Assembly (NCBI GenBank): GCA_027488135.1
Contig: JAIYCH010000014.1
Location: 1 to 64,000, forward strand
Reading direction: 5' to 3'
DNA: 64,000 nucleotides
Source of the DNA: Saprospiraceae bacterium
GTDB taxonomy: Bacteria > Bacteroidota > Bacteroidia > Chitinophagales > Saprospiraceae
Shown: in pieces, positions 1 to 64,000 of the stretch
How positions within the stretch are numbered: position 1 is the stretch's first letter
How the letters are laid out: each line of letters starts with the position of its first letter
Notes under the pieces: generated by a model
Database searches by the model: none
The model's input: only the letters and a program-made list of their open reading frames with translations
Told to the model about the DNA's origin: nothing
Position numbers and translations under genes: made by a program

Positions 1-153
1 GGGGATCAGAAAATTATATTTGGCGAATTTGATGATTCTATGCAGAAATGGAAAAAGTTAAAGGTATTTTACAAGGAAGCTATGCCTTTTGTAGGTTGGC
101 GTAAATACCGAAACCTTGACCTGAGATTCAGAAATCAGATTGTTTGCAACTAA
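1..153 (+). CDS. ftsQ: Cell division protein FtsQ, C-terminal fragment
   Basis: The first 50 codons are open from the window edge to a TAA and encode the end of a protein rich in Lys, Trp and Tyr. The stretches KLKVFYKEAMPFVGW and YRNLDLRFRNQIVCN match the end of Bacteroidota FtsQ/DivIB, where a beta-strand ending in Q-(I/V)-V-C closes the periplasmic domain. FtsQ is a bitopic inner-membrane divisome protein that links early and late division proteins. Position directly before ftsA and ftsZ supports the call. The N-terminal POTRA region and membrane segment lie outside the window, so only the tail can be judged. Confidence 0.85.
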   Translation, partial: GDQKIIFGEFDDSMQKWKKLKVFYKEAMPFVGWRKYRNLDLRFRNQIVCN

Positions 154-207
154 AATGTTTTAGATTACTTATTTTGACATATTTATTGGGCGTAATTACA
201 AACTACT

Positions 208-1527
208 ATGGAAAGAGTTGAAAAAAATCAAGAGGTTGTGTTGGCCATCGACATTGGTACAACAAAAGTCTGTGCCATTGCGGGTTTTAAGAACGATTTA
301 GGGAAACTTGAAGTTCTGGGACTGGGCAAGGTTAACTCAGAAGGTGTCCTCCGGGGGGTGGTATCCAATATTGAGAAAACCGTAAACGCTATTCAAGAGG
401 CTATTGAAATCACCAGACGGTCGGCGAACATCGACTTCAATCTGGTACATGTTGGCATTGCTGGCCAACATATTAAAACATTACAGCACAGGGGACAATT
501 AGTAAGAGAGTATAGTGATTCTGAAATATCTCAAAAAGATATTGATCGCTTGGTTCATGATATTCACAAATTAGTTCTGCCTCCGGGGGATAAAATTTTA
601 CATGCCATACCACAGGAATTTTCTGTAGATTCAGAGCATGGAATAGTAGATCCTATTGGTATGTCTGGCGTTCATTTAGGAGCAAATTTTCATATAATTA
701 CAGGACAAATTACCGCTACGAATAATATTTTTAGATGTGTAGAAAGGGCAGGTGCTAAAGTGGCTAATATGACGCTGGAACCCATTGCCTCCGCTATGGC
801 CGTGTTGAGTGAAGAGGAAAAACAGGCTGGTGTGGTTCTTATAGATATTGGCGGTGGAACCACCGATATTACCATTTTTTACGAAGGTATTATCAGACAT
901 ACTTCTGTGATTCCGTTGGGTGGAAATATAGTTACCAAAGATATCAAAGAGGGCTGTACTGTTATGCCACAACATGCCGAAAATTTGAAAACCCGCTTTG
1001 GTTCCGCATTATCTGATGAAGTATTTGACAATAGAATCATATCTATTCCTGGTTTAAGAGGAAGAGAACATAAGGAAATATCTGAAAAAAATCTGTCCCT
1101 TATTATTCAGGCAAGAATGGAAGAAATTTTCGATTACGTTTATGCGGAAATTTCGGCCTCGGGTTACGGTAAAAAGCTCGTGGCAGGTATCGTTTTGACA
1201 GGCGGAGGAGCCTTGTTACGTCACGTTGACAAATTGGCAGAATACCACACGGGTTTACCCGCAAGAATTGGTCTGCCGGTCGAACACCTGGCTCATGGCT
1301 ACTCTGAAGCATTGTGCAGTCCCATTTATGCTACTGCGGTAGGCCTCCTCCTGCGAGGTATCGAAGATAGAGAAAAAGGTAGGTACAAATCATCTGAAAA
1401 GATAGCTAAAACCAAAGATCCTGAAGTAACCAAAATCGAATCTGAACCAACAAAAGGAGGTTTTATTAACATAATCATTGAAAAAACAAGAGAATGGTTT
1501 GACGCTGGACCCGATTCAGACCTTTAA
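208..1527 (+). CDS. ftsA: Cell division protein FtsA
   Basis: FtsA is the actin-like ATPase that tethers FtsZ filaments to the membrane and recruits later divisome proteins. The 439-residue product has the actin-fold nucleotide motifs: phosphate-1 VLAIDIGTTKVCAIAG near residue 10, phosphate-2 VLIDIGGGTTDITIF near residue 210, and an adenosine-type loop GIVLTGGGALL near residue 327. The C-terminal IIIEKTREWFDAG segment can form the amphipathic membrane-targeting helix expected for FtsA. It follows ftsQ by 54 bases and precedes ftsZ by 37, the usual division-cluster order. Length is normal for Bacteroidota, which carry a longer C-terminal linker than E. coli. Confidence 0.97.
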   Translation: MERVEKNQEVVLAIDIGTTKVCAIAGFKNDLGKLEVLGLGKVNSEGVLRGVVSNIEKTVNAIQEAIEITRRSANIDFNLVHVGIAGQHIKTLQHRGQLVREYSDSEISQKDIDRLVHDIHKLVLPPGDKILHAIPQEFSVDSEHGIVDPIGMSGVHLGANFHIITGQITATNNIFRCVERAGAKVANMTLEPIASAMAVLSEEEKQAGVVLIDIGGGTTDITIFYEGIIRHTSVIPLGGNIVTKDIKEGCTVMPQHAENLKTRFGSALSDEVFDNRIISIPGLRGREHKEISEKNLSLIIQARMEEIFDYVYAEISASGYGKKLVAGIVLTGGGALLRHVDKLAEYHTGLPARIGLPVEHLAHGYSEALCSPIYATAVGLLLRGIEDREKGRYKSSEKIAKTKDPEVTKIESEPTKGGFINIIIEKTREWFDAGPDSDL

Positions 1528-1564
1528 ACGCTCTTTTTTTATTGATTACCCAAAAACGAATACT

Positions 1565-3019
1565 ATGATCTACGAATTTCCAAAAGACGATAGTCCAGTT
1601 ATAAAAGTAATAGGTGTAGGTGGCGGTGGAAGTAATGCGGTCACCCACATGTTTAAGCAAGGTATTATTGGTGTTGATTTCGCCATTTGTAATACTGATA
1701 ATCAAGCGATGGAAAATAGCCCCGTACCAACTAAAATTAGGCTAGGTCCTAATTTAACAGAAGGAAGAGGCGCTGGTTCTAAACCAAATGTCGGAAAACT
1801 GGCCTGTGAAGAATCTATAGAAGAGGTGAAGAGGTATATTGAAAATAACTGTAAAATGCTCTTCATCACAGCCGGTATGGGAGGTGGTACGGGAACGGGA
1901 GCCGCTCCTATTATTGCCAGAACTGCCAGGGAAATGAATATCCTTACCGTGGGTATTGTTACTCTTCCTTTTACTTTCGAGGGAAATAAAAGAACTTCTC
2001 AAGGTTATGAAGGCCTCAATGAATTAAAAAATTCAGTGGATACGCTTATTATTATTTCTAATGATAAACTTAGGCAAATCCATGGTAATCTATCTCTTTC
2101 TGATGCTTTTTCAAAAGCTGATAATGTTCTGACCACCGCAGCTAAAGGGATCGCTGAAATAATTACCGTTCCCGGGTATGTAAATGTCGATTTTGAAGAC
2201 GTTAATACCGTCATGCGTGGGAGCGGAGTGGCCATAATGGGAACAGGTCTCGCCGAAGGTAATGACCGTGCACGTATCGCAGTAGATCAGGCACTGCATT
2301 CTCCACTTCTTGAAGATAATAATATCAACGGGGCAAAGCATATACTTTTGAATATTACCTCTGGTTTGAAGGAAGTTACTATGGATGAAATTTTTGAAAT
2401 TACAGATTTCGTTAGAGAAGAGGCCGGTGATGATAGTGAAATTATATGGGGTAATTGTTACGACAATAAATTAGGTAATAAAATAAGTGTCACTGTTATA
2501 GCCACCGGTTTTGAGCACCAGGTTACCGATAATCTGGACTTCATGCCTCAGAAAAGTCAAGTCACTATAAATTTAGGTGATGCTGTGATCCCAAAAATGC
2601 CAGAGACGAATGCTCCGTCAAGTGGTTTAAGTGGTATTGGCTATGAAGGGGGGAATAATACGGGTCGGGTAATTGAATTTGGAGATACTAATCCAAATAA
2701 AATGGGGCACAATATCAATGGTCAGTCAGATCCTTATTTAAAAGATAATAAGAATGTTGCTTCACCGAATGCTTCACCTTTCAAAAACAGAGAGGAAGAA
2801 AACAGGCGAAGAGAATCGCTTCGTGCCCAAACGCAAAAGTTAAATAATCCTAAAGTAATTAGTGATTTAGAAAACCAGCCTGCTTATTTACGTAGAAATG
2901 TTACGCTGGAAGATGTGCCGTCTTCCTCCGATAACAATTTCTCCAGGTATTCTGTGAATCCTTCCAATAATATGGAAATAAGGGAGGGTAATTCCTTTTT
3001 GCACGACGCAGTTGATTAA
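1565..3019 (+). CDS. ftsZ: Cell division protein FtsZ
   Basis: FtsZ is the tubulin-like GTPase that forms the cytokinetic Z-ring. The 484-residue product has IKVIGVGGGGSNAV near residue 14, the tubulin signature GGGTGTGAAPIIAR near residue 105, and the T7-loop residues VNVDFEDVNTVM near residue 207. A long, Asn/Ser-rich variable linker follows. The last residues, GNSFLHDAVD, match the conserved tail that Bacteroidota FtsZ uses to bind FtsA. The frame stays open upstream to 1478 inside ftsA. The ATG at 1565 is chosen because the FtsZ fold starts right after it and it leaves a normal 37-base gap. An intrinsic terminator follows at 3075. Confidence 0.97.
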   Translation: MIYEFPKDDSPVIKVIGVGGGGSNAVTHMFKQGIIGVDFAICNTDNQAMENSPVPTKIRLGPNLTEGRGAGSKPNVGKLACEESIEEVKRYIENNCKMLFITAGMGGGTGTGAAPIIARTAREMNILTVGIVTLPFTFEGNKRTSQGYEGLNELKNSVDTLIIISNDKLRQIHGNLSLSDAFSKADNVLTTAAKGIAEIITVPGYVNVDFEDVNTVMRGSGVAIMGTGLAEGNDRARIAVDQALHSPLLEDNNINGAKHILLNITSGLKEVTMDEIFEITDFVREEAGDDSEIIWGNCYDNKLGNKISVTVIATGFEHQVTDNLDFMPQKSQVTINLGDAVIPKMPETNAPSSGLSGIGYEGGNNTGRVIEFGDTNPNKMGHNINGQSDPYLKDNKNVASPNASPFKNREEENRRRESLRAQTQKLNNPKVISDLENQPAYLRRNVTLEDVPSSSDNNFSRYSVNPSNNMEIREGNSFLHDAVD

Positions 3020-3074
3020 TGATTATTTACGCCTTAGTTATAACTACTTTAATTTCCATAAAGTAGAAATTATC

Positions 3075-3107
3075 GGGTGCTTTCTGAAAGATAGCACCCT
3101 TTTTTTA
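3075..3107 (+). terminator. Intrinsic terminator after ftsZ
   Basis: A 7-bp perfect stem, GGGTGCT with AGCACCC, encloses an 11-base loop and is followed by a run of T. It lies 55 bases after the ftsZ stop and probably ends the ftsQ-ftsA-ftsZ transcript. Confidence 0.85.
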
Positions 3108-3176
3108 TGCTAATTTATACATTAGGCTAATAGGCCTTTATGATGGCAAAGACTTGTTGGCTAAAAGGTAAACAAG

Positions 3177-3312
3177 TGACCCCACAGAGGTCAGGATTTT
3201 ATGAAAAATCGACCCCAAAGGGGTCGCATGTTTATAGAATTTATCGCCAGGGGAATAATTGGGTATTGGAGAAATTATATCGCCAGGGACAAAAAGGATT
3301 AATTAACATTTA
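3177..3312 (+). repeat. Composite intergenic repeat, copy 1
   Basis: Two GACCCC/GGGGTC palindromes, an imperfect one at 3178-3192 and a perfect one at 3210-3226, are separated by ATTTTATGAAAAAT. They are followed by CGCCAGGGG units at 3245 and 3281, exactly 36 bases apart. The reverse complement of 3763-3917 follows the same order and much of the same sequence, including the shared strings TATGAAAA, CGACCCC, GGGGTCGCA and CGTTTATAG or ATGTTTATAG. This is therefore one family member, with its partner in opposite orientation across the small gene at 3398. Confidence 0.85.
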
Positions 3313-3397
3313 ATTAAATAATTTGGCGCAACATATCAAACGAAAATAAAGTTTACATAATAGAAGATCATTAAAATCTTTTTTTAATACCCATCCC

Positions 3398-3670
3398 ATG
3401 AATATCAAAAAAATTAAATTAGCCCTGACTGTCGGTCTTATTAACTCAGGCACAGGAAGCACTTTAGGTAAGGTGAGAGAATTAATGCATTCACTAAAAG
3501 AAGACGTGGGCGCTATGCTCTCTTCTCAGGAATTAAAGAAGGCGGTGTTAGGTCCAAACATGGTTCAACATTCGTACGCGCTTCAGTTTGAACGCTGTAC
3601 CTTGAATGTTGATGTGGTTTGTCACCCTCATACTCAGCAAGAAATGGTTCGCACTTTTTATTTCAATTAG
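3398..3670 (+). CDS. Small unknown protein (90 aa)
   Basis: I do not recognise this family. The 90-residue product begins MNIKKIKLALTVGLINSGTG. It has a basic N-terminus and a short hydrophobic stretch too weak to be called a signal peptide, then a mixed soluble region with two Cys (ERCTLN and VVCHP). It probably is a real gene: it has an ATG start in a gap between two confident genes and its own intrinsic terminator at 3708. Nothing on the opposite strand competes well. It sits between two inverted copies of the composite repeat, so it may have arrived with them or simply lie in a repeat-prone gap. Function unknown. Confidence 0.6.
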   Translation: MNIKKIKLALTVGLINSGTGSTLGKVRELMHSLKEDVGAMLSSQELKKAVLGPNMVQHSYALQFERCTLNVDVVCHPHTQQEMVRTFYFN

Positions 3671-3707
3671 TTTTTCATTCTACCTTTTAAAACGAAATTT
3701 TACCTTG

Positions 3708-3736
3708 GAGGCTGTCTAAAAAGATAGCCTCTTTTT
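3708..3736 (+). terminator. Intrinsic terminator after the 90-aa gene
   Basis: The stem GAGGCTGTCT / AGATAGCCTC (10 bp with one G-T wobble) has an AAAA loop and is followed by TTTTT. It is placed 38 bases after the stop of the small gene at 3398. Confidence 0.85.
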
Positions 3737-3762
3737 ATGTGCCGATGGATAATACCCATTAT

Positions 3763-3917
3763 GCCCCTGGCGGCACAAATGTTTTATTAATCCTTTCGGC
3801 CCCTGGCGGCAAAAATGTTATATTGATCCTTTTGGTCCCTGGCGGCAAAAATACTATAAACGTGCGACCCCGCTGGGGTCGATTTTCATAATGACCTGAC
3901 CCTAGCGGGGTCACATG
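3763..3917 (-). repeat. Composite intergenic repeat, copy 2 (inverted)
   Basis: Read on the minus strand, this repeats the order seen at 3177-3312: palindrome TGACCC-N4-GGGGTCA (3897-3913), a TATGAAAAT spacer, palindrome CGACCCC-GCT-GGGGTCG (3865-3881), then GCCGCCAGGG units. On the plus strand three GCCCCTGGCGGC-type units begin at 3763, 3799 and 3835, an exact 36-base period. It ends about 70 bases before the typA promoter. Confidence 0.85.
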
Positions 3918-3985
3918 TCTTTTAGCCCAATAATAATTTATTATTAATAAAATGGTTGCTTGTTCTTTTAAAAGAATATTTGACC

Positions 3986-3993
3986 TACCTTTG
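3986..3993 (+). promoter_or_regulatory. Putative typA promoter -7 box
   Basis: TACCTTTG is an exact match to the Bacteroidota -7 consensus TANNTTTG. Transcription would begin near 4000, leaving a leader of about 15 bases before the ATG at 4015. No good -33 TTTG lies at the preferred 19-21 base distance (the nearest TTG is at 3960), so this is moderate evidence. It also argues against starting typA at the upstream in-frame ATG at 3952. Confidence 0.5.
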
Positions 3994-4014
3994 TGCCCCG
4001 AAAAGAAAATTAAA

Positions 4015-5832
4015 ATGCAAATAAGAAACATTGCCATCATCGCTCACGTTGACCATGGCAAAACAACGCTGGTAGATAAAATGCTGCTGGCTGGTCGACT
4101 CTTTAAAGACCATGAAACACCTGGCGAATTGATCATGGATAGCAATGATCTCGAAAGAGAAAGGGGTATTACCATCCTTGCTAAAAATGTATCTATCCGT
4201 TACAAGGAATATAAAATTAATATTATCGATACGCCTGGTCACAGTGATTTTGGCGGCGAAGTAGAACGGGTTCTTAATATGGCCGATGGGGTTCTTCTCC
4301 TCGTAGATGCTTTTGAAGGCGCTATGCCTCAAACTCGTTTCGTTCTCCAAAAGGCTTTGGCCTTAGGATTAAAACCTATCGTCGTTATCAATAAGGTCGA
4401 TAAGGAAAATTGTACTCCATTGGAAGTTCATGAGCAAATATTTGAACTCATGGCTAACTTAGATGCCACAGAAGATCAACTTGATTTTCCTGTCATTTTT
4501 GGTTCCGCTAAAAATGGTTGGATGAGTGAAGATTGGAAAAAGCCTACAGATAATATTTTTGCGCTGCTGGATTCTATCGTACAACATATTCCTCCTCCAA
4601 AGGTTTCGGAGGGTACTACCCAGATGATTATCACCTCTCTTGATTATTCCAACTACATTGGTAGAATCGCTATCGGAAGGTTGCAAAGAGGGGTAATAAC
4701 CGAAGGGCAAATGGTTAGCCTTTGTAAAAAAGATGGTTCTATCGTTAAAAGTAGATTAAAGGCCATTTATGTTTTTGAAGGTTTCGAAAAAGCTAAAGTA
4801 ACCGAAATTAAAGCAGGTGAAATTGGTGCCATTGTCGGTATCGATGGGTTTGAAATTGGTGATACTATCGCCGATTTTGAATTTCCAGAGGCTTTACCTC
4901 CTATTTCTATAGATGAACCTACCATGAGTATGGTTTTCACTATCAATGATTCTCCTTTCTTCGGTCAGGAAGGTAAATTTGTTACCTCAAGACACGTTCG
5001 TGAAAGGTTAGAAAAGGAATTAGAAAAAAATCTGGCCCTAAGATTAGAAGATACGGGTTCGGCAGATAGTTTTAGAGTGTTTGGTAGAGGGGTACTCCAC
5101 TTAGCCGTTCTCATTGAAACCATGCGAAGAGAAGGCTATGAACTTCAAATTGGTCAGCCTCAGGTTATTTTAAAATTGATAGATGGCGAAAAATGTGAAC
5201 CAATTGAAGAACTAACCATCGATTTACCTGATGCTGTTTCCGGAAGAGCCATCGAAGCAGTTACCAGAAGAAAAGGTATCCTTCTTTCTATGGAGCCAAA
5301 GGCAGATAGGGTTATTCTTAAATTGGAGATTCCTTCAAGAGGTATTATCGGTCTAAGAAATTATTTGCTTACAGCTACTGCAGGAGAAGCCATTATGAAT
5401 CACAGGTTCTTAAATTTCCAACCTTATAAAGGAGAAATTCAAGGTCGTCAAAATGGTTCTTTGATCAGTATGGAAAATGGTAAATCCATTCCTTTCTCCA
5501 TAAATAATCTTCAAGACAGAGGTGTTTTCTTTATAGGTTCTAACGAAGATATTTACGAAGGTCAGGTGGTTGGTGAAAATAACAGACCTGGTGATATGGT
5601 AATTAATCTTACTAAAACTAAGAAGTTAACGAACATGAGAGCCTCTGGTTCTGATGATAAATTGAAATTGATTCCTCCTCGTCGCTTTAGTTTGGAAGAA
5701 GCGCTTGAATATATCCAAGAAGATGAATATGTGGAAGCAACTCCAGCTTCCCTGCGTTTAAGAAAAATTTACTTAAAGGAACATGATAGAAAACGCTATC
5801 GCAATAGCAGTTTCTCTCAGGTAGAAGGATAA
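4015..5832 (+). CDS. typA: Translational GTPase TypA/BipA
   Basis: TypA/BipA is a ribosome-associated GTPase related to EF-G and LepA that helps ribosome assembly and stress adaptation. The 605-residue product has all G motifs: AHVDHGKTTLVDKML near residue 10, ERERGITI near 46, DTPGHSDFGGE near 73 and NKVDK near 125. Domains II, III and V follow, with the family-specific C-terminal part (RGIIGLRNYLLTATAGEAIM, and near the end LIPPRRFSLEEALEYI). Length matches the usual 600-615. An upstream in-frame ATG at 3952 would add 21 residues absent from the family and would lie upstream of the likely promoter, so 4015 is chosen. Confidence 0.97.
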   Translation: MQIRNIAIIAHVDHGKTTLVDKMLLAGRLFKDHETPGELIMDSNDLERERGITILAKNVSIRYKEYKINIIDTPGHSDFGGEVERVLNMADGVLLLVDAFEGAMPQTRFVLQKALALGLKPIVVINKVDKENCTPLEVHEQIFELMANLDATEDQLDFPVIFGSAKNGWMSEDWKKPTDNIFALLDSIVQHIPPPKVSEGTTQMIITSLDYSNYIGRIAIGRLQRGVITEGQMVSLCKKDGSIVKSRLKAIYVFEGFEKAKVTEIKAGEIGAIVGIDGFEIGDTIADFEFPEALPPISIDEPTMSMVFTINDSPFFGQEGKFVTSRHVRERLEKELEKNLALRLEDTGSADSFRVFGRGVLHLAVLIETMRREGYELQIGQPQVILKLIDGEKCEPIEELTIDLPDAVSGRAIEAVTRRKGILLSMEPKADRVILKLEIPSRGIIGLRNYLLTATAGEAIMNHRFLNFQPYKGEIQGRQNGSLISMENGKSIPFSINNLQDRGVFFIGSNEDIYEGQVVGENNRPGDMVINLTKTKKLTNMRASGSDDKLKLIPPRRFSLEEALEYIQEDEYVEATPASLRLRKIYLKEHDRKRYRNSSFSQVEG

Positions 5833-5835
5833 TAA

Positions 5836-5865
5836 AAAGGGCGGCAAATTTTTGCCGCCCTTTCT
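5836..5865. terminator. Bidirectional terminator between typA and the BNR gene
   Basis: AAAGGGCGGCAAA pairs with TTTGCCGCCCTTT around a short T loop, just after the typA stop. A-rich and T-rich flanks on both sides would allow it to end typA (plus) and the convergent gene ending at 5897 (minus). Confidence 0.8.
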
Positions 5866-5896
5866 TATTATAGCATTTATTTTTCTGTAAAATGCT

Positions 5897-8782
5897 TTAT
5901 CGAAGAATAAGTGTTGATTCTGATTTTGCTCCATTCATCTCAAATGAAATACTATATTTCCCTTTCACTAAATATATCTGGCCATCTTCCATGGCCTTTA
6001 TTTTAATAGGCTTTTCTTCCTCTTTAAGATTTTTATTGGCTAACGCTTCTAAGGTTGCAACGGCAGATTCTTTTATGGTTCCTTTGTAAGGAACATAATT
6101 TAGTCCGTTTGATATGGTAACTTCTTGCTCAAACAATAATTCTTTGCTATCGGAATATAAACGCATGAAACCTTTACCTGCGATGGAAGCATACACTGGT
6201 AACAAGATGTCAGGTGACATACTTTCCTGCCAGGGAGCCATTTTTCTTCCCCATCGTGGACTTGCAAAAGGTGAGGCCGGAGTAAAAGCGTGCAATGTTT
6301 TTGCCATTATTTCTGGTGTAAGCTGTTGCAGTTCTTTGACAGAAGCCAGGTAAATAGATCTGCCATGGGTTCCTACAATAATTTCCTTATCTCTTGGATG
6401 GATAACCAGGTCATGCACAGAAACGGCTGGAAGATTATTTTCAAATAGTTGAACCTGTTTGCCTCCATTTAATGAACAATACAGGCCATTGTCAGTCCCA
6501 ATATATAGCAAATTCTCATTAACTGGATCTTCCTTTATGACATTTACAGGTTCATTAGGTAGTCCTTCGCCAATCTGCTTCCATGTTTTTCCGTAATCTT
6601 CGGAAACATAAACATAAGGTTTAAAATGATCATTTCTATAACCATTTAATGTTACATATACCCTTGAGGCCTTAAAAGCAGATGCCTGAATGCTACTTAC
6701 CCATAAATTTTGTGGTAGCGATTCGTCTAATCTTTTCCATGTATTTCCTCCGTCGGGACTTAGGTGTATCATACCATCATCGGTTCCCACGTAAATTAAT
6801 CCAAAGGTAACCGGTGATTCGTGAATACAGGAAATGGTTCCAAAAGGAACATCTCCCTTTTTCCCCCCTTTCGTTAAATCTCCACTTATTTCTTTAAAAG
6901 AGTCCCCCTGATCAAAAGATCGGTGTACTTTATTTGATGCCATATAGAGAATATCCTGATTGTGGATAGATAAATGAATGGGCGTTTCCCAATTCCATCT
7001 TAACGGCCGTTCTCCCAGGGCATGTTTAGGCGTTATTCCCTTCCTTTGTCCGGTTTTTGTATTTATTCTAAAATAATTTCCAAATTGAAATCCAGTATAT
7101 ACTGTTTCATTATCCCTGGTATCAATGGCAACTTGCATACCATCGCCACCCATGATCGATTTGAAGGGATAATCACCGGAATCATGCCATTCCGTATTTG
7201 GCTTATTGGTTTTAGGACCCATCCAGACCCCGTTGTCTTGTAATCCGCCATAGACTCTGTAAGGTTCAGCCATATCAACAGCCACATGGTAAAACTGACC
7301 TAAGGCTGGCGTGTTGCATTTTATCCAGTTAGCTCCGTTATCATAAGAAATATTTATTCCACCATCGTTTCCAAGAATCAAGTGTCCAGGTTTTTTGGGA
7401 TTTACCCAAAGGGCATGATGATCGGAATGCACATTATCTCCATTTATTGATTTCCATGTTTTTCCTCCATTATCTGAAGCAAGAACAGGAACGCCTAAAA
7501 CATACAATTGATTTACATTAGCTGCACGAATTTGGGCAAAATAATAGCCGTAGGTAAAATGTACGTTGTCTAAATACCCTTTTTCATGGGTTAATTTCCA
7601 GGATTTGCCCATATCATCAGACCGATAAACTTCAAGACCGTGGACAGGAGCGTCAAAAAGGGCAGAATTGGCATCTTCTGTATATTCAACAAGGTTCAAT
7701 GGGGTAATCTCATTCTTTTTGACGAGGTCTAATACTTTTTCAACCGTATATTGAGAGGGAAAGCCATTTTTTTGTAAAAAGTCCTTTATGAGATATTTCT
7801 TTTGAGTTAAAAAGACTTCTTTTGACATAGTTCTCAATGATAACTTGGTAAGTTCGTCAGCATTGGTAGTAGATTTATTTTCTTGCCTGAAGTAATTATC
7901 GATAGCTGCAAAGAGAACGGTTTTGCCTTGAAGTTGTGTTACCTCTAAACCAATTCTTCCCAGACCTTCACCGTCTGGAAAACCTGTATTTGCAGCGGTA
8001 ATTTTTTGCCATGACTTACCTCCATCAATACTTTTATAGATGGCTGAGCCCTTTCCAGACTCTACAAAATCCCATGCTTCTCTCGATTTAGTCCAGGTCG
8101 CGGCATAGAGAATTTGAAGAGAAGAAGGGTCTCCAATTAAATCGACGGCTCCAGTCAGTGGATCAACTTTCAATGTATGTTTCCAGCTTAGGCCACCGTC
8201 GTCGGTCATAAACACACCTCTTTCCACATTTGGCGAATAAAGATGTCCTAAAACAGCCACCCAAACCTTATTGGGGTCTTTAGGATGGAGGCGTATTCTA
8301 CCAATATGGTGAGATTCGGGAAGACCTTTAAAAGACCAGGTATTTCCTCCGTCTGTACTTTTGTACATTCCCGTACCAGCGTAGGAAGACCTGCTTGAGT
8401 TTACTTCGCCTGTTCCTACCCAAATAGTATTTCTGGCCCAATCTACGGCAATGTCACCTATGGTCATGACTATTTCCTTGTCAAATAAAGGCTTAAAAGT
8501 GCGTCCATTATTTTCTGTTTTCCAAAGTCCTCCAGAAGCATAAGCTACATAAAATTGTGTAGGATCATTCGGATTAACATCCAGGTCCGAAACTCTGCCA
8601 CTCATCACGGTAGGGCCAATCGATTGAAATGACAAACCACCTACAACGGAATTTTTTCGAATGTCAGCTCTTTTCATTGCATTATCCAAACGGTCCTTTG
8701 CTGAGCTCGCAGGGTATTGCGCTATTAAGAAATAACTACTAAAAAGTAGTAGAGTGAATAAAAACAAACGGTTTAAAAGCAT
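5897..8782 (-). CDS. Secreted BNR/VPS10-like beta-propeller protein (961 aa)
   Basis: This is a large exported protein of the WD40/YVTN/BNR-like family, often annotated as glycosyl hydrolase or sortilin-like. The first 20 residues form a signal peptide (LFLFTLLLFSSYFLIAQ). At least ten Asp-box-like motifs follow, for example KSTDGGNTW, KSIDGGKSW, ASDNGGKTW, LSPDGGNTW and VSEDYGKTW, spread over residues 80-780. They indicate one or two multi-bladed propellers. A C-terminal beta-rich region follows, without a recognisable T9SS sorting domain. The frame opens at a TTG at 8791; the ATG at 8782 is preferred because it starts the signal peptide directly. Substrate unknown. Hydrolase activity cannot be inferred from Asp-boxes alone. 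Confidence 0.85.
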   Translation of the reverse strand: MLLNRLFLFTLLLFSSYFLIAQYPASSAKDRLDNAMKRADIRKNSVVGGLSFQSIGPTVMSGRVSDLDVNPNDPTQFYVAYASGGLWKTENNGRTFKPLFDKEIVMTIGDIAVDWARNTIWVGTGEVNSSRSSYAGTGMYKSTDGGNTWSFKGLPESHHIGRIRLHPKDPNKVWVAVLGHLYSPNVERGVFMTDDGGLSWKHTLKVDPLTGAVDLIGDPSSLQILYAATWTKSREAWDFVESGKGSAIYKSIDGGKSWQKITAANTGFPDGEGLGRIGLEVTQLQGKTVLFAAIDNYFRQENKSTTNADELTKLSLRTMSKEVFLTQKKYLIKDFLQKNGFPSQYTVEKVLDLVKKNEITPLNLVEYTEDANSALFDAPVHGLEVYRSDDMGKSWKLTHEKGYLDNVHFTYGYYFAQIRAANVNQLYVLGVPVLASDNGGKTWKSINGDNVHSDHHALWVNPKKPGHLILGNDGGINISYDNGANWIKCNTPALGQFYHVAVDMAEPYRVYGGLQDNGVWMGPKTNKPNTEWHDSGDYPFKSIMGGDGMQVAIDTRDNETVYTGFQFGNYFRINTKTGQRKGITPKHALGERPLRWNWETPIHLSIHNQDILYMASNKVHRSFDQGDSFKEISGDLTKGGKKGDVPFGTISCIHESPVTFGLIYVGTDDGMIHLSPDGGNTWKRLDESLPQNLWVSSIQASAFKASRVYVTLNGYRNDHFKPYVYVSEDYGKTWKQIGEGLPNEPVNVIKEDPVNENLLYIGTDNGLYCSLNGGKQVQLFENNLPAVSVHDLVIHPRDKEIIVGTHGRSIYLASVKELQQLTPEIMAKTLHAFTPASPFASPRWGRKMAPWQESMSPDILLPVYASIAGKGFMRLYSDSKELLFEQEVTISNGLNYVPYKGTIKESAVATLEALANKNLKEEEKPIKIKAMEDGQIYLVKGKYSISFEMNGAKSESTLILR

Positions 8783-8897
8783 AATAATCAATTAAAGTTA
8801 TGAAACAGTTAAGTATAAATAAAAATACCATTTTTAAGCAAAGTAATGAGTAAAAATTTGTTTATTTTTTAACGTCGCTTTTGTTTAATTTTGGCAA

Positions 8898-10472
8898 ATG
8901 AAGCAAATAGATCGATTGGTGTTGAGGAGTTTCCTTCCTCCTTTTATTGTTTCTTTTTTAATCGCCTCTTTCGTTTTGGTGATGCAGATGCTTTGGTTGT
9001 ATATTGATGACATCGCAGGAAAAGGCTTAGGAATATGGTTAGTATTGGAACTCCTTTTTTACCGGAGTGTGGGTATCATTCCCATGTCTCTTCCATTGGG
9101 TATTTTATTGGCCTCGGTAATGACCCTTGGCTCAATGGGGGAATTTTTTGAACTTTCAAGTTTTAAATCCGGCGGTATTTCTCTTTTTAGAATAATGCGC
9201 GCCATCCTGTTTTTTGGTTTATTTTCTATTCTTTTTTCTCTCTATTGCTCAAATACGCTTATTCCAATAGCCAATCTAAAGTTTGGTTCGAGGATGTTTG
9301 ATATAAAACAAAAAAAACCAGCATTGAGAATGGAAACGGGCATTTTCAATGATGATCTTGAGGGGTATGCCATTCATATTGGTATAAAAAAATCAGATGG
9401 CAAATCTATTGAGGATGTGCTTATATATGATCATACGGAATCAAATGTTGGCAAGTATAAAACCGTTAAAGCTCAACAGGGCGAACTTGTCATTACCGCA
9501 GATGGTAAATATATGGTGATGATTCTTCAAAATGGCATGCAATACATTGAAAATGGGAATAATTTATCTCCTGGCGAAGGCAAATACCCTTTTACCAGAA
9601 CACAGTTTTCAAGGTGGCAAAAGGTTTTTGATTTAAGCGAATTTGAATTGTCAAGAACAAACGAAGGTCTGTTTAAAGGGAATCGTTCTATGATGAGCAG
9701 TGGTGAATTAGCCATGGCGGTGGACTCAATATCCCGCGATATGGATAAAAAAGGTAAAGAAATGGGTAATTATATGGTTGGGTTTTTACCTTATCTAAAA
9801 ACTGATTCTTTATATCTCGCTAAGGTGCCTGAGGCCGTTACCTCTGATATTCCCCCCGAAAGTAATCCCTCTTATTCAAAACCGGGTAGTCAAAATGTGG
9901 AGACTTCTTCTCCCGATCCCGATCCATATAAATATCAGGTCGATTTGGGTACGCCTGCCAAGAGATTATCTGAAGTAAAATTTGATACTGTCAAGCGTCT
10001 GCTCAGTACCTTTGAATCATTTGAACAAACGCAGTTGTCAAGTAAAGCAAAAAGTATTATTAGAACCATTGGAACCCAATCTGGCGCATCGGCTGAATCA
10101 GTGAGACAATTAAATGATTCGAGGGTTAAACATATTTATGATTTAAATGCAAAATATAGTATCGCCGTTGCTTGCTTTTTGTTTGTTTTAATAGGTGCCC
10201 CAATGGGAGCTATCGTTAGAAAAGGAGGATTTGGATACCCCATTTTAATTTCCACCTTGTTTTTCATGATTTTTGTTGTGTTGACAATCGTTTGTAGAAA
10301 AGTGGCTGAAAGCCTCATTATTCCTGCTATTGCCGCCGCTTGGTTGCCGAATATTATTTTGTTTCCTGTAGCTATGGCGCTTACCTGGTTAGCTATGAAT
10401 GACTCTAGTTTATCATTTTCCCTGCCGGGTATTTTAAAGTTTAAGAGAAATGGTGTTTCTAAAAAACAATAA
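8898..10472 (+). CDS. LptF/LptG family permease
   Basis: The 524-residue inner-membrane protein belongs to the YjgP/YjgQ family, the transmembrane subunits of the LptBFG transporter that extracts lipopolysaccharide from the inner membrane. It starts with the typical MKQIDRLVLRSFLPPFIVSFLIASFVLVMQ. Three N-terminal membrane segments lie within residues 12-120, a beta-jellyroll periplasmic domain follows at about 130-260, and three membrane segments at about 415-500 precede a short basic tail. A Pro/Ser-rich insert (SDIPPESNPSYSKPGS) extends the region between the periplasmic domain and the last membrane segments and accounts for the length above the E. coli proteins (about 360). F and G paralogues cannot be separated safely here. 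Confidence 0.9.
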   Translation: MKQIDRLVLRSFLPPFIVSFLIASFVLVMQMLWLYIDDIAGKGLGIWLVLELLFYRSVGIIPMSLPLGILLASVMTLGSMGEFFELSSFKSGGISLFRIMRAILFFGLFSILFSLYCSNTLIPIANLKFGSRMFDIKQKKPALRMETGIFNDDLEGYAIHIGIKKSDGKSIEDVLIYDHTESNVGKYKTVKAQQGELVITADGKYMVMILQNGMQYIENGNNLSPGEGKYPFTRTQFSRWQKVFDLSEFELSRTNEGLFKGNRSMMSSGELAMAVDSISRDMDKKGKEMGNYMVGFLPYLKTDSLYLAKVPEAVTSDIPPESNPSYSKPGSQNVETSSPDPDPYKYQVDLGTPAKRLSEVKFDTVKRLLSTFESFEQTQLSSKAKSIIRTIGTQSGASAESVRQLNDSRVKHIYDLNAKYSIAVACFLFVLIGAPMGAIVRKGGFGYPILISTLFFMIFVVLTIVCRKVAESLIIPAIAAAWLPNIILFPVAMALTWLAMNDSSLSFSLPGILKFKRNGVSKKQ

Positions 10473-11100
10473 GTTATTCTTCACTTTTTTTGCTTGTTGG
10501 CAAGGTATAGTATTAACTTATCTATACTTTTTTCCAAAAGGGCAGGAATTTTTAATATTAAATAGGTTTCATGATTCATACCTGGATACTTTTTTTAAAT
10601 CTATAACCTTTTTAGGAGATTGGCCTGCCTATATTTTCGCCTTAGCTTTTTTATTTTCAAAACTAAAGTTCAGAGCCTTTTATGTTGTACTGTTAGTAAG
10701 CATTTTAGTTCCCATCACCTCTTACATTTCAAAAGCTAACTTCAAACAACCGAGGCCAGTGAATTATTTTCAGGATAAACCTGTATTTAACGACCTTCAA
10801 AAGGTCGATGGGGTAGTTTTGCATACTGGTTTTTCCAGTTTTCCTTCAGGGCACACTATGTCAGCTTTCGCCGTTTTTTCCTTATTAGCTTTTTTTGCCA
10901 GTAATTCAAAGAGACAGATTTTTTTGTTCTTTTCACTGGCTATTTTGGTGGCTGCTTCGAGAGTGTATTTAATCCAACATTTTGTTGAGGACGTATGGAT
11001 GGGTTCTTTAATAGGCGTTATGCTGGCCTATTTAATTTTTCAGGTATTTCATATATTTTCTACGACATCGAAGCAGAGCGGGGAAGGCGTACTTCAATGA
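10450..11100 (+). CDS. PAP2-family membrane phosphatase
   Basis: The 216-residue integral membrane protein is of the phosphatidic acid phosphatase type 2 superfamily, which dephosphorylates lipid phosphates such as undecaprenyl pyrophosphate or phosphatidylglycerol phosphate. All three signature motifs are present: KANFKQPRP (K-x6-RP type), FPSGH, and SRVYLIQHFVEDV (SR-x5-H-x3-D), giving a full set of catalytic Arg and His residues. Six hydrophobic segments are visible. It overlaps the permease gene by 23 bases, so the two are probably co-translated; both act at the cell envelope. It converges on the methyltransferase gene with a 2-base gap. The exact lipid substrate cannot be told from sequence. 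Confidence 0.92.
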   Translation: MVFLKNNKLFFTFFACWQGIVLTYLYFFPKGQEFLILNRFHDSYLDTFFKSITFLGDWPAYIFALAFLFSKLKFRAFYVVLLVSILVPITSYISKANFKQPRPVNYFQDKPVFNDLQKVDGVVLHTGFSSFPSGHTMSAFAVFSLLAFFASNSKRQIFLFFSLAILVAASRVYLIQHFVEDVWMGSLIGVMLAYLIFQVFHIFSTTSKQSGEGVLQ

Positions 11101-11102
11101 TA

Positions 11103-12521
11103 TTAAACCTTGCTTGAAAAAGGTAATTCTGGCAAATGTGAAGTGGGTGGTAAGGGCATCATTATTCTCCAATGTTTAGGAAAATAATTATTGTATCGGT
11201 GACCCATAGCTTTATACCAACCCAGAGAAAGTCCATTGTAGGACATTTTTCCCCATCCAACATTAGATGGCGCACTATTAGAAACTTCTTTTTTAAGGTA
11301 TAATAAGGCCTCATGCCGTTCCAGTTCCCAATGGGGCACCTCCTCATTTATATATGAACTCAAAGCGAGTTCCTGTTCGGGAATGAAATCATTACCTTTA
11401 GATGCGCCCAACAATAAAATGGGGTCAATAAATGGTAAATATTGGCTTATAAGATTAAATTCCTCAAATAAATCTTCAGGGATGCCGTAATAATTTCCAC
11501 TATTATCCTGAACACCAACAAGTTGGTTTTCTTTTTTTAAAAAGACTGACAAAGCATCGGGGAAATCTATTTTTTTTCTTGGCACCTTTACGTTTCTTTT
11601 TACCTGTTCGGTTAGGGTATTTCTTTCCTTAGAACCTATGTTTTGCAGTACGGCTATATAAAATCCTTCTCCATTTACCTTGTGAGGGAAACATTGAAAG
11701 CCTCCCTTTTCAGTGCTTATAATACTCCATTGCGGAGGTACCTCCATCGGAACTATCTTTAATGAAAATGTCTGACAAAGCCAGGCAATTTGGTCATCAT
11801 TTTCCTGTGTATTATAGGTGCAGGTGCTGTATATTAAATATCCACCTTCTTTTAGTAAGGCAGGAATGGGTGAAAGGATCCGTTTTTGCCTCGATGCACA
11901 ATGATTCACATGTTCCAGCGACCATTCGTCTCTTGCTTTTACATCTTTTCTAAACAATCCTTCGCCAGAACAGGGAGCGTCTAATAAAATCAAATCGAAG
12001 AGGGGAGGAAGAGAGCTAAAAACAGGAACTTCAAAGGAGGAAACAAAAACATTGGCATAACCCCATTTAGCAAGATTTTGTTTTAAAATGGGCACTCTCG
12101 ATTTAATTACTTCATTGGCCAGGAGAAAGCCATTTTTTTCGCTGGCTATTTCTGCTAAAATGGTGCTTTTACCCCCGGGCGCCGCCGCTAAATCGAGAAT
12201 GAATGGTTTCTGCGTTGTTGCCAAAAGTTTATTGGCCACCCATTCCACAAACATTGAACTTGGATCTTGTACGTAATAAGCACCTGCGTGAAAGGATGGG
12301 TCTAAGGTGAAATTAGGTCTGTTTTCAAGAGTGAATCCTCGTTGTGTCCAGGGAACAGGCGTGCCTGACTCATTCAACCCTGACGCTTTTAATGGGTTAA
12401 AACGGATGCCGGTGACCGAGGCAGTCGATATTACAGAGGAAATAAATTCTGATAATTCAGTTTCGTCTAATATATTTCCCATTTGATGAATAAAATCAAT
12501 GGGTAATTCACCTTTCTCCAT
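11103..12521 (-). CDS. rRNA (cytosine-C5) methyltransferase, RsmF/RsmB-like (NOL1/NOP2/Sun)
   Basis: This enzyme uses S-adenosylmethionine to make 5-methylcytosine in rRNA. The 472-residue product has the SAM loop LDLAAAPGGKSTILAE near residue 108, the motif IV catalytic-type Cys in LLDAPCSGEGLFRKD near 180, and the motif VI Cys in YSTCTYNTQEND near 234. A separate C-terminal domain (about 310-460) resembles the RsmF C-terminal region with a PUA-like end, containing LGWYKAMGHRYNNYFP. Length fits RsmF (about 450-480) better than RsmB, which has an N-terminal NusB-like domain not seen here. It is separated from the flippase gene by two bases and likely shares its transcript. Confidence 0.9.
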   Translation of the reverse strand: MEKGELPIDFIHQMGNILDETELSEFISSVISTASVTGIRFNPLKASGLNESGTPVPWTQRGFTLENRPNFTLDPSFHAGAYYVQDPSSMFVEWVANKLLATTQKPFILDLAAAPGGKSTILAEIASEKNGFLLANEVIKSRVPILKQNLAKWGYANVFVSSFEVPVFSSLPPLFDLILLDAPCSGEGLFRKDVKARDEWSLEHVNHCASRQKRILSPIPALLKEGGYLIYSTCTYNTQENDDQIAWLCQTFSLKIVPMEVPPQWSIISTEKGGFQCFPHKVNGEGFYIAVLQNIGSKERNTLTEQVKRNVKVPRKKIDFPDALSVFLKKENQLVGVQDNSGNYYGIPEDLFEEFNLISQYLPFIDPILLLGASKGNDFIPEQELALSSYINEEVPHWELERHEALLYLKKEVSNSAPSNVGWGKMSYNGLSLGWYKAMGHRYNNYFPKHWRIMMPLPPTSHLPELPFSSKV

Positions 12522-12523
12522 GT

Positions 12524-14002
12524 TTAATTCTTTGTGATATGTATGTATTTAACTAAAATCCAATCATTTACATCGGGTAAAACACGGGTAAAGTATATTA
12601 TAGCAAAATAAATAAGGGTCATAAGAGGTGCTCTATATGCTAAATCAATGTAAGCTTTTGGGTATATTGGAATATACAATACAGCTAACCAGCAGATAAT
12701 CCCAGCGAAAAATATTTTAAAATAAGAATTCGTAAAAGGATGAAATTTCCAGTGAATATAGTTGAAGATCAAATAAATAGAACTGGTAATAACTATGGTT
12801 AGCGCCGTGGCCATAGCCGCTCCTACCACACCAAAATACTTGATGAACACGAAATTTGATCCAATAGTCAAAATAGCCATGAATGTTTTAGCCAGGAGAT
12901 CAAATTTGTACTTATTTGAATGAATGAGAATAAGGGAGGAAAAACCGGTCATCATGGCAAATATTTGACCGAAACCGAGGTAAATAGCAATAGGGATGCC
13001 CGATCTGTATGGTTCACCAAGGACTTTTACCACGTTGTGAAGATTTCCAAGAACCCCAGCATATACTAACACCCCTAAGACTAAAACAACCTTGGTGGTA
13101 CGTTGATTTAACAAATGAATCTCCTGTATCTCTCCTTTTTTCCAGTGCTCGGCTATTTGTGGTGAAATAACGGAGCCAAAAGCATTCACCGGCATGGTGA
13201 TGGTGGTAGAAACAAAATAAAAAACAGCGTAAATACCTGCCATGGTAAAGTCAATCATTCCTGATATCATCATGGTATCAATATAAGCAATAAGATTATT
13301 GCTAAGTCCTGTAAACATGATGAATAGGGAATAGGTGAAAATGGGTTTTAAATATGGCGATGTTAAAATGGGTTTTAAGGATGCATAACCTAAAAATCCC
13401 CGCCATTCGATATGCAATACCAGTAAAAGAATACTCAACAATCCTTTAATTCCATATAAATCGAGAAATAATTTGAGATCAATCAGGTCGTAATAATATA
13501 ATATAATAAGTAGGGTGGTAATGGCTCTGGAAAAAACCTGCGTCAGAAAAATATTAAATAAAGGACGTTGTCTGGCTGTATTAAAGGCATCTAAAATACT
13601 GAGTAAGGTATAGGTGAGTAGATTAAAAAAGATGAGATAGAAATATTGGCGGGCTAATTCCCGACTTGCTACATCTTTTATATTCAGTATGATATCCCAT
13701 TTGAAGTAATAAAGAATGATACCCCCGAGGATAATGGCCATAACGCCAATGAATAAAATGAAAGTAAAAAATGAATCCCTGGTTTTTTTTTCGTCTTTAA
13801 AATATGGATAAAACCGGATAACAGCGCCAGGTAAGCCGAGCAGTACAAAGGTTATAATCAAATTATTTGTAAAAGAGAGGGTCTGAATGAAGCCAAAAAT
13901 ACTGGCACCCAGAATTTTAGGAAAAAGGAGGGTGCTATTTACAAAGCCCCATAAAACACCAGTGTAAAGAATAACGGTACCTGCAAGACCTTGTTTTTTC
14001 AT
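12524..14002 (-). CDS. Polysaccharide/lipid flippase (MATE/MOP superfamily, Wzx-like)
   Basis: The 492-residue, very hydrophobic protein has about 12-14 predicted membrane segments and a basic, short N-terminus (MKKQGLAGTVILYTGVLWGF). This is the layout of oligosaccharide flippases of the polysaccharide biosynthesis family in the MOP superfamily. Pairs of Arg and Lys in cytoplasmic loops (for example YFKDEKKTRDS) and a C-terminal pair of extra segments are typical. It probably moves an undecaprenyl- or lipid-linked intermediate across the inner membrane. No glycosyltransferases are nearby, so the substrate is unknown; peptidoglycan lipid II or an exopolysaccharide unit are both possible. It follows gpsA by 31 bases in the same direction. 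Confidence 0.85.
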   Translation of the reverse strand: MKKQGLAGTVILYTGVLWGFVNSTLLFPKILGASIFGFIQTLSFTNNLIITFVLLGLPGAVIRFYPYFKDEKKTRDSFFTFILFIGVMAIILGGIILYYFKWDIILNIKDVASRELARQYFYLIFFNLLTYTLLSILDAFNTARQRPLFNIFLTQVFSRAITTLLIILYYYDLIDLKLFLDLYGIKGLLSILLLVLHIEWRGFLGYASLKPILTSPYLKPIFTYSLFIMFTGLSNNLIAYIDTMMISGMIDFTMAGIYAVFYFVSTTITMPVNAFGSVISPQIAEHWKKGEIQEIHLLNQRTTKVVLVLGVLVYAGVLGNLHNVVKVLGEPYRSGIPIAIYLGFGQIFAMMTGFSSLILIHSNKYKFDLLAKTFMAILTIGSNFVFIKYFGVVGAAMATALTIVITSSIYLIFNYIHWKFHPFTNSYFKIFFAGIICWLAVLYIPIYPKAYIDLAYRAPLMTLIYFAIIYFTRVLPDVNDWILVKYIHITKN

Positions 14003-14033
14003 AGTTCCCGATAATCCAACTGGGCATAATTAT

Positions 14034-15080
14034 TTAGAAAGTAATATCGACATCTACATCGTAAGGGTAGGTAATCAAATAATTTAGGGCTTCTGAGAAG
14101 TCGTAATCTTCATAAACGACTTGATAAAGCATTTTTGTAATGGGCAATCTAAGCTTTAATTTCATAGCTAAATGATGAAATAAATAGAGTGTTCTTACCC
14201 CTTCGGCGAGTTCAGGGGTATTTTCAATCAGAGAAATACGTTTTTCACCTTTTCCCAATTTAAATCCGAAGATATAATTTCTGCTATTTTCGCTGGTTCC
14301 TGTAGCTATTAGATCGCCAATACCAGCTGTACCGATGAAAGTTCTGGGTCCTGCACCGAAAGCCTTTCCAATATAAATCATTTCCATTAGTCCCCGGGTA
14401 AGTAACATGGCTTGAATGTTTTTGCCCAAACCTTTTCCTGTAATTAAACCTGAACCCAGGGCAAAAATATTTTTAAGACCGCCGGCAAATTCAGCACCAA
14501 GCAAATCATTCGTTCCAAAAACATGAAATACATCGCTGCCCAATGCTTTTTTCCCAGCTTCAATGACTTCTTCGAATGGACTTCCAATTACTGTAGCAGT
14601 AGGTTGCCCCTCCATGATTTCAGAGGCCAGATTAGGCCCGGCCAAACAGCCAATTCTTCTGACGGAGGTTTCTTCCTTAATAACCTGGCTCATGGTCATT
14701 ATATGCTCCCTTTTCAATTTGCCTGCTGTAATGTCTGCGTCGGAAATGCCCACATCAAAACCCTTGGTAGCATGTATTATGAGGTGCGAAGGACGAAGAT
14801 AAGGTCCGAATATTTGCATAACCGACCTAAAAGCATCAGAACTGATGACAGGAAAAAGGAGGGTGCAAGTTTCAGCTAAAAATTTTGGATCATTGGTTGC
14901 CGTAACCCTTTGGGATATGACCACATTGTCAAAATAGTGATGTTCGTTGATCTGCTGAACCACCTCTGGCCGACGAGCAAACAGCAAAACAGGGACATTA
15001 TGAGCTAAAAGATTAGCTATGGTTAACCCAAAACTACCTGCTCCTATAACCCCTACAAATTGTTTTTCTTCAACGTCCAT
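14034..15080 (-). CDS. gpsA: NAD(P)H-dependent glycerol-3-phosphate dehydrogenase
   Basis: GpsA reduces dihydroxyacetone phosphate to sn-glycerol-3-phosphate for phospholipid synthesis in the cytoplasm. The 348-residue product has the Rossmann motif GVIGAGSFGLTIANLLA at the N-terminus, the substrate-region GPNLASEIMEGQPTA near residue 165, and the catalytic Lys region LKNIFALGSGLITGKGLGKN near 215. The C-terminal helical domain contains GTAGIGDLIATGTSENSRN, with the Arg that binds the phosphate. It is slightly longer than E. coli GpsA (339). It lies 12 bases downstream of truB on the same strand, in a run of envelope and housekeeping genes. Confidence 0.95.
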   Translation of the reverse strand: MDVEEKQFVGVIGAGSFGLTIANLLAHNVPVLLFARRPEVVQQINEHHYFDNVVISQRVTATNDPKFLAETCTLLFPVISSDAFRSVMQIFGPYLRPSHLIIHATKGFDVGISDADITAGKLKREHIMTMSQVIKEETSVRRIGCLAGPNLASEIMEGQPTATVIGSPFEEVIEAGKKALGSDVFHVFGTNDLLGAEFAGGLKNIFALGSGLITGKGLGKNIQAMLLTRGLMEMIYIGKAFGAGPRTFIGTAGIGDLIATGTSENSRNYIFGFKLGKGEKRISLIENTPELAEGVRTLYLFHHLAMKLKLRLPITKMLYQVVYEDYDFSEALNYLITYPYDVDVDITF

Positions 15081-15092
15081 TTTAGGAATAAA

Positions 15093-15818
15093 TTAGCCTG
15101 CTATGATAGATTCAATAAACTTTTCCGGTGAAATAGCTTCTGTCAGGTCGTAATCTCCAATTTTTGTTCTCACTAATCTGGAAAGATATGCTCCTGATTG
15201 TAGCGATTTACCCAAATCAAACGCCAAAGAACGAATATAAGTTCCTTTGCTGCAATGTACTCTGAAATCAATTTCCGGCAATTCAAAACGAAGAATTTCT
15301 AAGGAATACAAAGTAATTCTTCGTGCTTCAGGTTCAAATACTTCTCCTTTTCGTGCCTTTTTATATAGCGGCTGCCCGCCCACCTTTATGGCAGAGAAAA
15401 TAGGTGGAATCTGCATTTGTTCCCCCTGAAAATGGGTTAATGCCGCATCCAGAGCTTCTCTGGTTATATGTTGAAAAGGAAATAACTCATCAGGTTCCGA
15501 TTCAGCGTCGTAAGTGGGAGTAGTTGCACCAAGGGTTATAGTACCCTCATACCATTTACCTAATTCCTGTAAGGAGGCTAAATCACGCGTGCATTTTCCC
15601 GTGCCCAGTAAAAGTAAACCAGTGGCCATAGGATCTAAGGTTCCAGAATGACCGACTTTTATCTTTTTTAAGCCAAGATGGTGCTTTATAGATCCCCGTA
15701 TTTTATTGACCACATCAAAGGATGTCCATCCTGACGGCTTGTCAATCAGTAAAATAGAACCAACCTCTAAGGGATGTTGAGTATTTTTGGGAAATTCGAA
15801 AAAAAGAGGATCATTCAT
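15093..15818 (-). CDS. truB: tRNA pseudouridine(55) synthase TruB
   Basis: TruB isomerises uridine 55 to pseudouridine in the T-loop of tRNAs. The 241-residue product starts its fold with LLIDKPSGWTSFDVVNKI and has the catalytic motif KVGHSGTLDPMATGLLLLG near residue 55, where the Asp is the nucleophile. Further conserved blocks are GTITLGATTPTYDAESEP and CSKGTYIRSLAFDLG. It lacks the C-terminal PUA domain found in E. coli TruB (314 residues), which is normal for the short Bacteroidota form. It begins six bases after the uppP stop, the order uppP-truB seen in other Bacteroidota. Confidence 0.96.
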   Translation of the reverse strand: MNDPLFFEFPKNTQHPLEVGSILLIDKPSGWTSFDVVNKIRGSIKHHLGLKKIKVGHSGTLDPMATGLLLLGTGKCTRDLASLQELGKWYEGTITLGATTPTYDAESEPDELFPFQHITREALDAALTHFQGEQMQIPPIFSAIKVGGQPLYKKARKGEVFEPEARRITLYSLEILRFELPEIDFRVHCSKGTYIRSLAFDLGKSLQSGAYLSRLVRTKIGDYDLTEAISPEKFIESIIAG

Positions 15819-15824
15819 TTAAAT

Positions 15825-16622
15825 TTATTTTGCTGTCAGAAATAACAGCATTCCCGCGCCAACGATAAAGCAGTATATGGCAAAATAACCTAATTTACTT
15901 TTTTGTACCACCTTTATCATCAAAGTGCAGGCGAACAAACCAGTTAGAAAAGCGGCAATAAATCCAAGCGAAAGTGGCAACAAAGAAAATTCCTTTACAT
16001 TAAAGGCGCCATCAATTAAATCTTTTGCCATCTTCCCTAAAATCAAAGGAATGACCATTAGAAAACTAAATCGGGCTGCTTCCGTTTTTTGAATGCCTAA
16101 TAAAACCGATGTTGATATGGTCGCTCCTGATCTTGATATACCAGGTAAAATAGCAATCATCTGGGCGATTCCGATAATGAAGGCTTCTTTAGGACCGACC
16201 GTCTTGGTACTTGTTTTCGCTCTGTCTGCAAAGAATAAAATACCTGCGGTAACCAATAATAAGCCACTCACAAGGAATATTTGTCCTTCAAAAAGTCTGT
16301 CTATCTCTTTTTCTAAAAATAAACCCACCAATACAGCAGGTATCATAGATAAAATAATATTTCGGGCAAATAAATGAGATTCAGTGACCCGTGGCTCAAA
16401 TAAGCCTGAAAGGATTGTTCCAATTTCTTTTCTAAATACGACCATAGTAGCCAGCGCCGTCGCTGCGTGCAACGTCACAGTCATTAAAAGACCTGAGTTT
16501 AAGTCTTTTTTGTCGCCTAAAAAGTATTGCGCAATCTCTAAGTGACCGCTGCTACTCACAGGCAAAAATTCTGTTAAGCCCTGAACAATGCCCAGTAAAA
16601 TGGCTTCTATATTACTATCCAT
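15825..16622 (-). CDS. uppP: Undecaprenyl-diphosphatase UppP (BacA)
   Basis: UppP removes a phosphate from undecaprenyl pyrophosphate, recycling the lipid carrier for peptidoglycan synthesis, and gives bacitracin resistance when abundant. The 265-residue membrane protein has both family motifs: ILLGIVQGLTEFLPVSSSGH near the N-terminus, with the Glu and SGH residues, and LPGISRSGATIST near residue 160, with the active-site Arg and Ser. Eight hydrophobic segments are visible. Its start codon overlaps the last base of the DUF3098 gene, which points to translational coupling in the ftsX-DUF3098-uppP-truB run. Confidence 0.96.
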   Translation of the reverse strand: MDSNIEAILLGIVQGLTEFLPVSSSGHLEIAQYFLGDKKDLNSGLLMTVTLHAATALATMVVFRKEIGTILSGLFEPRVTESHLFARNIILSMIPAVLVGLFLEKEIDRLFEGQIFLVSGLLLVTAGILFFADRAKTSTKTVGPKEAFIIGIAQMIAILPGISRSGATISTSVLLGIQKTEAARFSFLMVIPLILGKMAKDLIDGAFNVKEFSLLPLSLGFIAAFLTGLFACTLMIKVVQKSKLGYFAIYCFIVGAGMLLFLTAK

Positions 16623-16966
16623 TATTTACGAAATATGGCAAACACTTCAATAATTAATCCAGCTAAAATAAAAATGGGTGCAATAACCATTCTGACAGGA
16701 CTATAAATGATTGTCTCATCCCAAACATCAGGACTTGGCATTTTGCCTCCTGACATCAATACGAGACCTATAGCAACCAATAAAATACCTCCACCCATCC
16801 AAATAAAGTTGTTTTTATTAAATAACATCTCCATTTGAACTTGTTGAGGTTTAGCTTTTACCCCACTTACAGTTGCACGTTGCTTATTACCTGCTGTTTG
16901 ACCCGTTTCATTTACCTTGGTATTTGCCGCAGGATTGGGTGTAATTCGGACTTTTGATTTACTCAT
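16622..16966 (-). CDS. DUF3098 family membrane protein
   Basis: The 114-residue product has a polar, Lys/Thr/Gln-rich N-terminal 50 residues, then LFNKNNFIWMGGGILLVAIGLVLMSGG and a second hydrophobic segment near the C-terminus (MVIAPIFILAGLIIEVFAIF). The phrase W(M/L)..G...I..G..LM.GG followed by a YSP motif is typical of DUF3098, a Bacteroidota family of two-helix membrane proteins with no established function. It is usually found between ftsX and uppP, as here. The conserved position suggests a role in envelope growth or division, but this is inference from context only. Confidence 0.88.
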   Translation of the reverse strand: MSKSKVRITPNPAANTKVNETGQTAGNKQRATVSGVKAKPQQVQMEMLFNKNNFIWMGGGILLVAIGLVLMSGGKMPSPDVWDETIIYSPVRMVIAPIFILAGLIIEVFAIFRK

Positions 16967-17043
16967 GATTTTACCGGATTTTAAATTCCGAGAACGAAAT
17001 TAAACATTAAATTTATTTATCTAAGGACAATTGTCATTTCATA

Positions 17044-17934
17044 TTAATACAAATCATCTACACGCATTTTCAAATATCGGTTTACAACAATAAATGTACT
17101 GAAAACGTAAATGAAAATACCCGCAAATAGTATAGTAGCTGATAAAATAACCAGCTTTTCCGTGGGTACATTGTGCACTAATTCAGGTAAATTACTTACC
17201 AACCAAAAATAAATGATACTGAGCCCCAAAAGAGCTGTGAAACCAGCCATTATACCATGGAAAAAACTTCGTTTTATAAACGGGGTACTGATAAAACGCC
17301 AGCTAGCTCCAACTAATTCCATATTCTTGATGATGAATCGATGCGTATGTAAGGCAAGTTTAAGAGTATTATATATTAAAGTAATGGATATAGCTAATAA
17401 GACGAGGGTTAATCCAAAGGTGAATAATAGAAACTTATTCATGTTTTTCAATAATGAATGAAGGAAACTGTCTTGAAAATAAACAGCCTGGACATTTGGA
17501 AATTTTTGTAATGCATTTTTAATTTTCCCCAATGCTTCCTTATCTAAATAGGCTTCCTTAACATTGAAGGTTACAATATCTAAAAAAGGATTAGGTAAAT
17601 CGAGTTTTAAAAAATCTTCCCCAAAATCTTTTCGCATCATTTGCATCGCTTCCTCCTTTGGGATCATAGAGAAGCTGCCATTTTTATAAAAATCACGGGT
17701 AGTTAACCAACTTTTCATAGAAACCATTTCCTCCTTTGTTCCCGATTCACTTATTTCAATAATTAAATTTAGATTTTCTTTATAAAACGATATCAACTGT
17801 CGTGTATTTATTAAAATAAATCCGAAAATACCTAAAATAAATAATATCAGTGATATGCTTAACATGGCAGACAGGTAGTTTGGCTTTGACCCAAATTTAC
17901 CAGAATCTTGTTGAGTAGATGTCGATGGGTTCAT
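17044..17934 (-). CDS. ftsX: Cell division protein FtsX (ABC-type permease subunit)
   Basis: FtsX is the membrane partner of the ATPase FtsE; the pair couples divisome signals to periplasmic peptidoglycan hydrolases. The 296-residue protein has one N-terminal membrane segment (residues 22-45), a periplasmic domain of about 120 residues with the typical NPFLDIVTFNV motif, then three membrane segments. The loop THRFIIKNMELVGASWRFI between segments two and three is a strong FtsX marker. FtsE is not in the window, as is common in Bacteroidota, where ftsE lies elsewhere. It is followed by DUF3098 and uppP and preceded by an 8-base gap to the coiled-coil gene. Confidence 0.94.
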   Translation of the reverse strand: MNPSTSTQQDSGKFGSKPNYLSAMLSISLILFILGIFGFILINTRQLISFYKENLNLIIEISESGTKEEMVSMKSWLTTRDFYKNGSFSMIPKEEAMQMMRKDFGEDFLKLDLPNPFLDIVTFNVKEAYLDKEALGKIKNALQKFPNVQAVYFQDSFLHSLLKNMNKFLLFTFGLTLVLLAISITLIYNTLKLALHTHRFIIKNMELVGASWRFISTPFIKRSFFHGIMAGFTALLGLSIIYFWLVSNLPELVHNVPTEKLVILSATILFAGIFIYVFSTFIVVNRYLKMRVDDLY

Positions 17935-17941
17935 ACCTTAA

Positions 17942-18394
17942 TTACCTGTTTTCCAACTGATTCATTAATACTTCCGTTTCAGCTAACAAGGCTTTTAATA
18001 ATTTTAATCGTTCTGATTTTTCTTTAGCCGTTAGTTTTCCATTTGTTTCAGACGATGTTAATCCAGTAGTAACCTCTTCCATTTGTAATAACTGGTCTCT
18101 TTTATTTGTTAAATCCTGAAACTGTTCATTTATTTGTGGATCGCCACTCTTAACCACTGCATTTTCAAGTCCGTTTAATAGTTGACTCACCTTATCCATG
18201 GCGAGATCATATTTTCCGTCCTTCAATTTTTGTTTTTCAGCCCGAAGTAAGTCCCAAGACGATTTTCCAAGGTGAATTACTTCTCCAAATATCTTTTTTG
18301 AGGTGGATTTTTCCTCTGGGGTACCCAAAAAATAGTTGTAAACCAGCAAAAGGACAACTAAGCTTAATCCAAGTTTGAATAAAAAACGAATCAT
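17942..18394 (-). CDS. Membrane-anchored coiled-coil protein, unknown
   Basis: I do not recognise the family. The 150-residue protein has one N-terminal membrane anchor (FLFKLGLSLVVLLLVYNYFLG, so mostly outside the cytoplasm if the anchor is uncleaved) and then almost entirely charged helix with heptad-like Leu spacing, for example from AMDKVSQLLNGLENAVV to KSERLKLLKALLAETEVLMN. It begins divergently from leuS and ends eight bases before ftsX, so it is probably the first gene of the ftsX-DUF3098-uppP-truB transcript. A scaffold or adaptor role near FtsX is possible but is inference from position. Confidence 0.75.
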   Translation of the reverse strand: MIRFLFKLGLSLVVLLLVYNYFLGTPEEKSTSKKIFGEVIHLGKSSWDLLRAEKQKLKDGKYDLAMDKVSQLLNGLENAVVKSGDPQINEQFQDLTNKRDQLLQMEEVTTGLTSSETNGKLTAKEKSERLKLLKALLAETEVLMNQLENR

Positions 18395-18449
18395 AATACT
18401 TGCATTTATTAAAGTGCACAGAACAATGCAAATCTAATTCCTTTTTGTC

Positions 18450-18457
18450 TATTTTTG
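18450..18457 (+). promoter_or_regulatory. Possible leuS promoter -7 box
   Basis: TATTTTTG fits TANNTTTG and lies about 60 bases before the leuS start, but there is no TTTG at the expected upstream distance. A GCGTAAAATTACGC hairpin immediately follows. Weak evidence. Confidence 0.3.
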
Positions 18458-18517
18458 CGTAAAATTACGCTTTGGTCTCTTTAACGATTTTAAGAGCTAA
18501 TAGCACAACAAAATTAA

Positions 18518-21397
18518 ATGATAATGGAATACAGATTTTCAGACATTGAATCCAGGTGGAAAAAGTTTTGGGAAGAAAATAAAGTCTATAAAGTAAGTAA
18601 TTCTTCCGATAAACCCAAATATTATGTTTTGGATATGTTCCCTTATCCGTCTGGTGCCGGTCTGCATGTAGGACATCCCCTCGGATATATCGCTTCTGAT
18701 ATTTATGCCCGATATAAAAGGCTCAAAGGTTTCAATGTTTTACACCCCATGGGGTATGATGCTTTTGGTCTGCCTGCCGAACAATACGCTATTCAGACAG
18801 GGGTGCAACCTGCTATTTCTACTGCGCAGAATATTGCCAGATACAGAAATCAGTTAGATAACCTTGGATTTAGTTTCGATTGGGACAGAGAGGTTCAAAC
18901 ATCAAATCCATCTTATTATAAATGGACACAATGGATTTTTCTACAACTTTTTTCTCATTATTATGACACCAAAGCCAATATGGCTAAGCCTGTCTCTGAC
19001 CTGGAAATTCATTTTAGAACCCATGGTTCCAGCCATTTAAATGCTGTACATAGCGATTTTGAACACTTTAGTGCAGAGGAATGGAACGCCAAATCCAAAG
19101 GGGAAAAGGAAAATTTGTTGATGAACTTTCGTTTGGCTTTTAGAAAAGTTACCTACGTTAATTGGTGCGAAGCTCTGGGGACCGTGTTGGCTAATGATGA
19201 AGTAAAAGATGGTTTGTCAGAAAGGGGAGGGCATCCCGTAGAGAAAAAACCTATGATGCAGTGGTCACTCAGAATCACTGCCTATGCGGAACGATTGTTA
19301 AATGACCTGCAGACCCTGGACTATTCTGATGCCATGAAAAAAATGCAATCCAATTGGATTGGTCGTTCAGAAGGCGCAAGAATGTTCTTCGGCGTGGAAG
19401 GGCATGATGTTCAGCTGGAAATTTTTACCACCCGTCCCGATACCCTTTTTGGTGTTACTTTTATGGTTTTAGCGCCCGAACACGAATGGGTTTCTTTGTT
19501 AACTACAAAGGAGCAAACCCCGAAAGTGACAAAATATCTGGATTATGTGCAAAGCAGGTCTGAACGGGAACGAATGTCCGAAGTTAAAGAAGTTACCGGA
19601 GAGTTTCTTGGCGCGTATGCCATTAATCCGTTTAACGGTAGGAAAATTCCAATTTATATTGGTGAATATGTCCTGAAGGATTATGGTACCGGTGCTATTA
19701 TGGCCGTGCCAAGTGACGATGATCGCGATAATTTATTTGCCGTTAAATTTGGGCTGGAAATTATTGAGGTGATTGATAAGTCAAACTATCCGGGGGCAAC
19801 GCGTCATGATAAATTAGGCTTAATGATTAATTCTGAATTCCTTGACGGCATGGAGGTTCCTGCAGCCATTGAATGTATGTTGAAGGAAATCGAAGCTAAA
19901 AATATTGGATCAAGGCAAGTGAATTATAAATTGCGCGATGCTATTTATAGTCGTCAACGGTATTGGGGGGAACCTTTTCCCATTATTTACGATGAAGATG
20001 GTATAGCCATTCCCTTAAAGGAAGAGGATCTTCCCCTGGAATTGCCTGTTTTGGAAAATTTTCAACCTGCGTCCGGGGCCGTCTCTCCATTGGCCAGAGC
20101 GCAAGATTGGGTGAATCTTCCCAATGGATTTAAACGTGAAACGGATACCATGCCTGGTTTTGCCGGTTCTTCCTGGTATTTTTTACGCTACATGGATCCG
20201 ACAAACGATCAGGTTTTTGCCGGGGAAAATGCCTTGAATTATTGGAAAGATGTAGATCTTTATGTCGGAGGAACCGAACATGCCGTAGGGCATTTAATGT
20301 ATAGCCGCTTTTGGCATAAATTCCTCTATGATCTCGGTAAAGTGCCAACCATTGAGCCTTATAAAAAATTGATCAATCAAGGTATGATTCAAGGGGTGGT
20401 GGAATCTATTTACTTGCAAAAGGATAAAGTAGCAGGTAAAAGTAGATTTATTTCAGCCTCTTTGTTGAAAAATGAAGAAGCAAAAGGTCTTGCCTATACA
20501 AGAATTCCTGTGTTGGTAGATTATATTACGGATTATGGAAATATGCAGGGTTCGCATCTCAATGAAAATGGGGTAAGTCAGTTTATTTCGTGGAGACCCG
20601 AATTTGTATCGGCCATTTTTGAATCAGAGGGAGGGGTTATTGAACAAGGTGTTTTTACGCCATTAAATGAAGTAGATACTTTTCAGCTGATAACCCATTC
20701 TGAAGTAGGCAAAATGTCGAAATCATTGTATAATGTTATCAATCCCGATGATGTTGTCTCAAAATATGGTGCAGATTGCTTTAGGATGTATGAAATGTTC
20801 CTCGGCCCTGTGGAACAGGCAAAACCCTGGGATACAAAAGGTATAGATGGTGTCTATAAATTTTTGAGAAAAGTATGGCATTTATTTAGAGACGCAGATG
20901 GCAAATGGTTGGTAACCGACACTCCCGCAACGCCTGAAGCGCATAAGGTTTTACACGCAACAATTAAAAGGATTCAGGACGATATTGAACGATTTTCTTT
21001 TAATACCTGTGTGAGTGCTTTCATGATTGCTGTGAATGATTGGCAAAAAATGAATGCTCACCATAAAGAGGTGCTCGAACCTTTCTTGGCACTCCTTGCT
21101 CCATTTGCGCCATTTTTAAGTGAAGAATTGTGGCATCAATTAGGAAATGAAGGCTCTGTGCATCAGGCTAATTTTCCTGTTTTTGAAAGTAAGCATCTGG
21201 AAGAATCTGTCATTGAATATCCTGTAAGTGTCAATGGAAAACTCAGAGCCACTTTAGTTTTTGATGTTCAAGGTAAGGAAGAAGACATAAAAGTAGCTGC
21301 CATGGAGCTCGATCCAATTAAAAAATGGACAGAAGGTCTGTCGGTTGTGAAAATTATTGTTGTTCCTAAAAGAATGATTAATATAGTGGTTAAATAA
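18518..21397 (+). CDS. leuS: Leucyl-tRNA synthetase
   Basis: LeuS charges tRNA-Leu with leucine. The 959-residue class I synthetase has the HIGH-type motif PYPSGAGLHVGHPLGY near residue 43 and the KMSKS loop GKMSKSLYNVINPDDV near 730. The large editing (CP1) domain contains the Thr-rich TTRPDTLFGVTF and a GTGAIMAVPSDDDRD block, so proofreading looks intact. The protein is longer than E. coli LeuS (860), partly from an insert between residues 150 and 210 and one near 620-700; both occur in Bacteroidota enzymes. A second ATG at 18524 is an equally good start. A pair of 35-base repeats follows the stop. Confidence 0.97.
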   Translation: MIMEYRFSDIESRWKKFWEENKVYKVSNSSDKPKYYVLDMFPYPSGAGLHVGHPLGYIASDIYARYKRLKGFNVLHPMGYDAFGLPAEQYAIQTGVQPAISTAQNIARYRNQLDNLGFSFDWDREVQTSNPSYYKWTQWIFLQLFSHYYDTKANMAKPVSDLEIHFRTHGSSHLNAVHSDFEHFSAEEWNAKSKGEKENLLMNFRLAFRKVTYVNWCEALGTVLANDEVKDGLSERGGHPVEKKPMMQWSLRITAYAERLLNDLQTLDYSDAMKKMQSNWIGRSEGARMFFGVEGHDVQLEIFTTRPDTLFGVTFMVLAPEHEWVSLLTTKEQTPKVTKYLDYVQSRSERERMSEVKEVTGEFLGAYAINPFNGRKIPIYIGEYVLKDYGTGAIMAVPSDDDRDNLFAVKFGLEIIEVIDKSNYPGATRHDKLGLMINSEFLDGMEVPAAIECMLKEIEAKNIGSRQVNYKLRDAIYSRQRYWGEPFPIIYDEDGIAIPLKEEDLPLELPVLENFQPASGAVSPLARAQDWVNLPNGFKRETDTMPGFAGSSWYFLRYMDPTNDQVFAGENALNYWKDVDLYVGGTEHAVGHLMYSRFWHKFLYDLGKVPTIEPYKKLINQGMIQGVVESIYLQKDKVAGKSRFISASLLKNEEAKGLAYTRIPVLVDYITDYGNMQGSHLNENGVSQFISWRPEFVSAIFESEGGVIEQGVFTPLNEVDTFQLITHSEVGKMSKSLYNVINPDDVVSKYGADCFRMYEMFLGPVEQAKPWDTKGIDGVYKFLRKVWHLFRDADGKWLVTDTPATPEAHKVLHATIKRIQDDIERFSFNTCVSAFMIAVNDWQKMNAHHKEVLEPFLALLAPFAPFLSEELWHQLGNEGSVHQANFPVFESKHLEESVIEYPVSVNGKLRATLVFDVQGKEEDIKVAAMELDPIKKWTEGLSVVKIIVVPKRMINIVVK

Positions 21398-21403
21398 AAA
21401 AAA

Positions 21404-21478
21404 TTGTGCCGCCAGGGGCATAATGGTATATCGGGAAATTTTGCCGCCAGGGGCATAATGGTATATTGGGGAATTTTG
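21404..21478 (+). repeat. GCCGCCAGGGGC repeat, tandem pair
   Basis: Two near-identical units, GTGCCGCCAGGGGCATAATG and TTGCCGCCAGGGGCATAATG, each followed by GTATAT, a G-rich triplet or quadruplet and AATTTTG, start 35 bases apart. They fill the gap between the convergent leuS and OmpA-lipoprotein genes. This is the GCCGCC module of the composite repeat at 3177 and 3763 without the GACCCC palindromes. Confidence 0.85.
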
Positions 21479-21481
21479 TAT

Positions 21482-23458
21482 TTAATCAATAATCTTAAAC
21501 GTAGTTCGTCTGTTTCTCTGGTGTTCCTCCTCTGTGCATCGCGAGCAAACACAAATGGCTGTGGGTGAGGTTTCACCAAAGCCTTTCGCAACCATTCGTC
21601 CAGGTGGAACACCCTTTCCTATGAGGTATTCTATAGCCGATTGTGCTCTTCTTTGAGAAAGGACCTGGTTATAAGAATCAACGCCCCGGCAATCGGTATG
21701 TGAAGCCAGTTGAATTCTGATAAGAGGGTTTAAAATCAGGGTGTTAGCCAGTTTATCCAGCGTGGGTTTAGCGTCTGCACGAATATCCCATTTATCTAAA
21801 TCGTAATAAATATCATCCAGGACAATCTCTGTATTTTTAAATATTTTATCAAGGACGATTTCCATTTCCACCGTTTGAATAGGATTTTCTGCTGTAGCCT
21901 GTAGTCCGGCCGCATTAAAAGTAGCCGCATTATTGAGATATCCGTCTTTACCAGCAAGGAAATTCCATAAAGATCCGGGTTGAATGGTCAATCTTGTTTT
22001 ACCTGTACTATCGGTTAAAAATTCTTGTTCATTTCCTGTAATGACAGTAGATAATTTTGCATTGTTCAAGGGTTTTCTTCCCAGTAAAGCGGAATTGGGA
22101 TTATTTGGTTCTGCGTAAATTTTTTCAAGAACAAAAACATCTAAATAATATTGAAAAGCAACAACCTTAGGTTTTTCGGTGGTAAATTTTTCATCTTTTT
22201 TAGGATTTGGCGGTAATTTTTTAAAAGTATAAATATCTTCTCTGCCGTTACCGCCCTCTCTTGTCGAGGTAAAATAACCAAATGGCAGATTATTGACGGA
22301 GTGAATAACCGTGTAGTTGAAATCATCAGCGCCGGAATTTATGGGATATTTTAGGTTCACAGGCGGCGACCATTCTCCGTTTTCAAGTCTGAAGCTTTTA
22401 AAAATATCCAATCCTCCCATTCCGGGTAAATAATCTGAACTAAAATAAAGGGTATCATTATCTAAGGAAGGAAATTGCTCGTTTCCAGGCGTATTGATCT
22501 GTCTGTTTATCAAAGCGGGTTCACTCCAGGTGCCATTGTCTAAAAGTTGAGAACTATATAGATCATAACCTCCCCATCCTTCGGGCGCTTTGGCACTGAA
22601 CAGCATATATTTTCCATTTTCAGAGAGGGTGGGATGTCCTAAATTAAGGTCTTTTAAAGTAGGGAAAATTTGAGATGCAGGACCCCATGTTTCTGCATTT
22701 ATTTTTTCGATAATAAACAATTTACAAAAGGCATCTTCTTTTTTCCCTCCACTACAACGTGTAAAAACAGCTTTATTTCGTTCTGCATTAAAAGAAAGCG
22801 TTCCTTCATGGGCGGGAGAATTAATATTAATCTTCCAGGGTACTGCATCGCCAGTTTCCAGATCAGCGATAAATATATCTGTAAACCCAGCGCCAGTCCA
22901 TAAATAAATTTGTTCACCAGTAGAAGTAGGTCGGTCCGAGGTGAAAATCAGGCGGTTTTTATTTAACTGAACGGGAGAATAATCAGCGAAAGCCGAGTTA
23001 ATAGGTAAAGGTTCAACTTGGAAATCTTTGTATTCTTCTTTCTTCCATTTTGCTGCCAGTTCACAATGGGTAATATCTTTTCTGTACTCATAAGGGCTGC
23101 CAATTTCAATGCTTAAATCTTTGAAAGTTTGCATCGCCTCAGTGTATTGCTCACTTTGCTTTAAGGCATAAGCTAATCCTTTTAGCGCATCAACACCAAA
23201 CCCATTGTCATAAGCAAGTCTATAATTTGATATAGCCTGATCAATATTTCCCATTTGCATGGCCGTTTCTGCAAGTATGAAACTTAAAATACCTCTATCG
23301 GTGCCTGTTTTAACTTTTTTTATTTCATTGGTAAGTAATTGATTGGCAATAGTATATTGCTTTCTTTCGTAGGCTGTTTTGCCATCCCTGATTTTTTCAG
23401 TATAAGTACACGCTGAAATAGTATATAGTAAGATAAAAAGGATTCCCCATTTTTGCAT
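21482..23458 (-). CDS. PorE-like OmpA-family lipoprotein (TPR, propeller, CRD, OmpA)
   Basis: The 658-residue product has a lipoprotein signal (WGILFILLYTISAC). In order it has TPR-like helices at about residues 25-130, PD40/WD40-type propeller blades at about 145-410 (GKYMLFSAKAPEGWGGYDLY, DTLYFSSDYLPGMGGLDIF), a carboxypeptidase-regulatory-like beta domain at about 450-520, and a C-terminal OmpA peptidoglycan-binding domain at about 545-655 (LASHTDCRGVDSYNQVLSQR). This four-part order is that of PorE, a T9SS component that anchors the machine to peptidoglycan. Bacteroidota have several paralogues of this shape, so PorE itself is not proven. The ATG at 23458 is chosen: upstream codons lack a signal peptide and run into the secDF terminator. 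Confidence 0.85.
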   Translation of the reverse strand: MQKWGILFILLYTISACTYTEKIRDGKTAYERKQYTIANQLLTNEIKKVKTGTDRGILSFILAETAMQMGNIDQAISNYRLAYDNGFGVDALKGLAYALKQSEQYTEAMQTFKDLSIEIGSPYEYRKDITHCELAAKWKKEEYKDFQVEPLPINSAFADYSPVQLNKNRLIFTSDRPTSTGEQIYLWTGAGFTDIFIADLETGDAVPWKININSPAHEGTLSFNAERNKAVFTRCSGGKKEDAFCKLFIIEKINAETWGPASQIFPTLKDLNLGHPTLSENGKYMLFSAKAPEGWGGYDLYSSQLLDNGTWSEPALINRQINTPGNEQFPSLDNDTLYFSSDYLPGMGGLDIFKSFRLENGEWSPPVNLKYPINSGADDFNYTVIHSVNNLPFGYFTSTREGGNGREDIYTFKKLPPNPKKDEKFTTEKPKVVAFQYYLDVFVLEKIYAEPNNPNSALLGRKPLNNAKLSTVITGNEQEFLTDSTGKTRLTIQPGSLWNFLAGKDGYLNNAATFNAAGLQATAENPIQTVEMEIVLDKIFKNTEIVLDDIYYDLDKWDIRADAKPTLDKLANTLILNPLIRIQLASHTDCRGVDSYNQVLSQRRAQSAIEYLIGKGVPPGRMVAKGFGETSPTAICVCSRCTEEEHQRNRRTTFKIID

Positions 23459-23556
23459 AGCCGATAGATTGAAGTTGGACAAAGAAACCAATAAATAAAT
23501 CTTCCTAAAAAACAATGATTTACCCTGTTTTGTTTTGCTTTTACAATATAAACAAA

Positions 23557-23586
23557 AAAGGCGAATGCATCGATGCATTCGCCTTT
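23557..23586 (-). terminator. Perfect 30-bp palindrome, probable secDF terminator
   Basis: The sequence AAAGGCGAATGCAT-CG-ATGCATTCGCCTTT is a perfect inverted repeat 34 bases after the secDF stop. Continuing on the minus strand it runs into further T residues (CCTTTTTTG), as expected for an intrinsic terminator. Confidence 0.75.
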
Positions 23587-23619
23587 ATCCTGTATGGTAA
23601 TAAAGAAATTTTATTTCTT

Positions 23620-26600
23620 TTAATCCATAGTCACTTCGTCTTTTTTCAAAAAATCGGACATAAGAGGGGAAGCTATAAAAATAGATGAATAAGTACCGAT
23701 GGTTATACCAAAAAGGATAGCGAAAGAGAATCCTTTGATACTTGAACCTCCAAACAAGAATAAAACAATAACTACAAACAAGGTTGTTAATGAGGTTAAC
23801 GTTGTTCTACTTAAAGTATTATTGATGGCTTTATTGATCACTTCATGTCTGGATCTTTTGATATAAATCCCCATCATCTCTCTAATACGGTCAAAAACTA
23901 CCACCGTATCATTTATGGAGTAACCAATTACTGTCAAAATCGCCGCGATAAAGGCCTGATCAACCTCCATACTGAAAGGCAAAATTCCGTGTAATGCTGA
24001 GAATACACCCAAAGTAATGATGGTATCATGAAACAAGGCTATAACGGCACCTGCACTATACTGCCATTTGTTGAATCGAATGAAGATATACAAGAATATC
24101 AGAGCCAATGCAAATAAAGCTGCTTGAAGAGAACTGGATTTTATATCCTCTGCAACGGTTGGCCCAACCTGACTTGAACTTACAACGTGAGTACCTTTTC
24201 CCTCTGGGTTGCTAAAGTTAGTGATATCCAAACTATTTCCAGATAGATTATTTACACCAGCAAACAATCTTTCAAGGACTTTTTGAGAAGCGTTTTCGTC
24301 ACCACTGTCAATCATATAACTTGTAACAACATTCAATGAATTTTCAGAGTCAATGGATTTAACTACTGGGGTATTTCCATAAAAAGCAGTGGTTAATTCT
24401 TTTCTTAAATCCTCTGGATTTACTGTTTCTGAAAATTGAATATTGTAGGAATATCCTCCTTTAAAATCAACACCAAACTCAAATCCTCTGGTAAATATTG
24501 AAACTAAGCTTAATAATACCAGAACCCCGGAAAATATATAAGCTAATTTTCTATTTCCCATCCAGTCAACATTGATGTTTGAAAAGGCGCTTTTAGAGTA
24601 AGAATTAGAGAATTTAAGGTCTTTTCCTTTTGCTGTCCACCAATCAATTAATAATCTACTAACCAATACAGCAGTAAACATTGAGGATAAAATACCGATG
24701 ATCAATACAACGGCAAAACCTTTGATTGGACCTAGTCCGAAATAAGAAAGCATGAATGCAGAAAGAAGAGTAGTGACGTTTGAGTCAATAATAGCAGAAT
24801 ATGACTGACGGAAACCTTCTGAAATAGATGTAAATAAGGTTTTTCCCTCATCCAGCTCCTCTCTGATTCTTTCATAGATGATTACGTTGGCGTCAACGGC
24901 CATACCAATGGTAAGTACGATACCAGCGATACCAGGTAGGGTTAAAACGGTACCAAAAGAAGCCAGCGTACCGAAAATAAAGAAGATATTTAAGAAAAGG
25001 GAAATGATAGACATGATACCTGCAGTACTATAGTACAGGAACATGAAGGCCATCACGATTAAAAATCCAATCACTAAAGAATTAATACTTTTTGAAATAT
25101 TTTCTTTTCCTAATGAAGGACCTACTAAGGCTTCTGATATAATTTTAGTTTCCGCTGGTAATTTTCCAATCTCCAGAATATTAGCTAAATCCTGTGCTTC
25201 CTGAATATTAAAGTTTCCTGTTATCTGTGTATTTCCGCCAGTGATTGGCTCGTTTACACTAGGTGCAGACACTACTTCATCATCAAGTAAGATAGCAACC
25301 TGACGATTATTATCCTGCGCAGCTTTAGTGGTCATCTCCGCCCAGGCTTTAGCGCCGTTTTTATCCATTCTAAGGGTTACACCTGTTTCCTTTGTGATTG
25401 GATCAGGTTCTGCCGCTGCAGCAACCACCTGGTCACCTGACACGGGTGCTTCCGCTCTTTCCTTTTTAATGGCGTAAAGCATGTAAAGATCCGTTACCTC
25501 GTTCGTTTGCGTGTTGGTAATTGGATCCCTTCCCCAATGGAATGATATTTCTTTAGGTACTCTGCTTCTAACTTCTGGACGGGTTAATAAAGAATCTATG
25601 ATAGATTTTTTATTACGTGCCGAAACACCAATAACAGCCATACCGAACTCTCCTCCTGTATTTAAAGAAAGATTCTCGAATAAGGGACCACTGGCTATAT
25701 TTACCGGGCTATAAAGCGTATCTAATTTGGCAATTTTAGTTTTGTTTTGATTTCCGTCTGCATCCGTTGCATAGGTAGTATCAATACGTAAAATTTCTTT
25801 TTTCAATTCACCACTACCAATGGTTTTTGCCAGTTCAGCATTCGCATCAGCAATTGCTTTTTGAATGGTTTCACTACCAGCACGATTAGGATTAACGGGA
25901 TCGGTTATCCTGTAAACATCCCAAAATTCAAGTTTGGCTGCGGCTTGTAAAAAATTACGCGCTCTTTCTGGATTATCAATACCTGGAAGTTCCACAAGAA
26001 TTAAGTCGCGACTTGGATCAAGAGAAACATTGGGTTGCATAACACCAAGACGGTCAATACGTTCTTTCAATAATTTGAAAGTTAATTCAACCGTTTCACT
26101 GGCCTTTTCACGTAAAATCGTTACCACCTGAGCGTTACTTGATCCGAAGGTTATTTCTTCTCTGAGGAGTTCAGAGGTAGAAAATAATGGCGCCAGTTTA
26201 CGATTATTTTGTGTGTAGGCATCTGCAAATAAGGTTACATAATCTCCTTGTGAGGTGATTTGATCCTTCGATGCTTTTTCCAGGGCCGCTAAGAAGGCTG
26301 GATCTTTACTATCATTAGCAAGAGCACGTAAAAAATCACGTAAATCTACTTGCAGTAATACGCTCATACCTCCCTTCAAATCAAGACCCAACGCTAGTTG
26401 TTGAGACTTTAATTCCTGGTAATTGTAGGTTTTGAGCATAGGAATCTTTAACACCTCTTCAGAAGACATGGAATCCAAATAGGCAATACGCTTCTGTTTG
26501 AACACTTCCTGCTTAAGGTTCTTTGATACGTTTCTGCTTGCTGCTTCAGCATAAGCATCTGCCGCTTTTTCGACACTCTGGGTGGGCAATGTGAATAGGA

Positions 26601-26664
26601 ACTGGATTAATGTAACCAGAACCATCAACACAAGGAAGAACCTGATAATCCCTTTTCCTTGCAT
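23620..26664 (-). CDS. secDF: Protein translocase subunit SecDF (fused)
   Basis: SecD and SecF form the proton-driven auxiliary complex that pulls proteins through SecYEG into the periplasm. Here both are fused in one 1014-residue protein, the usual Bacteroidota form. The SecD half begins with a membrane segment and LGLDLKGGMSVLLQVDLRDF near residue 92, has the periplasmic P1 domain, and then GMAVDANVIIYERIREEL near 590. The SecF half starts near residue 700 with IFTRGFEFGVDFKGGYSYNI and contains IGYSINDTVVVFDRIRE near 925. About 12 membrane segments are present in total. It is transcribed alone, with a palindromic terminator after it. Confidence 0.97.
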   Translation of the reverse strand: MQGKGIIRFFLVLMVLVTLIQFLFTLPTQSVEKAADAYAEAASRNVSKNLKQEVFKQKRIAYLDSMSSEEVLKIPMLKTYNYQELKSQQLALGLDLKGGMSVLLQVDLRDFLRALANDSKDPAFLAALEKASKDQITSQGDYVTLFADAYTQNNRKLAPLFSTSELLREEITFGSSNAQVVTILREKASETVELTFKLLKERIDRLGVMQPNVSLDPSRDLILVELPGIDNPERARNFLQAAAKLEFWDVYRITDPVNPNRAGSETIQKAIADANAELAKTIGSGELKKEILRIDTTYATDADGNQNKTKIAKLDTLYSPVNIASGPLFENLSLNTGGEFGMAVIGVSARNKKSIIDSLLTRPEVRSRVPKEISFHWGRDPITNTQTNEVTDLYMLYAIKKERAEAPVSGDQVVAAAAEPDPITKETGVTLRMDKNGAKAWAEMTTKAAQDNNRQVAILLDDEVVSAPSVNEPITGGNTQITGNFNIQEAQDLANILEIGKLPAETKIISEALVGPSLGKENISKSINSLVIGFLIVMAFMFLYYSTAGIMSIISLFLNIFFIFGTLASFGTVLTLPGIAGIVLTIGMAVDANVIIYERIREELDEGKTLFTSISEGFRQSYSAIIDSNVTTLLSAFMLSYFGLGPIKGFAVVLIIGILSSMFTAVLVSRLLIDWWTAKGKDLKFSNSYSKSAFSNINVDWMGNRKLAYIFSGVLVLLSLVSIFTRGFEFGVDFKGGYSYNIQFSETVNPEDLRKELTTAFYGNTPVVKSIDSENSLNVVTSYMIDSGDENASQKVLERLFAGVNNLSGNSLDITNFSNPEGKGTHVVSSSQVGPTVAEDIKSSSLQAALFALALIFLYIFIRFNKWQYSAGAVIALFHDTIITLGVFSALHGILPFSMEVDQAFIAAILTVIGYSINDTVVVFDRIREMMGIYIKRSRHEVINKAINNTLSRTTLTSLTTLFVVIVLFLFGGSSIKGFSFAILFGITIGTYSSIFIASPLMSDFLKKDEVTMD

Positions 26665-26815
26665 AACTAGTTGTTTAACGATTAATGTTTACTTTTTTAG
26701 AAAACTGCGCAAATATAATTCTTTTACAATACCTTTCACGCTTCAAAAACGCGAAGATACTATTTTCAGATTTCTTTACATAACCTTAACCAAACCTTTT
26801 ATTTTTTTGTGCATC

Positions 26816-27781
26816 TTATTTTTGTTTAGCCAGATTATTTAAAGGTCTTCCTTCCATAAAACAAAGTATATTTTCTTCAGTTATCTCCATCAATTTTTCT
26901 CTTGCTTGTTTTGAAGCCCAGGCCACATGAGGTGTTATAACACAATTTTCTAAATCAAATAATGGATTACCGTTGACGGGGGGTTCAATTTTAAGTACAT
27001 CTAAAACTGCAAACGCTGGTTTTTTTACTTTTAATCCTTCATAAAGATCTTCCTCATTAATTAAATCTCCCCGGGATGTATTTATTAAAATGACCTCTTC
27101 TTTCATTTTTTGAAAAATAGTCTTATTCATTATATTTTTAGTTTCCTCGGTTAGTGGAATATGAAGGGTTATTATGTCGCAAATAGGAATGACCTGCGCT
27201 AAGGTTTGAACCTCAAATCCCATGTTTGTTGCTTTTTCAGGCGTGCGTGAAACTATTTTTATCTTCATGCCAAAGGCATCGGCTATTTTTGCAACGGCCT
27301 GACCAATAGCACCAAAGCCAATAATGCCAATGGTTTTTCCCTCTAATCTTTCCAGCGATTCATGTCCGTAACAAAAATCGGGTTGATTTCCCCAGTCTCC
27401 CTTTTTTACCGATGTATTTTGCGCATTTACCCGATTCGTAATATCAAGTAAAAGAGCAAAAACGTGTTGAGCTACTGACCCTGTTCCATAGTTACTTGCA
27501 TTCAAAACGACTATTCCTTTTTGTTTTGCTTTTTCAATATCTATGTTGTTGTACCCGGTTGCCGTCACGCAAATACATTGACAAAGAGGAGCGTTTTCCA
27601 ATACCTCCGCGTCAAGTTTTACTTTGTTTACAATGATTATTTCTGCATCTTTGACCCTGCTCAGTACTTCTTCTTTGCTTGTCCGGGGATAGATGGTGGT
27701 CCTTCCTAACTGTTTTATTTTTTCCCAGGATAAATCTCCGGGATTTAATGTATGTCCATCGAGGATAACAATAGATTTCAT
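26816..27781 (-). CDS. D-2-hydroxyacid dehydrogenase
   Basis: This NAD-dependent oxidoreductase interconverts a 2-keto acid and a D-2-hydroxy acid; glycerate/hydroxypyruvate is the likeliest substrate class. The 321-residue product has the Rossmann loop LEGKTIGIIGFGAIGQAVAK near residue 145, the catalytic Arg in LINTSRGDLINEEDL near 232, the Glu in KIEPPVNGNPL and the His in NCVITPHVAWAS near 285. The start VILDGHTLNPGDLSW is typical of a subgroup annotated as glycerate dehydrogenase. The frame continues eight codons upstream to 27805; the ATG at 27781 fits the family start. It is divergent from the secreted protein gene at 27870. Confidence 0.92.
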   Translation of the reverse strand: MKSIVILDGHTLNPGDLSWEKIKQLGRTTIYPRTSKEEVLSRVKDAEIIIVNKVKLDAEVLENAPLCQCICVTATGYNNIDIEKAKQKGIVVLNASNYGTGSVAQHVFALLLDITNRVNAQNTSVKKGDWGNQPDFCYGHESLERLEGKTIGIIGFGAIGQAVAKIADAFGMKIKIVSRTPEKATNMGFEVQTLAQVIPICDIITLHIPLTEETKNIMNKTIFQKMKEEVILINTSRGDLINEEDLYEGLKVKKPAFAVLDVLKIEPPVNGNPLFDLENCVITPHVAWASKQAREKLMEITEENILCFMEGRPLNNLAKQK

Positions 27782-27869
27782 GGGCAACGCTTTAGATTTT
27801 AACAAAACATTTTTACTGATTATTTCAATATTTTTTTCAAATATGCGTATTAATGTTCAAATACATATA

Positions 27870-29804
27870 ATGAAATATACTCGTTTAATTTTTTTCTTTT
27901 ATTTATTTGTTCCTTTCTGCAGCATTGGTCAGAATAGTGTTATCGCTTCTCAGGTTGAATCGTGGGTGAATCAAACACCCGTTTCTTCTGATTATAATTT
28001 GAATTCGTCCTATATATTTTTACTAAACCCTTCATTGCTCGCGCCTATGTTTGAAGGGGAAGATCTCAATAAAGGGGAAAGAAGAGATGTGGGCATAAAA
28101 AAAGGGGATTATCCACAGTACATGTATCTGGCGGCAAGCATCAAAGACCCCGTTAATCCTAATAATTTTCTTACCATTCCTTTAATGATTCACGATACCA
28201 GGAATCCTAATATTTCTTCCAGAATTCTAGAATATGGTGGAAGGGTTTTGGAAAATATTTCGGACGATGTATTGAATAAAGGAGATATAACGGCAAAAAT
28301 TAAATTTGAAGCTATAAAAAGTAATGAGGCGCGCGATTTTTGGCAAAAAACAGCTGAAATTTCTGCCGACCTGGGTAAAACAGCAACTAGTCTTTTAAAA
28401 GTAGGGTTATCAGGTCCTTTTTTGGCACTGACCAATCAGATTATGCCCCAAGTCGATAAAGGTCTTCGTTCTATGGAAAAACTGGACGATCCACATAAAA
28501 TGGTGAGTGAGTTTTACATTAAATTGCTATCCAAGGATTTAGGAAATTTATATGACGAAAAAGTTGTGGGTGCTACTCTTTACAGAATTCATTGGGATGT
28601 AGATGTGCCCCTGAAATCTAAGTATTTCCTTCAGTTTCAAGCGGGAAAAGTAGAGGATTTTAAGAATAAAGTACCTAAAACTACGGCGCCTTATATTTTG
28701 ATTGTTCAAACGAAGTCTGAATACAATACTGATTATTCAGACCTGGCATTCAATAAGGCGTATTTTGATAAAAAAACAAAGGAATTTAAGCTGATTCAAA
28801 ATGAAACTAAAAAAGAAGTAGAAAGTGAATTTTTAGAAGTTTTTTCCGCTGCCCTGGATTTGAGAAGGCAAATCGACTTGTTTCAAGGTTCTCTTCAAAC
28901 AAAATATACGGATTGGATTGCTTTTGCCCGGTTAATTGATAGTTACCGAAACATGGGTATTTTAAAAACAAATTCGCTGAAAAGTTTGTCAACCAAGGAT
29001 GCTAAACTGAAAGAGAAATATAGTAAGCTTTACACTAATGTACAGACAGAAGTTGATCTCTGGTTCAATGCTGAAATGCTCCTCAAATTTCGGGAAATTG
29101 GTAGGTTTTTAATTATAAATGAGACAGATTCTTTACTATCTTATAAAACAGCCGATCAGCTGTATAAGGATATCGAACTGCTAGCCTTCTATAGGGATCG
29201 TCTCAGCCAGTCCGAAATTCAAGGTAGGTTCCCCAAGGAAATTGAATCTCTTGCGTCTTTTCAGAAGGTGAATGATCTGCGCAAAATAATTGAAAAACTT
29301 TTTTTTCAAAAGGGTTTCTTGCCAAATATCGATTTGTCAGGTAAGGAAGGTTATACCATGTTGGAAAATGCGTCGTCCCAATTTTCAATGTGTGTATCAT
29401 GTAAAACCTTAGCATTGGAAAGATTGGCAGCCTCAGAAAAATCTACTGTTTTTAGGTTAAATGAACAATTTAAGGCTTTGTCAAAAGGCTTGTACCATAC
29501 TTTGAGTTGCTTGGATGCGTCGGTTAATTTTTTGAACCAGTATATCGAAAATGGCAAAGAAACACAGCAGGTTCCTGAATTGGTTATTGATAATTTAGCT
29601 AAAGATAAAGAGGAATTATCCAAATTAATAACTCATTATCAGCTGCTTATTTCTAAAGACCCTCAAACTATGGCGCTCGATGAATTACAAAAATTAATGA
29701 CTGATTTCGATAACAGGAAAAATAAAACAGTGCTAATTTGGGAAAGATTGAAAAGTAGTGTTTTGCCTGCTGATTTAAATGGGTGTTCTTCAGGATTATT
29801 TTAA
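27870..29804 (+). CDS. Secreted protein of unknown function (644 aa)
   Basis: I do not recognise the family. The protein begins with a clean signal peptide (MKYTRLIFFFYLFVPFCSIGQ). Residues 25-310 are mixed alpha/beta, with a polar segment NPSLLAPMFEGEDLNKGE and a conserved-looking DVDVPLKSKYFLQFQAG. Residues 310-640 are mostly charged helices and probably form a coiled-coil or helical bundle. A Cys pair, FSMCVSCKTLALERL, sits near residue 515. There is no T9SS sorting domain, so it is likely periplasmic or surface-bound in another way. The open frame reaches upstream into the dehydrogenase gene; the ATG at 27870 is chosen because the signal peptide begins there. Confidence 0.75.
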   Translation: MKYTRLIFFFYLFVPFCSIGQNSVIASQVESWVNQTPVSSDYNLNSSYIFLLNPSLLAPMFEGEDLNKGERRDVGIKKGDYPQYMYLAASIKDPVNPNNFLTIPLMIHDTRNPNISSRILEYGGRVLENISDDVLNKGDITAKIKFEAIKSNEARDFWQKTAEISADLGKTATSLLKVGLSGPFLALTNQIMPQVDKGLRSMEKLDDPHKMVSEFYIKLLSKDLGNLYDEKVVGATLYRIHWDVDVPLKSKYFLQFQAGKVEDFKNKVPKTTAPYILIVQTKSEYNTDYSDLAFNKAYFDKKTKEFKLIQNETKKEVESEFLEVFSAALDLRRQIDLFQGSLQTKYTDWIAFARLIDSYRNMGILKTNSLKSLSTKDAKLKEKYSKLYTNVQTEVDLWFNAEMLLKFREIGRFLIINETDSLLSYKTADQLYKDIELLAFYRDRLSQSEIQGRFPKEIESLASFQKVNDLRKIIEKLFFQKGFLPNIDLSGKEGYTMLENASSQFSMCVSCKTLALERLAASEKSTVFRLNEQFKALSKGLYHTLSCLDASVNFLNQYIENGKETQQVPELVIDNLAKDKEELSKLITHYQLLISKDPQTMALDELQKLMTDFDNRKNKTVLIWERLKSSVLPADLNGCSSGLF

Positions 29805-29809
29805 TTTAC

Positions 29810-29841
29810 TTGTTTTATTTATCATTTTATCTATACATTTG
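29810..29841 (+). promoter_or_regulatory. Promoter of the potassium uptake pair
   Basis: A -33 TTG at 29810-29812 and an exact -7 box TACATTTG at 29834-29841 are separated by 21 bases, matching the Bacteroidota sigma-A pattern. Transcription would begin near 29848, 17 bases before the ktrB-like start. Confidence 0.65.
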
Positions 29842-29864
29842 TCTCGTTCAAATCTGTAGGTTAC

Positions 29865-31610
29865 ATGAGAAACCAATTCCACCCATACTTAATTTATTTT
29901 TCTCTCTTTTTGTTGCTTTGGGACGTTGGTTTCAAACACTCATCATCTGTGCATGATAATATTCTGGTGGCCTATCTTGGTATTATCATTGCATCCTTTT
30001 TCTTTGAAATGGCAGATTTCTTCAAACTTTCGAAAAGAGAGAAATGGAAGCCCTTTTTAAGGGGAATCCTTCCATTTTTAACACTTATCAGTGTAGGTTT
30101 TTCCTTATTTCAAGGGTTCGGTTTTACAGCTTCGATGAATAATTCCTCTGGCCTATTTATAACCAATGTTATAGTATTACTTTCCATAGAGATCGGGCTT
30201 TTTAGTGATCGCCTTTATTCCAAAAAGAATATCAAACCGTCAATAGTACTGGCAGGAAGTTTCATTTTTCTCATTGTAGCTGGAACGCTTTTATTAAAAT
30301 TACCTAATGCAACGACACAAGGTATAACCTGGGTCGATGCCGCTTTTACTGCAACAAGTGCTGTGAGTGTTACTGGTTTAGCCATAAATGATACTGGAAA
30401 AAGTTTTACCTTTTTTGGCCACGTGGTTATTATGTTACTCATTCAGTTGGGCGGATTAAGTATGCTCGTTTTTACCTCCTTCTTTTCCTATTTTTTCAAA
30501 GGAAAAGCTTCTTATAGGGAAAATACTTATTTAGGTGATTTTCTTGGTTCTGATCAATTTACAGATCTCTTAGGTTTAGCCAGAAAAGTGGTTCTTTTTA
30601 CGTTGGTCATGGAAAGTTTAGGGGCAATCATTATTTATTTTAGTTTGCCCGTTTTGCCCGCTGGTAATTCATTTCAAGAGCGCCTTTTCTTTTCTTTCTT
30701 TCATGCGGTATCTTCTTTTTGTAATGCAGGCTTTTCCCTTCTTGGAAATAATTTATACGATCCTCTCCTTCGTTTTAATTATGTTATTCATCTGGTTATT
30801 GGGTTTTTGCTCGTTTTTGGCGGACTTGGCTATGCCATTCATTTTAATATTGCAGATTACTTAAAATTTAAATACTATCGATTAAAATTTGCTTTATCGA
30901 CGGATAAATTTTTTAAAGAATATAATAGTGTAAGGTTAAGCCTTAACTCAAAAATGGTTCTATATACTACAACTACCCTCATACTTATAGGGTGGATATT
31001 TTTTCTTGTAGCAGAATGGAACCGCCCAACCTTACAGGAGCATACTTCCCTTTTTGGAAAATTGGTCGTTTCCTTTTTTGGATCTGTATCACCTCGTACT
31101 GCTGGCTTTAACACCGTAGATATGACTGGTTTAAGTACCCCGGTAGTTTTTTTAACCATAATGTTAATGTGGGTGGGTGCGTCTCCTGCATCGACGGGTG
31201 GTGGTATAAAAACAAGTACTTTCGCTGTAGCCGTTTTAAATATTTGGCATTCTTTGACAGGCAGACAAAAAATGCATTTTGCCCAAAGAGAAATAGAGCA
31301 ATCTTCTGTAAACAGAGCCTTTGCTATTATTTCTTTATCATTAATTATCATTGGCTCTGCCATCATTGTGCTTAGCGTACTGGAACCTACCATGTCCTTT
31401 TTATCCCTGGCCTTTGAAGTTTTTTCTGCCTATTCTACCGTAGGTCTTAGCCTGGGCGTAACGGCTGCTTTTTCTGATGCAGGTAAACTAGTGTTGATAA
31501 TAGTTATGTTTGTAGGTAGAGTGGGTATCTTTTCCTTATTGTCGGGCCTTTTGGCTCACAGAGAACCACCAGCATATGATTTTCCGGAAGATTCCATCCT
31601 AATAAATTAA
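29865..31610 (+). CDS. TrkH/KtrB-type potassium uptake channel subunit
   Basis: This is the membrane pore of a Trk/Ktr potassium uptake system. The 581-residue protein has extra N-terminal membrane segments (residues 8-110) and then four repeats of the membrane-pore-membrane unit. The four filter loops are visible: TATSAVSVTGLA near residue 163, SSFCNAGFSLLG near 285, SPRTAGFNTVDM near 410 and SAYSTVGLSLGVT near 525. Each keeps the central Gly that lines the filter. Length and the extra N-terminal helices are common in Bacteroidota. It is followed after 11 bases by the regulatory RCK subunit, so the two genes make one system. Confidence 0.94.
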   Translation: MRNQFHPYLIYFSLFLLLWDVGFKHSSSVHDNILVAYLGIIIASFFFEMADFFKLSKREKWKPFLRGILPFLTLISVGFSLFQGFGFTASMNNSSGLFITNVIVLLSIEIGLFSDRLYSKKNIKPSIVLAGSFIFLIVAGTLLLKLPNATTQGITWVDAAFTATSAVSVTGLAINDTGKSFTFFGHVVIMLLIQLGGLSMLVFTSFFSYFFKGKASYRENTYLGDFLGSDQFTDLLGLARKVVLFTLVMESLGAIIIYFSLPVLPAGNSFQERLFFSFFHAVSSFCNAGFSLLGNNLYDPLLRFNYVIHLVIGFLLVFGGLGYAIHFNIADYLKFKYYRLKFALSTDKFFKEYNSVRLSLNSKMVLYTTTTLILIGWIFFLVAEWNRPTLQEHTSLFGKLVVSFFGSVSPRTAGFNTVDMTGLSTPVVFLTIMLMWVGASPASTGGGIKTSTFAVAVLNIWHSLTGRQKMHFAQREIEQSSVNRAFAIISLSLIIIGSAIIVLSVLEPTMSFLSLAFEVFSAYSTVGLSLGVTAAFSDAGKLVLIIVMFVGRVGIFSLLSGLLAHREPPAYDFPEDSILIN

Positions 31611-31621
31611 AATTTATTCTT

Positions 31622-32329
31622 ATGCCACTCAAAAAAGTTGAAAAATTTATGATTATCGGACTTGGAATTTTTGGTTCTGAGTTAGCTATAGATTTATCCA
31701 GAAAAGGTCAACAGGTCATAGGCGTTGACTCTGACAGGGAGAGGGTGAACAGACTGAAAGATATTCTTGAAAATACATTTATTATAGATTCAACCAATCT
31801 GAAGGGTATGGGTACCTTACCTCTCATGGAAACTGACTGGGTAATCGTTGCCATTGGTGAAAATGAAGGCGCATCCTTAATGACGGTGGGTATTTTAAAG
31901 AGCTTGGGCGTAAATAAAATTATTTGTCGTTCTTTATCAAAAACCCACGAGTATATTTTGGACGCAATGAACATTAATGATATTGTGCATCCTGAAAAGG
32001 AAGCAGCTCAACAACTTTCCCACCGGCTCACTTACAATCTTGGAAAGGAAATGTTGTTTATTGATAACGATCATTCTGTTACAGAAACCTTGATTCCATC
32101 CTGGATGGTTAATAAACAATTGGCAGAATTAGACATAAGAGGTAAATTTAAAGTAAATATTATTTCGGTTTTAAGAGATGAAAATGTGTCTAAAATTAAA
32201 TCTAAAACAGTTATTGAAAAATTATGTAAAGGAGTAATTACCCCTGAATTTGTATTTTTGGAAGGCGATATTATTGTTACTTTTGGGAAAAATGACGATA
32301 TTAAGGAAATGATGACCGCTAAGGTTTAA
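31622..32329 (+). CDS. TrkA/KtrA-type RCK regulatory subunit
   Basis: The 235-residue cytoplasmic protein gates the adjacent potassium channel by binding nucleotides and probably c-di-AMP or divalent ions. RCK_N is at residues 8-130, with the Rossmann loop MIIGLGIFGSELAIDLSRKG and the acidic residue at the end of the second strand (VIGVDSD) that binds the ribose. RCK_C follows at about 150-230. One complete RCK unit per chain matches KtrA rather than the double TrkA. Same strand and an 11-base gap place it in an operon with the channel gene, downstream of the promoter at 29810. Confidence 0.94.
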   Translation: MPLKKVEKFMIIGLGIFGSELAIDLSRKGQQVIGVDSDRERVNRLKDILENTFIIDSTNLKGMGTLPLMETDWVIVAIGENEGASLMTVGILKSLGVNKIICRSLSKTHEYILDAMNINDIVHPEKEAAQQLSHRLTYNLGKEMLFIDNDHSVTETLIPSWMVNKQLAELDIRGKFKVNIISVLRDENVSKIKSKTVIEKLCKGVITPEFVFLEGDIIVTFGKNDDIKEMMTAKV

Positions 32330-32338
32330 TATGTTTTT

Positions 32339-32812
32339 ATGGAAAAATTAGATGTTCTTAACCAGGTGGCAGATTTCCATCGCACGTTCAATCACCCCCT
32401 GCCCGTTGAGCCGGCTATTCCCTCAAAAGATCGTTGCCAACTGCGTATTTCTCTCCTTAAAGAAGAATTAACCGAATTGGAGGAGGCCATTCAGGCGGGT
32501 GATTTGGTGGCAGTGGCCGATGCTTTCTGCGATTTACAATATGTTCTGTCAGGTGCTATTCTGGAATTCGGAATGGGCGATAAATTTAAAGATCTTTTCG
32601 ATGAGGTTCAACGGTCTAATATGAGTAAATCGTGTGCTACCCTGGAAGTAGCGGAACAAACACAAGTTCACTACAAGGCAACAAAAGGAGTAGAAAGTGT
32701 CGTTGAAAAATCAGAAGACCATTATCTGGTATATAGAGCAGATGACAGAAAAACACTCAAATCTATTCATTATTCACCTGCAGATTTAGCTGCCATTTTA
32801 TTTGAAAAATAA
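32339..32812 (+). CDS. MazG-like nucleotide pyrophosphohydrolase
   Basis: The 157-residue all-alpha protein belongs to the nucleoside triphosphate pyrophosphohydrolase (PRA-PH/MazG-like) superfamily. The metal-binding EExxE motif is in LLKEELTELEEAI near residue 40 and the ExxD-like second half in VAVADAFCDLQYVLSGAI near 60. The likely role is cleavage of NTPs or dNTPs to monophosphates, perhaps as house-cleaning. A C-terminal extension of about 60 residues (YLVYRADDRKTLKSI) is typical of the phage and Bacteroidota subgroup. It starts nine bases after the RCK gene and ends just before the M28 peptidase, so all three may be co-transcribed, though a functional link is not obvious. Confidence 0.87.
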   Translation: MEKLDVLNQVADFHRTFNHPLPVEPAIPSKDRCQLRISLLKEELTELEEAIQAGDLVAVADAFCDLQYVLSGAILEFGMGDKFKDLFDEVQRSNMSKSCATLEVAEQTQVHYKATKGVESVVEKSEDHYLVYRADDRKTLKSIHYSPADLAAILFEK

Positions 32813-32819
32813 TACCTAC

Positions 32820-34322
32820 ATGCTTAGAATACTACCCACTTTGTTCATTGCCATTTTATTGAGTTGTTCAAACTCTAATGGCCAGCCTGAACTTAAAAAT
32901 AAGAATAGCCAGACGACGGAAATATTAAATTTTCTTGCCGACGATAAACTGATGGGCCGAAGAACCGGTGAACCTGGGAATAATGAGGCCGCTCAATATA
33001 TTGCCGATAAATTGAAATCCTATGGTGTTTCTTTTGCTCCGGGCATGGATTCATATTTTCAAAAAATTCCCTTTGCTGTGTTCAAACCAACGGAAAAATA
33101 TAGTCTGGTTTTGAATAATGTTACTTTCGAACCCATTTCAGATTGTTTAATTTTAAGTGGTAAGGCTGATTTTGAAAATGTGCCGGTGGTTTTTGCCAAA
33201 TATGGCCTTATTAATGAGGTTACAGGTGTAAGTGATTATGAAGGACTGGATGTGGAGGGCAAAATTGTTATTGTTTTACCAGGTGAACCTGATAATTCCC
33301 AGCAATCTGCCGTAATGAGAGCCTCTAAAAAGAAAAGGGCATTAGCTATAAAACATAAAGCAGTAGCTTTACTTGAACTCTATCAACTTAATACGCCATG
33401 GGCCTTTTTTACTAATTATTTTGGCAGAGAAACGCTCCAACTGGAAGATGCTGCAGAAGGTGACAGAGATCAACTCATTGTCGGATGGGTAAAAGATAAA
33501 GGTGATCTTATTAAAAAGGAGTTGATCGCTGGAAAAGTTAAAATGACCGGCTCAGTTTCAGCAAACGGAAGTACGGCCATTCCAAAACCTTCCCAAAATG
33601 TCATCGGTGTTATCGAGGGCACTGATCCCAGTCTTAAAAATGAATATTTACTCCTTACCGCTCATTATGACCATGTTGGTACAGGAAAAAAAGGGGGGGT
33701 GTTTACTCCGGAAGATTCCATTTTTAATGGCGCAAGGGATAATGCCATGGGAACGGCAGCTATTCTTCATGCCGCAGCCGCGCTGGCTAAAAAGAAACCT
33801 CAACGCTCTATCCTCTTTTTAGCCGTTACCGGTGAAGAGGTAGGTTTGCTTGGAAGTAAATATTATGCCGAAAATCCCGTGATTCCCCTTGACAAAATAA
33901 TATTTAATCTGAATACCGATGGGGCTGGTTACAATTCTACAAAACATATTTCAGTGATCGGTTGGGGCAGAACAGGGGTTGACAGCCTTATTTCCCAGGC
34001 AACCAGAAAAGTGGGACTGGACGTTTTTAAAAATCCAGCCGCTGAACAAAATCTTTTCGACCGGTCAGATAATGTCTCTTTCGCTGCTAAAGGAGTCCCC
34101 GCGCTTACTTTTTCACCCGGTTTCGATGCTTTCGATGACGAAATAGCAAAATATTATCATCAGGTGGGTGATGAAGCTGATTCTGTGGATAAAGCTTATT
34201 TGTTGAAATTTTCTCAATCTCTGGCCTATCTTGCCAGGCTTATAGCAGATCATCAGGTTTTACCAAAATGGGTGAAAGGTGATAAATATGAAGAAGCTGG
34301 TCTTAAGCTGTACCGGAAATAG
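32820..34322 (+). CDS. M28-family zinc peptidase, lipoprotein
   Basis: This is an exported metallopeptidase of the M28 (aminopeptidase Y / PSMA) type. The lipobox is ILLSC at residues 12-16. A protease-associated domain is inserted near residues 105-260 (VPVVFAKYGL...VEGKIVIVLPG). The two-zinc catalytic set looks complete: His in TAHYDHVG near 282, bridging Asp in GARDNAMGTAA near 305, Glu pair in TGEEVGLLGSKYY near 337, Asp in NLNTDGAG near 363 and the final His in YYHQVGDEAD near 445. The frame extends six codons upstream to a TTG; the ATG at 32820 begins the lipoprotein signal. Its TAG stop lies 11 bases before the transporter ATG. Confidence 0.92.
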   Translation: MLRILPTLFIAILLSCSNSNGQPELKNKNSQTTEILNFLADDKLMGRRTGEPGNNEAAQYIADKLKSYGVSFAPGMDSYFQKIPFAVFKPTEKYSLVLNNVTFEPISDCLILSGKADFENVPVVFAKYGLINEVTGVSDYEGLDVEGKIVIVLPGEPDNSQQSAVMRASKKKRALAIKHKAVALLELYQLNTPWAFFTNYFGRETLQLEDAAEGDRDQLIVGWVKDKGDLIKKELIAGKVKMTGSVSANGSTAIPKPSQNVIGVIEGTDPSLKNEYLLLTAHYDHVGTGKKGGVFTPEDSIFNGARDNAMGTAAILHAAAALAKKKPQRSILFLAVTGEEVGLLGSKYYAENPVIPLDKIIFNLNTDGAGYNSTKHISVIGWGRTGVDSLISQATRKVGLDVFKNPAAEQNLFDRSDNVSFAAKGVPALTFSPGFDAFDDEIAKYYHQVGDEADSVDKAYLLKFSQSLAYLARLIADHQVLPKWVKGDKYEEAGLKLYRK

Positions 34323-34333
34323 TGGAACAATCA

Positions 34334-35191
34334 ATGGATGCAAATATTCCTTCTTCGGCACGGTATCATAATACGGGGATTGCAGCTATTGCACTGGCTG
34401 CCATACTCTGGAGTACAGGTGGCTTGTTTATTAAGTGGATAAGTTTACCGCCAATCTCAATACTTACTTATAGAGCTTTTTTTGCAGCGTTGCTTTTTTT
34501 AATTGTTTTTAAGAAGAAGGTACTCGTTTTAACGCCTAAAATACTTCTGGTATCCTGCTTTTATGCTTTGTTGGTAGGAACTTTCGTTTTTGCAACAAAA
34601 TTGACTACTTCGGCAAATGCTATTTTTTTGCAATATACAGCGCCTTTGTATCTTATTATTCTTGAGCCATGGCTCTTCAAATATAAGTTATCTCTCCAAA
34701 ATGGTTTAACCGCCGTTTTTTGTATGCTGGGTATGGGCCTTTTCTTTTTGGATGAATTTTCTTTGGGGGGGCTTCTTGGTAATCTTTTAGCGCTGTTTTC
34801 AGGCGTCGCCCTCGCAGGTATGATGCTGGCCCAAAGGAATAACCCGCAACAGCATCATGAAGCTTCTATATTTTGGGGTAATCTTTGGGTCGTCATTATT
34901 GGATTTACTTTTACAATGAACGGGCCCTTTCCCACCGTTAACGATTGGTTCATGTTGTCATTTTTGGGCATTATCCAAATTGGATTGGGCTACATGCTTT
35001 TTACCTTTGGCTTAAAAAGGGTTTCAGCTTTGGAGAGTTCTCTTGTCGCTATGCTGGAGCCTATCCTTAATCCGGTTTGGGTGATGATTGGCTTTGGTGA
35101 AATACCAGGTGTCTTTGCCATCGTGGGCGCGGGAATTATTATTTTCGCACTGGTATTTAGAACGATTTATACAACTTATGTGAAAATATAA
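34334..35191 (+). CDS. EamA-family (DMT superfamily) transporter
   Basis: The 285-residue inner-membrane protein has ten hydrophobic segments arranged as two EamA halves, the fold of drug/metabolite transporters that move amino acids or other small metabolites. Typical features are ALAAILWSTGGLFIKW at the start, ANAIFLQYTAPLYLIIL at the end of half one, and the second-half signature SALESSLVAMLEPILNPVWVM near residue 235. A GTG at 34322 overlapping the previous stop is an alternative start adding four residues. The substrate cannot be predicted. It may be translated from the same message as the M28 peptidase, perhaps exporting or importing peptide-derived amino acids, but that is inference. 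Confidence 0.9.
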   Translation: MDANIPSSARYHNTGIAAIALAAILWSTGGLFIKWISLPPISILTYRAFFAALLFLIVFKKKVLVLTPKILLVSCFYALLVGTFVFATKLTTSANAIFLQYTAPLYLIILEPWLFKYKLSLQNGLTAVFCMLGMGLFFLDEFSLGGLLGNLLALFSGVALAGMMLAQRNNPQQHHEASIFWGNLWVVIIGFTFTMNGPFPTVNDWFMLSFLGIIQIGLGYMLFTFGLKRVSALESSLVAMLEPILNPVWVMIGFGEIPGVFAIVGAGIIIFALVFRTIYTTYVKI

Positions 35192-35208
35192 AATATTTTT
35201 TTAATATG

Positions 35209-35240
35209 TTTGGGAGTAAAGCTAATTTTACTTACTTTCG
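35209..35240 (+). promoter_or_regulatory. Promoter-like pair in the transporter/aminotransferase gap
   Basis: TTTG at 35209-35212 and TACTTTCG at 35233-35240 (one mismatch to TANNTTTG) are separated by 20 bases. It points into a gap with no gene, about 60 bases before an intrinsic terminator. Confidence 0.45.
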
Positions 35241-35246
35241 TATCAG

Positions 35247-35334
35247 TTTGTATTTCTCATCTAATGAATGAAGTATAAATGGGTAATCTGAAATAATGAG
35301 TAAGGGGCTTCAATTTATGAAGCCCCTCTTTATT
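35247..35334 (+). ncRNA. Candidate small RNA of about 85 nt
   Basis: The interval runs from the start predicted by the promoter-like pair at 35209-35240 to the terminator at 35303-35334. It contains no useful reading frame. If real it would be a short independent transcript located between two convergent genes. Its last part may equally be just the 3' end of the transporter message, so confidence is low. Confidence 0.3.
35303..35334 (+). terminator. Intrinsic terminator
   Basis: AGGGGCTTC pairs perfectly with GAAGCCCCT around the 7-base loop AATTTAT, followed by CTTTATTT. It faces the plus strand and ends the transporter transcript and/or the candidate small RNA. On the minus strand no T-run follows. 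Confidence 0.8.
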
Positions 35335-36233
35335 TAAAAGGGAAGGGGAATACCCTCCGTTTCCGTTTTCTTTCTAAAAGCAGATTGTAGTTTTTCCAAT
35401 ATAGGTAAATTTGATCTGTTGGTTATCTCCCGTCCATCAATGTTGTTAACTCTGGTTAATTCTCCCATAGTGCCTGTACAAAATACTTCATCGGCACTAT
35501 AAAATTCTGTGACCGATAAATTTTTCTCTTTAAACGGAATAGCTAAATCTTTACATATATCAATAACATGGGCACGCGTAATGCCTGGAAGGCAATTATC
35601 TGCAAAAGGGGTTAAAACTTCCCCTTTTCGAATCATGAAGACGTTAACACTGTTTGCCTCTGATACAAATCCATGCTGATCTAACATTAATCCTTCATCA
35701 ACCCCGGCAAAATTAGCTTCAATTTTAGCTAAAATATTATTTAACAGGTTATTGTGATGAATTTTTGAGTCAAGAAAAAGTGGTGAATTTCTTCTTATGG
35801 CTGTTGTTACCATTTTTATATCGGGCGGAAAAACGGGCGGTTTCCACTCGGCTAAAACAATGAGCGTACAACCTTTCGTGTTTAACCTTGGATCCATTCC
35901 GGAAGTAATTTTCTCGCCTCTGGTCAATGTTAACCTTATGTGTGCATTGTCTCGCATTCCATTGGCCTCCAGTGTTTTAAAAATAGCATTTTGGATAAAT
36001 TCCTTAGATGGTACTTGTTTGAAGTCCAACGCATGTGCAGATAACGACATTCTTTCCAAATGTTTTTCTAAGCTAAATATCCGGCCTGAATATACTCTTA
36101 ATCCTTCCCATACTGCGTCTCCGCCTTGCACAGAACTATCAAAAACAGATACTTTTGCTTCAGATCTGGGGTATAATTTATCGCCAACGTAAATTAAAAT
36201 ATTCTCATTGGCCGTGTTATATGTCTGTAACAT
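35334..36233 (-). CDS. Class IV PLP aminotransferase (BCAT/DAAT-like)
   Basis: The 299-residue enzyme belongs to the fold-type IV aminotransferases (branched-chain, D-amino acid, aminodeoxychorismate lyase). It has YPRSEAKVSVFDSSVQGGDAVWEGLRV near the N-terminus, the PLP-Lys region FLDSKIHHNNLLNNILAK near residue 155, and the C-terminal FCTGTMGELTRVNNIDGR that binds the cofactor phosphate. It is not a classical IlvE because the substrate loops differ. The sulfotransferase-like gene starting 20 bases upstream on the same strand makes a pair whose two parts occur fused in plant 'branched-chain aminotransferase-like' proteins. A TTG at 36236 extends the frame by one codon; the ATG at 36233 is preferred. 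Confidence 0.9.
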   Translation of the reverse strand: MLQTYNTANENILIYVGDKLYPRSEAKVSVFDSSVQGGDAVWEGLRVYSGRIFSLEKHLERMSLSAHALDFKQVPSKEFIQNAIFKTLEANGMRDNAHIRLTLTRGEKITSGMDPRLNTKGCTLIVLAEWKPPVFPPDIKMVTTAIRRNSPLFLDSKIHHNNLLNNILAKIEANFAGVDEGLMLDQHGFVSEANSVNVFMIRKGEVLTPFADNCLPGITRAHVIDICKDLAIPFKEKNLSVTEFYSADEVFCTGTMGELTRVNNIDGREITNRSNLPILEKLQSAFRKKTETEGIPLPF

Positions 36234-36253
36234 CAAATGTTATTTTAATAAAT

Positions 36254-36991
36254 TTAGGAAACTTTTAAGCTTTTTTCTATCAACTCAGCGTAAAATGGGG
36301 CACATTCTGCCGCTAATGCCTCCAGATGAGAGGGTAAAATGGTTTCTTTCTCAATGTAGGGTTTAAAGCCGTCCGAGCGATGAACTTCTGCATACCAGTG
36401 GGGTGCCCATATTCCATCATATTCCTTTGGACCCGCAGCCCATTGGAGCATGGTATGTAAATAAGGTATATCACATAAATGACATATTTTCTCCAGCATT
36501 GCCGCTGGATTTAAAAGTAGGTCTTTAGCATCTACAATAGCGGTTAACGCGTTATTTTCACTCAAATAGTGATACAGTTTTTGCTGTAGTGCAACGCCTA
36601 TATCTTCAATGCCTGGATTGGGAATAACTTTGGCATAAGACGCTATGATTTCCCTCGGATTTCTTATCAACAAAATATTTAAGGTTTTAGTCATAAAACC
36701 CCAATCTATGTCTATTAAATGGTGGGTCATCTGTTTGAAAAACAATATATTCTTTTCAGCAGGGCCTAATATGATATCATTTATAACATCTGAACCATTA
36801 TTTAGCTGACAGGCTATGATTTGGTCTTTCACTGGGTGAATTGCCTCCGTGGGTGTGCGCAATAAATAATGGGCATATAAAGGTTCATCAAATGCCTGAA
36901 CGTCAGGTCTTTCTCCAAATGAGTACATAAATGCGGTACTCACATTCCTGGGACTTGACCAAACATTTAATCGGGTTGGATTTGGAATCAT
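36254..36991 (-). CDS. Sulfotransferase-like P-loop protein
   Basis: The 245-residue cytoplasmic protein resembles PAPS-dependent sulfotransferases. The 5'-phosphosulfate-binding loop is in LNVWSSPRNVSTAFMYSF near residue 8 and the 3'-phosphate-binding element in LIRNPREIIASYAKVI near 105. The C-terminal part is rich in Trp and His (IWAPHWYAEVHRSDGFKPY). Such proteins are often annotated as sulfotransferases or, because of plant fusions, as aminotransferase-like. No substrate is known. It is the first gene of a two-gene unit with the class IV aminotransferase, which suggests that the two act on one metabolite, a transamination linked to a sulfo or phosphate transfer. Confidence 0.82.
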   Translation of the reverse strand: MIPNPTRLNVWSSPRNVSTAFMYSFGERPDVQAFDEPLYAHYLLRTPTEAIHPVKDQIIACQLNNGSDVINDIILGPAEKNILFFKQMTHHLIDIDWGFMTKTLNILLIRNPREIIASYAKVIPNPGIEDIGVALQQKLYHYLSENNALTAIVDAKDLLLNPAAMLEKICHLCDIPYLHTMLQWAAGPKEYDGIWAPHWYAEVHRSDGFKPYIEKETILPSHLEALAAECAPFYAELIEKSLKVS

Positions 36992-37122
36992 TCAATTTTT
37001 TTCCGAATATAGGTCGATTTTTTCATTTTAAAATATCCATTTCCCAAAATTATTGTTAATAGTTTTACTATTTTGATTTTTATGTTTGTTTTCATAATAT
37101 TAAACAAATTAATTTTTGACTT

Positions 37123-37746
37123 GTGAATCGATTATTATTTTTCTTGACCTTGATGAGTTGTTTACATAGCAGTCATAAAGAATTGTTCGCGGGAAATATA
37201 CCTTTGGAGGGTTTATATCCCGGGTTTGTTTTAACACTAAATGGCTATCAACTTACAGGACAAATTGGTGACATTATGGAAATGAATGGGAATCATTCTG
37301 TCATTTTTATGAATGATTTTGGTTCCATATATAGTTATCACCCAAGGATGATCAGTGGTTTTTTTTTAAAAACAGAAACAAATTCATTGTTTTATGAAAG
37401 TAAGTACGACGGTAAAAATTGGTTGTATCTCCAACTCTTATTTCGAGAAAAAGGTGTTTCCCTTTATCAGATGCCAGTAGATAGAATCCAATGGATATAT
37501 GATAAAGGTATGTCAAGGCCTTTTTCTTATCCAGTGATAGAATATTTTCTGGATGTATCCAGCCTAGGTAATCCAATAAAATTGACAAGGGCAACTTACA
37601 GAAAAAAACTTTTGATGTTGTTTAAAAAAAGAAACCTCGATTTAGCTTCAAAAATAGGTAAACCAGGCTATCGATTTCAGAATTTGCCGGAAATAATCAG
37701 GCAATTCACACAAAGTTTACTTGACAAGGAAAAAATATTACTTTAG
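37123..37746 (+). CDS. Small secreted protein, unknown (207 aa)
   Basis: The start is a GTG, with a hydrophobic leader RLLFFLTLMSCLHSSHKELFAG. The body is beta-rich with the pattern GLYPGFVLTLNGYQLTGQIGDI followed by SYHPRMISGFFLKTETNSLFYESK. This pattern (a 'G-xx-L-NG-D/Q-xxxGxI' strand pair and a 'SYxPxxIxGF' turn) recurs in many Bacteroidota exported proteins of unknown function. The C-terminal 60 residues are basic and helical. Cys12 lies in an imperfect lipobox (LMSC), so it could be a lipoprotein. It stands alone between a divergent and a convergent gene. Function unknown. Confidence 0.7.
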   Translation: MNRLLFFLTLMSCLHSSHKELFAGNIPLEGLYPGFVLTLNGYQLTGQIGDIMEMNGNHSVIFMNDFGSIYSYHPRMISGFFLKTETNSLFYESKYDGKNWLYLQLLFREKGVSLYQMPVDRIQWIYDKGMSRPFSYPVIEYFLDVSSLGNPIKLTRATYRKKLLMLFKKRNLDLASKIGKPGYRFQNLPEIIRQFTQSLLDKEKILL

Positions 37747-37753
37747 TAATGAA

Positions 37754-38932
37754 TTACATTGGGTCTTCACTGGTTTCCTGGTAAAATGTTACATCTGTAT
37801 GTATAAAATGTAGTAGAATGGCCACGGCAAAAGGATTATTTCCTTTCCCAATACCACAATTTTGAACAAGATCCTTTTGAGGTAAATAGTGCAGATAATA
37901 ACCATATTCTGAAACTAGTGCGATAGTATCTTTTTTAATTTGTTCTGCAAAATCGATTAAATCAAATCTGGATAATCCTTGAAAAATCAGCCAGTTCATC
38001 AATAATGACATAGCCCCTCTGCCGGGTTTTTCTACTTGAGTAACGTCGGCATATAGAGAATTTGAGGCTAGTTTATAAAAGTCAGGTTTTTCAAAATTTA
38101 AACGCAAAGCACCTAGCATTGCCTCCGCCTGTTCCTGAACGGGTATTCCAGCCAATAGAGGCAGTAAGCCGCCAATGGAGCCTGAGAGAGGGAGTTCTTT
38201 AGTAATTAAATCATACCCGCGATAGATACCATATTCCTCGTCCCACAGTTGTTCATTCATACTGTAAAGGGCCAGTTCATTCCACTGAATGATCTCGCTC
38301 ACATTTTTTCTGATGAATTTTCCCATAGCTATTAAGGCCTCATTGGACCAACAAAGTAGGGTGTTGACTACAGGATCTTTCATAGCCCATTCTTTTTCAG
38401 GCTTTTGAGAGGAAGTCAGAAGGTCTTTTTGTTTGTTGAAAAGGGCTGTTGAAAGATCATCCTCTATTGATTGCGTTCTTTTTTTCCATGCATTTAGGGA
38501 TTCATCCCAGGCACATGAGGTTGGCAGAAGGGATTCAATGGGGTGAACAATGGAAACAAGACCATCTTCCTCGATATCTCTGTGCTCGTACCAATACAGG
38601 TGAGATTGAACTAATTTTTCATAATACTTCTTAACGAGCTTCCGACCTATTTTTTTATCCTCAATCTCTTGAACATATTGCCAAATGATTCCAGCATGAA
38701 GGGGAACCTGGATAAAAGGGGTTTCTATACCTTTTATAAATAAGGCCATTCGCCCATCCTCCTTTTGACTTTCAAATAAGGAATCTAATATGATTTCCGC
38801 TTTTTCTAAAGAGAGTTTGGAGCCGCCAAGTAAATAGAAATAAGGGGAGAAATAAGCCTCCGTTTTAAAAATATGTAGTTGATCATCTGTTAGTTCAATG
38901 GAAGATTGAAACAATTTGCCTGCTGCGTTCAT
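37754..38932 (-). CDS. GH63/trehalase-like (alpha/alpha)6 glycosidase domain protein
   Basis: The 392-residue cytoplasmic protein is built of helices typical of the MGH1-like (GH63, GH37) alpha/alpha toroid. Recognisable blocks are IQVPLHAGIIWQYV near residue 75, YWYEHRDIEEDGLVSIVHPIESLLPTSCAWD near 113, and LWDEEYGIYRGYDL near 230, followed by a G-rich PLSGSIGGLLPLL. In GH63 enzymes the acid and base residues are Asp and Glu in the second block and near the C-terminus; an acidic candidate is the Asp of CAWDES. It may hydrolyse a mannosylglycerate- or glucosylglycerate-type solute, as some relatives do, but this is not shown. No other sugar enzyme is directly linked. Confidence 0.75.
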   Translation of the reverse strand: MNAAGKLFQSSIELTDDQLHIFKTEAYFSPYFYLLGGSKLSLEKAEIILDSLFESQKEDGRMALFIKGIETPFIQVPLHAGIIWQYVQEIEDKKIGRKLVKKYYEKLVQSHLYWYEHRDIEEDGLVSIVHPIESLLPTSCAWDESLNAWKKRTQSIEDDLSTALFNKQKDLLTSSQKPEKEWAMKDPVVNTLLCWSNEALIAMGKFIRKNVSEIIQWNELALYSMNEQLWDEEYGIYRGYDLITKELPLSGSIGGLLPLLAGIPVQEQAEAMLGALRLNFEKPDFYKLASNSLYADVTQVEKPGRGAMSLLMNWLIFQGLSRFDLIDFAEQIKKDTIALVSEYGYYLHYLPQKDLVQNCGIGKGNNPFAVAILLHFIHTDVTFYQETSEDPM

Positions 38933-39063
38933 ACATCTGTTTTCTTCATAGTATCCTAAAAACCCAAAGATATTGATTATTTTTTTAATATAATCAAAAT
39001 ATTTATATTTTATATTTGCTAATTAGTTATTTTTATGCTATTTAGGTTGTAAAATTATATGAT

Positions 39064-40059
39064 ATGGTTCCGATTCGCTGGGGGATTATTGCTCCGGGAA
39101 GGATAGCAAATAAATTTGCTTCCGATTTTTCATTGATTCATAATCATGCTATTACCTCTGTTGCCAGTACCAATATTGAGCGTGCCAGGGTATTTGCAGA
39201 TAAATATAAGCTGTCCTCATTTTATGGAGACTACAGGGAGATGTTGGCAAAGGAAAAGCTCGATATTGTATATATCGCTTCGCCTCATTCCTTTCATTTT
39301 GAGCAGGCAAAAATGTGCCTCAATATGGGGGTTTCTGTTCTTTGTGAAAAGCCGGCAACCATTCATTCGGGGCAGTTAAAATACCTGTTATCTTTGGCAG
39401 CTGAAAAGGGATTATTCTTTATGGAGGCCCTTTGGACCGTATTTCTTCCTATTTATACCCAAATTTTTGAACGGATAAATAATGGCGATATTGGAACCAT
39501 TATTAGCGTGAAAGCTGATTTTGGCTTTCAAATGCCTTTCGATCCGGATAGCCGGCTTTTTAATCCTTCTTTAGGTGGTGGTAGTCTTTTGGATATTGGG
39601 ATTTATCCTCTCTTATTAGCTACTTTATGCCTTGGGTATCCAGAAGAAATTAAAGCATTGGCCACATTGACTGAACTACAGGTTGATGATGAAATCGTGG
39701 CTATTTTAAAGTATAAAAAGAAGGGCTTAGCTCAAATTCAATCTACCATACGTGCAAATACCAGAACAGAGGCCTTTATTTTCGGCGAAAATGGAAGTAT
39801 TTGGGTGCCTAACAGATGGATAGACAGCCAAAAATTTTATGTGTTAAAATTAGACGGGCAAGTAGATTTAATTCATTCCCCATGGAAGGGTTTTGGTTAC
39901 CAATTCCAGATTTTAGCCGTTGAAAAATGCTTAGCAAAAGGTCTTTCGGAAAGCCCTTTGGTACCACATTCCCTAAGTCTTCAACTGATGAATCAAATGG
40001 ATGAAATAAGAAAGCAAACGGGAATTATCTATCCCGAAGATGCATTCATTTACGAATAA
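39064..40059 (+). CDS. Gfo/Idh/MocA-family oxidoreductase
   Basis: The 331-residue protein has the N-terminal Rossmann domain VPIRWGIIAPGRIANKFASDF, the family motif CEKPATIHSGQL near residue 96 with the catalytic-type Lys, and a C-terminal alpha/beta domain containing GGGSLLDIGIYPLLLA near 175, which matches the trans-1,2-dihydrobenzene-1,2-diol dehydrogenase subgroup. It probably oxidises a sugar or sugar alcohol with NAD(P). The Ala replacing the third Gly-type residue in GIIAPGRIA is common in this subgroup. It is divergent from the glycosidase-like gene with a 131-base gap and could share regulation with it. Confidence 0.92.
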   Translation: MVPIRWGIIAPGRIANKFASDFSLIHNHAITSVASTNIERARVFADKYKLSSFYGDYREMLAKEKLDIVYIASPHSFHFEQAKMCLNMGVSVLCEKPATIHSGQLKYLLSLAAEKGLFFMEALWTVFLPIYTQIFERINNGDIGTIISVKADFGFQMPFDPDSRLFNPSLGGGSLLDIGIYPLLLATLCLGYPEEIKALATLTELQVDDEIVAILKYKKKGLAQIQSTIRANTRTEAFIFGENGSIWVPNRWIDSQKFYVLKLDGQVDLIHSPWKGFGYQFQILAVEKCLAKGLSESPLVPHSLSLQLMNQMDEIRKQTGIIYPEDAFIYE

Positions 40060-40073
40060 TTCTCTTTACCTTT

Positions 40074-41117
40074 TTACCACAATTCGTTGGCTAATAGTAT
40101 TTTATTATTTTGATCTCGAATTTCAAATGTTACAGTGGGTTTGTTCCAGTCTATGTGGAGTAATCCGAAATTTAAACTGACAATTAATTTTCCAACTCGG
40201 TGTTTATTGGGCTCTTCCCTGTATTCCCCCCAGGTATGGGTCAGTCCGCTACTGGTAATTTCGGGCAAATTAAGATCTTCAGTCTTTATTCTGCTATATT
40301 CTGCGATGTGTCTGTCCCCACTTAAAATAAGCGGATTCTTCGGGTTTGTTTCAGTTATCAAATCTAACAAACGTTTTCTTGCTTTGGGGAAATTAGCCCA
40401 TTTTTCAAACCCTTGTTCCTCGGAGATAACCTGAATACCATTCGCAATAATGTGAACATCAGCTTCACTGTTGGTTAACTCCTTTTTTAACCAGGCCCAT
40501 TGCTCCTCACCTAAAATATCACCTGTTTGATTTATTTCATATCTTTTTCCTTCCATCTTACTTGGTTCCAAAGCATCGCGAAAATATCTGGAGTCAACTA
40601 ACAGGAGTTTTATTTTTTGCCCTTTCGGCCCAAAGGTATAGGATTGATAAGCGCCCTCATAGTTCCAGACAGGTGCGTCTCTCGGTACATCCAGAAAATC
40701 GAGCATTAACTTTTTACTTTCACGCCGGTAAGGATATTCCTTGCCCCCATCATTTACTCCGTAGTCATGGTCATCCCAAATACCCGTTATCTGGGTTTTT
40801 TTTCTCAAATCACGATAATTTTTTCCATTTTTTTGCTTTGTGTATTTATCATGCAAGACCTTCATATCGTAACTGTCACCGTAGATATTGTCTCCTGTCC
40901 AGATCCATAGATCGGGTTGATTTTGTGCAATAGCCTTCCAAATATCCTGAGGAAGATCTTCGCGGTTACAAGAACCAAAGGCAATGGTTGTAATGGGGCG
41001 TTTGGTGTTCCATTTTTGACCTTCAAAAAGAGTCTCCTTGTCTGAAGCTGTTTTTTTTGACATTTGGCAGCCTGATAGAAACACAAAAGTGAACAGAAGG
41101 AAATACAGCGTTTTCAT
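40074..41117 (-). CDS. PhoD-like metallophosphatase lipoprotein
   Basis: This exported phosphodiesterase/alkaline phosphatase of the PhoD family is anchored as a lipoprotein (lipobox FLSGC, residues 15-19). Metal-binding blocks of the calcineurin-like core are present in order: IAFGSCNREDLPQDIW near residue 45, WIWTGDNIYGDSYDM near 70, IWDDHDYGVNDGG near 113, IANGIQVISEE near 222 and LSGDRHIAEYSRI near 265. PhoD enzymes typically use Fe and Ca to release phosphate from diesters such as teichoic acids or phospholipid headgroups. An upstream TTG or ATG at 41144 would add nine residues and spoil the signal, so the ATG at 41117 is chosen. It fits the phosphate theme of the operon at 54.7 kb but is not close to it. 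Confidence 0.9.
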   Translation of the reverse strand: MKTLYFLLFTFVFLSGCQMSKKTASDKETLFEGQKWNTKRPITTIAFGSCNREDLPQDIWKAIAQNQPDLWIWTGDNIYGDSYDMKVLHDKYTKQKNGKNYRDLRKKTQITGIWDDHDYGVNDGGKEYPYRRESKKLMLDFLDVPRDAPVWNYEGAYQSYTFGPKGQKIKLLLVDSRYFRDALEPSKMEGKRYEINQTGDILGEEQWAWLKKELTNSEADVHIIANGIQVISEEQGFEKWANFPKARKRLLDLITETNPKNPLILSGDRHIAEYSRIKTEDLNLPEITSSGLTHTWGEYREEPNKHRVGKLIVSLNFGLLHIDWNKPTVTFEIRDQNNKILLANELW

Positions 41118-41517
41118 GCAGGAATGTTTTATCAAAGATAGCATTAAATGTAGTCAAAGATTGGAATTTTACCCTAAATTCGGATTTTATTGCATTTTTT
41201 TATGACAAAATTTAAATGCTTATAATAATTAATTTTACTATTATAATTATGTAAAATTAATTTAATTAAAAATTTAATTCCGATTTTAAGCATAAAGTAT
41301 GGCATAGGAGGACAATTATTTTTAAAAGATTCTTGTTAGCCTTCGTAAATATGTATGTAAAGACAGGCTGATAAAGCTCATCTAAAAAGGAATTTAAGTT
41401 GCATAGAACTTTTAAAAAAGGTAAATTTACGTATCGATTTGCCCTTTCCTTTATATACCAATTTTAAAAACTTTTACTAAACCTTTCACCTCATCAGGAA
41501 ATGGGCTTATCATAATT
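41118..41517. other. Non-coding gap upstream of gltB
   Basis: About 400 AT-rich bases separate the divergent PhoD-like gene and gltB. I see no RNA gene and no exact TTTG/TANNTTTG promoter pair. An imperfect inverted repeat, AAAGGTAAAT near 41417 with ATTTGCCCTTT near 41436, lies about 75 bases before the gltB start and could be a regulatory hairpin. A Shine-Dalgarno-like TAGGAGGAC at 41305 has no matching gene. Confidence 0.4.
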
Positions 41518-44500
41518 ATGGAAAATAGCAAAATTAAACCTATCATTTCAAAAGGCCTTTATACGCCGCAATTGGAAAGTGATGCCTGTGGTACCGGACT
41601 TATCGCCAATCTTAAAGGAAATAAGTCTCATGAATTAATAGATCAGGCCTTACAAATGCTTGAAAACATGGAGCATAGGGGTGCTTGTGGTTGTGAACCA
41701 AATACAGGAGATGGTGCAGGCATTTTAATACAAATCCCTCATTTGTTTTTTCAGCATAAAGCAAAAGAACTTGGTTTCATCCTACCTGACGCAGGGTTAT
41801 ATGGCGTGGGTATGATTTTTTTTCCTACGGATCGTGTTTTGAGGGATCAATGTCGCGTTCTTTTAAATGATTATATCGATGAATGTGATTTTGAATTAAT
41901 TGGTTATCGCGATGTACCAACCCAAAATGAATCGCTCGGTGATTCTGCCTTAAAGGTAGAACCTAAAATTGAACAGGTATTCGTAAAACCTAAATCTCCT
42001 TTGGATAAAAAGACTTTGGAGAGAAAGTTGTATATTCTAAGAAAATTTGCTACTCATAATATTTATCATACTTACCCTCAGGCTAAAGATCATTTTTATG
42101 TTCTCTCCTTTTCTTACAAAACCATTATTTACAAAGGTCAGCTAACTACTTATCAATTAAAACCTTACTTTCTCGATTTGCAGGACGAACTTTGCACCTC
42201 GGCCATTGCCCTTATACATTCCAGATTTTCTACGAACACCGTGCCTAAATGGAAATTAGCTCAGCCATTTCGGTATATAGCCCATAATGGTGAAATTAAT
42301 ACCATTACTGGCAATATAAACTGGTGGAGATCAAAGGAAAAAGAACTTGTTGCTGCTATTTTTACCCCAGAAGAACTGGAAAAACTTAAACCTATTTGTG
42401 GGGAAAGCTTATCCGATTCGGGCAATTTTGATAATGTTTTAGAGTATATTGTTCTTTCAGGATTCTCTCTGCCGCATGCTTTGATGATGATGATTCCGGA
42501 GGCCTGGGAAGAAGCCGATAGAATGAAAGACGAAAAAAGAGCCTTTTATGAGTATCACAGAACGCTCTCTGAACCCTGGGATGGTCCCGCTTCTATCTGT
42601 TTTACCGACGGTATTGTAGTAGGGGCTACGCTCGATAGAAATGGTTTACGCCCTTCCCGATACTGTTTGTTAGATGATAGCACGCTCATCGTTGCTTCTG
42701 AAGCGGGTGCTCTGCCTGTCGATCAGAGTAAGGTAGTGTTAAAAGGTAGATTGCAACCTGGAAAAATGCTTATCGCTGACTTAGATGAACACCGGGTCGT
42801 TGGCGATGAAGAATTGAAAAAAATAATATGTGAGCGTTTTCCTTATCGTCAGTGGTTAAATGACCACAAAATTAATCTGAAGGATCTGCCTCTCACTTCT
42901 TCTGTTTCTTATCAACAAGACGAAAAGACTTTATTGAGAAATCAACATTTGCATGGGTATTCAAAAGAAGACATCAGTGTTCTTATGTTGCCTATGATGG
43001 TTGACGGACAGGAGCCCCTGGGTTCTATGGGCATTGACACTCCGCTGGCTGTGCTTTCTCATCATTCTCAGCATTTGTCAAACTATTTTAAACAATTATT
43101 TGCTCAGGTAACCAATCCGCCAATAGATCCCATAAGGGAAAGGTCGGTGATGTCCATTTTTGCTATGTTGGGCGGTGCGCCAAATCACATGAATCTGACA
43201 CCGGAAAGAGCCAATTTTATACATTTGGAAAGCCCTATTCTTACCAATGCCGAGCTGGCAAAAATACGAGATATTTCTGTGGGTCCTTTTAAATCGGGCA
43301 TAGTTAATCTGGTTTTTAAAGCGGACGGACAGGCAGGACGATTAAAAGCGGCCATAGACCATATTTGTGCCGTGGCTGAAGATATGGTTAGAAATGGATT
43401 TACTATTCTGATTTTATCCGATAGAAATGCCGATGCTTTTCAAGCGCCCATTCCTTCACTGCTTGCCGTAGGTGCTATTCATCATCATCTGGTTAAGGAG
43501 GGCTTAAGGGGCTCAACTTCCCTAGTGTTAGAAGTCGGAGATACACGAGAGGTTCACCATTTTGCCACGCTTTTGGGCTATGGTGCATCGGCAATAAATC
43601 CATATTTATCTTTCGCTACCATAGCTGATTTATTAAATAAAGGGAGAGTAAAGATTGATTTGACGCTGGAGAAGGCGATATACACCTTTAAAAAATCAAT
43701 TGATAAAGGCATCTTGAAAATCATGTCTAAAATTGGTATTTCTACCCTCCAGTCGTATCAGGGCGCGCAAATATTTGAAGCACTCGGATTAGCCACAGAG
43801 GTCGTCGATAAATGTTTCAAAGGGACTATCTCCAGGATTGAAGGTATTGGATTTGATGGTATTGCGCAGGAAATTCTGGAGCGCCAGCACAGAGCTTATC
43901 CTACCCAAGGTGGCCATGACACTCAATTAGACGTTGGAGGCATTTATCAGTGGAAAGTTAAAGGGGAGGCCCATCTTTTTAATCCGCAATCTATCCATTA
44001 TTTGCAAATTGCTGCCAGAAATAATGATCAGGCAGCCTATAATAAATACGCAGAAGTAATAAATGAACAGAGCGTTCAAGCGTTAACTTTAAGAGGATTA
44101 CTCACTTTTCGACGGGGTACGCCTATCCCATTAGAGGAGGTGGAACCTGTTGAAAATATTCTAAAAAGATTTGCCACCGGTGCCATGTCTTTCGGTTCCA
44201 TTTCTCACGAGGCGCACGCAACGCTCGCTATTGCGATGAATAGAATAGGGGGGAAAAGTAATTCCGGCGAAGGAGGCGAGGATGAAATCCGTTTTCAACC
44301 AAAAGAGAATGGCGATTGGGAGCGTTCCGCTATAAAACAAGTGGCGTCGGGTCGATTTGGTGTGACAAGTTATTATTTGGCAAATGCTGATGAATTGCAA
44401 ATTAAAATGGCTCAAGGGGCTAAACCTGGTGAAGGGGGACAGTTGCCTGGTCATAAAGTCGATGACTGGATTGGTAGAGTAAGACATTCAACGCCTGGCG

Positions 44501-46068
44501 TTGGCCTTATTTCCCCACCTCCTCATCATGATATCTATTCTATTGAGGATTTGGCTCAATTGATTTTTGATTTGAAAAATGCAAATCCTTCAGCAAGAAT
44601 TAATGTTAAACTGGTGTCAAAAGCTGGCGTAGGTATCATTGCCTCTGGCGTGGCTAAAGCGCATGCCGATGCGATACTCATTTCAGGGCATGACGGTGGT
44701 ACAGGTGCTTCTCCTCTAACCTCCGTAAGGCATGCCGGCCTTCCATGGGAACTTGGCCTGGCCGAATCTCACCAGACTTTAGTGAAAAATAAACTGAGAG
44801 ATAGGGTAGTGCTTCAAACCGATGGTCAATTGCGGACAGGAAGGGATATTGTTATGGCTACGCTTTTAGGTGCTGAAGAGTGGGGGGTAGCCACGGCTGC
44901 CTTAGTGGTGGAAGGTTGTATTTTAATGCGGAAATGTCATGTAAATACCTGCCCCGTTGGCATTGCTACCCAAGATCCTGAACTCAGAAGCAGATTTACC
45001 GGAAAACCAGAACATGTTATTCAGTTTTTTCACTTCCTGGCCAATGATGTTCGCGAGATTATGGCTGAACTCGGATTTAGAACGATCAACGAAATGGTCG
45101 GGAAAGTAGAAATGCTGAAATTGAAAAAGGATATTCATCATTGGAAATATAAACACCTCGACCTAAGTCCTATTTTATATAAAGAACCTGCTGATGAATC
45201 AGTCGGTCAGTACAAAATGGTACCACAAGATCATGGTATGGCAAATGTCCTAGATCATGCCTTAATAAAAACAGCGCTGCCTGCCTTGGAAAATGTCCAG
45301 AAGGTACAGGCTACTTTTAACATTAGGAATATTGATAGAGCAACAGGGACCATGCTTTCGTACGAAATTTCAAAACGATTTAAAGCGGAAGGTTTGCCTG
45401 AAGGTACTATTCAATACACCTTTAATGGCTCGGCAGGTCAAAGTTTCGGTGCTTTTGCAGCAAAAGGTATTCACTTTAGACTGGAAGGGGAAGCCAATGA
45501 TTATTTTGGAAAGGGCTTGTCAGGGGGACGATTAATAGTAGTGCCTGCTAAAGAAGCTACCTTCATTGCACGCGACAATATCATTATTGGTAACGTCGCA
45601 TTTTATGGAGCGACTTCAGGAGAAGCTTATATAAATGGTTGTGCCGGCGAACGTTTTGGGGTTAGAAACTCAGGGGTCACTGCCGTGGTAGAGGGCATTG
45701 GTGACCATGGTTGTGAATATATGACGGGAGGTGTAGTCGTTGTGCTGGGTGAAACAGGCGAGAACTTTGCCGCTGGTATGAGCGGAGGTGTCGCCTACGT
45801 TTACGATAAAGAGGATACTTTTTCTTCCCGTTTGAATAGGGAAATGGTGGAACTTGAGGTGCTGGAAGATGACGATCTTGACATCTTAAAGCAACTGGTT
45901 CTTAATCATTATTTTTATACCAGATCTCCATTTGCTGGAGAACTCTTAGATCACTGGTCAACAGAAATGCTTCATTTTAATAAGGTTATGCCTGCTGATT
46001 ATAAAAAAGTGTTGTTGAATCGGAATAAAAAATTACAATTGTTAGTTACGCCGGTGAATGCCGGATAA
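41518..46068 (+). CDS. gltB: Glutamate synthase large subunit
   Basis: GltB takes ammonia from glutamine and makes two glutamates from glutamine and 2-oxoglutarate. The 1516-residue product has a class II amidotransferase domain whose nucleophile would be Cys24 (ESDACGTGLIANLKG), exposed after removal of a 23-residue propeptide. The central and FMN domains contain GAMSFGSISHEAHATLA near residue 888 and GHDGGTGASPLTSVRHAG near 1060. A 3Fe-4S cluster motif, CHVNTCPVGIATQ, is near 1141. The C-terminal beta-helix (GXXGXXXG) domain runs from about 1285 to 1480. Length equals the usual 1500-1530. It forms an operon with gltD, 24 bases downstream. Confidence 0.97.
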   Translation: MENSKIKPIISKGLYTPQLESDACGTGLIANLKGNKSHELIDQALQMLENMEHRGACGCEPNTGDGAGILIQIPHLFFQHKAKELGFILPDAGLYGVGMIFFPTDRVLRDQCRVLLNDYIDECDFELIGYRDVPTQNESLGDSALKVEPKIEQVFVKPKSPLDKKTLERKLYILRKFATHNIYHTYPQAKDHFYVLSFSYKTIIYKGQLTTYQLKPYFLDLQDELCTSAIALIHSRFSTNTVPKWKLAQPFRYIAHNGEINTITGNINWWRSKEKELVAAIFTPEELEKLKPICGESLSDSGNFDNVLEYIVLSGFSLPHALMMMIPEAWEEADRMKDEKRAFYEYHRTLSEPWDGPASICFTDGIVVGATLDRNGLRPSRYCLLDDSTLIVASEAGALPVDQSKVVLKGRLQPGKMLIADLDEHRVVGDEELKKIICERFPYRQWLNDHKINLKDLPLTSSVSYQQDEKTLLRNQHLHGYSKEDISVLMLPMMVDGQEPLGSMGIDTPLAVLSHHSQHLSNYFKQLFAQVTNPPIDPIRERSVMSIFAMLGGAPNHMNLTPERANFIHLESPILTNAELAKIRDISVGPFKSGIVNLVFKADGQAGRLKAAIDHICAVAEDMVRNGFTILILSDRNADAFQAPIPSLLAVGAIHHHLVKEGLRGSTSLVLEVGDTREVHHFATLLGYGASAINPYLSFATIADLLNKGRVKIDLTLEKAIYTFKKSIDKGILKIMSKIGISTLQSYQGAQIFEALGLATEVVDKCFKGTISRIEGIGFDGIAQEILERQHRAYPTQGGHDTQLDVGGIYQWKVKGEAHLFNPQSIHYLQIAARNNDQAAYNKYAEVINEQSVQALTLRGLLTFRRGTPIPLEEVEPVENILKRFATGAMSFGSISHEAHATLAIAMNRIGGKSNSGEGGEDEIRFQPKENGDWERSAIKQVASGRFGVTSYYLANADELQIKMAQGAKPGEGGQLPGHKVDDWIGRVRHSTPGVGLISPPPHHDIYSIEDLAQLIFDLKNANPSARINVKLVSKAGVGIIASGVAKAHADAILISGHDGGTGASPLTSVRHAGLPWELGLAESHQTLVKNKLRDRVVLQTDGQLRTGRDIVMATLLGAEEWGVATAALVVEGCILMRKCHVNTCPVGIATQDPELRSRFTGKPEHVIQFFHFLANDVREIMAELGFRTINEMVGKVEMLKLKKDIHHWKYKHLDLSPILYKEPADESVGQYKMVPQDHGMANVLDHALIKTALPALENVQKVQATFNIRNIDRATGTMLSYEISKRFKAEGLPEGTIQYTFNGSAGQSFGAFAAKGIHFRLEGEANDYFGKGLSGGRLIVVPAKEATFIARDNIIIGNVAFYGATSGEAYINGCAGERFGVRNSGVTAVVEGIGDHGCEYMTGGVVVVLGETGENFAAGMSGGVAYVYDKEDTFSSRLNREMVELEVLEDDDLDILKQLVLNHYFYTRSPFAGELLDHWSTEMLHFNKVMPADYKKVLLNRNKKLQLLVTPVNAG

Positions 46069-46092
46069 TAAAACTTTTATAAAGATAAGGTT

Positions 46093-47520
46093 ATGGCAGA
46101 TCCTAAAGGATTTTTAACGTTTAAAAGAGAACTTCCTTCATCCAGGGAGGTTAATGTTCGTTTATCAGATTATAAGGAGATTTATGATGAGTTTCCCGTG
46201 GAAAAAACGAAACAGCAAGCCGCCAGATGTATGGATTGTGGTGTTCCGTTTTGTCACTCGGGCTGTCCATTGGGAAATGTAATTCCTGAATTTAATGATG
46301 CTGTTTATCGGGAAGAATGGCAAGAGGCATTTCAAATTTTGTCGGAAACCAATAATTTTCCTGAATTTACAGGCCGAATTTGTCCGGCTCCCTGTGAAGC
46401 CGCCTGTGTCTTAGGTATAAATCAACCTGCCGTAGCCATTGAGCATATTGAAAAAACCATCGTCGAGATGGCTTTTGAAAAGGGTTTCCTAAGACCAAAA
46501 GCGCCAACCTTCAGAACAGGTAAAAAAGTAGCTGTTATAGGTTCAGGTCCCGCAGGTCTCTCCGCCGCCGCAGAGTTAAATAAATATGGTCATAGTGTAA
46601 CCGTTTTCGAACGTAAAGACCGTATTGGAGGTCTTCTTCGATATGGTATCCCTGATTTTAAATTGGAAAAATGGGTGCTTGAACGTCGTATCGGCTTGAT
46701 GGAAGCTGAAGGTATTCGCTTCAAGACAAATGTAAATGTCGGGGTTGATTTGTCTGTTGATCAATTGAAAAATGATTTTGATGCCATCGTTTTGACCGGG
46801 GGTTCTACCGTTCCAAGAGATCTTCCCATTCCAGGTAGAGAAGGAATAGGTATTTATCCGGCGATGCAGTTTTTAGAGCAAAATAATCGACGCGTCGCAG
46901 GTGATTTTATTCCTGAAGTTGAATCCATTCGGGCAACAGGTAAACACGTAGTCGTTATTGGCGGCGGTGACACTGGCGCCGATTGTGTGGGCACTTCTAA
47001 TAGACAAAAAGCAAAATCAGTAACCCAACTGGAAGTTTTAGTGAAACCTTCATTAACCAGAACGCCTGATTCATGGCCTAATTGGCCACTCATACTAAGA
47101 ACAAGTTCTTCTCATGAGGAAGGGTGCGACAGGGAATGGTCTGTTCTTACTGAATCATTTGAAGTGAACGAGAAGGGCGAAGTATCCGCAATTCATCTTA
47201 TTGATGTTGAATGGGCTTTTATTCCCGCTGAAAACAGATATGGGTTTTCAAAAATATCAGGATCTGAAAGAACTATACCCTGTGACCTCGCTTTGCTTGC
47301 CATCGGCTTTGTTCATCCTCAACACGATGGTTTACTGCAACAATTAGGCGTCGCTCTCGATGAAAGAGGTAATGTTAAGGCATCTGATTTTAAAACCTCT
47401 GTCGATGGCGTCTTTGCCGCTGGTGATGTTCGCCGTGGACAGTCTTTAGTTGTCTGGGCCATCGCGGAAGGAAGAGATGCTGCAAAGGAAGTACATATCT
47501 TTCTTGATTGTGAAGCTTAA
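46093..47520 (+). CDS. gltD: Glutamate synthase small subunit
   Basis: GltD passes electrons from NADPH through FAD and iron-sulfur clusters to GltB. The 475-residue product has the N-terminal Cys-rich cluster domain (RCMDCGVPFCHSGCPLGNVIP near residue 45 and CPAPCEAACVLG near 97), the FAD dinucleotide motif VIGSGPAGLSAAAELNKYG near 147, the NADPH motif VVIGGGDTGADCVGTS near 290, and the final FAD block DGVFAAGDVRRGQSLVVWAIAEGR near 440. No key residue is missing. It follows gltB closely on the same strand and the two subunits form the complete enzyme. Confidence 0.97.
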   Translation: MADPKGFLTFKRELPSSREVNVRLSDYKEIYDEFPVEKTKQQAARCMDCGVPFCHSGCPLGNVIPEFNDAVYREEWQEAFQILSETNNFPEFTGRICPAPCEAACVLGINQPAVAIEHIEKTIVEMAFEKGFLRPKAPTFRTGKKVAVIGSGPAGLSAAAELNKYGHSVTVFERKDRIGGLLRYGIPDFKLEKWVLERRIGLMEAEGIRFKTNVNVGVDLSVDQLKNDFDAIVLTGGSTVPRDLPIPGREGIGIYPAMQFLEQNNRRVAGDFIPEVESIRATGKHVVVIGGGDTGADCVGTSNRQKAKSVTQLEVLVKPSLTRTPDSWPNWPLILRTSSSHEEGCDREWSVLTESFEVNEKGEVSAIHLIDVEWAFIPAENRYGFSKISGSERTIPCDLALLAIGFVHPQHDGLLQQLGVALDERGNVKASDFKTSVDGVFAAGDVRRGQSLVVWAIAEGRDAAKEVHIFLDCEA

Positions 47521-47540
47521 AAAATATAGGGCATCCTAAT

Positions 47541-48089
47541 TTATAAGATACTATTTTCAGGAATCTTTCCTTTTACCCCTTTAAAATAGTTCCATATAAA
47601 TTGCATGTCCTTTTCCATATCATCCGTGGGGTAAAATGGCTCACTGATAACTACTTTTTTGTCTCCAAAATTAAACTGTACCATGACAATGGGAACTTTC
47701 GCTCCTTTTGCGATAAAGTAAAAACCTGTTTTAAATTTTTCAACCCTTTTTCTGGTCCCCTCCGGTGACATCGCTACGGCAAACTTGTCATGAATATTAA
47801 ATATATTTATCATGCTGTCAACCATGTTCGTTCTTTCCGTTCTGTTAACAGGGTATCCTCCCAGCGCATAGAAAATAAAACCTAAAGGGCCTTTGAAAAG
47901 AGATTCTTTCCCAATAAATCTGATGTCTTTTCTTAAGATAGACCTCAGAACTAAACCTATCGGAAAATCCCACCAGGAGGTATGCGGGGCTGCAATGACC
48001 AAATATTTTTTAATATCATTTGGAAAATCTCCAATAATTTTAAACTTCGCTACTGTAAGAAATATAAATTTGGAAAATAGTCGGAACAT
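47541..48089 (-). CDS. 1-acyl-glycerol-3-phosphate acyltransferase-like protein
   Basis: The 182-residue protein belongs to the PlsC-type acyltransferases, which add an acyl chain to lysophosphatidate or a related lipid at the membrane. The catalytic HX4D motif is PHTSWWDFP near residue 37 and the glycerol-phosphate-binding motif is SPEGTRKRVEKFKTGFY near 110. It is shorter than E. coli PlsC (245) and lacks a clear N-terminal membrane helix, as in the compact Bacteroidota subgroup that may act on ornithine or other amino lipids. The frame continues to a TTG at 48107; the ATG at 48089 is preferred. It is 55 bases downstream of marC on the same strand. Confidence 0.87.
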   Translation of the reverse strand: MFRLFSKFIFLTVAKFKIIGDFPNDIKKYLVIAAPHTSWWDFPIGLVLRSILRKDIRFIGKESLFKGPLGFIFYALGGYPVNRTERTNMVDSMINIFNIHDKFAVAMSPEGTRKRVEKFKTGFYFIAKGAKVPIVMVQFNFGDKKVVISEPFYPTDDMEKDMQFIWNYFKGVKGKIPENSIL

Positions 48090-48144
48090 AGGGATAGATT
48101 TTGACAATTAACCCTTCAAAGTAAATCAAAATGTTTTTATTTTA

Positions 48145-48762
48145 TTAAAAAACCTTGGAAATTCCTCCAATAATAAATTGCACACCAATAGACATTACTA
48201 TGAATCCCATAATTCTAGATAGCGCACGAAGTCCGGCCTCACCTAAAATTTGATATAACAATGGGGCAAATCGTAAAATAAGATAAACGATGACGGCCAT
48301 AGTGAGGATTACGCCAACAATGGTACCTTTTTGCCACCAAAGGGGATATTCGTCGAAATAAGTTATAAGTAAAGATATAGACCCGGGACCGGAAAGGAGT
48401 GGCATGGCTAAAGGTGCAAATGAAATATCTTCTTTATGAAGGGCTTCCTCTGTTACTTTTTTTGATGTCGCGCCACTTTTAGCCATATTTCCCGTAAGTA
48501 GGGTATAACCTGAACTCATAATTACTAATCCCCCGGCAATACGCATAGCACCAATACTAATGCCAAAAAAGCCTAAAATCCATGTGCCGGCCAGAAAAAA
48601 TAAACTTAAAATTAAAAAAAAGTATAGGCTGGTTAGCCTGGATGTTCTATTTCTTTCTTTTTGAGTATATTCGGGCGTCATGGCTAAGTAAACGGGAACG
48701 GCCCCCAATGGATTTACTATGGAAAATATAGATGCCAGTGTGGCTATATATAACTCAATCAT
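48145..48762 (-). CDS. MarC-family integral membrane protein
   Basis: The 205-residue protein has six hydrophobic segments and the MarC signatures SIVNPLGAVPVYLAMTPEYT near the N-terminus and PLAMPLLSGPGSISLLITY near residue 120. The family is widespread. Despite the name, no role in multiple antibiotic resistance has been confirmed, and a transport function is only presumed. An unusual polar loop (SGATSKKVTEEALHKED) connects the third and fourth segments. It is preceded by an intergenic repeat and the degQ-like gene on the same strand. Confidence 0.93.
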   Translation of the reverse strand: MIELYIATLASIFSIVNPLGAVPVYLAMTPEYTQKERNRTSRLTSLYFFLILSLFFLAGTWILGFFGISIGAMRIAGGLVIMSSGYTLLTGNMAKSGATSKKVTEEALHKEDISFAPLAMPLLSGPGSISLLITYFDEYPLWWQKGTIVGVILTMAVIVYLILRFAPLLYQILGEAGLRALSRIMGFIVMSIGVQFIIGGISKVF

Positions 48763-48824
48763 AATTTACTCTTTTACTTAAAACGCTTTTTATCTCTAAA
48801 GTCACTTTTCTTACCCTTTAAACC

Positions 48825-48880
48825 CGACCCCAGAGGGGTCACATGTATCTATCTACCCTTTAGCCCCTGGCGGCACAAAT
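48825..48880. repeat. Composite intergenic repeat, copy 4 (short form)
   Basis: One perfect palindrome GACCCCAGAGGGGTC (48826-48840) is followed by ACATGT, 16 bases, then GCCCCTGGCGGCAC (48863-48876). It joins one GACCCC module to one GCCGCC module, in a relative orientation different from copies 1 and 2. It lies in the 129-base gap between marC and the degQ-like gene. Confidence 0.8.
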
Positions 48881-48891
48881 TCCCTAAATAA

Positions 48892-50007
48892 CTATTGACC
48901 TTCCTCCAGCGTTAATTTCAATTTTATTTTTTTCTGATTTCTCAGTAGTTCAAGCTCCACCACGTCCCCAACTTTATGTTTTTCCAAAAAAAGATATAAA
49001 TCACCATTGTTTTTAATGGGTTCATCATCAATACCAACCAAAATATCTCCAAGGGTGATTTCTCCGTATCGATTTCTTCGGGTAGGTTGAAGGCCACTTT
49101 TCTCGGCGTTACTACCGGCGGGAACATTTAAAACAAGAGGACCTTGTAAACCATATCGGGCGACGATGTTATTACTTGCCAGTTCAACGCCTATGGTTGG
49201 TCGTTGAATTTTTCCATACCTAATCAACTCAGGTACTACCCAGCGAACGGCATCGACAGGAATGGAGAAGCCAATGCCAGCAGAAGCGCCAGATGGACTA
49301 TAAATAGCTGTATTTACGCCTATTAGCTTTCCTCCGGAATCGAGTAGGGGTCCACCAGAATTACCTGGATTAATCGCTGCGTCCGTTTGTATAGCATCTC
49401 TGATTGGCACGCCGGCTCTTGACTGTATTTCTCTGCCAAGGGCACTTACCACACCGGTAGTTAATGTTTGATCAAGTCCAAATGGATTACCAATAGCAAA
49501 AACGGATTGCCCAACCCTTAAATTTTCGGATATTCCCACGGGGATGGCGTAAAGTACAGAAATAGGGGCTTTGATTTTCAGAACGGCAAGGTCTTTTTCA
49601 GGTGCCACGCCAATCAGTTCGGCGGGCCAGTTGGATTGATCTGCCAAAGTTACCGTAGCTTTGTCAGCGCCTTCAATCACGTGATAATTGGTAACGATGT
49701 GTCCCATTTTATCCCATATAAATCCTGAACCCGTCCCACTTTTTATCTCAGAAATATCCCTGGTCCAAAAATTTTCACGAATATTCGTCGTGGTGATAAA
49801 GCAAACGCCTGGTGCTGCTTTTTCAAATAACTGTATGGTTGACAACTCTGTGGAAGTCAACATAGTGACGCTATTATCCAAGGAAGTAGGTGTCACACCA
49901 TTGGTTGACACACCTTTTTCCATCCAGGCGGCACCTCCCAGGAAAGCTAGAATGATTAAAGAAATACCGGCAATAACTTGCCAAACGGAAGACGAAATGC
50001 GAGCCAT
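48892..50007 (-). CDS. DegQ/HtrA-type trypsin-like serine protease with PDZ domain
   Basis: This periplasmic quality-control protease degrades misfolded proteins. The 371-residue product has an N-terminal signal anchor (VIAGISLIILAFLGGAAWM), an S1C protease domain with an intact triad (His in TNYHVIEGADKATV near residue 110, Asp in EKDLAVLKI near 140, Ser in DAAINPGNSGGPLLD near 218), and one C-terminal PDZ domain at about 275-365 (GDILVGIDDEPIKNNGDLYLFLEKH). A single PDZ domain resembles DegS or short HtrA proteins rather than DegP/DegQ, which have two. It is therefore likely a membrane-anchored HtrA. It ends next to an intergenic repeat and starts 15 bases after the preceding gene. Confidence 0.93.
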   Translation of the reverse strand: MARISSSVWQVIAGISLIILAFLGGAAWMEKGVSTNGVTPTSLDNSVTMLTSTELSTIQLFEKAAPGVCFITTTNIRENFWTRDISEIKSGTGSGFIWDKMGHIVTNYHVIEGADKATVTLADQSNWPAELIGVAPEKDLAVLKIKAPISVLYAIPVGISENLRVGQSVFAIGNPFGLDQTLTTGVVSALGREIQSRAGVPIRDAIQTDAAINPGNSGGPLLDSGGKLIGVNTAIYSPSGASAGIGFSIPVDAVRWVVPELIRYGKIQRPTIGVELASNNIVARYGLQGPLVLNVPAGSNAEKSGLQPTRRNRYGEITLGDILVGIDDEPIKNNGDLYLFLEKHKVGDVVELELLRNQKKIKLKLTLEEGQ

Positions 50008-50022
50008 TTTTTTCTTGTTTTA

Positions 50023-51315
50023 TTAAGTTTTTCTTTCTTTTTTCTTTGCAGCAGGAAATAAGATATTGTTTAGGATGAGTCGATATCCAGGTGAATTCGG
50101 ATGCAGACTCAAATCAGTTTCGGGATCATTGACATGATGGCGATAATCTTCAGGGTCATGCCCACCATAAAATGTCCAGAAACCTTGACCAAATATGCCA
50201 TGAATGTATCTTGCCTCTTGAAAGGGCTTGTTATCTCCGAGAATTAAAACATTTGACTTGATATTTTCTTGATTGAATGCCGTGGTTTGACCCATAAACC
50301 CTTTTACCAGACGCGTGTGATTTTGGGTTAACATGGTTGGAATAGGATCCCATTTTGCAGAAAATTCAAACAAATTGAAGTAATCCTGTTCTGCAGGCAT
50401 AGGTCTTTCAGGAGCCACGTCAATGGAGGAATATTCGTACTCCATTGGATTTTGAGATAGCTGGAATTGGCTGAACGCAAAAGTATTATCAAAATTAAGT
50501 TTTGATTGTGACTGGGGATCTGCTTTGTCTCCATCATACATATAATCGCAGATATCGACGCCCTCTGCTGCTAAGGCAATATCATAAGTATCTGTAGCAG
50601 AGCACATAGCAAACATAAAACCACCGCCACCAACAAATTCTCTGATTTTTTTAACTACCTGAAGTTTCATTTGTGAAACCTTGGCAAAACCTAATTCAGC
50701 GGAAAGTTCCTCCATTCTGCGTTGATTTTCTCTGTACCAGGGGAAGGCAGAATAGGTTCGGTAAAACTTTCCATATTGACCAGTGAAATCCTCGTGATGT
50801 AAATGCAGCCAATCATAAGTAGCTAGTTTGCCTTGTACTACCTCCTTATCATAAATGGTTTCATAAGGAATTTCAGCGTAGGTGAGAACCATGGTTACGG
50901 CATCATCCCATGGCTGAATTTTTTCACCAGAGGATTTAAATTCAGGGGTATAAACGGCAATTTTAGGTGCTTTTTCCAGTTTAATGGCATCCATATTTTT
51001 TTCTGGATTTGCAATTTCAGCTAAAAGGTTATCAAATGCAGCATCGGAAAGCGTTTCAAAACTCACCCCTCTCGTTTTACATTCTTTTTCAAACGTGGCG
51101 CTGTAGGGAAAAGCGAAACTTCCCCCTCTATAATTCAATAACCACCAGCCTTCCTGACCAGACTCTAATACCCAATAAGTAACGCCATAAGCTTTTAAGT
51201 GGTCTTTCTGTCCCTCAAAATCCATAGGTAATAAAAGATAGGAAGCTTTTGCTGGAATGGAAACCAAAAGTAAAAAAGAAATAAATAGACCCTTAACGGT
51301 CAGTTGAATATTCAT
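50023..51315 (-). CDS. Secreted protein of the 'asparagine synthetase B-like' Bacteroidota family
   Basis: The 430-residue exported protein has a signal peptide (VKGLFISFLLLVSIPAKAS). Bacteroidota relatives are often labelled asparagine synthetase B, but the sequence lacks the N-terminal Cys2 glutaminase domain and the SGGVDS ATP-binding loop, so that label is not supported. Strongly conserved-looking blocks are YGVTYWVLESG, WLLNYRGGSFAFP, YDWLHLHHEDFTGQYGKFY, GGGGFMFAMCSATDTYDIAL and FYGGHDPEDYRH. The GGGGFMFAMCSAT part, with its small-residue turn and Cys, looks like a class I glutamine amidotransferase/ThuA-type fold. Alternative starts at 51336 and 51348 are possible. It is divergent from the vWA gene. 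Confidence 0.8.
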   Translation of the reverse strand: MNIQLTVKGLFISFLLLVSIPAKASYLLLPMDFEGQKDHLKAYGVTYWVLESGQEGWWLLNYRGGSFAFPYSATFEKECKTRGVSFETLSDAAFDNLLAEIANPEKNMDAIKLEKAPKIAVYTPEFKSSGEKIQPWDDAVTMVLTYAEIPYETIYDKEVVQGKLATYDWLHLHHEDFTGQYGKFYRTYSAFPWYRENQRRMEELSAELGFAKVSQMKLQVVKKIREFVGGGGFMFAMCSATDTYDIALAAEGVDICDYMYDGDKADPQSQSKLNFDNTFAFSQFQLSQNPMEYEYSSIDVAPERPMPAEQDYFNLFEFSAKWDPIPTMLTQNHTRLVKGFMGQTTAFNQENIKSNVLILGDNKPFQEARYIHGIFGQGFWTFYGGHDPEDYRHHVNDPETDLSLHPNSPGYRLILNNILFPAAKKKERKT

Positions 51316-51410
51316 ATTTGTCCTTTTACGTAACATTGATAATTTCATATACAACAAAATAAGGTTTTTTGTGGTTCAAACCGTACATTTATCGTCGTAA
51401 AAAAAAATAA

Positions 51411-53507
51411 ATGCAACAGCTGGTTTTTGAATATAGTGGTTGGTATGTCCTTATATGTTTGTTGGTCGCCCTTACTGCTGCTCTCTTTCTTTATTTTCGA
51501 ACAAATGAAATTCCGGAAAGTTATAAATTCTGGAAGTACGGTCTGGCATTTCTTCGTTTTGTTTCTGTATTCACTATCGCTTTACTCCTTTTATCACCTC
51601 TTTGGCGAAGAAACAATACGAAACTTCAGAAACCTATTTTGGTGATCGCTCAGGATGCCTCCACTTCTGTAGGCGATTTTCTTGAGAAAAAAGATCCTGA
51701 TTATTTGTTGCAGCTAAATAAAATGGTTGATAATCTTAAAAAAGATTATCAAGTGGAAACTTTCTCTTTTGGTGAAAAAATAACGAATGGATTACCCGAT
51801 AAATTTTCAGATAGAGTAACAAATATTAGTGAGCTATTAGAGCAATTATCCACACGTTTTGCAGGTAGCAAATTGGGTGGGGTGGTTCTGGCGTCTGATG
51901 GCATTTATAACCAAGGAAGTAACCCTTTATATACTGCCGCAAAGTTGAACACCCCTGTTTATACAATAGGTATGGGTGATACTTCTACAAAAAAAGATCT
52001 TATCATTAATCGCATTTTTCATAATCAAATTGTGTATGCTCACGATGAACTGGAAGTGCAAGCTGATATAATAGCCAAAAATCTGGATGGGAAAAATAGT
52101 AAGATTTCTTTGGTTGAGGTTAATGCGGGTAAAACCAAAACACTAAAATCAGTAGATTTTAAGATAGACAAATCTTCTTTTTTTAATTCTTTTTCATTGA
52201 CTATTCCAGCTTCTTTGCCAGGGACGAGATATCTGCGTATCATAGCCTCACCCGTTGAAGGTGAAGTTTCTAAGATAAACAATAGCCGCGATTTTGTTGT
52301 AACGGTGTTAGATGGAAAGCAAAAAGTGCTCATTTTTGCTCAATCTCCCCATCCCGACATGGGAGCATTTCGACAATCTTTGGGTGCTAATAAGAATATT
52401 GAAGTCAAAACAGCTTTCTTAGGTGATCCTGTCCCGAATTTTGCAGAATATGATTTGATTATTTTACATCAACTCCCTGCGCCCGGCCGCAACTTTGCTC
52501 CGGTGATAAAACAAATAAAAGATTTGAGAAAATCGCATTGGTGGGTTGCAGGTGCACAAACTGACTTCAAAGCGTTAAATGATTTTCAAGATTTAAACAA
52601 CCTAAGGATTAATTCAAACTTAGGTGCTGAAAGTGAAGCATTGTGGAATAAAAATTTTAACTTATTCAATGGTGAAACGGAATGGCCTCAAAAAATAGAC
52701 AGATATCCGCCACTACAAGTGCCATTCGGTGATGTTGAAGCCAATACGGTGGTGCAGGTTTTACTGTATCAAAGAATTAAAAATGTAGGTACTTCTTATC
52801 CTTTATTAACCTTAGGGGAAAATAATGGCGTTAGAAGTGCACTTTTCTTAGGCGATGGCTTGTGGAAATGGAGATTAGCAAATTTCCAGATTTACGAAAA
52901 TCATGAGGTTTTTGACGGTTTAATAGGGAAGATTACCCAGTACCTAAGTGTGAAACGCGATAATAGAAGATTTAAAGTGACGGTAGGTAAACCAGTTTAT
53001 GATGAAAATGAATCGGTTTCTTTTGTTGGAGAATTGTACAATGCGTCTTATGAACTCATCAATACCCCTGATGTTAATCTGGCAGTAAGAAACAATGACG
53101 GAAAAGAGTATAATTTTTTATTCAATAGAGTAGGTAAAGGATATCAGTTAAACGCTGGCGTTCTGCCCACAGGAAGCTATAATTTTAAAGCCACTACAAG
53201 TTATAATGGAAAAGAATGGACTAGTGACGGTCAATTTACCGTTCAACCACTACAATTTGAATTCATAAATATAACGGCAGACCATAATATTTTGAAGGCA
53301 ATAAGTACAGAAAGCGGAGGACAATTCTTTGGTCAAAAAGAATTGAATGAATTATATGCGATAATTAAAAAGTCTGCCGCGCTAAAACCAGTGTTAGTTA
53401 CTGAAAAAAGTTCGCAAACCTTTTTAAGTATGCCGCTATTACTTCTTCTATTGCTTGTTGCCCTAAGTTTAGAATGGGGTGTAAGAAGATATATTGGTAT
53501 TTACTAA
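51411..53507 (+). CDS. Membrane protein with vWA domain
   Basis: The 698-residue protein has two N-terminal membrane segments (residues 9-30 and 43-64) and one at the C-terminus (about 672-692), the layout of the BatA/vWA membrane family with a long extracytoplasmic middle. A vWA domain at about 75-195 keeps a full MIDAS: DASTSV (DxSxS), a Thr region, and VVLASDG. Residues 280-420 look like a class I glutaminase-type fold (VLIFAQSPHPDMGAFRQSL; DLIILHQLPAPG), a combination seen in other proteins of this type. Beta-sandwich repeats fill the remainder. Function is unknown. It may bind a cell-surface partner through the metal site. It starts divergently from the AsnB-like gene, 95 bases away. Confidence 0.85.
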   Translation: MQQLVFEYSGWYVLICLLVALTAALFLYFRTNEIPESYKFWKYGLAFLRFVSVFTIALLLLSPLWRRNNTKLQKPILVIAQDASTSVGDFLEKKDPDYLLQLNKMVDNLKKDYQVETFSFGEKITNGLPDKFSDRVTNISELLEQLSTRFAGSKLGGVVLASDGIYNQGSNPLYTAAKLNTPVYTIGMGDTSTKKDLIINRIFHNQIVYAHDELEVQADIIAKNLDGKNSKISLVEVNAGKTKTLKSVDFKIDKSSFFNSFSLTIPASLPGTRYLRIIASPVEGEVSKINNSRDFVVTVLDGKQKVLIFAQSPHPDMGAFRQSLGANKNIEVKTAFLGDPVPNFAEYDLIILHQLPAPGRNFAPVIKQIKDLRKSHWWVAGAQTDFKALNDFQDLNNLRINSNLGAESEALWNKNFNLFNGETEWPQKIDRYPPLQVPFGDVEANTVVQVLLYQRIKNVGTSYPLLTLGENNGVRSALFLGDGLWKWRLANFQIYENHEVFDGLIGKITQYLSVKRDNRRFKVTVGKPVYDENESVSFVGELYNASYELINTPDVNLAVRNNDGKEYNFLFNRVGKGYQLNAGVLPTGSYNFKATTSYNGKEWTSDGQFTVQPLQFEFINITADHNILKAISTESGGQFFGQKELNELYAIIKKSAALKPVLVTEKSSQTFLSMPLLLLLLLVALSLEWGVRRYIGIY

Positions 53508-53514
53508 CCTAATA

Positions 53515-53910
53515 TTACCAGCTTACATCTTCTTCACTATTTAATTTAGGTTTGTTTTCAGATGAATTCTGGTCTTTTGGGTAGTCCTCGTCGAATTCTA
53601 ATCCATTCTCATACTCCTCATGACGGCGTGAAAACTCATCGTAGTCATAGTTGGGCATCAGTTCCGTTTTGATGTAAGAAATGACATCTTCTAAATTACC
53701 AATAAAGCGATTGAAATCTTCTTTGTACAAAAAGATTTTGTGACGTTCATAACCCTCATCATTAAATCGACGGGTACTTTCAGTGAGCGTAAGGTAAAAG
53801 TCCTCACCTTTCGTCTTACGGACATCAAAAAAATAGGTTCTTCTTTTTCCTGCTTTTACTTTTACGGAATAAACGCTATCCTGCTTCCGTTGAAATTGAT
53901 CATTTTCCAC
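53515..53910 (-). CDS. PUR-family DNA/RNA-binding protein (DUF3276)
   Basis: The 131-residue protein belongs to DUF3276, the bacterial PUR-alpha-like single-strand nucleic acid-binding family found in Bacteroidota and spirochaetes. The core at residues 13-90 has the pattern VKAGKRRTYFFDVRKTKGEDFYLTLTES followed by KIFLYKEDFNRFIGNLEDVI, a beta4-alpha PUR half-repeat. The C-terminus is very acidic (EEYENGLEFDEDYP). The start is a GTG; no in-frame ATG is better. It converges on the vWA gene (7-base gap). Upstream lies the long non-coding region, so this RNA-binding protein sits beside the candidate RNA at 54215. Confidence 0.92.
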   Translation of the reverse strand: MENDQFQRKQDSVYSVKVKAGKRRTYFFDVRKTKGEDFYLTLTESTRRFNDEGYERHKIFLYKEDFNRFIGNLEDVISYIKTELMPNYDYDEFSRRHEEYENGLEFDEDYPKDQNSSENKPKLNSEEDVSW

Positions 53911-54177
53911 AATACATGATTTAAACTTGACGATTATATTTCTAATGTTTACAAATATAACTAATTAAGTAATTAATTTTATTTATTCTGTTAGTAGATA
54001 GTTTTTTAAAGATTTTCAACCGTTTTAATGGCATTTTCAGGAATTTTCAAAAAAAAATTAAAAAAAAATTAAAATTAAAATTCATGAATTTTCACAAATA
54101 TTTTAATAAATAACTGATTTACATTCTATTATGATAAAATAATATTTAAATAATTTTCACAATGAACTTATTTTGTC
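53911..54177. other. AT-rich non-coding DNA with A-tracts
   Basis: No gene or RNA signature was seen. The segment holds several phased A/T tracts around 54049-54085 (A9-TT-A9-TT-A4 pattern) and repeated TTTTCA motifs. These suggest curved DNA or an upstream promoter-stimulating element for one or both neighbouring transcripts. Confidence 0.35.
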
Positions 54178-54209
54178 TTTGTAAAGCCTTGTAGGCTGTC
54201 GCATATTTG
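54178..54209 (+). promoter_or_regulatory. Promoter-like pair upstream of the candidate RNA
   Basis: TTTG (54178-54181), a 20-base spacer and CATATTTG (54202-54209, seven of eight positions of TANNTTTG counting only fixed bases as C-A-N-N-TTTG) fit the Bacteroidota pattern. A start near 54215 is predicted, with a terminator 330-360 bases on. Confidence 0.45.
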
Positions 54210-54270
54210 TATCGTGGAAGGGAAAAAGGGGCAGTTGAAAATCAGAAAACGTTCTGAAAAATAAATTTGA

Positions 54271-54541
54271 TTATGTTCATGGGATTATATTGTCGGGGTT
54301 TTGTCGTCCCGGAAATATTCGGGACGATAATTCCACTATTTAATCCTTGTTACAAGGCAAAAATGTTTGCCTGAAGATAAAGGTCCAGGGGTTTTTCCCC
54401 GATTACAATTTGTAGTGTGTAAATATACACCACAGTAATTAATTAAGGGTTAAAGTGGCGGTTTTTTATTAAAACCTTAACGTTTTTAAGAAACCGCTAC
54501 AAAGTCCTTCACAAAATGTGTTTATGTTCATGGGATTATAT
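54271..54541 (+). repeat. Direct repeat pair, 20 bp
   Basis: TTATGTTCATGGGATTATAT occurs identically at 54271-54290 and 54522-54541, 251 bases apart. Each copy is followed within about 15 bases by a hairpin with a TCGT...ACGA stem (54304-54327 and 54544-54567). The interval given spans both copies. Confidence 0.9.
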
Positions 54542-54543
54542 AT

Positions 54544-54574
54544 AAGTCGTGCCTTAAGGGACGACTTTTTTTTT
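54544..54574 (+). terminator. Strong intrinsic terminator of the candidate RNA
   Basis: AAGTCGT pairs with ACGACTT, extended by CC/GG inside, around a TTAA loop. It is followed by nine T in a row. No coding sequence precedes it closely on the plus strand, so it must end a non-coding transcript or act as an attenuator before the operon at 54755. Confidence 0.88.
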
Positions 54575-54754
54575 GCCCCTACATGAAATTTTCCGGTCCC
54601 AATCTATGGAGTTATTATGGAATATTTTCATTTCTGTTTTTGTATGCGTTATTTAAAAATAAATAAGTTCACTAATATCGATTTAATTATCAATTAAAAT
54701 AAATTTAACATTTACTTAATTTTCATTTCATTTATTTACATAAAATATATAAAT

Positions 54755-57700
54755 ATGAAGCAAATAGTTACATTGTTACTCTTAGTTTCTTCTATGAGTA
54801 TTTTTGCACAGAAAACCATTCAAATAAGAGTTTCGAATGCAAATGATGATTTAGAAGAATTCATTCCTGGTAGTAATCAAACAAAACCACTGGGATCAAT
54901 GGATGCAGGTAGTTCCGATTTAGAACTCGGTTCAGAATCAGCAAATAATAAAGACCCACAATTGGTAGGTATTAGATTTGTTGGTATTCAAATACCCAAA
55001 AATGCCTTGATTACAAAGGCTTACATACAGTTTACTGTAGATGCTACCAGTAAGAATTCCGACCCATCTGAACTTTATATTTACGCTGAAAATGCAGATA
55101 ACCCTCGAACTTTTTCTCCTGACACGCTCTTCAATCTGAGTTCTAGGAGTAAAATAAATGATTCTATATTTTGGAAAATTCAAGATGCTTCCTGGAAAAC
55201 AGCCGGTGTTGCCGGTCAAGACCAAAGAACATCTGATTTATCACGTCTAGTCCAAGCTTTAGTAAATAGGGAAGGCTGGAATGTAGGAAATTCAATGGCA
55301 TTTTATATTAAAGGTAAAGGAACAAGAGAGGCTGAATCAGCAGATGACGAAGCTTCAAAAGCACCATTATTAGTCATAGAATATATAGTTCCTGTCACTA
55401 TTTCCTCAAGGGTTGCTTCAGCTAATGATGATTTAGAGGAATATATCCCGGGTCCTAACCAAACTAAAACATTAGGTTCTATGGATGCAGGTAGTTCGGA
55501 TCTTGAACTTGGTTCTGAATCGGCGAATAACAAAGATCCTCAATTGGTAGGGGTAAGATTCACTAATTTGAACATTCCTCCAAATGCAGTTATCCAGGAT
55601 GCCAGAATTCAATTTACAGTGGATGCAACTAGCAAAAATAGTGATCCTTCTGAATTATATGTTTATATTCAAGATGCAGAAAATCCTGGCACCTTTAATC
55701 CTGATAGTCTTTTTAATATTTCTAAAAGAATTGTAATTAAAGATTCTATTTTTTGGAAAATTCCTGATGCAAGTTGGAAAACGGCAGGCCAAGCAGGGAT
55801 AGATCAATTAACCCCAAATCTATCTAAACTAGTTCAAACGATTGTAAATAAACCAAATTGGAAAGCTGGAAATGCAATGGTTTTCTTATTAAAGGGTATA
55901 GGAACTCGGGAAGCGGAATCTGCTGACGACGAAGTCACAAAGGCACCTTTGTTTACTGTTAAATTTATCCCTGTAAATGCCATTACGACCATAGTTTCTT
56001 CCCCTAATGATGACATTGAGGAATATATTGCAGGTGCAAATCAGACAAAAACCTTAGGAACTATGGATGCAGGAAGCTCAGATTTAGAGCTTGGTTCGGA
56101 ATCAGCTAATAATAAGGATCCTCAATTAGTTGGTATAAGATTTGCCTCCGTGAAGGTAGATAAATCAAAAGCATTAAAATCAGCTTACATTCAATTTACT
56201 ACAGACGCAACTAGTAAAAACTCAGATCCTTCTGAACTACATATATATGCGCAAGATGCTGATAATCCAATAACATTTTATCCAGATTCGTTATTTAATG
56301 TTTCTAAACGTCCACAATTAAAAGATTCCATTTTCTGGAAAATTCCTAACGGGACATGGAAAACTGCCGCTGAGGCAGGTCCCGATCAACGTACTCCAAA
56401 TTTATTGCCATTAATTCAATCGTTAATTCAAAGAGATGGCTGGAAATCTGGAAATGCAATGGCCTTTTTTATAAAAGGAATTGGTACTCGCGAAGCAGAA
56501 TCAGCTGATGATGAAGTAACAAAAGCACCTAAATTAATCATTGAATATTTTGAAAGTGAAATCGATTCTTTGCCTACAGGAAATTCATTGAGTGTTTTCC
56601 CAATTAAAAAAGGAGAATCCTGGTCTTATGCTCCTGGTTCAGCAAGCCTGGATTCAGTTTGGTTCTCACCAAATTTTATAGATAGTAATTGGAGTTTTGG
56701 AAAAGCTCCACTTGGTTTTGGAGAAAAAGAAATAGTAACCACTTTGACTAAAAACCCTGGAAATACCTTGTTTAGAAAAAAGGTTTCTATAGCATCTGCA
56801 AGTTCCCTTTCTGATGTATACGAATTCCATCTTCGTGCAGATGATGGAGCAGTAGTTTATGTCAACGGAAAAGAGCAATTTAGAACAAATATGCCTTCCT
56901 CCAATGTGATTTTCTCAACTTTGTCAGCACGAAAAGTAGAAGGGAATGAGGAATTACCGTATTATTTATTTGAGGTTTCAAAATCTGCTTTTAAAGAAGG
57001 TGAAAATCTTATTGCTGTAAGTCTTCACTCATCTTCTGCAAATGATGACGATTTGTTTTTTGATTTATTCATCACACCTCGTGTATTTAAAACAAATGCA
57101 CCTGCTTTAGGTTGCTTAGATCCTAACGATGGTCATATAAGTTGCTTCACTTCTGTTATTCCTAGAATCCAGAATGATACCCTTCAAATTCCAGAGCGTT
57201 CTCACGTTTTTCAGTATGTTTCAGTAGAAGGTGATCCTTACAATAAAGGTACAGGCGCCTTGGGTAGCAATTTTGATTTCACAGGTTATGTTCCAAAAAA
57301 TGGCTCAAGTAAAGAAGGTTACCTCTCTATTAATCATGAAACAGATCCAGGTGGAGTTTCAATGCTCAATATCCGCTATGATGAATCAGTTGGTTTATGG
57401 AAAGTAGATTCAGCTCAAGCCATTGATTTTTCCAGCGTTGGAGGTACTATCAGAAATTGTTCGGGTACGGTAACTCCATGGAACACTATCGTTACTTGTG
57501 AAGAGGACTATGGTAAAAATTCCGACGGGAATGGTGATGGCTATTTTGATATTGGATGGTGTACAGAAATAGATCCTATTACTAAAAAAATAAAGGATTA
57601 TGGTACGGGAAAGCCTCAAAAACTTTGGGCTTTAGGTCGTATTAGTCATGAAAATGTAGTGGTTGACCCAATAGATAAAAAAACAGTTTATTTTGGTGAA

Positions 57701-58693
57701 GATGAAGGGGATGGTGCCGTTTATAAGTTTATCGCCGATAAAGCGGGTGATTTAAGTGCTGGAAAATTATATACCTTGGTTCTTGATTCTGTTTATACAG
57801 GTGGTGATTATAAAGGTAGTACAGGTAAATGGGTAGTTGTTCCCAATACCACTATAGCAGAAAGAAATGATACCAAAAAATTAACCTTAGCTTTAGGCGC
57901 AACAAAATTTGCTGGTGTTGAAGATGTTGAAATCAGTCCTTTAAATCAATTTATCTATTTTGCTGTAAAAGGCGCGGGAAGAGTTTATAGATTTAAAGAT
58001 AATGGATCAGTAATTTCCAATTTTGAAACATTCCTTGGAGGTTTGAATTATAGAGTTAATGTTGGAAGTCAAGTTGTATCTGAAAGCTTTGGTTCAGGAA
58101 TTGATAATCTTGCTTTCGATGAACGTGGAAATCTTTACGCGCTACAAGATGGTGGAAATAATTATGTTTGGATGGCAACAGCTAAACATTCTCAAGCGGC
58201 ACCTCAGGTTGAAGTTTTTATGAATACACCTATTGGTTCTGAACCTACAGGTATAACGTTCACACCTGACCATAAATTTATGTTTATTTCTATACAGGAA
58301 CCAAATACTACGGTAAAACAGTCGGATGTTGCAAAAAGATCTGTAACTCAAAATCTAAGTTATGCTTTGGCAATTGCCAGAACGGCAAACTTGGGACAGG
58401 GTAGATCTACGAGTGTAAATGAATTACCTGCTTTAGCACCAGATTTTCAACTATTTCCAAACCCTGCCAGCGATTTCGTTTCTGCCTCTATTTATCTTAA
58501 AGAAAATGCAAATCTACAGCTACAGGTATTTGATACACAGGGAAGATTAGTTTTAATGAGGAATTTAGGTAAACAAACTTCTGGAGATTATCGTATCGAA
58601 TTTGATACTGCGAACCTGATGAATGGCATTTATTTCGTAAAAGTTAATGCTGATGCAATGAGTTCTATCCTTAAATTAGTTGTAAACCATTAA
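54755..58693 (+). CDS. T9SS-secreted PhoX-type phosphatase with three acidic repeat domains
   Basis: The 1312-residue protein has a signal peptide (QIVTLLLLVSSMSIFAQ). Three copies of one domain follow, starting at residues 22, 216 and 410, exactly 194 apart. Each has DDxEE, then LGxMDAGSSDLELGSE, SANNKDPQLVGxRF and a final REAESADDE. Residues 615-790 form a galactose-binding-like beta-sandwich (FHLRADDGAVVYVNGKE). Residues 795-1215 are a PhoX (DUF839) domain with NHE, NCSGTVTPWNTIVTCEE, GRISHENVVVDP, YFGEDEGDGAVYKF, FAGVEDVEISP and EPTGITFTPDHKFMF. PhoX is an iron/calcium alkaline phosphatase. Residues 1230-1312 are a type A T9SS sorting domain (FQLFPNPASDFVSASIYL...NGIYFVKV). It is the first gene of a four-gene operon. 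Confidence 0.9.
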   Translation: MKQIVTLLLLVSSMSIFAQKTIQIRVSNANDDLEEFIPGSNQTKPLGSMDAGSSDLELGSESANNKDPQLVGIRFVGIQIPKNALITKAYIQFTVDATSKNSDPSELYIYAENADNPRTFSPDTLFNLSSRSKINDSIFWKIQDASWKTAGVAGQDQRTSDLSRLVQALVNREGWNVGNSMAFYIKGKGTREAESADDEASKAPLLVIEYIVPVTISSRVASANDDLEEYIPGPNQTKTLGSMDAGSSDLELGSESANNKDPQLVGVRFTNLNIPPNAVIQDARIQFTVDATSKNSDPSELYVYIQDAENPGTFNPDSLFNISKRIVIKDSIFWKIPDASWKTAGQAGIDQLTPNLSKLVQTIVNKPNWKAGNAMVFLLKGIGTREAESADDEVTKAPLFTVKFIPVNAITTIVSSPNDDIEEYIAGANQTKTLGTMDAGSSDLELGSESANNKDPQLVGIRFASVKVDKSKALKSAYIQFTTDATSKNSDPSELHIYAQDADNPITFYPDSLFNVSKRPQLKDSIFWKIPNGTWKTAAEAGPDQRTPNLLPLIQSLIQRDGWKSGNAMAFFIKGIGTREAESADDEVTKAPKLIIEYFESEIDSLPTGNSLSVFPIKKGESWSYAPGSASLDSVWFSPNFIDSNWSFGKAPLGFGEKEIVTTLTKNPGNTLFRKKVSIASASSLSDVYEFHLRADDGAVVYVNGKEQFRTNMPSSNVIFSTLSARKVEGNEELPYYLFEVSKSAFKEGENLIAVSLHSSSANDDDLFFDLFITPRVFKTNAPALGCLDPNDGHISCFTSVIPRIQNDTLQIPERSHVFQYVSVEGDPYNKGTGALGSNFDFTGYVPKNGSSKEGYLSINHETDPGGVSMLNIRYDESVGLWKVDSAQAIDFSSVGGTIRNCSGTVTPWNTIVTCEEDYGKNSDGNGDGYFDIGWCTEIDPITKKIKDYGTGKPQKLWALGRISHENVVVDPIDKKTVYFGEDEGDGAVYKFIADKAGDLSAGKLYTLVLDSVYTGGDYKGSTGKWVVVPNTTIAERNDTKKLTLALGATKFAGVEDVEISPLNQFIYFAVKGAGRVYRFKDNGSVISNFETFLGGLNYRVNVGSQVVSESFGSGIDNLAFDERGNLYALQDGGNNYVWMATAKHSQAAPQVEVFMNTPIGSEPTGITFTPDHKFMFISIQEPNTTVKQSDVAKRSVTQNLSYALAIARTANLGQGRSTSVNELPALAPDFQLFPNPASDFVSASIYLKENANLQLQVFDTQGRLVLMRNLGKQTSGDYRIEFDTANLMNGIYFVKVNADAMSSILKLVVNH

Positions 58694-58694
58694 T

Positions 58695-59708
58695 GTGAAA
58701 TATTTGAGCTCTTATATTTCAATTTTTGTTTTGATATTAGCCACATTGTCTTGTAATCATTCAATGATATCCTTGCTTCCTTTTTTAGAAACGAAGCCGG
58801 TATATTCAAAAGGTGATGCCGCAGACGATGTGGCTATTTTTACCGATGTAAAGAATGAATATCCTCTTTTCATTATTGCTACTGATAAGCAATTAGGCCT
58901 AATGGTCTTTGATATGAAAGGTAATATTCAATGCTCGGATTCTTCAGGGCATATTAATAATGTTGATTTAAGGAAAATTTCTGATGACAAGGTATTAATT
59001 GGCTGTTCAAATAGAACAATTAATTCCATGCAATTTTTTAATTTTCAGCAAAACCAACCTTTTTTAATGCCAATTCCTTCCGAATTACCAAAAACGAATA
59101 TCGAGGAAGTTTATGGTTTTTGTCTTTATCAAAAGGATAAAAATGTTTTTGCATTTGTAGTAGGTAAAGAAGGTTTGCTGGAAGGATATAAATTGAATTG
59201 GGATGCGGATTCCATAAAAGCGAAAAAAACGTATACTCATTCTTTTTCAACTCAATGTGAAGGATTGGTGGCTGACGATACTAATGGTAAACTTTATGTT
59301 GCAGAAGAAGATTTAGGCATTTGGATGATTGATCTTCATCATCTCGATATGAAACCGGAATTAATTATTTCTTTAGAAAATAATGCATATTTAAAAAAAG
59401 ATTTGGAAGGAGTAGCTCTTTATGAGTGGAATAATGAAGTATATCTGTTAGTCTCAAGTCAAGGAAATAACTCATTTGCCGTTTTTAACACAAATAAAAA
59501 CTATAAATACATCGGTTCTTTTAATATCGGTAAAAGCAAAAACATAGATCGTACCTCTGAAACGGATGGATTAGATATCTCAAATGGAATTCAGGGAATC
59601 CTCGTTGTTCAGGATGGAAATAATACGAATAAGGGAAGTAAGCGTAAAAATCAAAATTTCAAAATAGTCAAAAATATTGACTTAGTTAAATTTCTAAAAA
59701 ATGAGTAG
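58695..59708 (+). CDS. Beta-propeller phytase (BPP), lipoprotein
   Basis: Beta-propeller phytases use calcium to remove phosphate from inositol hexakisphosphate (phytate). The 337-residue product has a lipobox (LATLSC, Cys20) and the family blocks in order: GDAADDVAIFTD, IIATDKQLGLMVFDMKG, HINNVDLRKI, EVYGFCLYQKDKNVFAFV, QCEGLVADDTNGKLYVAEEDLGIWMID, DLEGVALYEW, YLLVSSQGNNSFAVF and SETDGLDISN. The acidic calcium-binding residues in these blocks are kept. It starts with a GTG one base after the stop of the PhoX gene. A lipoprotein anchor would place it at the outer membrane, near the TonB receptor encoded downstream. Confidence 0.93.
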   Translation: MKYLSSYISIFVLILATLSCNHSMISLLPFLETKPVYSKGDAADDVAIFTDVKNEYPLFIIATDKQLGLMVFDMKGNIQCSDSSGHINNVDLRKISDDKVLIGCSNRTINSMQFFNFQQNQPFLMPIPSELPKTNIEEVYGFCLYQKDKNVFAFVVGKEGLLEGYKLNWDADSIKAKKTYTHSFSTQCEGLVADDTNGKLYVAEEDLGIWMIDLHHLDMKPELIISLENNAYLKKDLEGVALYEWNNEVYLLVSSQGNNSFAVFNTNKNYKYIGSFNIGKSKNIDRTSETDGLDISNGIQGILVVQDGNNTNKGSKRKNQNFKIVKNIDLVKFLKNE

Positions 59709-62211
59709 AAAAATGAAATCATTATATGTGTTAATTTTTTTTTCAGCATTTTCCAGTTCAATCCTTTATGCCCAAAGCATCAAAATTGAAAGAAGAATCC
59801 TCGCAACGGATACCGTTTCAACAGGTGGCGTAAAAGTTCCTGTATCAACAGATGATGCTGAGCAGGAGAATAATGAAATGGATGCTCTCTTTGATGATGA
59901 TATTGATGCAGGCTGGGAAGGTGCTCCTGAAGATCAGAATATCTTAACGGCTGGTTTGCGTTTCCGACAAATTGATATCCCTCAGGGAGCAAAAATAGAT
60001 TCCGCATTCCTTACTATCTGGTCCCATGAAGGTAAATCGGCAGAAGATATAGCAAATATCAATATTTATGTTGATGCAAATGTGAATGCCCCTACTTTCA
60101 AACTTGATTCTTTGATTACCAAGCGGACCTTAAGTTTAAATTCCGTTAAATGGGTTGAAAATAAACAATGGAAAATTTGGCAACCATATCGCACACCTGA
60201 TATTTCTTCCCTTTTAAAGGAAATGATAGGTAAACCATCGTGGAAATCAGGAAATCCCTTAGCTTTTATTTTAGCTGGTGAAAATCAAGGTCCTAGTGAA
60301 GTCGAAAATGCCAGAGAATTTGAATCTTTTGAAAATATTGCTGATCCTTCTGATGGAGGGGATGGTCAACGTCATCCTGAACGCATTCCTTTACTTACCG
60401 TTTATTATTCATTACCGTCTGTTTCTCAGGTAAATCAAAGTAATCTAACTTTTAATTTAGTACCACTTTCTAGTTATAGAACAGGCATATTTGACCAGGG
60501 AGCAGCGGAAATTGTGGATTTTGATCCCATTTCAGCTAAAATCTTTTTTACAAATGCTATAGCAAATACTTTAACTGCACTTAATGCATCAAATCCATCT
60601 TCCTTAACAAAAGCATTTGATATTTCACTAAGTAATTATGGCGGAGGTGTTAATTCAGTTAGTATAAATAATGGCTTGGTGGCTGTAGCCATGGAAGCTT
60701 TGGTAAAAACAGATTCTGGTACCGTCGTCTTTTTTGATACAGATGGGAAATGGTTAAAATCAGTCAAGGTAGGCGCATTACCTGATATGCTTACCTTTTC
60801 ACCAGATGGGAAAAAATTGATAATTGCCAATGAAGGGGAACCTAATGATACTTATACCATAGATCCGGAGGGCTCTGTAAGTATTATTGATGTTTCAGCT
60901 GGTGCTCAAAATGCCACGGTTAAACACATCAATTTCCAATCACAAAATGGTAAATTAAAAGAACTTGTTGCTGCTGGCATCCGCATTTATGGACCAAAAG
61001 CAACCGTTGCTCAAGATCTAGAACCTGAATATGTTACCATTAGTGCCGATAATAAATTGGCTTATGTTACCATGCAGGAAAATAATGCTATGGCAATTTT
61101 GGATATTGAAAATGCAAAATTATTAAAATTGGTTCCCCTTGGTTATAAAAATCATAATCTACCTGGGAATGGATTAGATGCAAGTAATACTTCTGGGAAA
61201 ATTGAAATTAAAAATCATCCTGTTTTTGGAATGTATCTACCTGATGCTACTAAATTTATTCAAATAGCTGGGAAATCATATATTTTTACAGCTAATGAAG
61301 GGGATGCCAGAGCTTATGCTGGATTTAATGAAGAAAAAAGAATAAGCACACTAAAATTAGATCCTCAGGTTTTTCCTAACGCCTCCACTTTGCAATCTAA
61401 TAATGAATTGGGCCGTTTATTATCTTCTTCCGCCATGGGTGATGTAGATAACGACGGAGATGTTGACCAATTGTATTCTCTTGGTGGTCGTTCTTTTTCT
61501 ATCTGGGATGCTAATACTTTGGAGCAAGTTTTCGATTCAGGAGATCATATTGAGAAAATGACAGCCGCAAAATTACCAACCTATTTCAATTCAAACCATA
61601 CAGATAATAATTCATTTAAAGGTAGGTCTGATGATAAAGGGCCAGAACCTGAAGCCTTAGAATTTGCTAAACTTGGAAATGACTTATTTGTTCTCATCGG
61701 ATTAGAAAGAATTGGTGGTATAATCGTTTACGAAATAAATGATCCTAAATCACCCAAATTTGTATCTTACTTAAATCACAGGAATTTTATGGTGGATCCT
61801 AAATCACCACAAGCGGGTGACTTAGGTGTTGAAGATATAAAATTTATTCCAGCGGATAAATCTCCGATTAAAAAACCATTGGTTCTTGTTGGAAATGAAG
61901 TAAGTGGAACCATTTCATTGTTTTCTATCAATGAGATATTGTCTGCAAACAGGGACAATATTGTCCATAATGGATTTAAAGTATCTCCAAATCCTTCTGC
62001 TGAATCAAATGTATGGATTGAATTTCCCGAGGAAGGATCAGCAGATATTCAATTGACAGATATATCAGGTAGGGTAGTGCTTACTAAGGAAAACATGATA
62101 GGCAAAAATTATAACTTAGATATAAATGCACTAAGTAGCGGTATTTATTTTGCGTCTTTGCGCCAAAATAATACGATTTATTTACAAAAATTAGTAATAG
62201 CAAGACCTTGA
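59701..62211 (+). CDS. T9SS-secreted choice-of-anchor I protein with acidic N-terminal domain
   Basis: The 836-residue protein has a signal peptide ending near YAQ25. Residues 30-232 are a divergent copy of the repeat domain of the PhoX gene: STDDAEQENNEMDALFDDDID, then LRFRQIDIPQGAKIDSAFLTI and KPSWKSGNPLAFILAGENQG. Residues 240-745 form a beta-propeller of the choice-of-anchor I family (SPDGKKLIIANEGEPND; GPEPEALEFAKLGNDLFVLIGLERIGGI), whose members are found beside phosphatases and phytases and may be phosphatases themselves. Residues 755-836 are a T9SS type A sorting domain (FKVSPNPSAESNVWIEF...SSGIYFASL). The ATG overlaps the phytase stop by eight bases, so translation is coupled. Confidence 0.9.
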   Translation: MSRKMKSLYVLIFFSAFSSSILYAQSIKIERRILATDTVSTGGVKVPVSTDDAEQENNEMDALFDDDIDAGWEGAPEDQNILTAGLRFRQIDIPQGAKIDSAFLTIWSHEGKSAEDIANINIYVDANVNAPTFKLDSLITKRTLSLNSVKWVENKQWKIWQPYRTPDISSLLKEMIGKPSWKSGNPLAFILAGENQGPSEVENAREFESFENIADPSDGGDGQRHPERIPLLTVYYSLPSVSQVNQSNLTFNLVPLSSYRTGIFDQGAAEIVDFDPISAKIFFTNAIANTLTALNASNPSSLTKAFDISLSNYGGGVNSVSINNGLVAVAMEALVKTDSGTVVFFDTDGKWLKSVKVGALPDMLTFSPDGKKLIIANEGEPNDTYTIDPEGSVSIIDVSAGAQNATVKHINFQSQNGKLKELVAAGIRIYGPKATVAQDLEPEYVTISADNKLAYVTMQENNAMAILDIENAKLLKLVPLGYKNHNLPGNGLDASNTSGKIEIKNHPVFGMYLPDATKFIQIAGKSYIFTANEGDARAYAGFNEEKRISTLKLDPQVFPNASTLQSNNELGRLLSSSAMGDVDNDGDVDQLYSLGGRSFSIWDANTLEQVFDSGDHIEKMTAAKLPTYFNSNHTDNNSFKGRSDDKGPEPEALEFAKLGNDLFVLIGLERIGGIIVYEINDPKSPKFVSYLNHRNFMVDPKSPQAGDLGVEDIKFIPADKSPIKKPLVLVGNEVSGTISLFSINEILSANRDNIVHNGFKVSPNPSAESNVWIEFPEEGSADIQLTDISGRVVLTKENMIGKNYNLDINALSSGIYFASLRQNNTIYLQKLVIARP

Positions 62212-64000
62212 GAAATTTCTCCAATTGTTACATAAATTATTGCAGCATACTTTTTAGTATGCTGCTTTTTAATTCAGCCTTAACTGCTCAATCTTTCCTT
62301 CGTGGAAAAATTCTTGATGCTAAAACTAAGGAGCCTCTCGTTGGTGCCTCCCTTATAATTCTAAATACTGCTTCAGGCGCATCAAGTGATATTAATGGAG
62401 ATTTTAAAATAGATTACAAAAAATCTTTGCCTCTTATTATTCAATGTTCTTATATTGGTTATGAAGTAAAAAATGTGGTAATCGAAAACTATGCAGGGGA
62501 ATCTATTCAGATTTTTTTACTTCCTAACAGTTTTCTATTAGGTGCTATTGACATAAACGCTGAAGCGAAAGGGGCTATTCGTGCTTTAATACAACAACGG
62601 GTTTCCGATCATATAGTTAATATCCTAGCCTCTGAACAAATAGAAAAATTTCCTGACGTAAATGCTGCGGAAGCAATTCAACGTATTCCAGGTGTAACCT
62701 TGCAAAGGGATCAAGGAGAGGGACGATATGTACAATTGAGAGGTACGCCCCCGGAATTAACCACTTTTAATGTAAATGGGGAGCAGATGCCTTCTCCTGA
62801 AGGTAAAGTAAGATATGTTGGACTTGATATTTTGTCAGTCGATCAAATAGATTTAATAGAGGTGACAAAGGTTTTTACGCCCGATATGGATGCCGATGGC
62901 ATTGGTGGTAATATTAATGTTATTACCAAATCGCCAAACGCTGAAATTCCAGAATTAAAAATTAATTTTTCCGCAGGCCATAATTCCTTAAGAAATAAAA
63001 ATTTGGGTCAGTTTCAATTTTCATTTCACCAGAAAATGGGGAAATTAGGTTTTGGCATTGTAGGCAATTATTATGAAAATAATCAAGCTGCCGAAAACAT
63101 GGAATTTGAATTTGGTAAAGGACCTTTTTATGGTTCTCAAATTTCAGAAAAAAATAATTATTTCTTGCAATACAGAGAATCTCAACTTCGATATTATGAA
63201 GTGGATAGAAAAAGAATTGGATTAAGCCCCGTTTTAACTTTTAAAATTAAAACGGGAAAAGAATTCTATTTGAAAGGTTTATATAGTCATTACGCAGATC
63301 AGGAAACCAGACGAAGAATTATTCATACGATGGATGATGCTGTCGATTTTAATTATTATTTATATGGTGGTATTGAGAGAGATCTAAAATTTCGAACCAA
63401 AAATCAGAATTTATCATCTCTCAACCTCGGTGGTCTCTGGGATTGGAAATGGGTTAAATCCGATTTTCAAATTACATTTTCAAACGCAAATGAAAGGGAA
63501 CCTGATAGGTTAGAAGTCAATTTCGAAAATCCAGGGAAAGCAATTCAAATTGCAATGAATCAGAATCACCCTATTTTCCCAATTTCAACTTATCCAACGC
63601 CAGAGGGTCAATTATTATCGTCTAATTTTAATTTTTATACCTTTCAATCCCTGTTATTTGAAAATGCCAAGGTTGATGATCGCAATATTACGCCTAGATT
63701 GAATGTTGAATTCCCTTATGCTTCATCCACTCTCGGTAAAGGGTATTTAAAATTTGGAGGCAAAATAAGAATTAAAGAAAAATCAAGAGATATTTCGTCC
63801 AGCTTTTATGGTGCCTATTTTGAAAATGTTTCTATTTATCCCGGTTCAGGTCCAAAATTATCTATTCCCCTTGTTTCTGACGCGTTTTCTAAGAGTAACT
63901 TTTTTGGTTACCCCATTAAAATGGAGGCAATTCCTGGTGTCAATGAAATAAAAGATTTCTTTGAGTTTTATCCTCAACATTTTATTTATAATCGCACAGC
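62208..64000 (+). CDS. TonB-dependent outer-membrane receptor, N-terminal part (runs off window)
   Basis: The frame is open from a TTG at 62208 to the window end (about 597 codons). The TTG overlaps the previous TGA as TTGA and gives a proper signal peptide (NYCSILFSMLLFNSALTAQ); the next ATG, at 62259, would leave only 11 residues before AQ. A carboxypeptidase-regulatory-like domain follows (LRGKILDAKTKEPLVGASLI), then the plug domain (ASEQIEKFPDVNAAEAIQRI, VQLRGTPPELTTFNVNGEQM, DADGIGGNINVITKSP) and the start of the barrel. It probably imports the phosphate-containing or dephosphorylated product made by the three upstream exported proteins. The substrate is inferred from the operon only. 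Confidence 0.9.
   Translation, partial: MRNFSNCYINYCSILFSMLLFNSALTAQSFLRGKILDAKTKEPLVGASLIILNTASGASSDINGDFKIDYKKSLPLIIQCSYIGYEVKNVVIENYAGESIQIFLLPNSFLLGAIDINAEAKGAIRALIQQRVSDHIVNILASEQIEKFPDVNAAEAIQRIPGVTLQRDQGEGRYVQLRGTPPELTTFNVNGEQMPSPEGKVRYVGLDILSVDQIDLIEVTKVFTPDMDADGIGGNINVITKSPNAEIPELKINFSAGHNSLRNKNLGQFQFSFHQKMGKLGFGIVGNYYENNQAAENMEFEFGKGPFYGSQISEKNNYFLQYRESQLRYYEVDRKRIGLSPVLTFKIKTGKEFYLKGLYSHYADQETRRRIIHTMDDAVDFNYYLYGGIERDLKFRTKNQNLSSLNLGGLWDWKWVKSDFQITFSNANEREPDRLEVNFENPGKAIQIAMNQNHPIFPISTYPTPEGQLLSSNFNFYTFQSLLFENAKVDDRNITPRLNVEFPYASSTLGKGYLKFGGKIRIKEKSRDISSSFYGAYFENVSIYPGSGPKLSIPLVSDAFSKSNFFGYPIKMEAIPGVNEIKDFFEFYPQHFIYNRT
62242..62270 (+). terminator. Terminator-like hairpin inside the receptor signal-peptide codons
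   Basis: GCAGCATAC (62242-62250) pairs perfectly with GTATGCTGC (62257-62265) around a 6-base loop and is followed by TTTTT. Its sequence is that of an intrinsic terminator 31 bases after the choice-of-anchor gene. Because the receptor frame starts at 62208, the hairpin lies within coding sequence and may act as a translation-controlled attenuator. Confidence 0.7.

Follow-up and report, generated by a model that had tools for sequence, protein, structure and literature searches.

A putative small RNA of a Saprospiraceae bacterium and its predicted family of repeated motif and stem-loop units

What kind of product would be made from a non-coding stretch that has the outward parts of a gene? 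The question is raised by positions 54177-54574 of the window, the whole 64,000-nt stretch of Saprospiraceae DNA analysed here, which looks like a strongly folding ncRNA gene that runs from a promoter of Bacteroidota type to a terminator (Table 1). The initial annotation had described a promoter-like pair, a nine-T intrinsic terminator and at least seven hairpins in a non-coding stretch, and each of these was recovered: there is no ORF of 40 aa or more within 54177-54574, and its predicted fold holds seven hairpins. CTTTG and CATATTTG match the Bacteroidota -33/-7 promoter consensus, and relatives from other genera have TTTTTTGTCTTTGT...GCATATTTGTATCGTG at the promoter position (six loci inspected). 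The terminator at 54544-54574 is absent from the list of a generic terminator scanner. The + strand folds better than dinucleotide shuffles (z -6.1, 0/100 as good), as does the - strand (z -5.5, 0/100), and because of the latter the strand is read from the promoter and terminator, not from the fold. The key feature had been missed, namely the repeated motif TGTTCATGGGATTATA at 54274-54289 and 54525-54540, which lies in a direct repeat of 28 nt (54263-54290 and 54514-54541, 93% identical). Stretches similar to the third element, GATTACAATTTGTTA, are by eye also present in relatives. In the consensus fold, the 5' leader UCGUGGA (54214-54220) is able to pair with UUCAUGG of motif copy 2, and a GUGA start is also seen in several relatives.

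Table 1. Parts of the putative RNA gene, in window positions
Feature	Position	Strand	Basis and remarks
Promoter	54177..54209	+	-33-like CTTTG 54177-54181, -7-like CATATTTG 54202-54209; sequence
Putative transcript start	near 54214-54216 (GUG)	+	inferred
Putative small RNA, ~360 nt	54214..54574	+	conserved block in genus; fold z -6.1
5' hairpin	54242..54257	+	predicted fold
Motif copy 1, TGTTCATGGGATTATA	54274..54289	+	lacks AATTTGTT, a common extension elsewhere in the family
Stem-loop of unit 1, TGTCGTCCCGG...CGGGACGATA	54302..54329	+	predicted fold
Hairpin	54355..54372	+	predicted fold
Hairpin GGGG-TTTTT-CCCC	54388..54400	+	predicted fold
Partial third element GATTACAATTTGT	54401..54413	+	like second half of extended motif; by eye
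Hairpin	54417..54430	+	predicted fold
Long central hairpin	54455..54500	+	predicted fold
Motif copy 2, TGTTCATGGGATTATA	54525..54540	+	without the AATTTGTT extension
Intrinsic terminator, AAGTCGTGCC-TTAA-GGGACGACTT and nine T	54544..54574	+	sequence, predicted fold, 7/7 genus sequences

A search of six further genomes of the genus found the RNA in every one, at 91.5-94.4% identity to the copy in this genome. Identity of the flanks to this genome is 76-86% at 50-250 nt upstream, 79-94% in the last 50 nt and 50-58% over the 180 nt downstream, so that conservation stops near the terminator. Each of the seven genus sequences has the two motif copies as well as the -7 box and the terminator. A comparative alignment had been proposed as a way to find compensatory changes; it confirms conservation, while double changes are confined to 1 of 118 pairs in the consensus fold of the seven sequences, whose variation is too low to show covariation. 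The Rfam search, for which a match to a known family had been set beforehand as the refuting outcome, returned no family at threshold across the 64,000-nt window, including 6S RNA, tmRNA, RNase P and SRP RNA, and ARAGORN found no tRNA or tmRNA there; the initial annotation had seen no landmarks of these four RNAs by eye. Lack of conservation, the other outcome set as refuting, did not occur either. With no Rfam family and with clear conservation, there is support for the proposed structured RNA of about 360 nt as an undescribed one.

By sequence comparison, 54177-54574 is a member of a predicted, conserved Saprospiraceae family made of repeated units, each with a near-fixed 16-nt motif and a stem-loop of free sequence, and closed by a terminator-like end. 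The motif TGTTCATGGGATTATA recurs in weak matches from other genera, with a terminator and the same promoter layout (six loci). The exact 16-mer ATGTTCATGGGATTAT is present in 61 of 80 family genomes with 201 matches (table sum; reversed control 0), and a contig scan with an extended 25-nt motif gave at least 119 stretches. Titles among the matches listed (80) name Saprospiraceae, Saprospirales, Lewinellaceae, Phaeodactylibacter and Flavilitoribacter, together with looser labels (Chitinophagales, Bacteroidetes, Bacteroidota, Bacteroidia, or just bacterium). Across 395 genomes of the phylum, ten match with two mismatches or fewer, five inside the family and five outside; one outside match (L178) is protein-coding (HVHGIII, as in HUH transposases) and was taken as chance. 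The 183 loci yielded 135 distinct clusters that contain one or more exact copies. They hold one (43), two (56), three (26), four (7), five (2) or six (1) copies, which makes 92 of them tandem arrays of 2-6 units; 121 have a T run after their last motif, and 37 match a strict promoter pattern. Such bacterial small RNAs with 1-6 motif copies are apparently undescribed in the literature searched and in Rfam 15.

Each of the seven genus genomes has three exact copies, two in the RNA described here and a third at another locus with a single motif. In this genome the second member (G000:C2:65267-65282; L024, L256) has its own promoter-like and terminator sequences; it is found in 7/7 genus genomes, 3' of genes that by eye resemble those for di-haem cytochrome c peroxidase. 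Two convergent genes flank a near copy, TGTTCAAGGGATTATA, at G000:C81:2835-2850 (L045, L255); the gene for the RRM protein of the genome is about 2.6 kb away, and the near copy is likewise present in all seven. Elsewhere, a locus with a family member also matches a group II intron domain at a score above threshold (L020:215-343, RF02001, 34.4 bits).

The surroundings of the RNA had been read as a PUR-family gene on one side and a phosphate operon just downstream. Both are there in this genome: the adjoining PUR-like gene is DUF3276, aligning upstream at 90.7-95.6% in 6/6 genus relatives, and PhoX-like and phytase genes follow downstream. Neither holds as a general context within the locus flanks of 1.5-8 kb to which the neighbour search was limited, PUR being near 4 of 135 loci, all of this genus (near-identical genus loci were removed before the count), and PhoX near one, that of this genome. 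Cis-control of the phosphate genes was ruled out because the six genus relatives have a different gene downstream, and the phosphate neighbourhood is accidental. The PhoX-like protein (window 54755-58693) ends in a type IX secretion tail (Por_Secre_tail) and has a threefold repeat before the PhoX domain. Family-wide, the largest groups of recurring neighbours cover 20, 19 and 13 of 135 loci, groups that shared secretion-tail domains may have merged; we read them as reflecting the descent of several loci.

Comparison of copies shows how the unit is built. Among 277 copies the core is near-invariant, a conservation that is inflated since copies were picked by core likeness, and many are extended by AATTTGTT (71-87% per position), whose conservation is not inflated. 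A stem of at least 9 pairs lies within 65 nt behind the motif in 215 of 227 exact copies, compared with 77 of 227 shuffled stretches; such a stem lies ahead of it in 63 of 229. Across 105 internal units the stem sequences vary widely and the motif is constant, so the stems are retained under sequence change, short of formal covariation. RNAalifold found no common structure in the 105 aligned units because the stems differ in place and sequence. By predicted pairing the motif is no more open than the rest of the RNA (0.37 vs 0.40, higher in 14 of 35), a point against the antisense seed considered below. A GGGAUUA/UAAUCC closing-helix partner follows 25 of 109 internal units (11.4 in shuffles) and 16 of 117 terminal units (14.6 in shuffles). 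Reading the motif as a mini-ORF (ATG TTC ATG GGA TTA TAA) was dropped, since neither copy in 54177-54574 has the stop.

This modular build bears on whether the RNA could be a diverged 6S RNA, tmRNA, RNase P or SRP RNA, which we regard as very improbable. Such a housekeeping RNA would fit the size and the promoter, and the 6S RNA of this genome is unaccounted for, 6S-Flavo (RF01685) being absent from it at E 1. Against it stand the window-wide lack of Rfam families at threshold, the 14 loci at which Rfam gave nothing relevant up to E 1, and an architecture of 1-6 units at several loci per genome. The initial annotation had placed the RNA in the size class of large housekeeping RNAs, a comparison that fails because members of the family vary in length and many species have several loci per genome; the absence of the exact 16-mer from 19 of 80 family genomes disfavours it as well. 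A SprD match overlapping L009 was set aside as chance (24.1 of 100 bits, opposite strand). Relaxed Rfam scans returned unrelated families together with GibS and FopS, both far below threshold.

The closest known kind is nonetheless the FopS/GibS sRNAs of Bacteroides (RF04319, RF04182), although the Rfam models do not place the RNA among them: it scores 18.9 of 56 bits with FopS and 21.7 of 115 bits with GibS, both below threshold. FopS is over the cut-off in 0 of 61 family genomes, and its two weak matches in this genome lie elsewhere than this RNA. The likeness consists of several paralogues per genome, a conserved stretch before the terminator and membership of the same phylum (Bacteroidota); a phage copy reported for FopS also has a counterpart in the viral copies described below. 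The FopS report describes a conserved single-stranded seed before the terminator, which binds beside SusC mRNA start codons, and an RRM protein, RbpB, which binds FopS at the seed region (PMC11697453). The FopS seed UUCAUGGUAUUAGA and the motif UUCAUGGGAUUAUA share 12 of 14 letters, a likeness equalled by 49 of 2000 shuffles. Unlike FopS and GibS, most of the family (92/135 clusters) is tandem, and unlike FopS, SusC starts of this genome show no pairing (30 loci), whereas starts of other exported proteins are weakly positive. Two further systems invite comparison. Sponge RNAs of the CsrB/RsmZ type likewise repeat a short motif many times in a single terminated RNA with stems, but their motif is shorter and sits in the stem loops, whereas that of the family lies between the stems. 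LhrC of Listeria, a multi-site base-pairing sRNA, has several seed copies per RNA and several paralogues, but belongs to another phylum and differs in sequence.

The family members are probably regulators with putative targets, and for this RNA we infer a trans-acting role. Our preferred reading, a tentative one at less than even confidence, is a multi-seed antisense sRNA acting near the start codons of exported-protein mRNAs. Each molecule of the RNA would present the motif repeatedly, as a set of antisense seeds that the stems space and protect. In the fuller motif, GGAUUAUAAUUUGUU would pair with AACAAAUUAUAAUCC just 5' of the start codon and CAU with AUG, and on mRNAs for exported or surface proteins this pairing would keep ribosomes from the start, as FopS does in much the same way on SusC mRNAs in Bacteroides. 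Our caution arises because neither motif copy in this RNA carries AATTTGTT; its two copies hold the GGAUUAUA part only, and the AAUUUGU part sits in the third element GATTACAATTTGT.

The evidence for this start-codon mechanism is mixed, with several negative tests and some positive ones chosen after the fact. Over 819 predicted gene starts, strong duplexes exceed controls at -16 kcal/mol (14 vs a control mean of 6.4; 4/60 controls as good) and at -15 kcal/mol (24 vs 13.5; 5/60), and are not unusual at -13, -14, -17 and -18 (13-14/60 controls as good). At -15, genes with signal-peptide-like N termini account for 13 duplexes vs 5.0 (2/120 controls) and other genes show no excess (11 vs 9.5; 44/120); the signal-peptide share in the top 40 duplexes is not raised (53/120 controls as high). 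The pattern ACAAATTN{2,5}TCCATG has 107 matches in 80 genomes (reversed control 35, summed). All 107 sites were read: 14 are start-like, eight of those signal-peptide-like, compared with 0 of the 62 TCCATG sites found elsewhere in these loci. Both sites of the exact 17-mer ACAAATTATAATCCATG are among the start-like ones, from two genera. The start-like share depends on the gap, being 6/13 at one edit or less from the complement and 8/94 otherwise (p 0.0017), or 5/12 after removal of the discovery locus, L403 = L083 (p 0.006); for A/T-only gaps p is 0.08. The predicted start region of a candidate target is AACAAATTATAATCCATG, and some candidate targets by eye resemble large surface proteins. 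The pattern and thresholds were picked after the first result, and starts and signal peptides are crude predictions; the start-region pairing is therefore suggestive only.

Other searches for complements speak against start-codon pairing. In this genome, 64 sites lie within 3 mismatches of TATAATCCCATGAACA (reversed control 42), and a plausible start was seen in about 3 of the 61 rows read (one row, L208, repeated its neighbour). AATCCCATGAACB has 44 matches against 11 in the reversed control (summed), with a likely start in 1 of 30 sites examined. None of the 30 SusC genes of this genome has a convincing motif complement, which leaves SusC unsupported as a target here, and 12 loci with complement-like or intergenic sites had no Rfam match.

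That most start-codon pairing tests of the full complement are negative also speaks for a second explanation, almost as likely as the antisense seed, if itself doubtful: an RNA-binding protein, such as the genome's own RRM protein, may bind at the motif, and the RNA would then be its sponge or store with multiple sites, like CsrB with another protein. The 1-6 identical sites per RNA, separated by stems, would suit such a sponge, as would a fixed stretch that exceeds the usual seed length. CsrA itself was rejected as the partner, having matched 0 of 61 family genomes while control genomes gave matches. A sponge sits less well with the commonness of single-copy members (43/135 clusters) and with the weak excess of start-region complements, and we know of no protein that binds the motif. 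This genome does have one RRM_1 protein, and an RRM protein, RbpB, binds the seed region of FopS (PMC11697453).

Viral copies bring in a further explanation. Five viral contigs (L317-L321) carry TATGTTCATGGGATTATAATT exactly. In L321 (e.g. L321:6654), which we take from gene order to hold phage tail-like genes, the motif lies 8 nt past a stop codon and before a hairpin, and in L318 directly behind an ORF and before a hairpin, in both cases like a 3'-UTR element. Among INPHARED phages, three records match, all at chance level. The motif and terminator might form a general 3'-end tag, for stability or chaperone binding, with target choice left to the variable parts. Those viral positions would agree with it, as would the placing of the motif right before the terminator in single-copy members and last units. 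We consider such a tag unlikely, given that the motif recurs in 105 internal units, at a distance from the 3' end, and that just 2 of the 135 bacterial clusters have a same-strand ORF within 60 nt upstream (in 97 the distance exceeds 200 nt, and 26 had none in the stretch). A wider speculation, to which we give rather low odds, is that the 16-nt element and its stem-loop are one interchangeable module of a regulatory system common to the family, used in Saprospiraceae RNAs of adjustable valency and also by the phages of these bacteria behind genes of their own, where it would perhaps enter or deplete the host circuit.

Returning to the multi-seed antisense reading that we tentatively prefer and the protein-site alternative, the near-fixed motif in 61 of 80 family genomes offers a direct handle to tell seed from protein site. 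Trans-acting multi-copy sRNAs are already known; what is new is a fixed motif set in tandem units, with a valency that varies, in what is apparently a real, conserved and so far undescribed small-RNA family as judged from the searched literature and Rfam 15. The varying unit number makes an effect of valency testable, and the viral copies suggest a role in phage-host contact. To our knowledge, little is known of small-RNA regulation in Bacteroidota outside Bacteroides, and the family could show whether FopS-like control of surface proteins extends beyond that genus.
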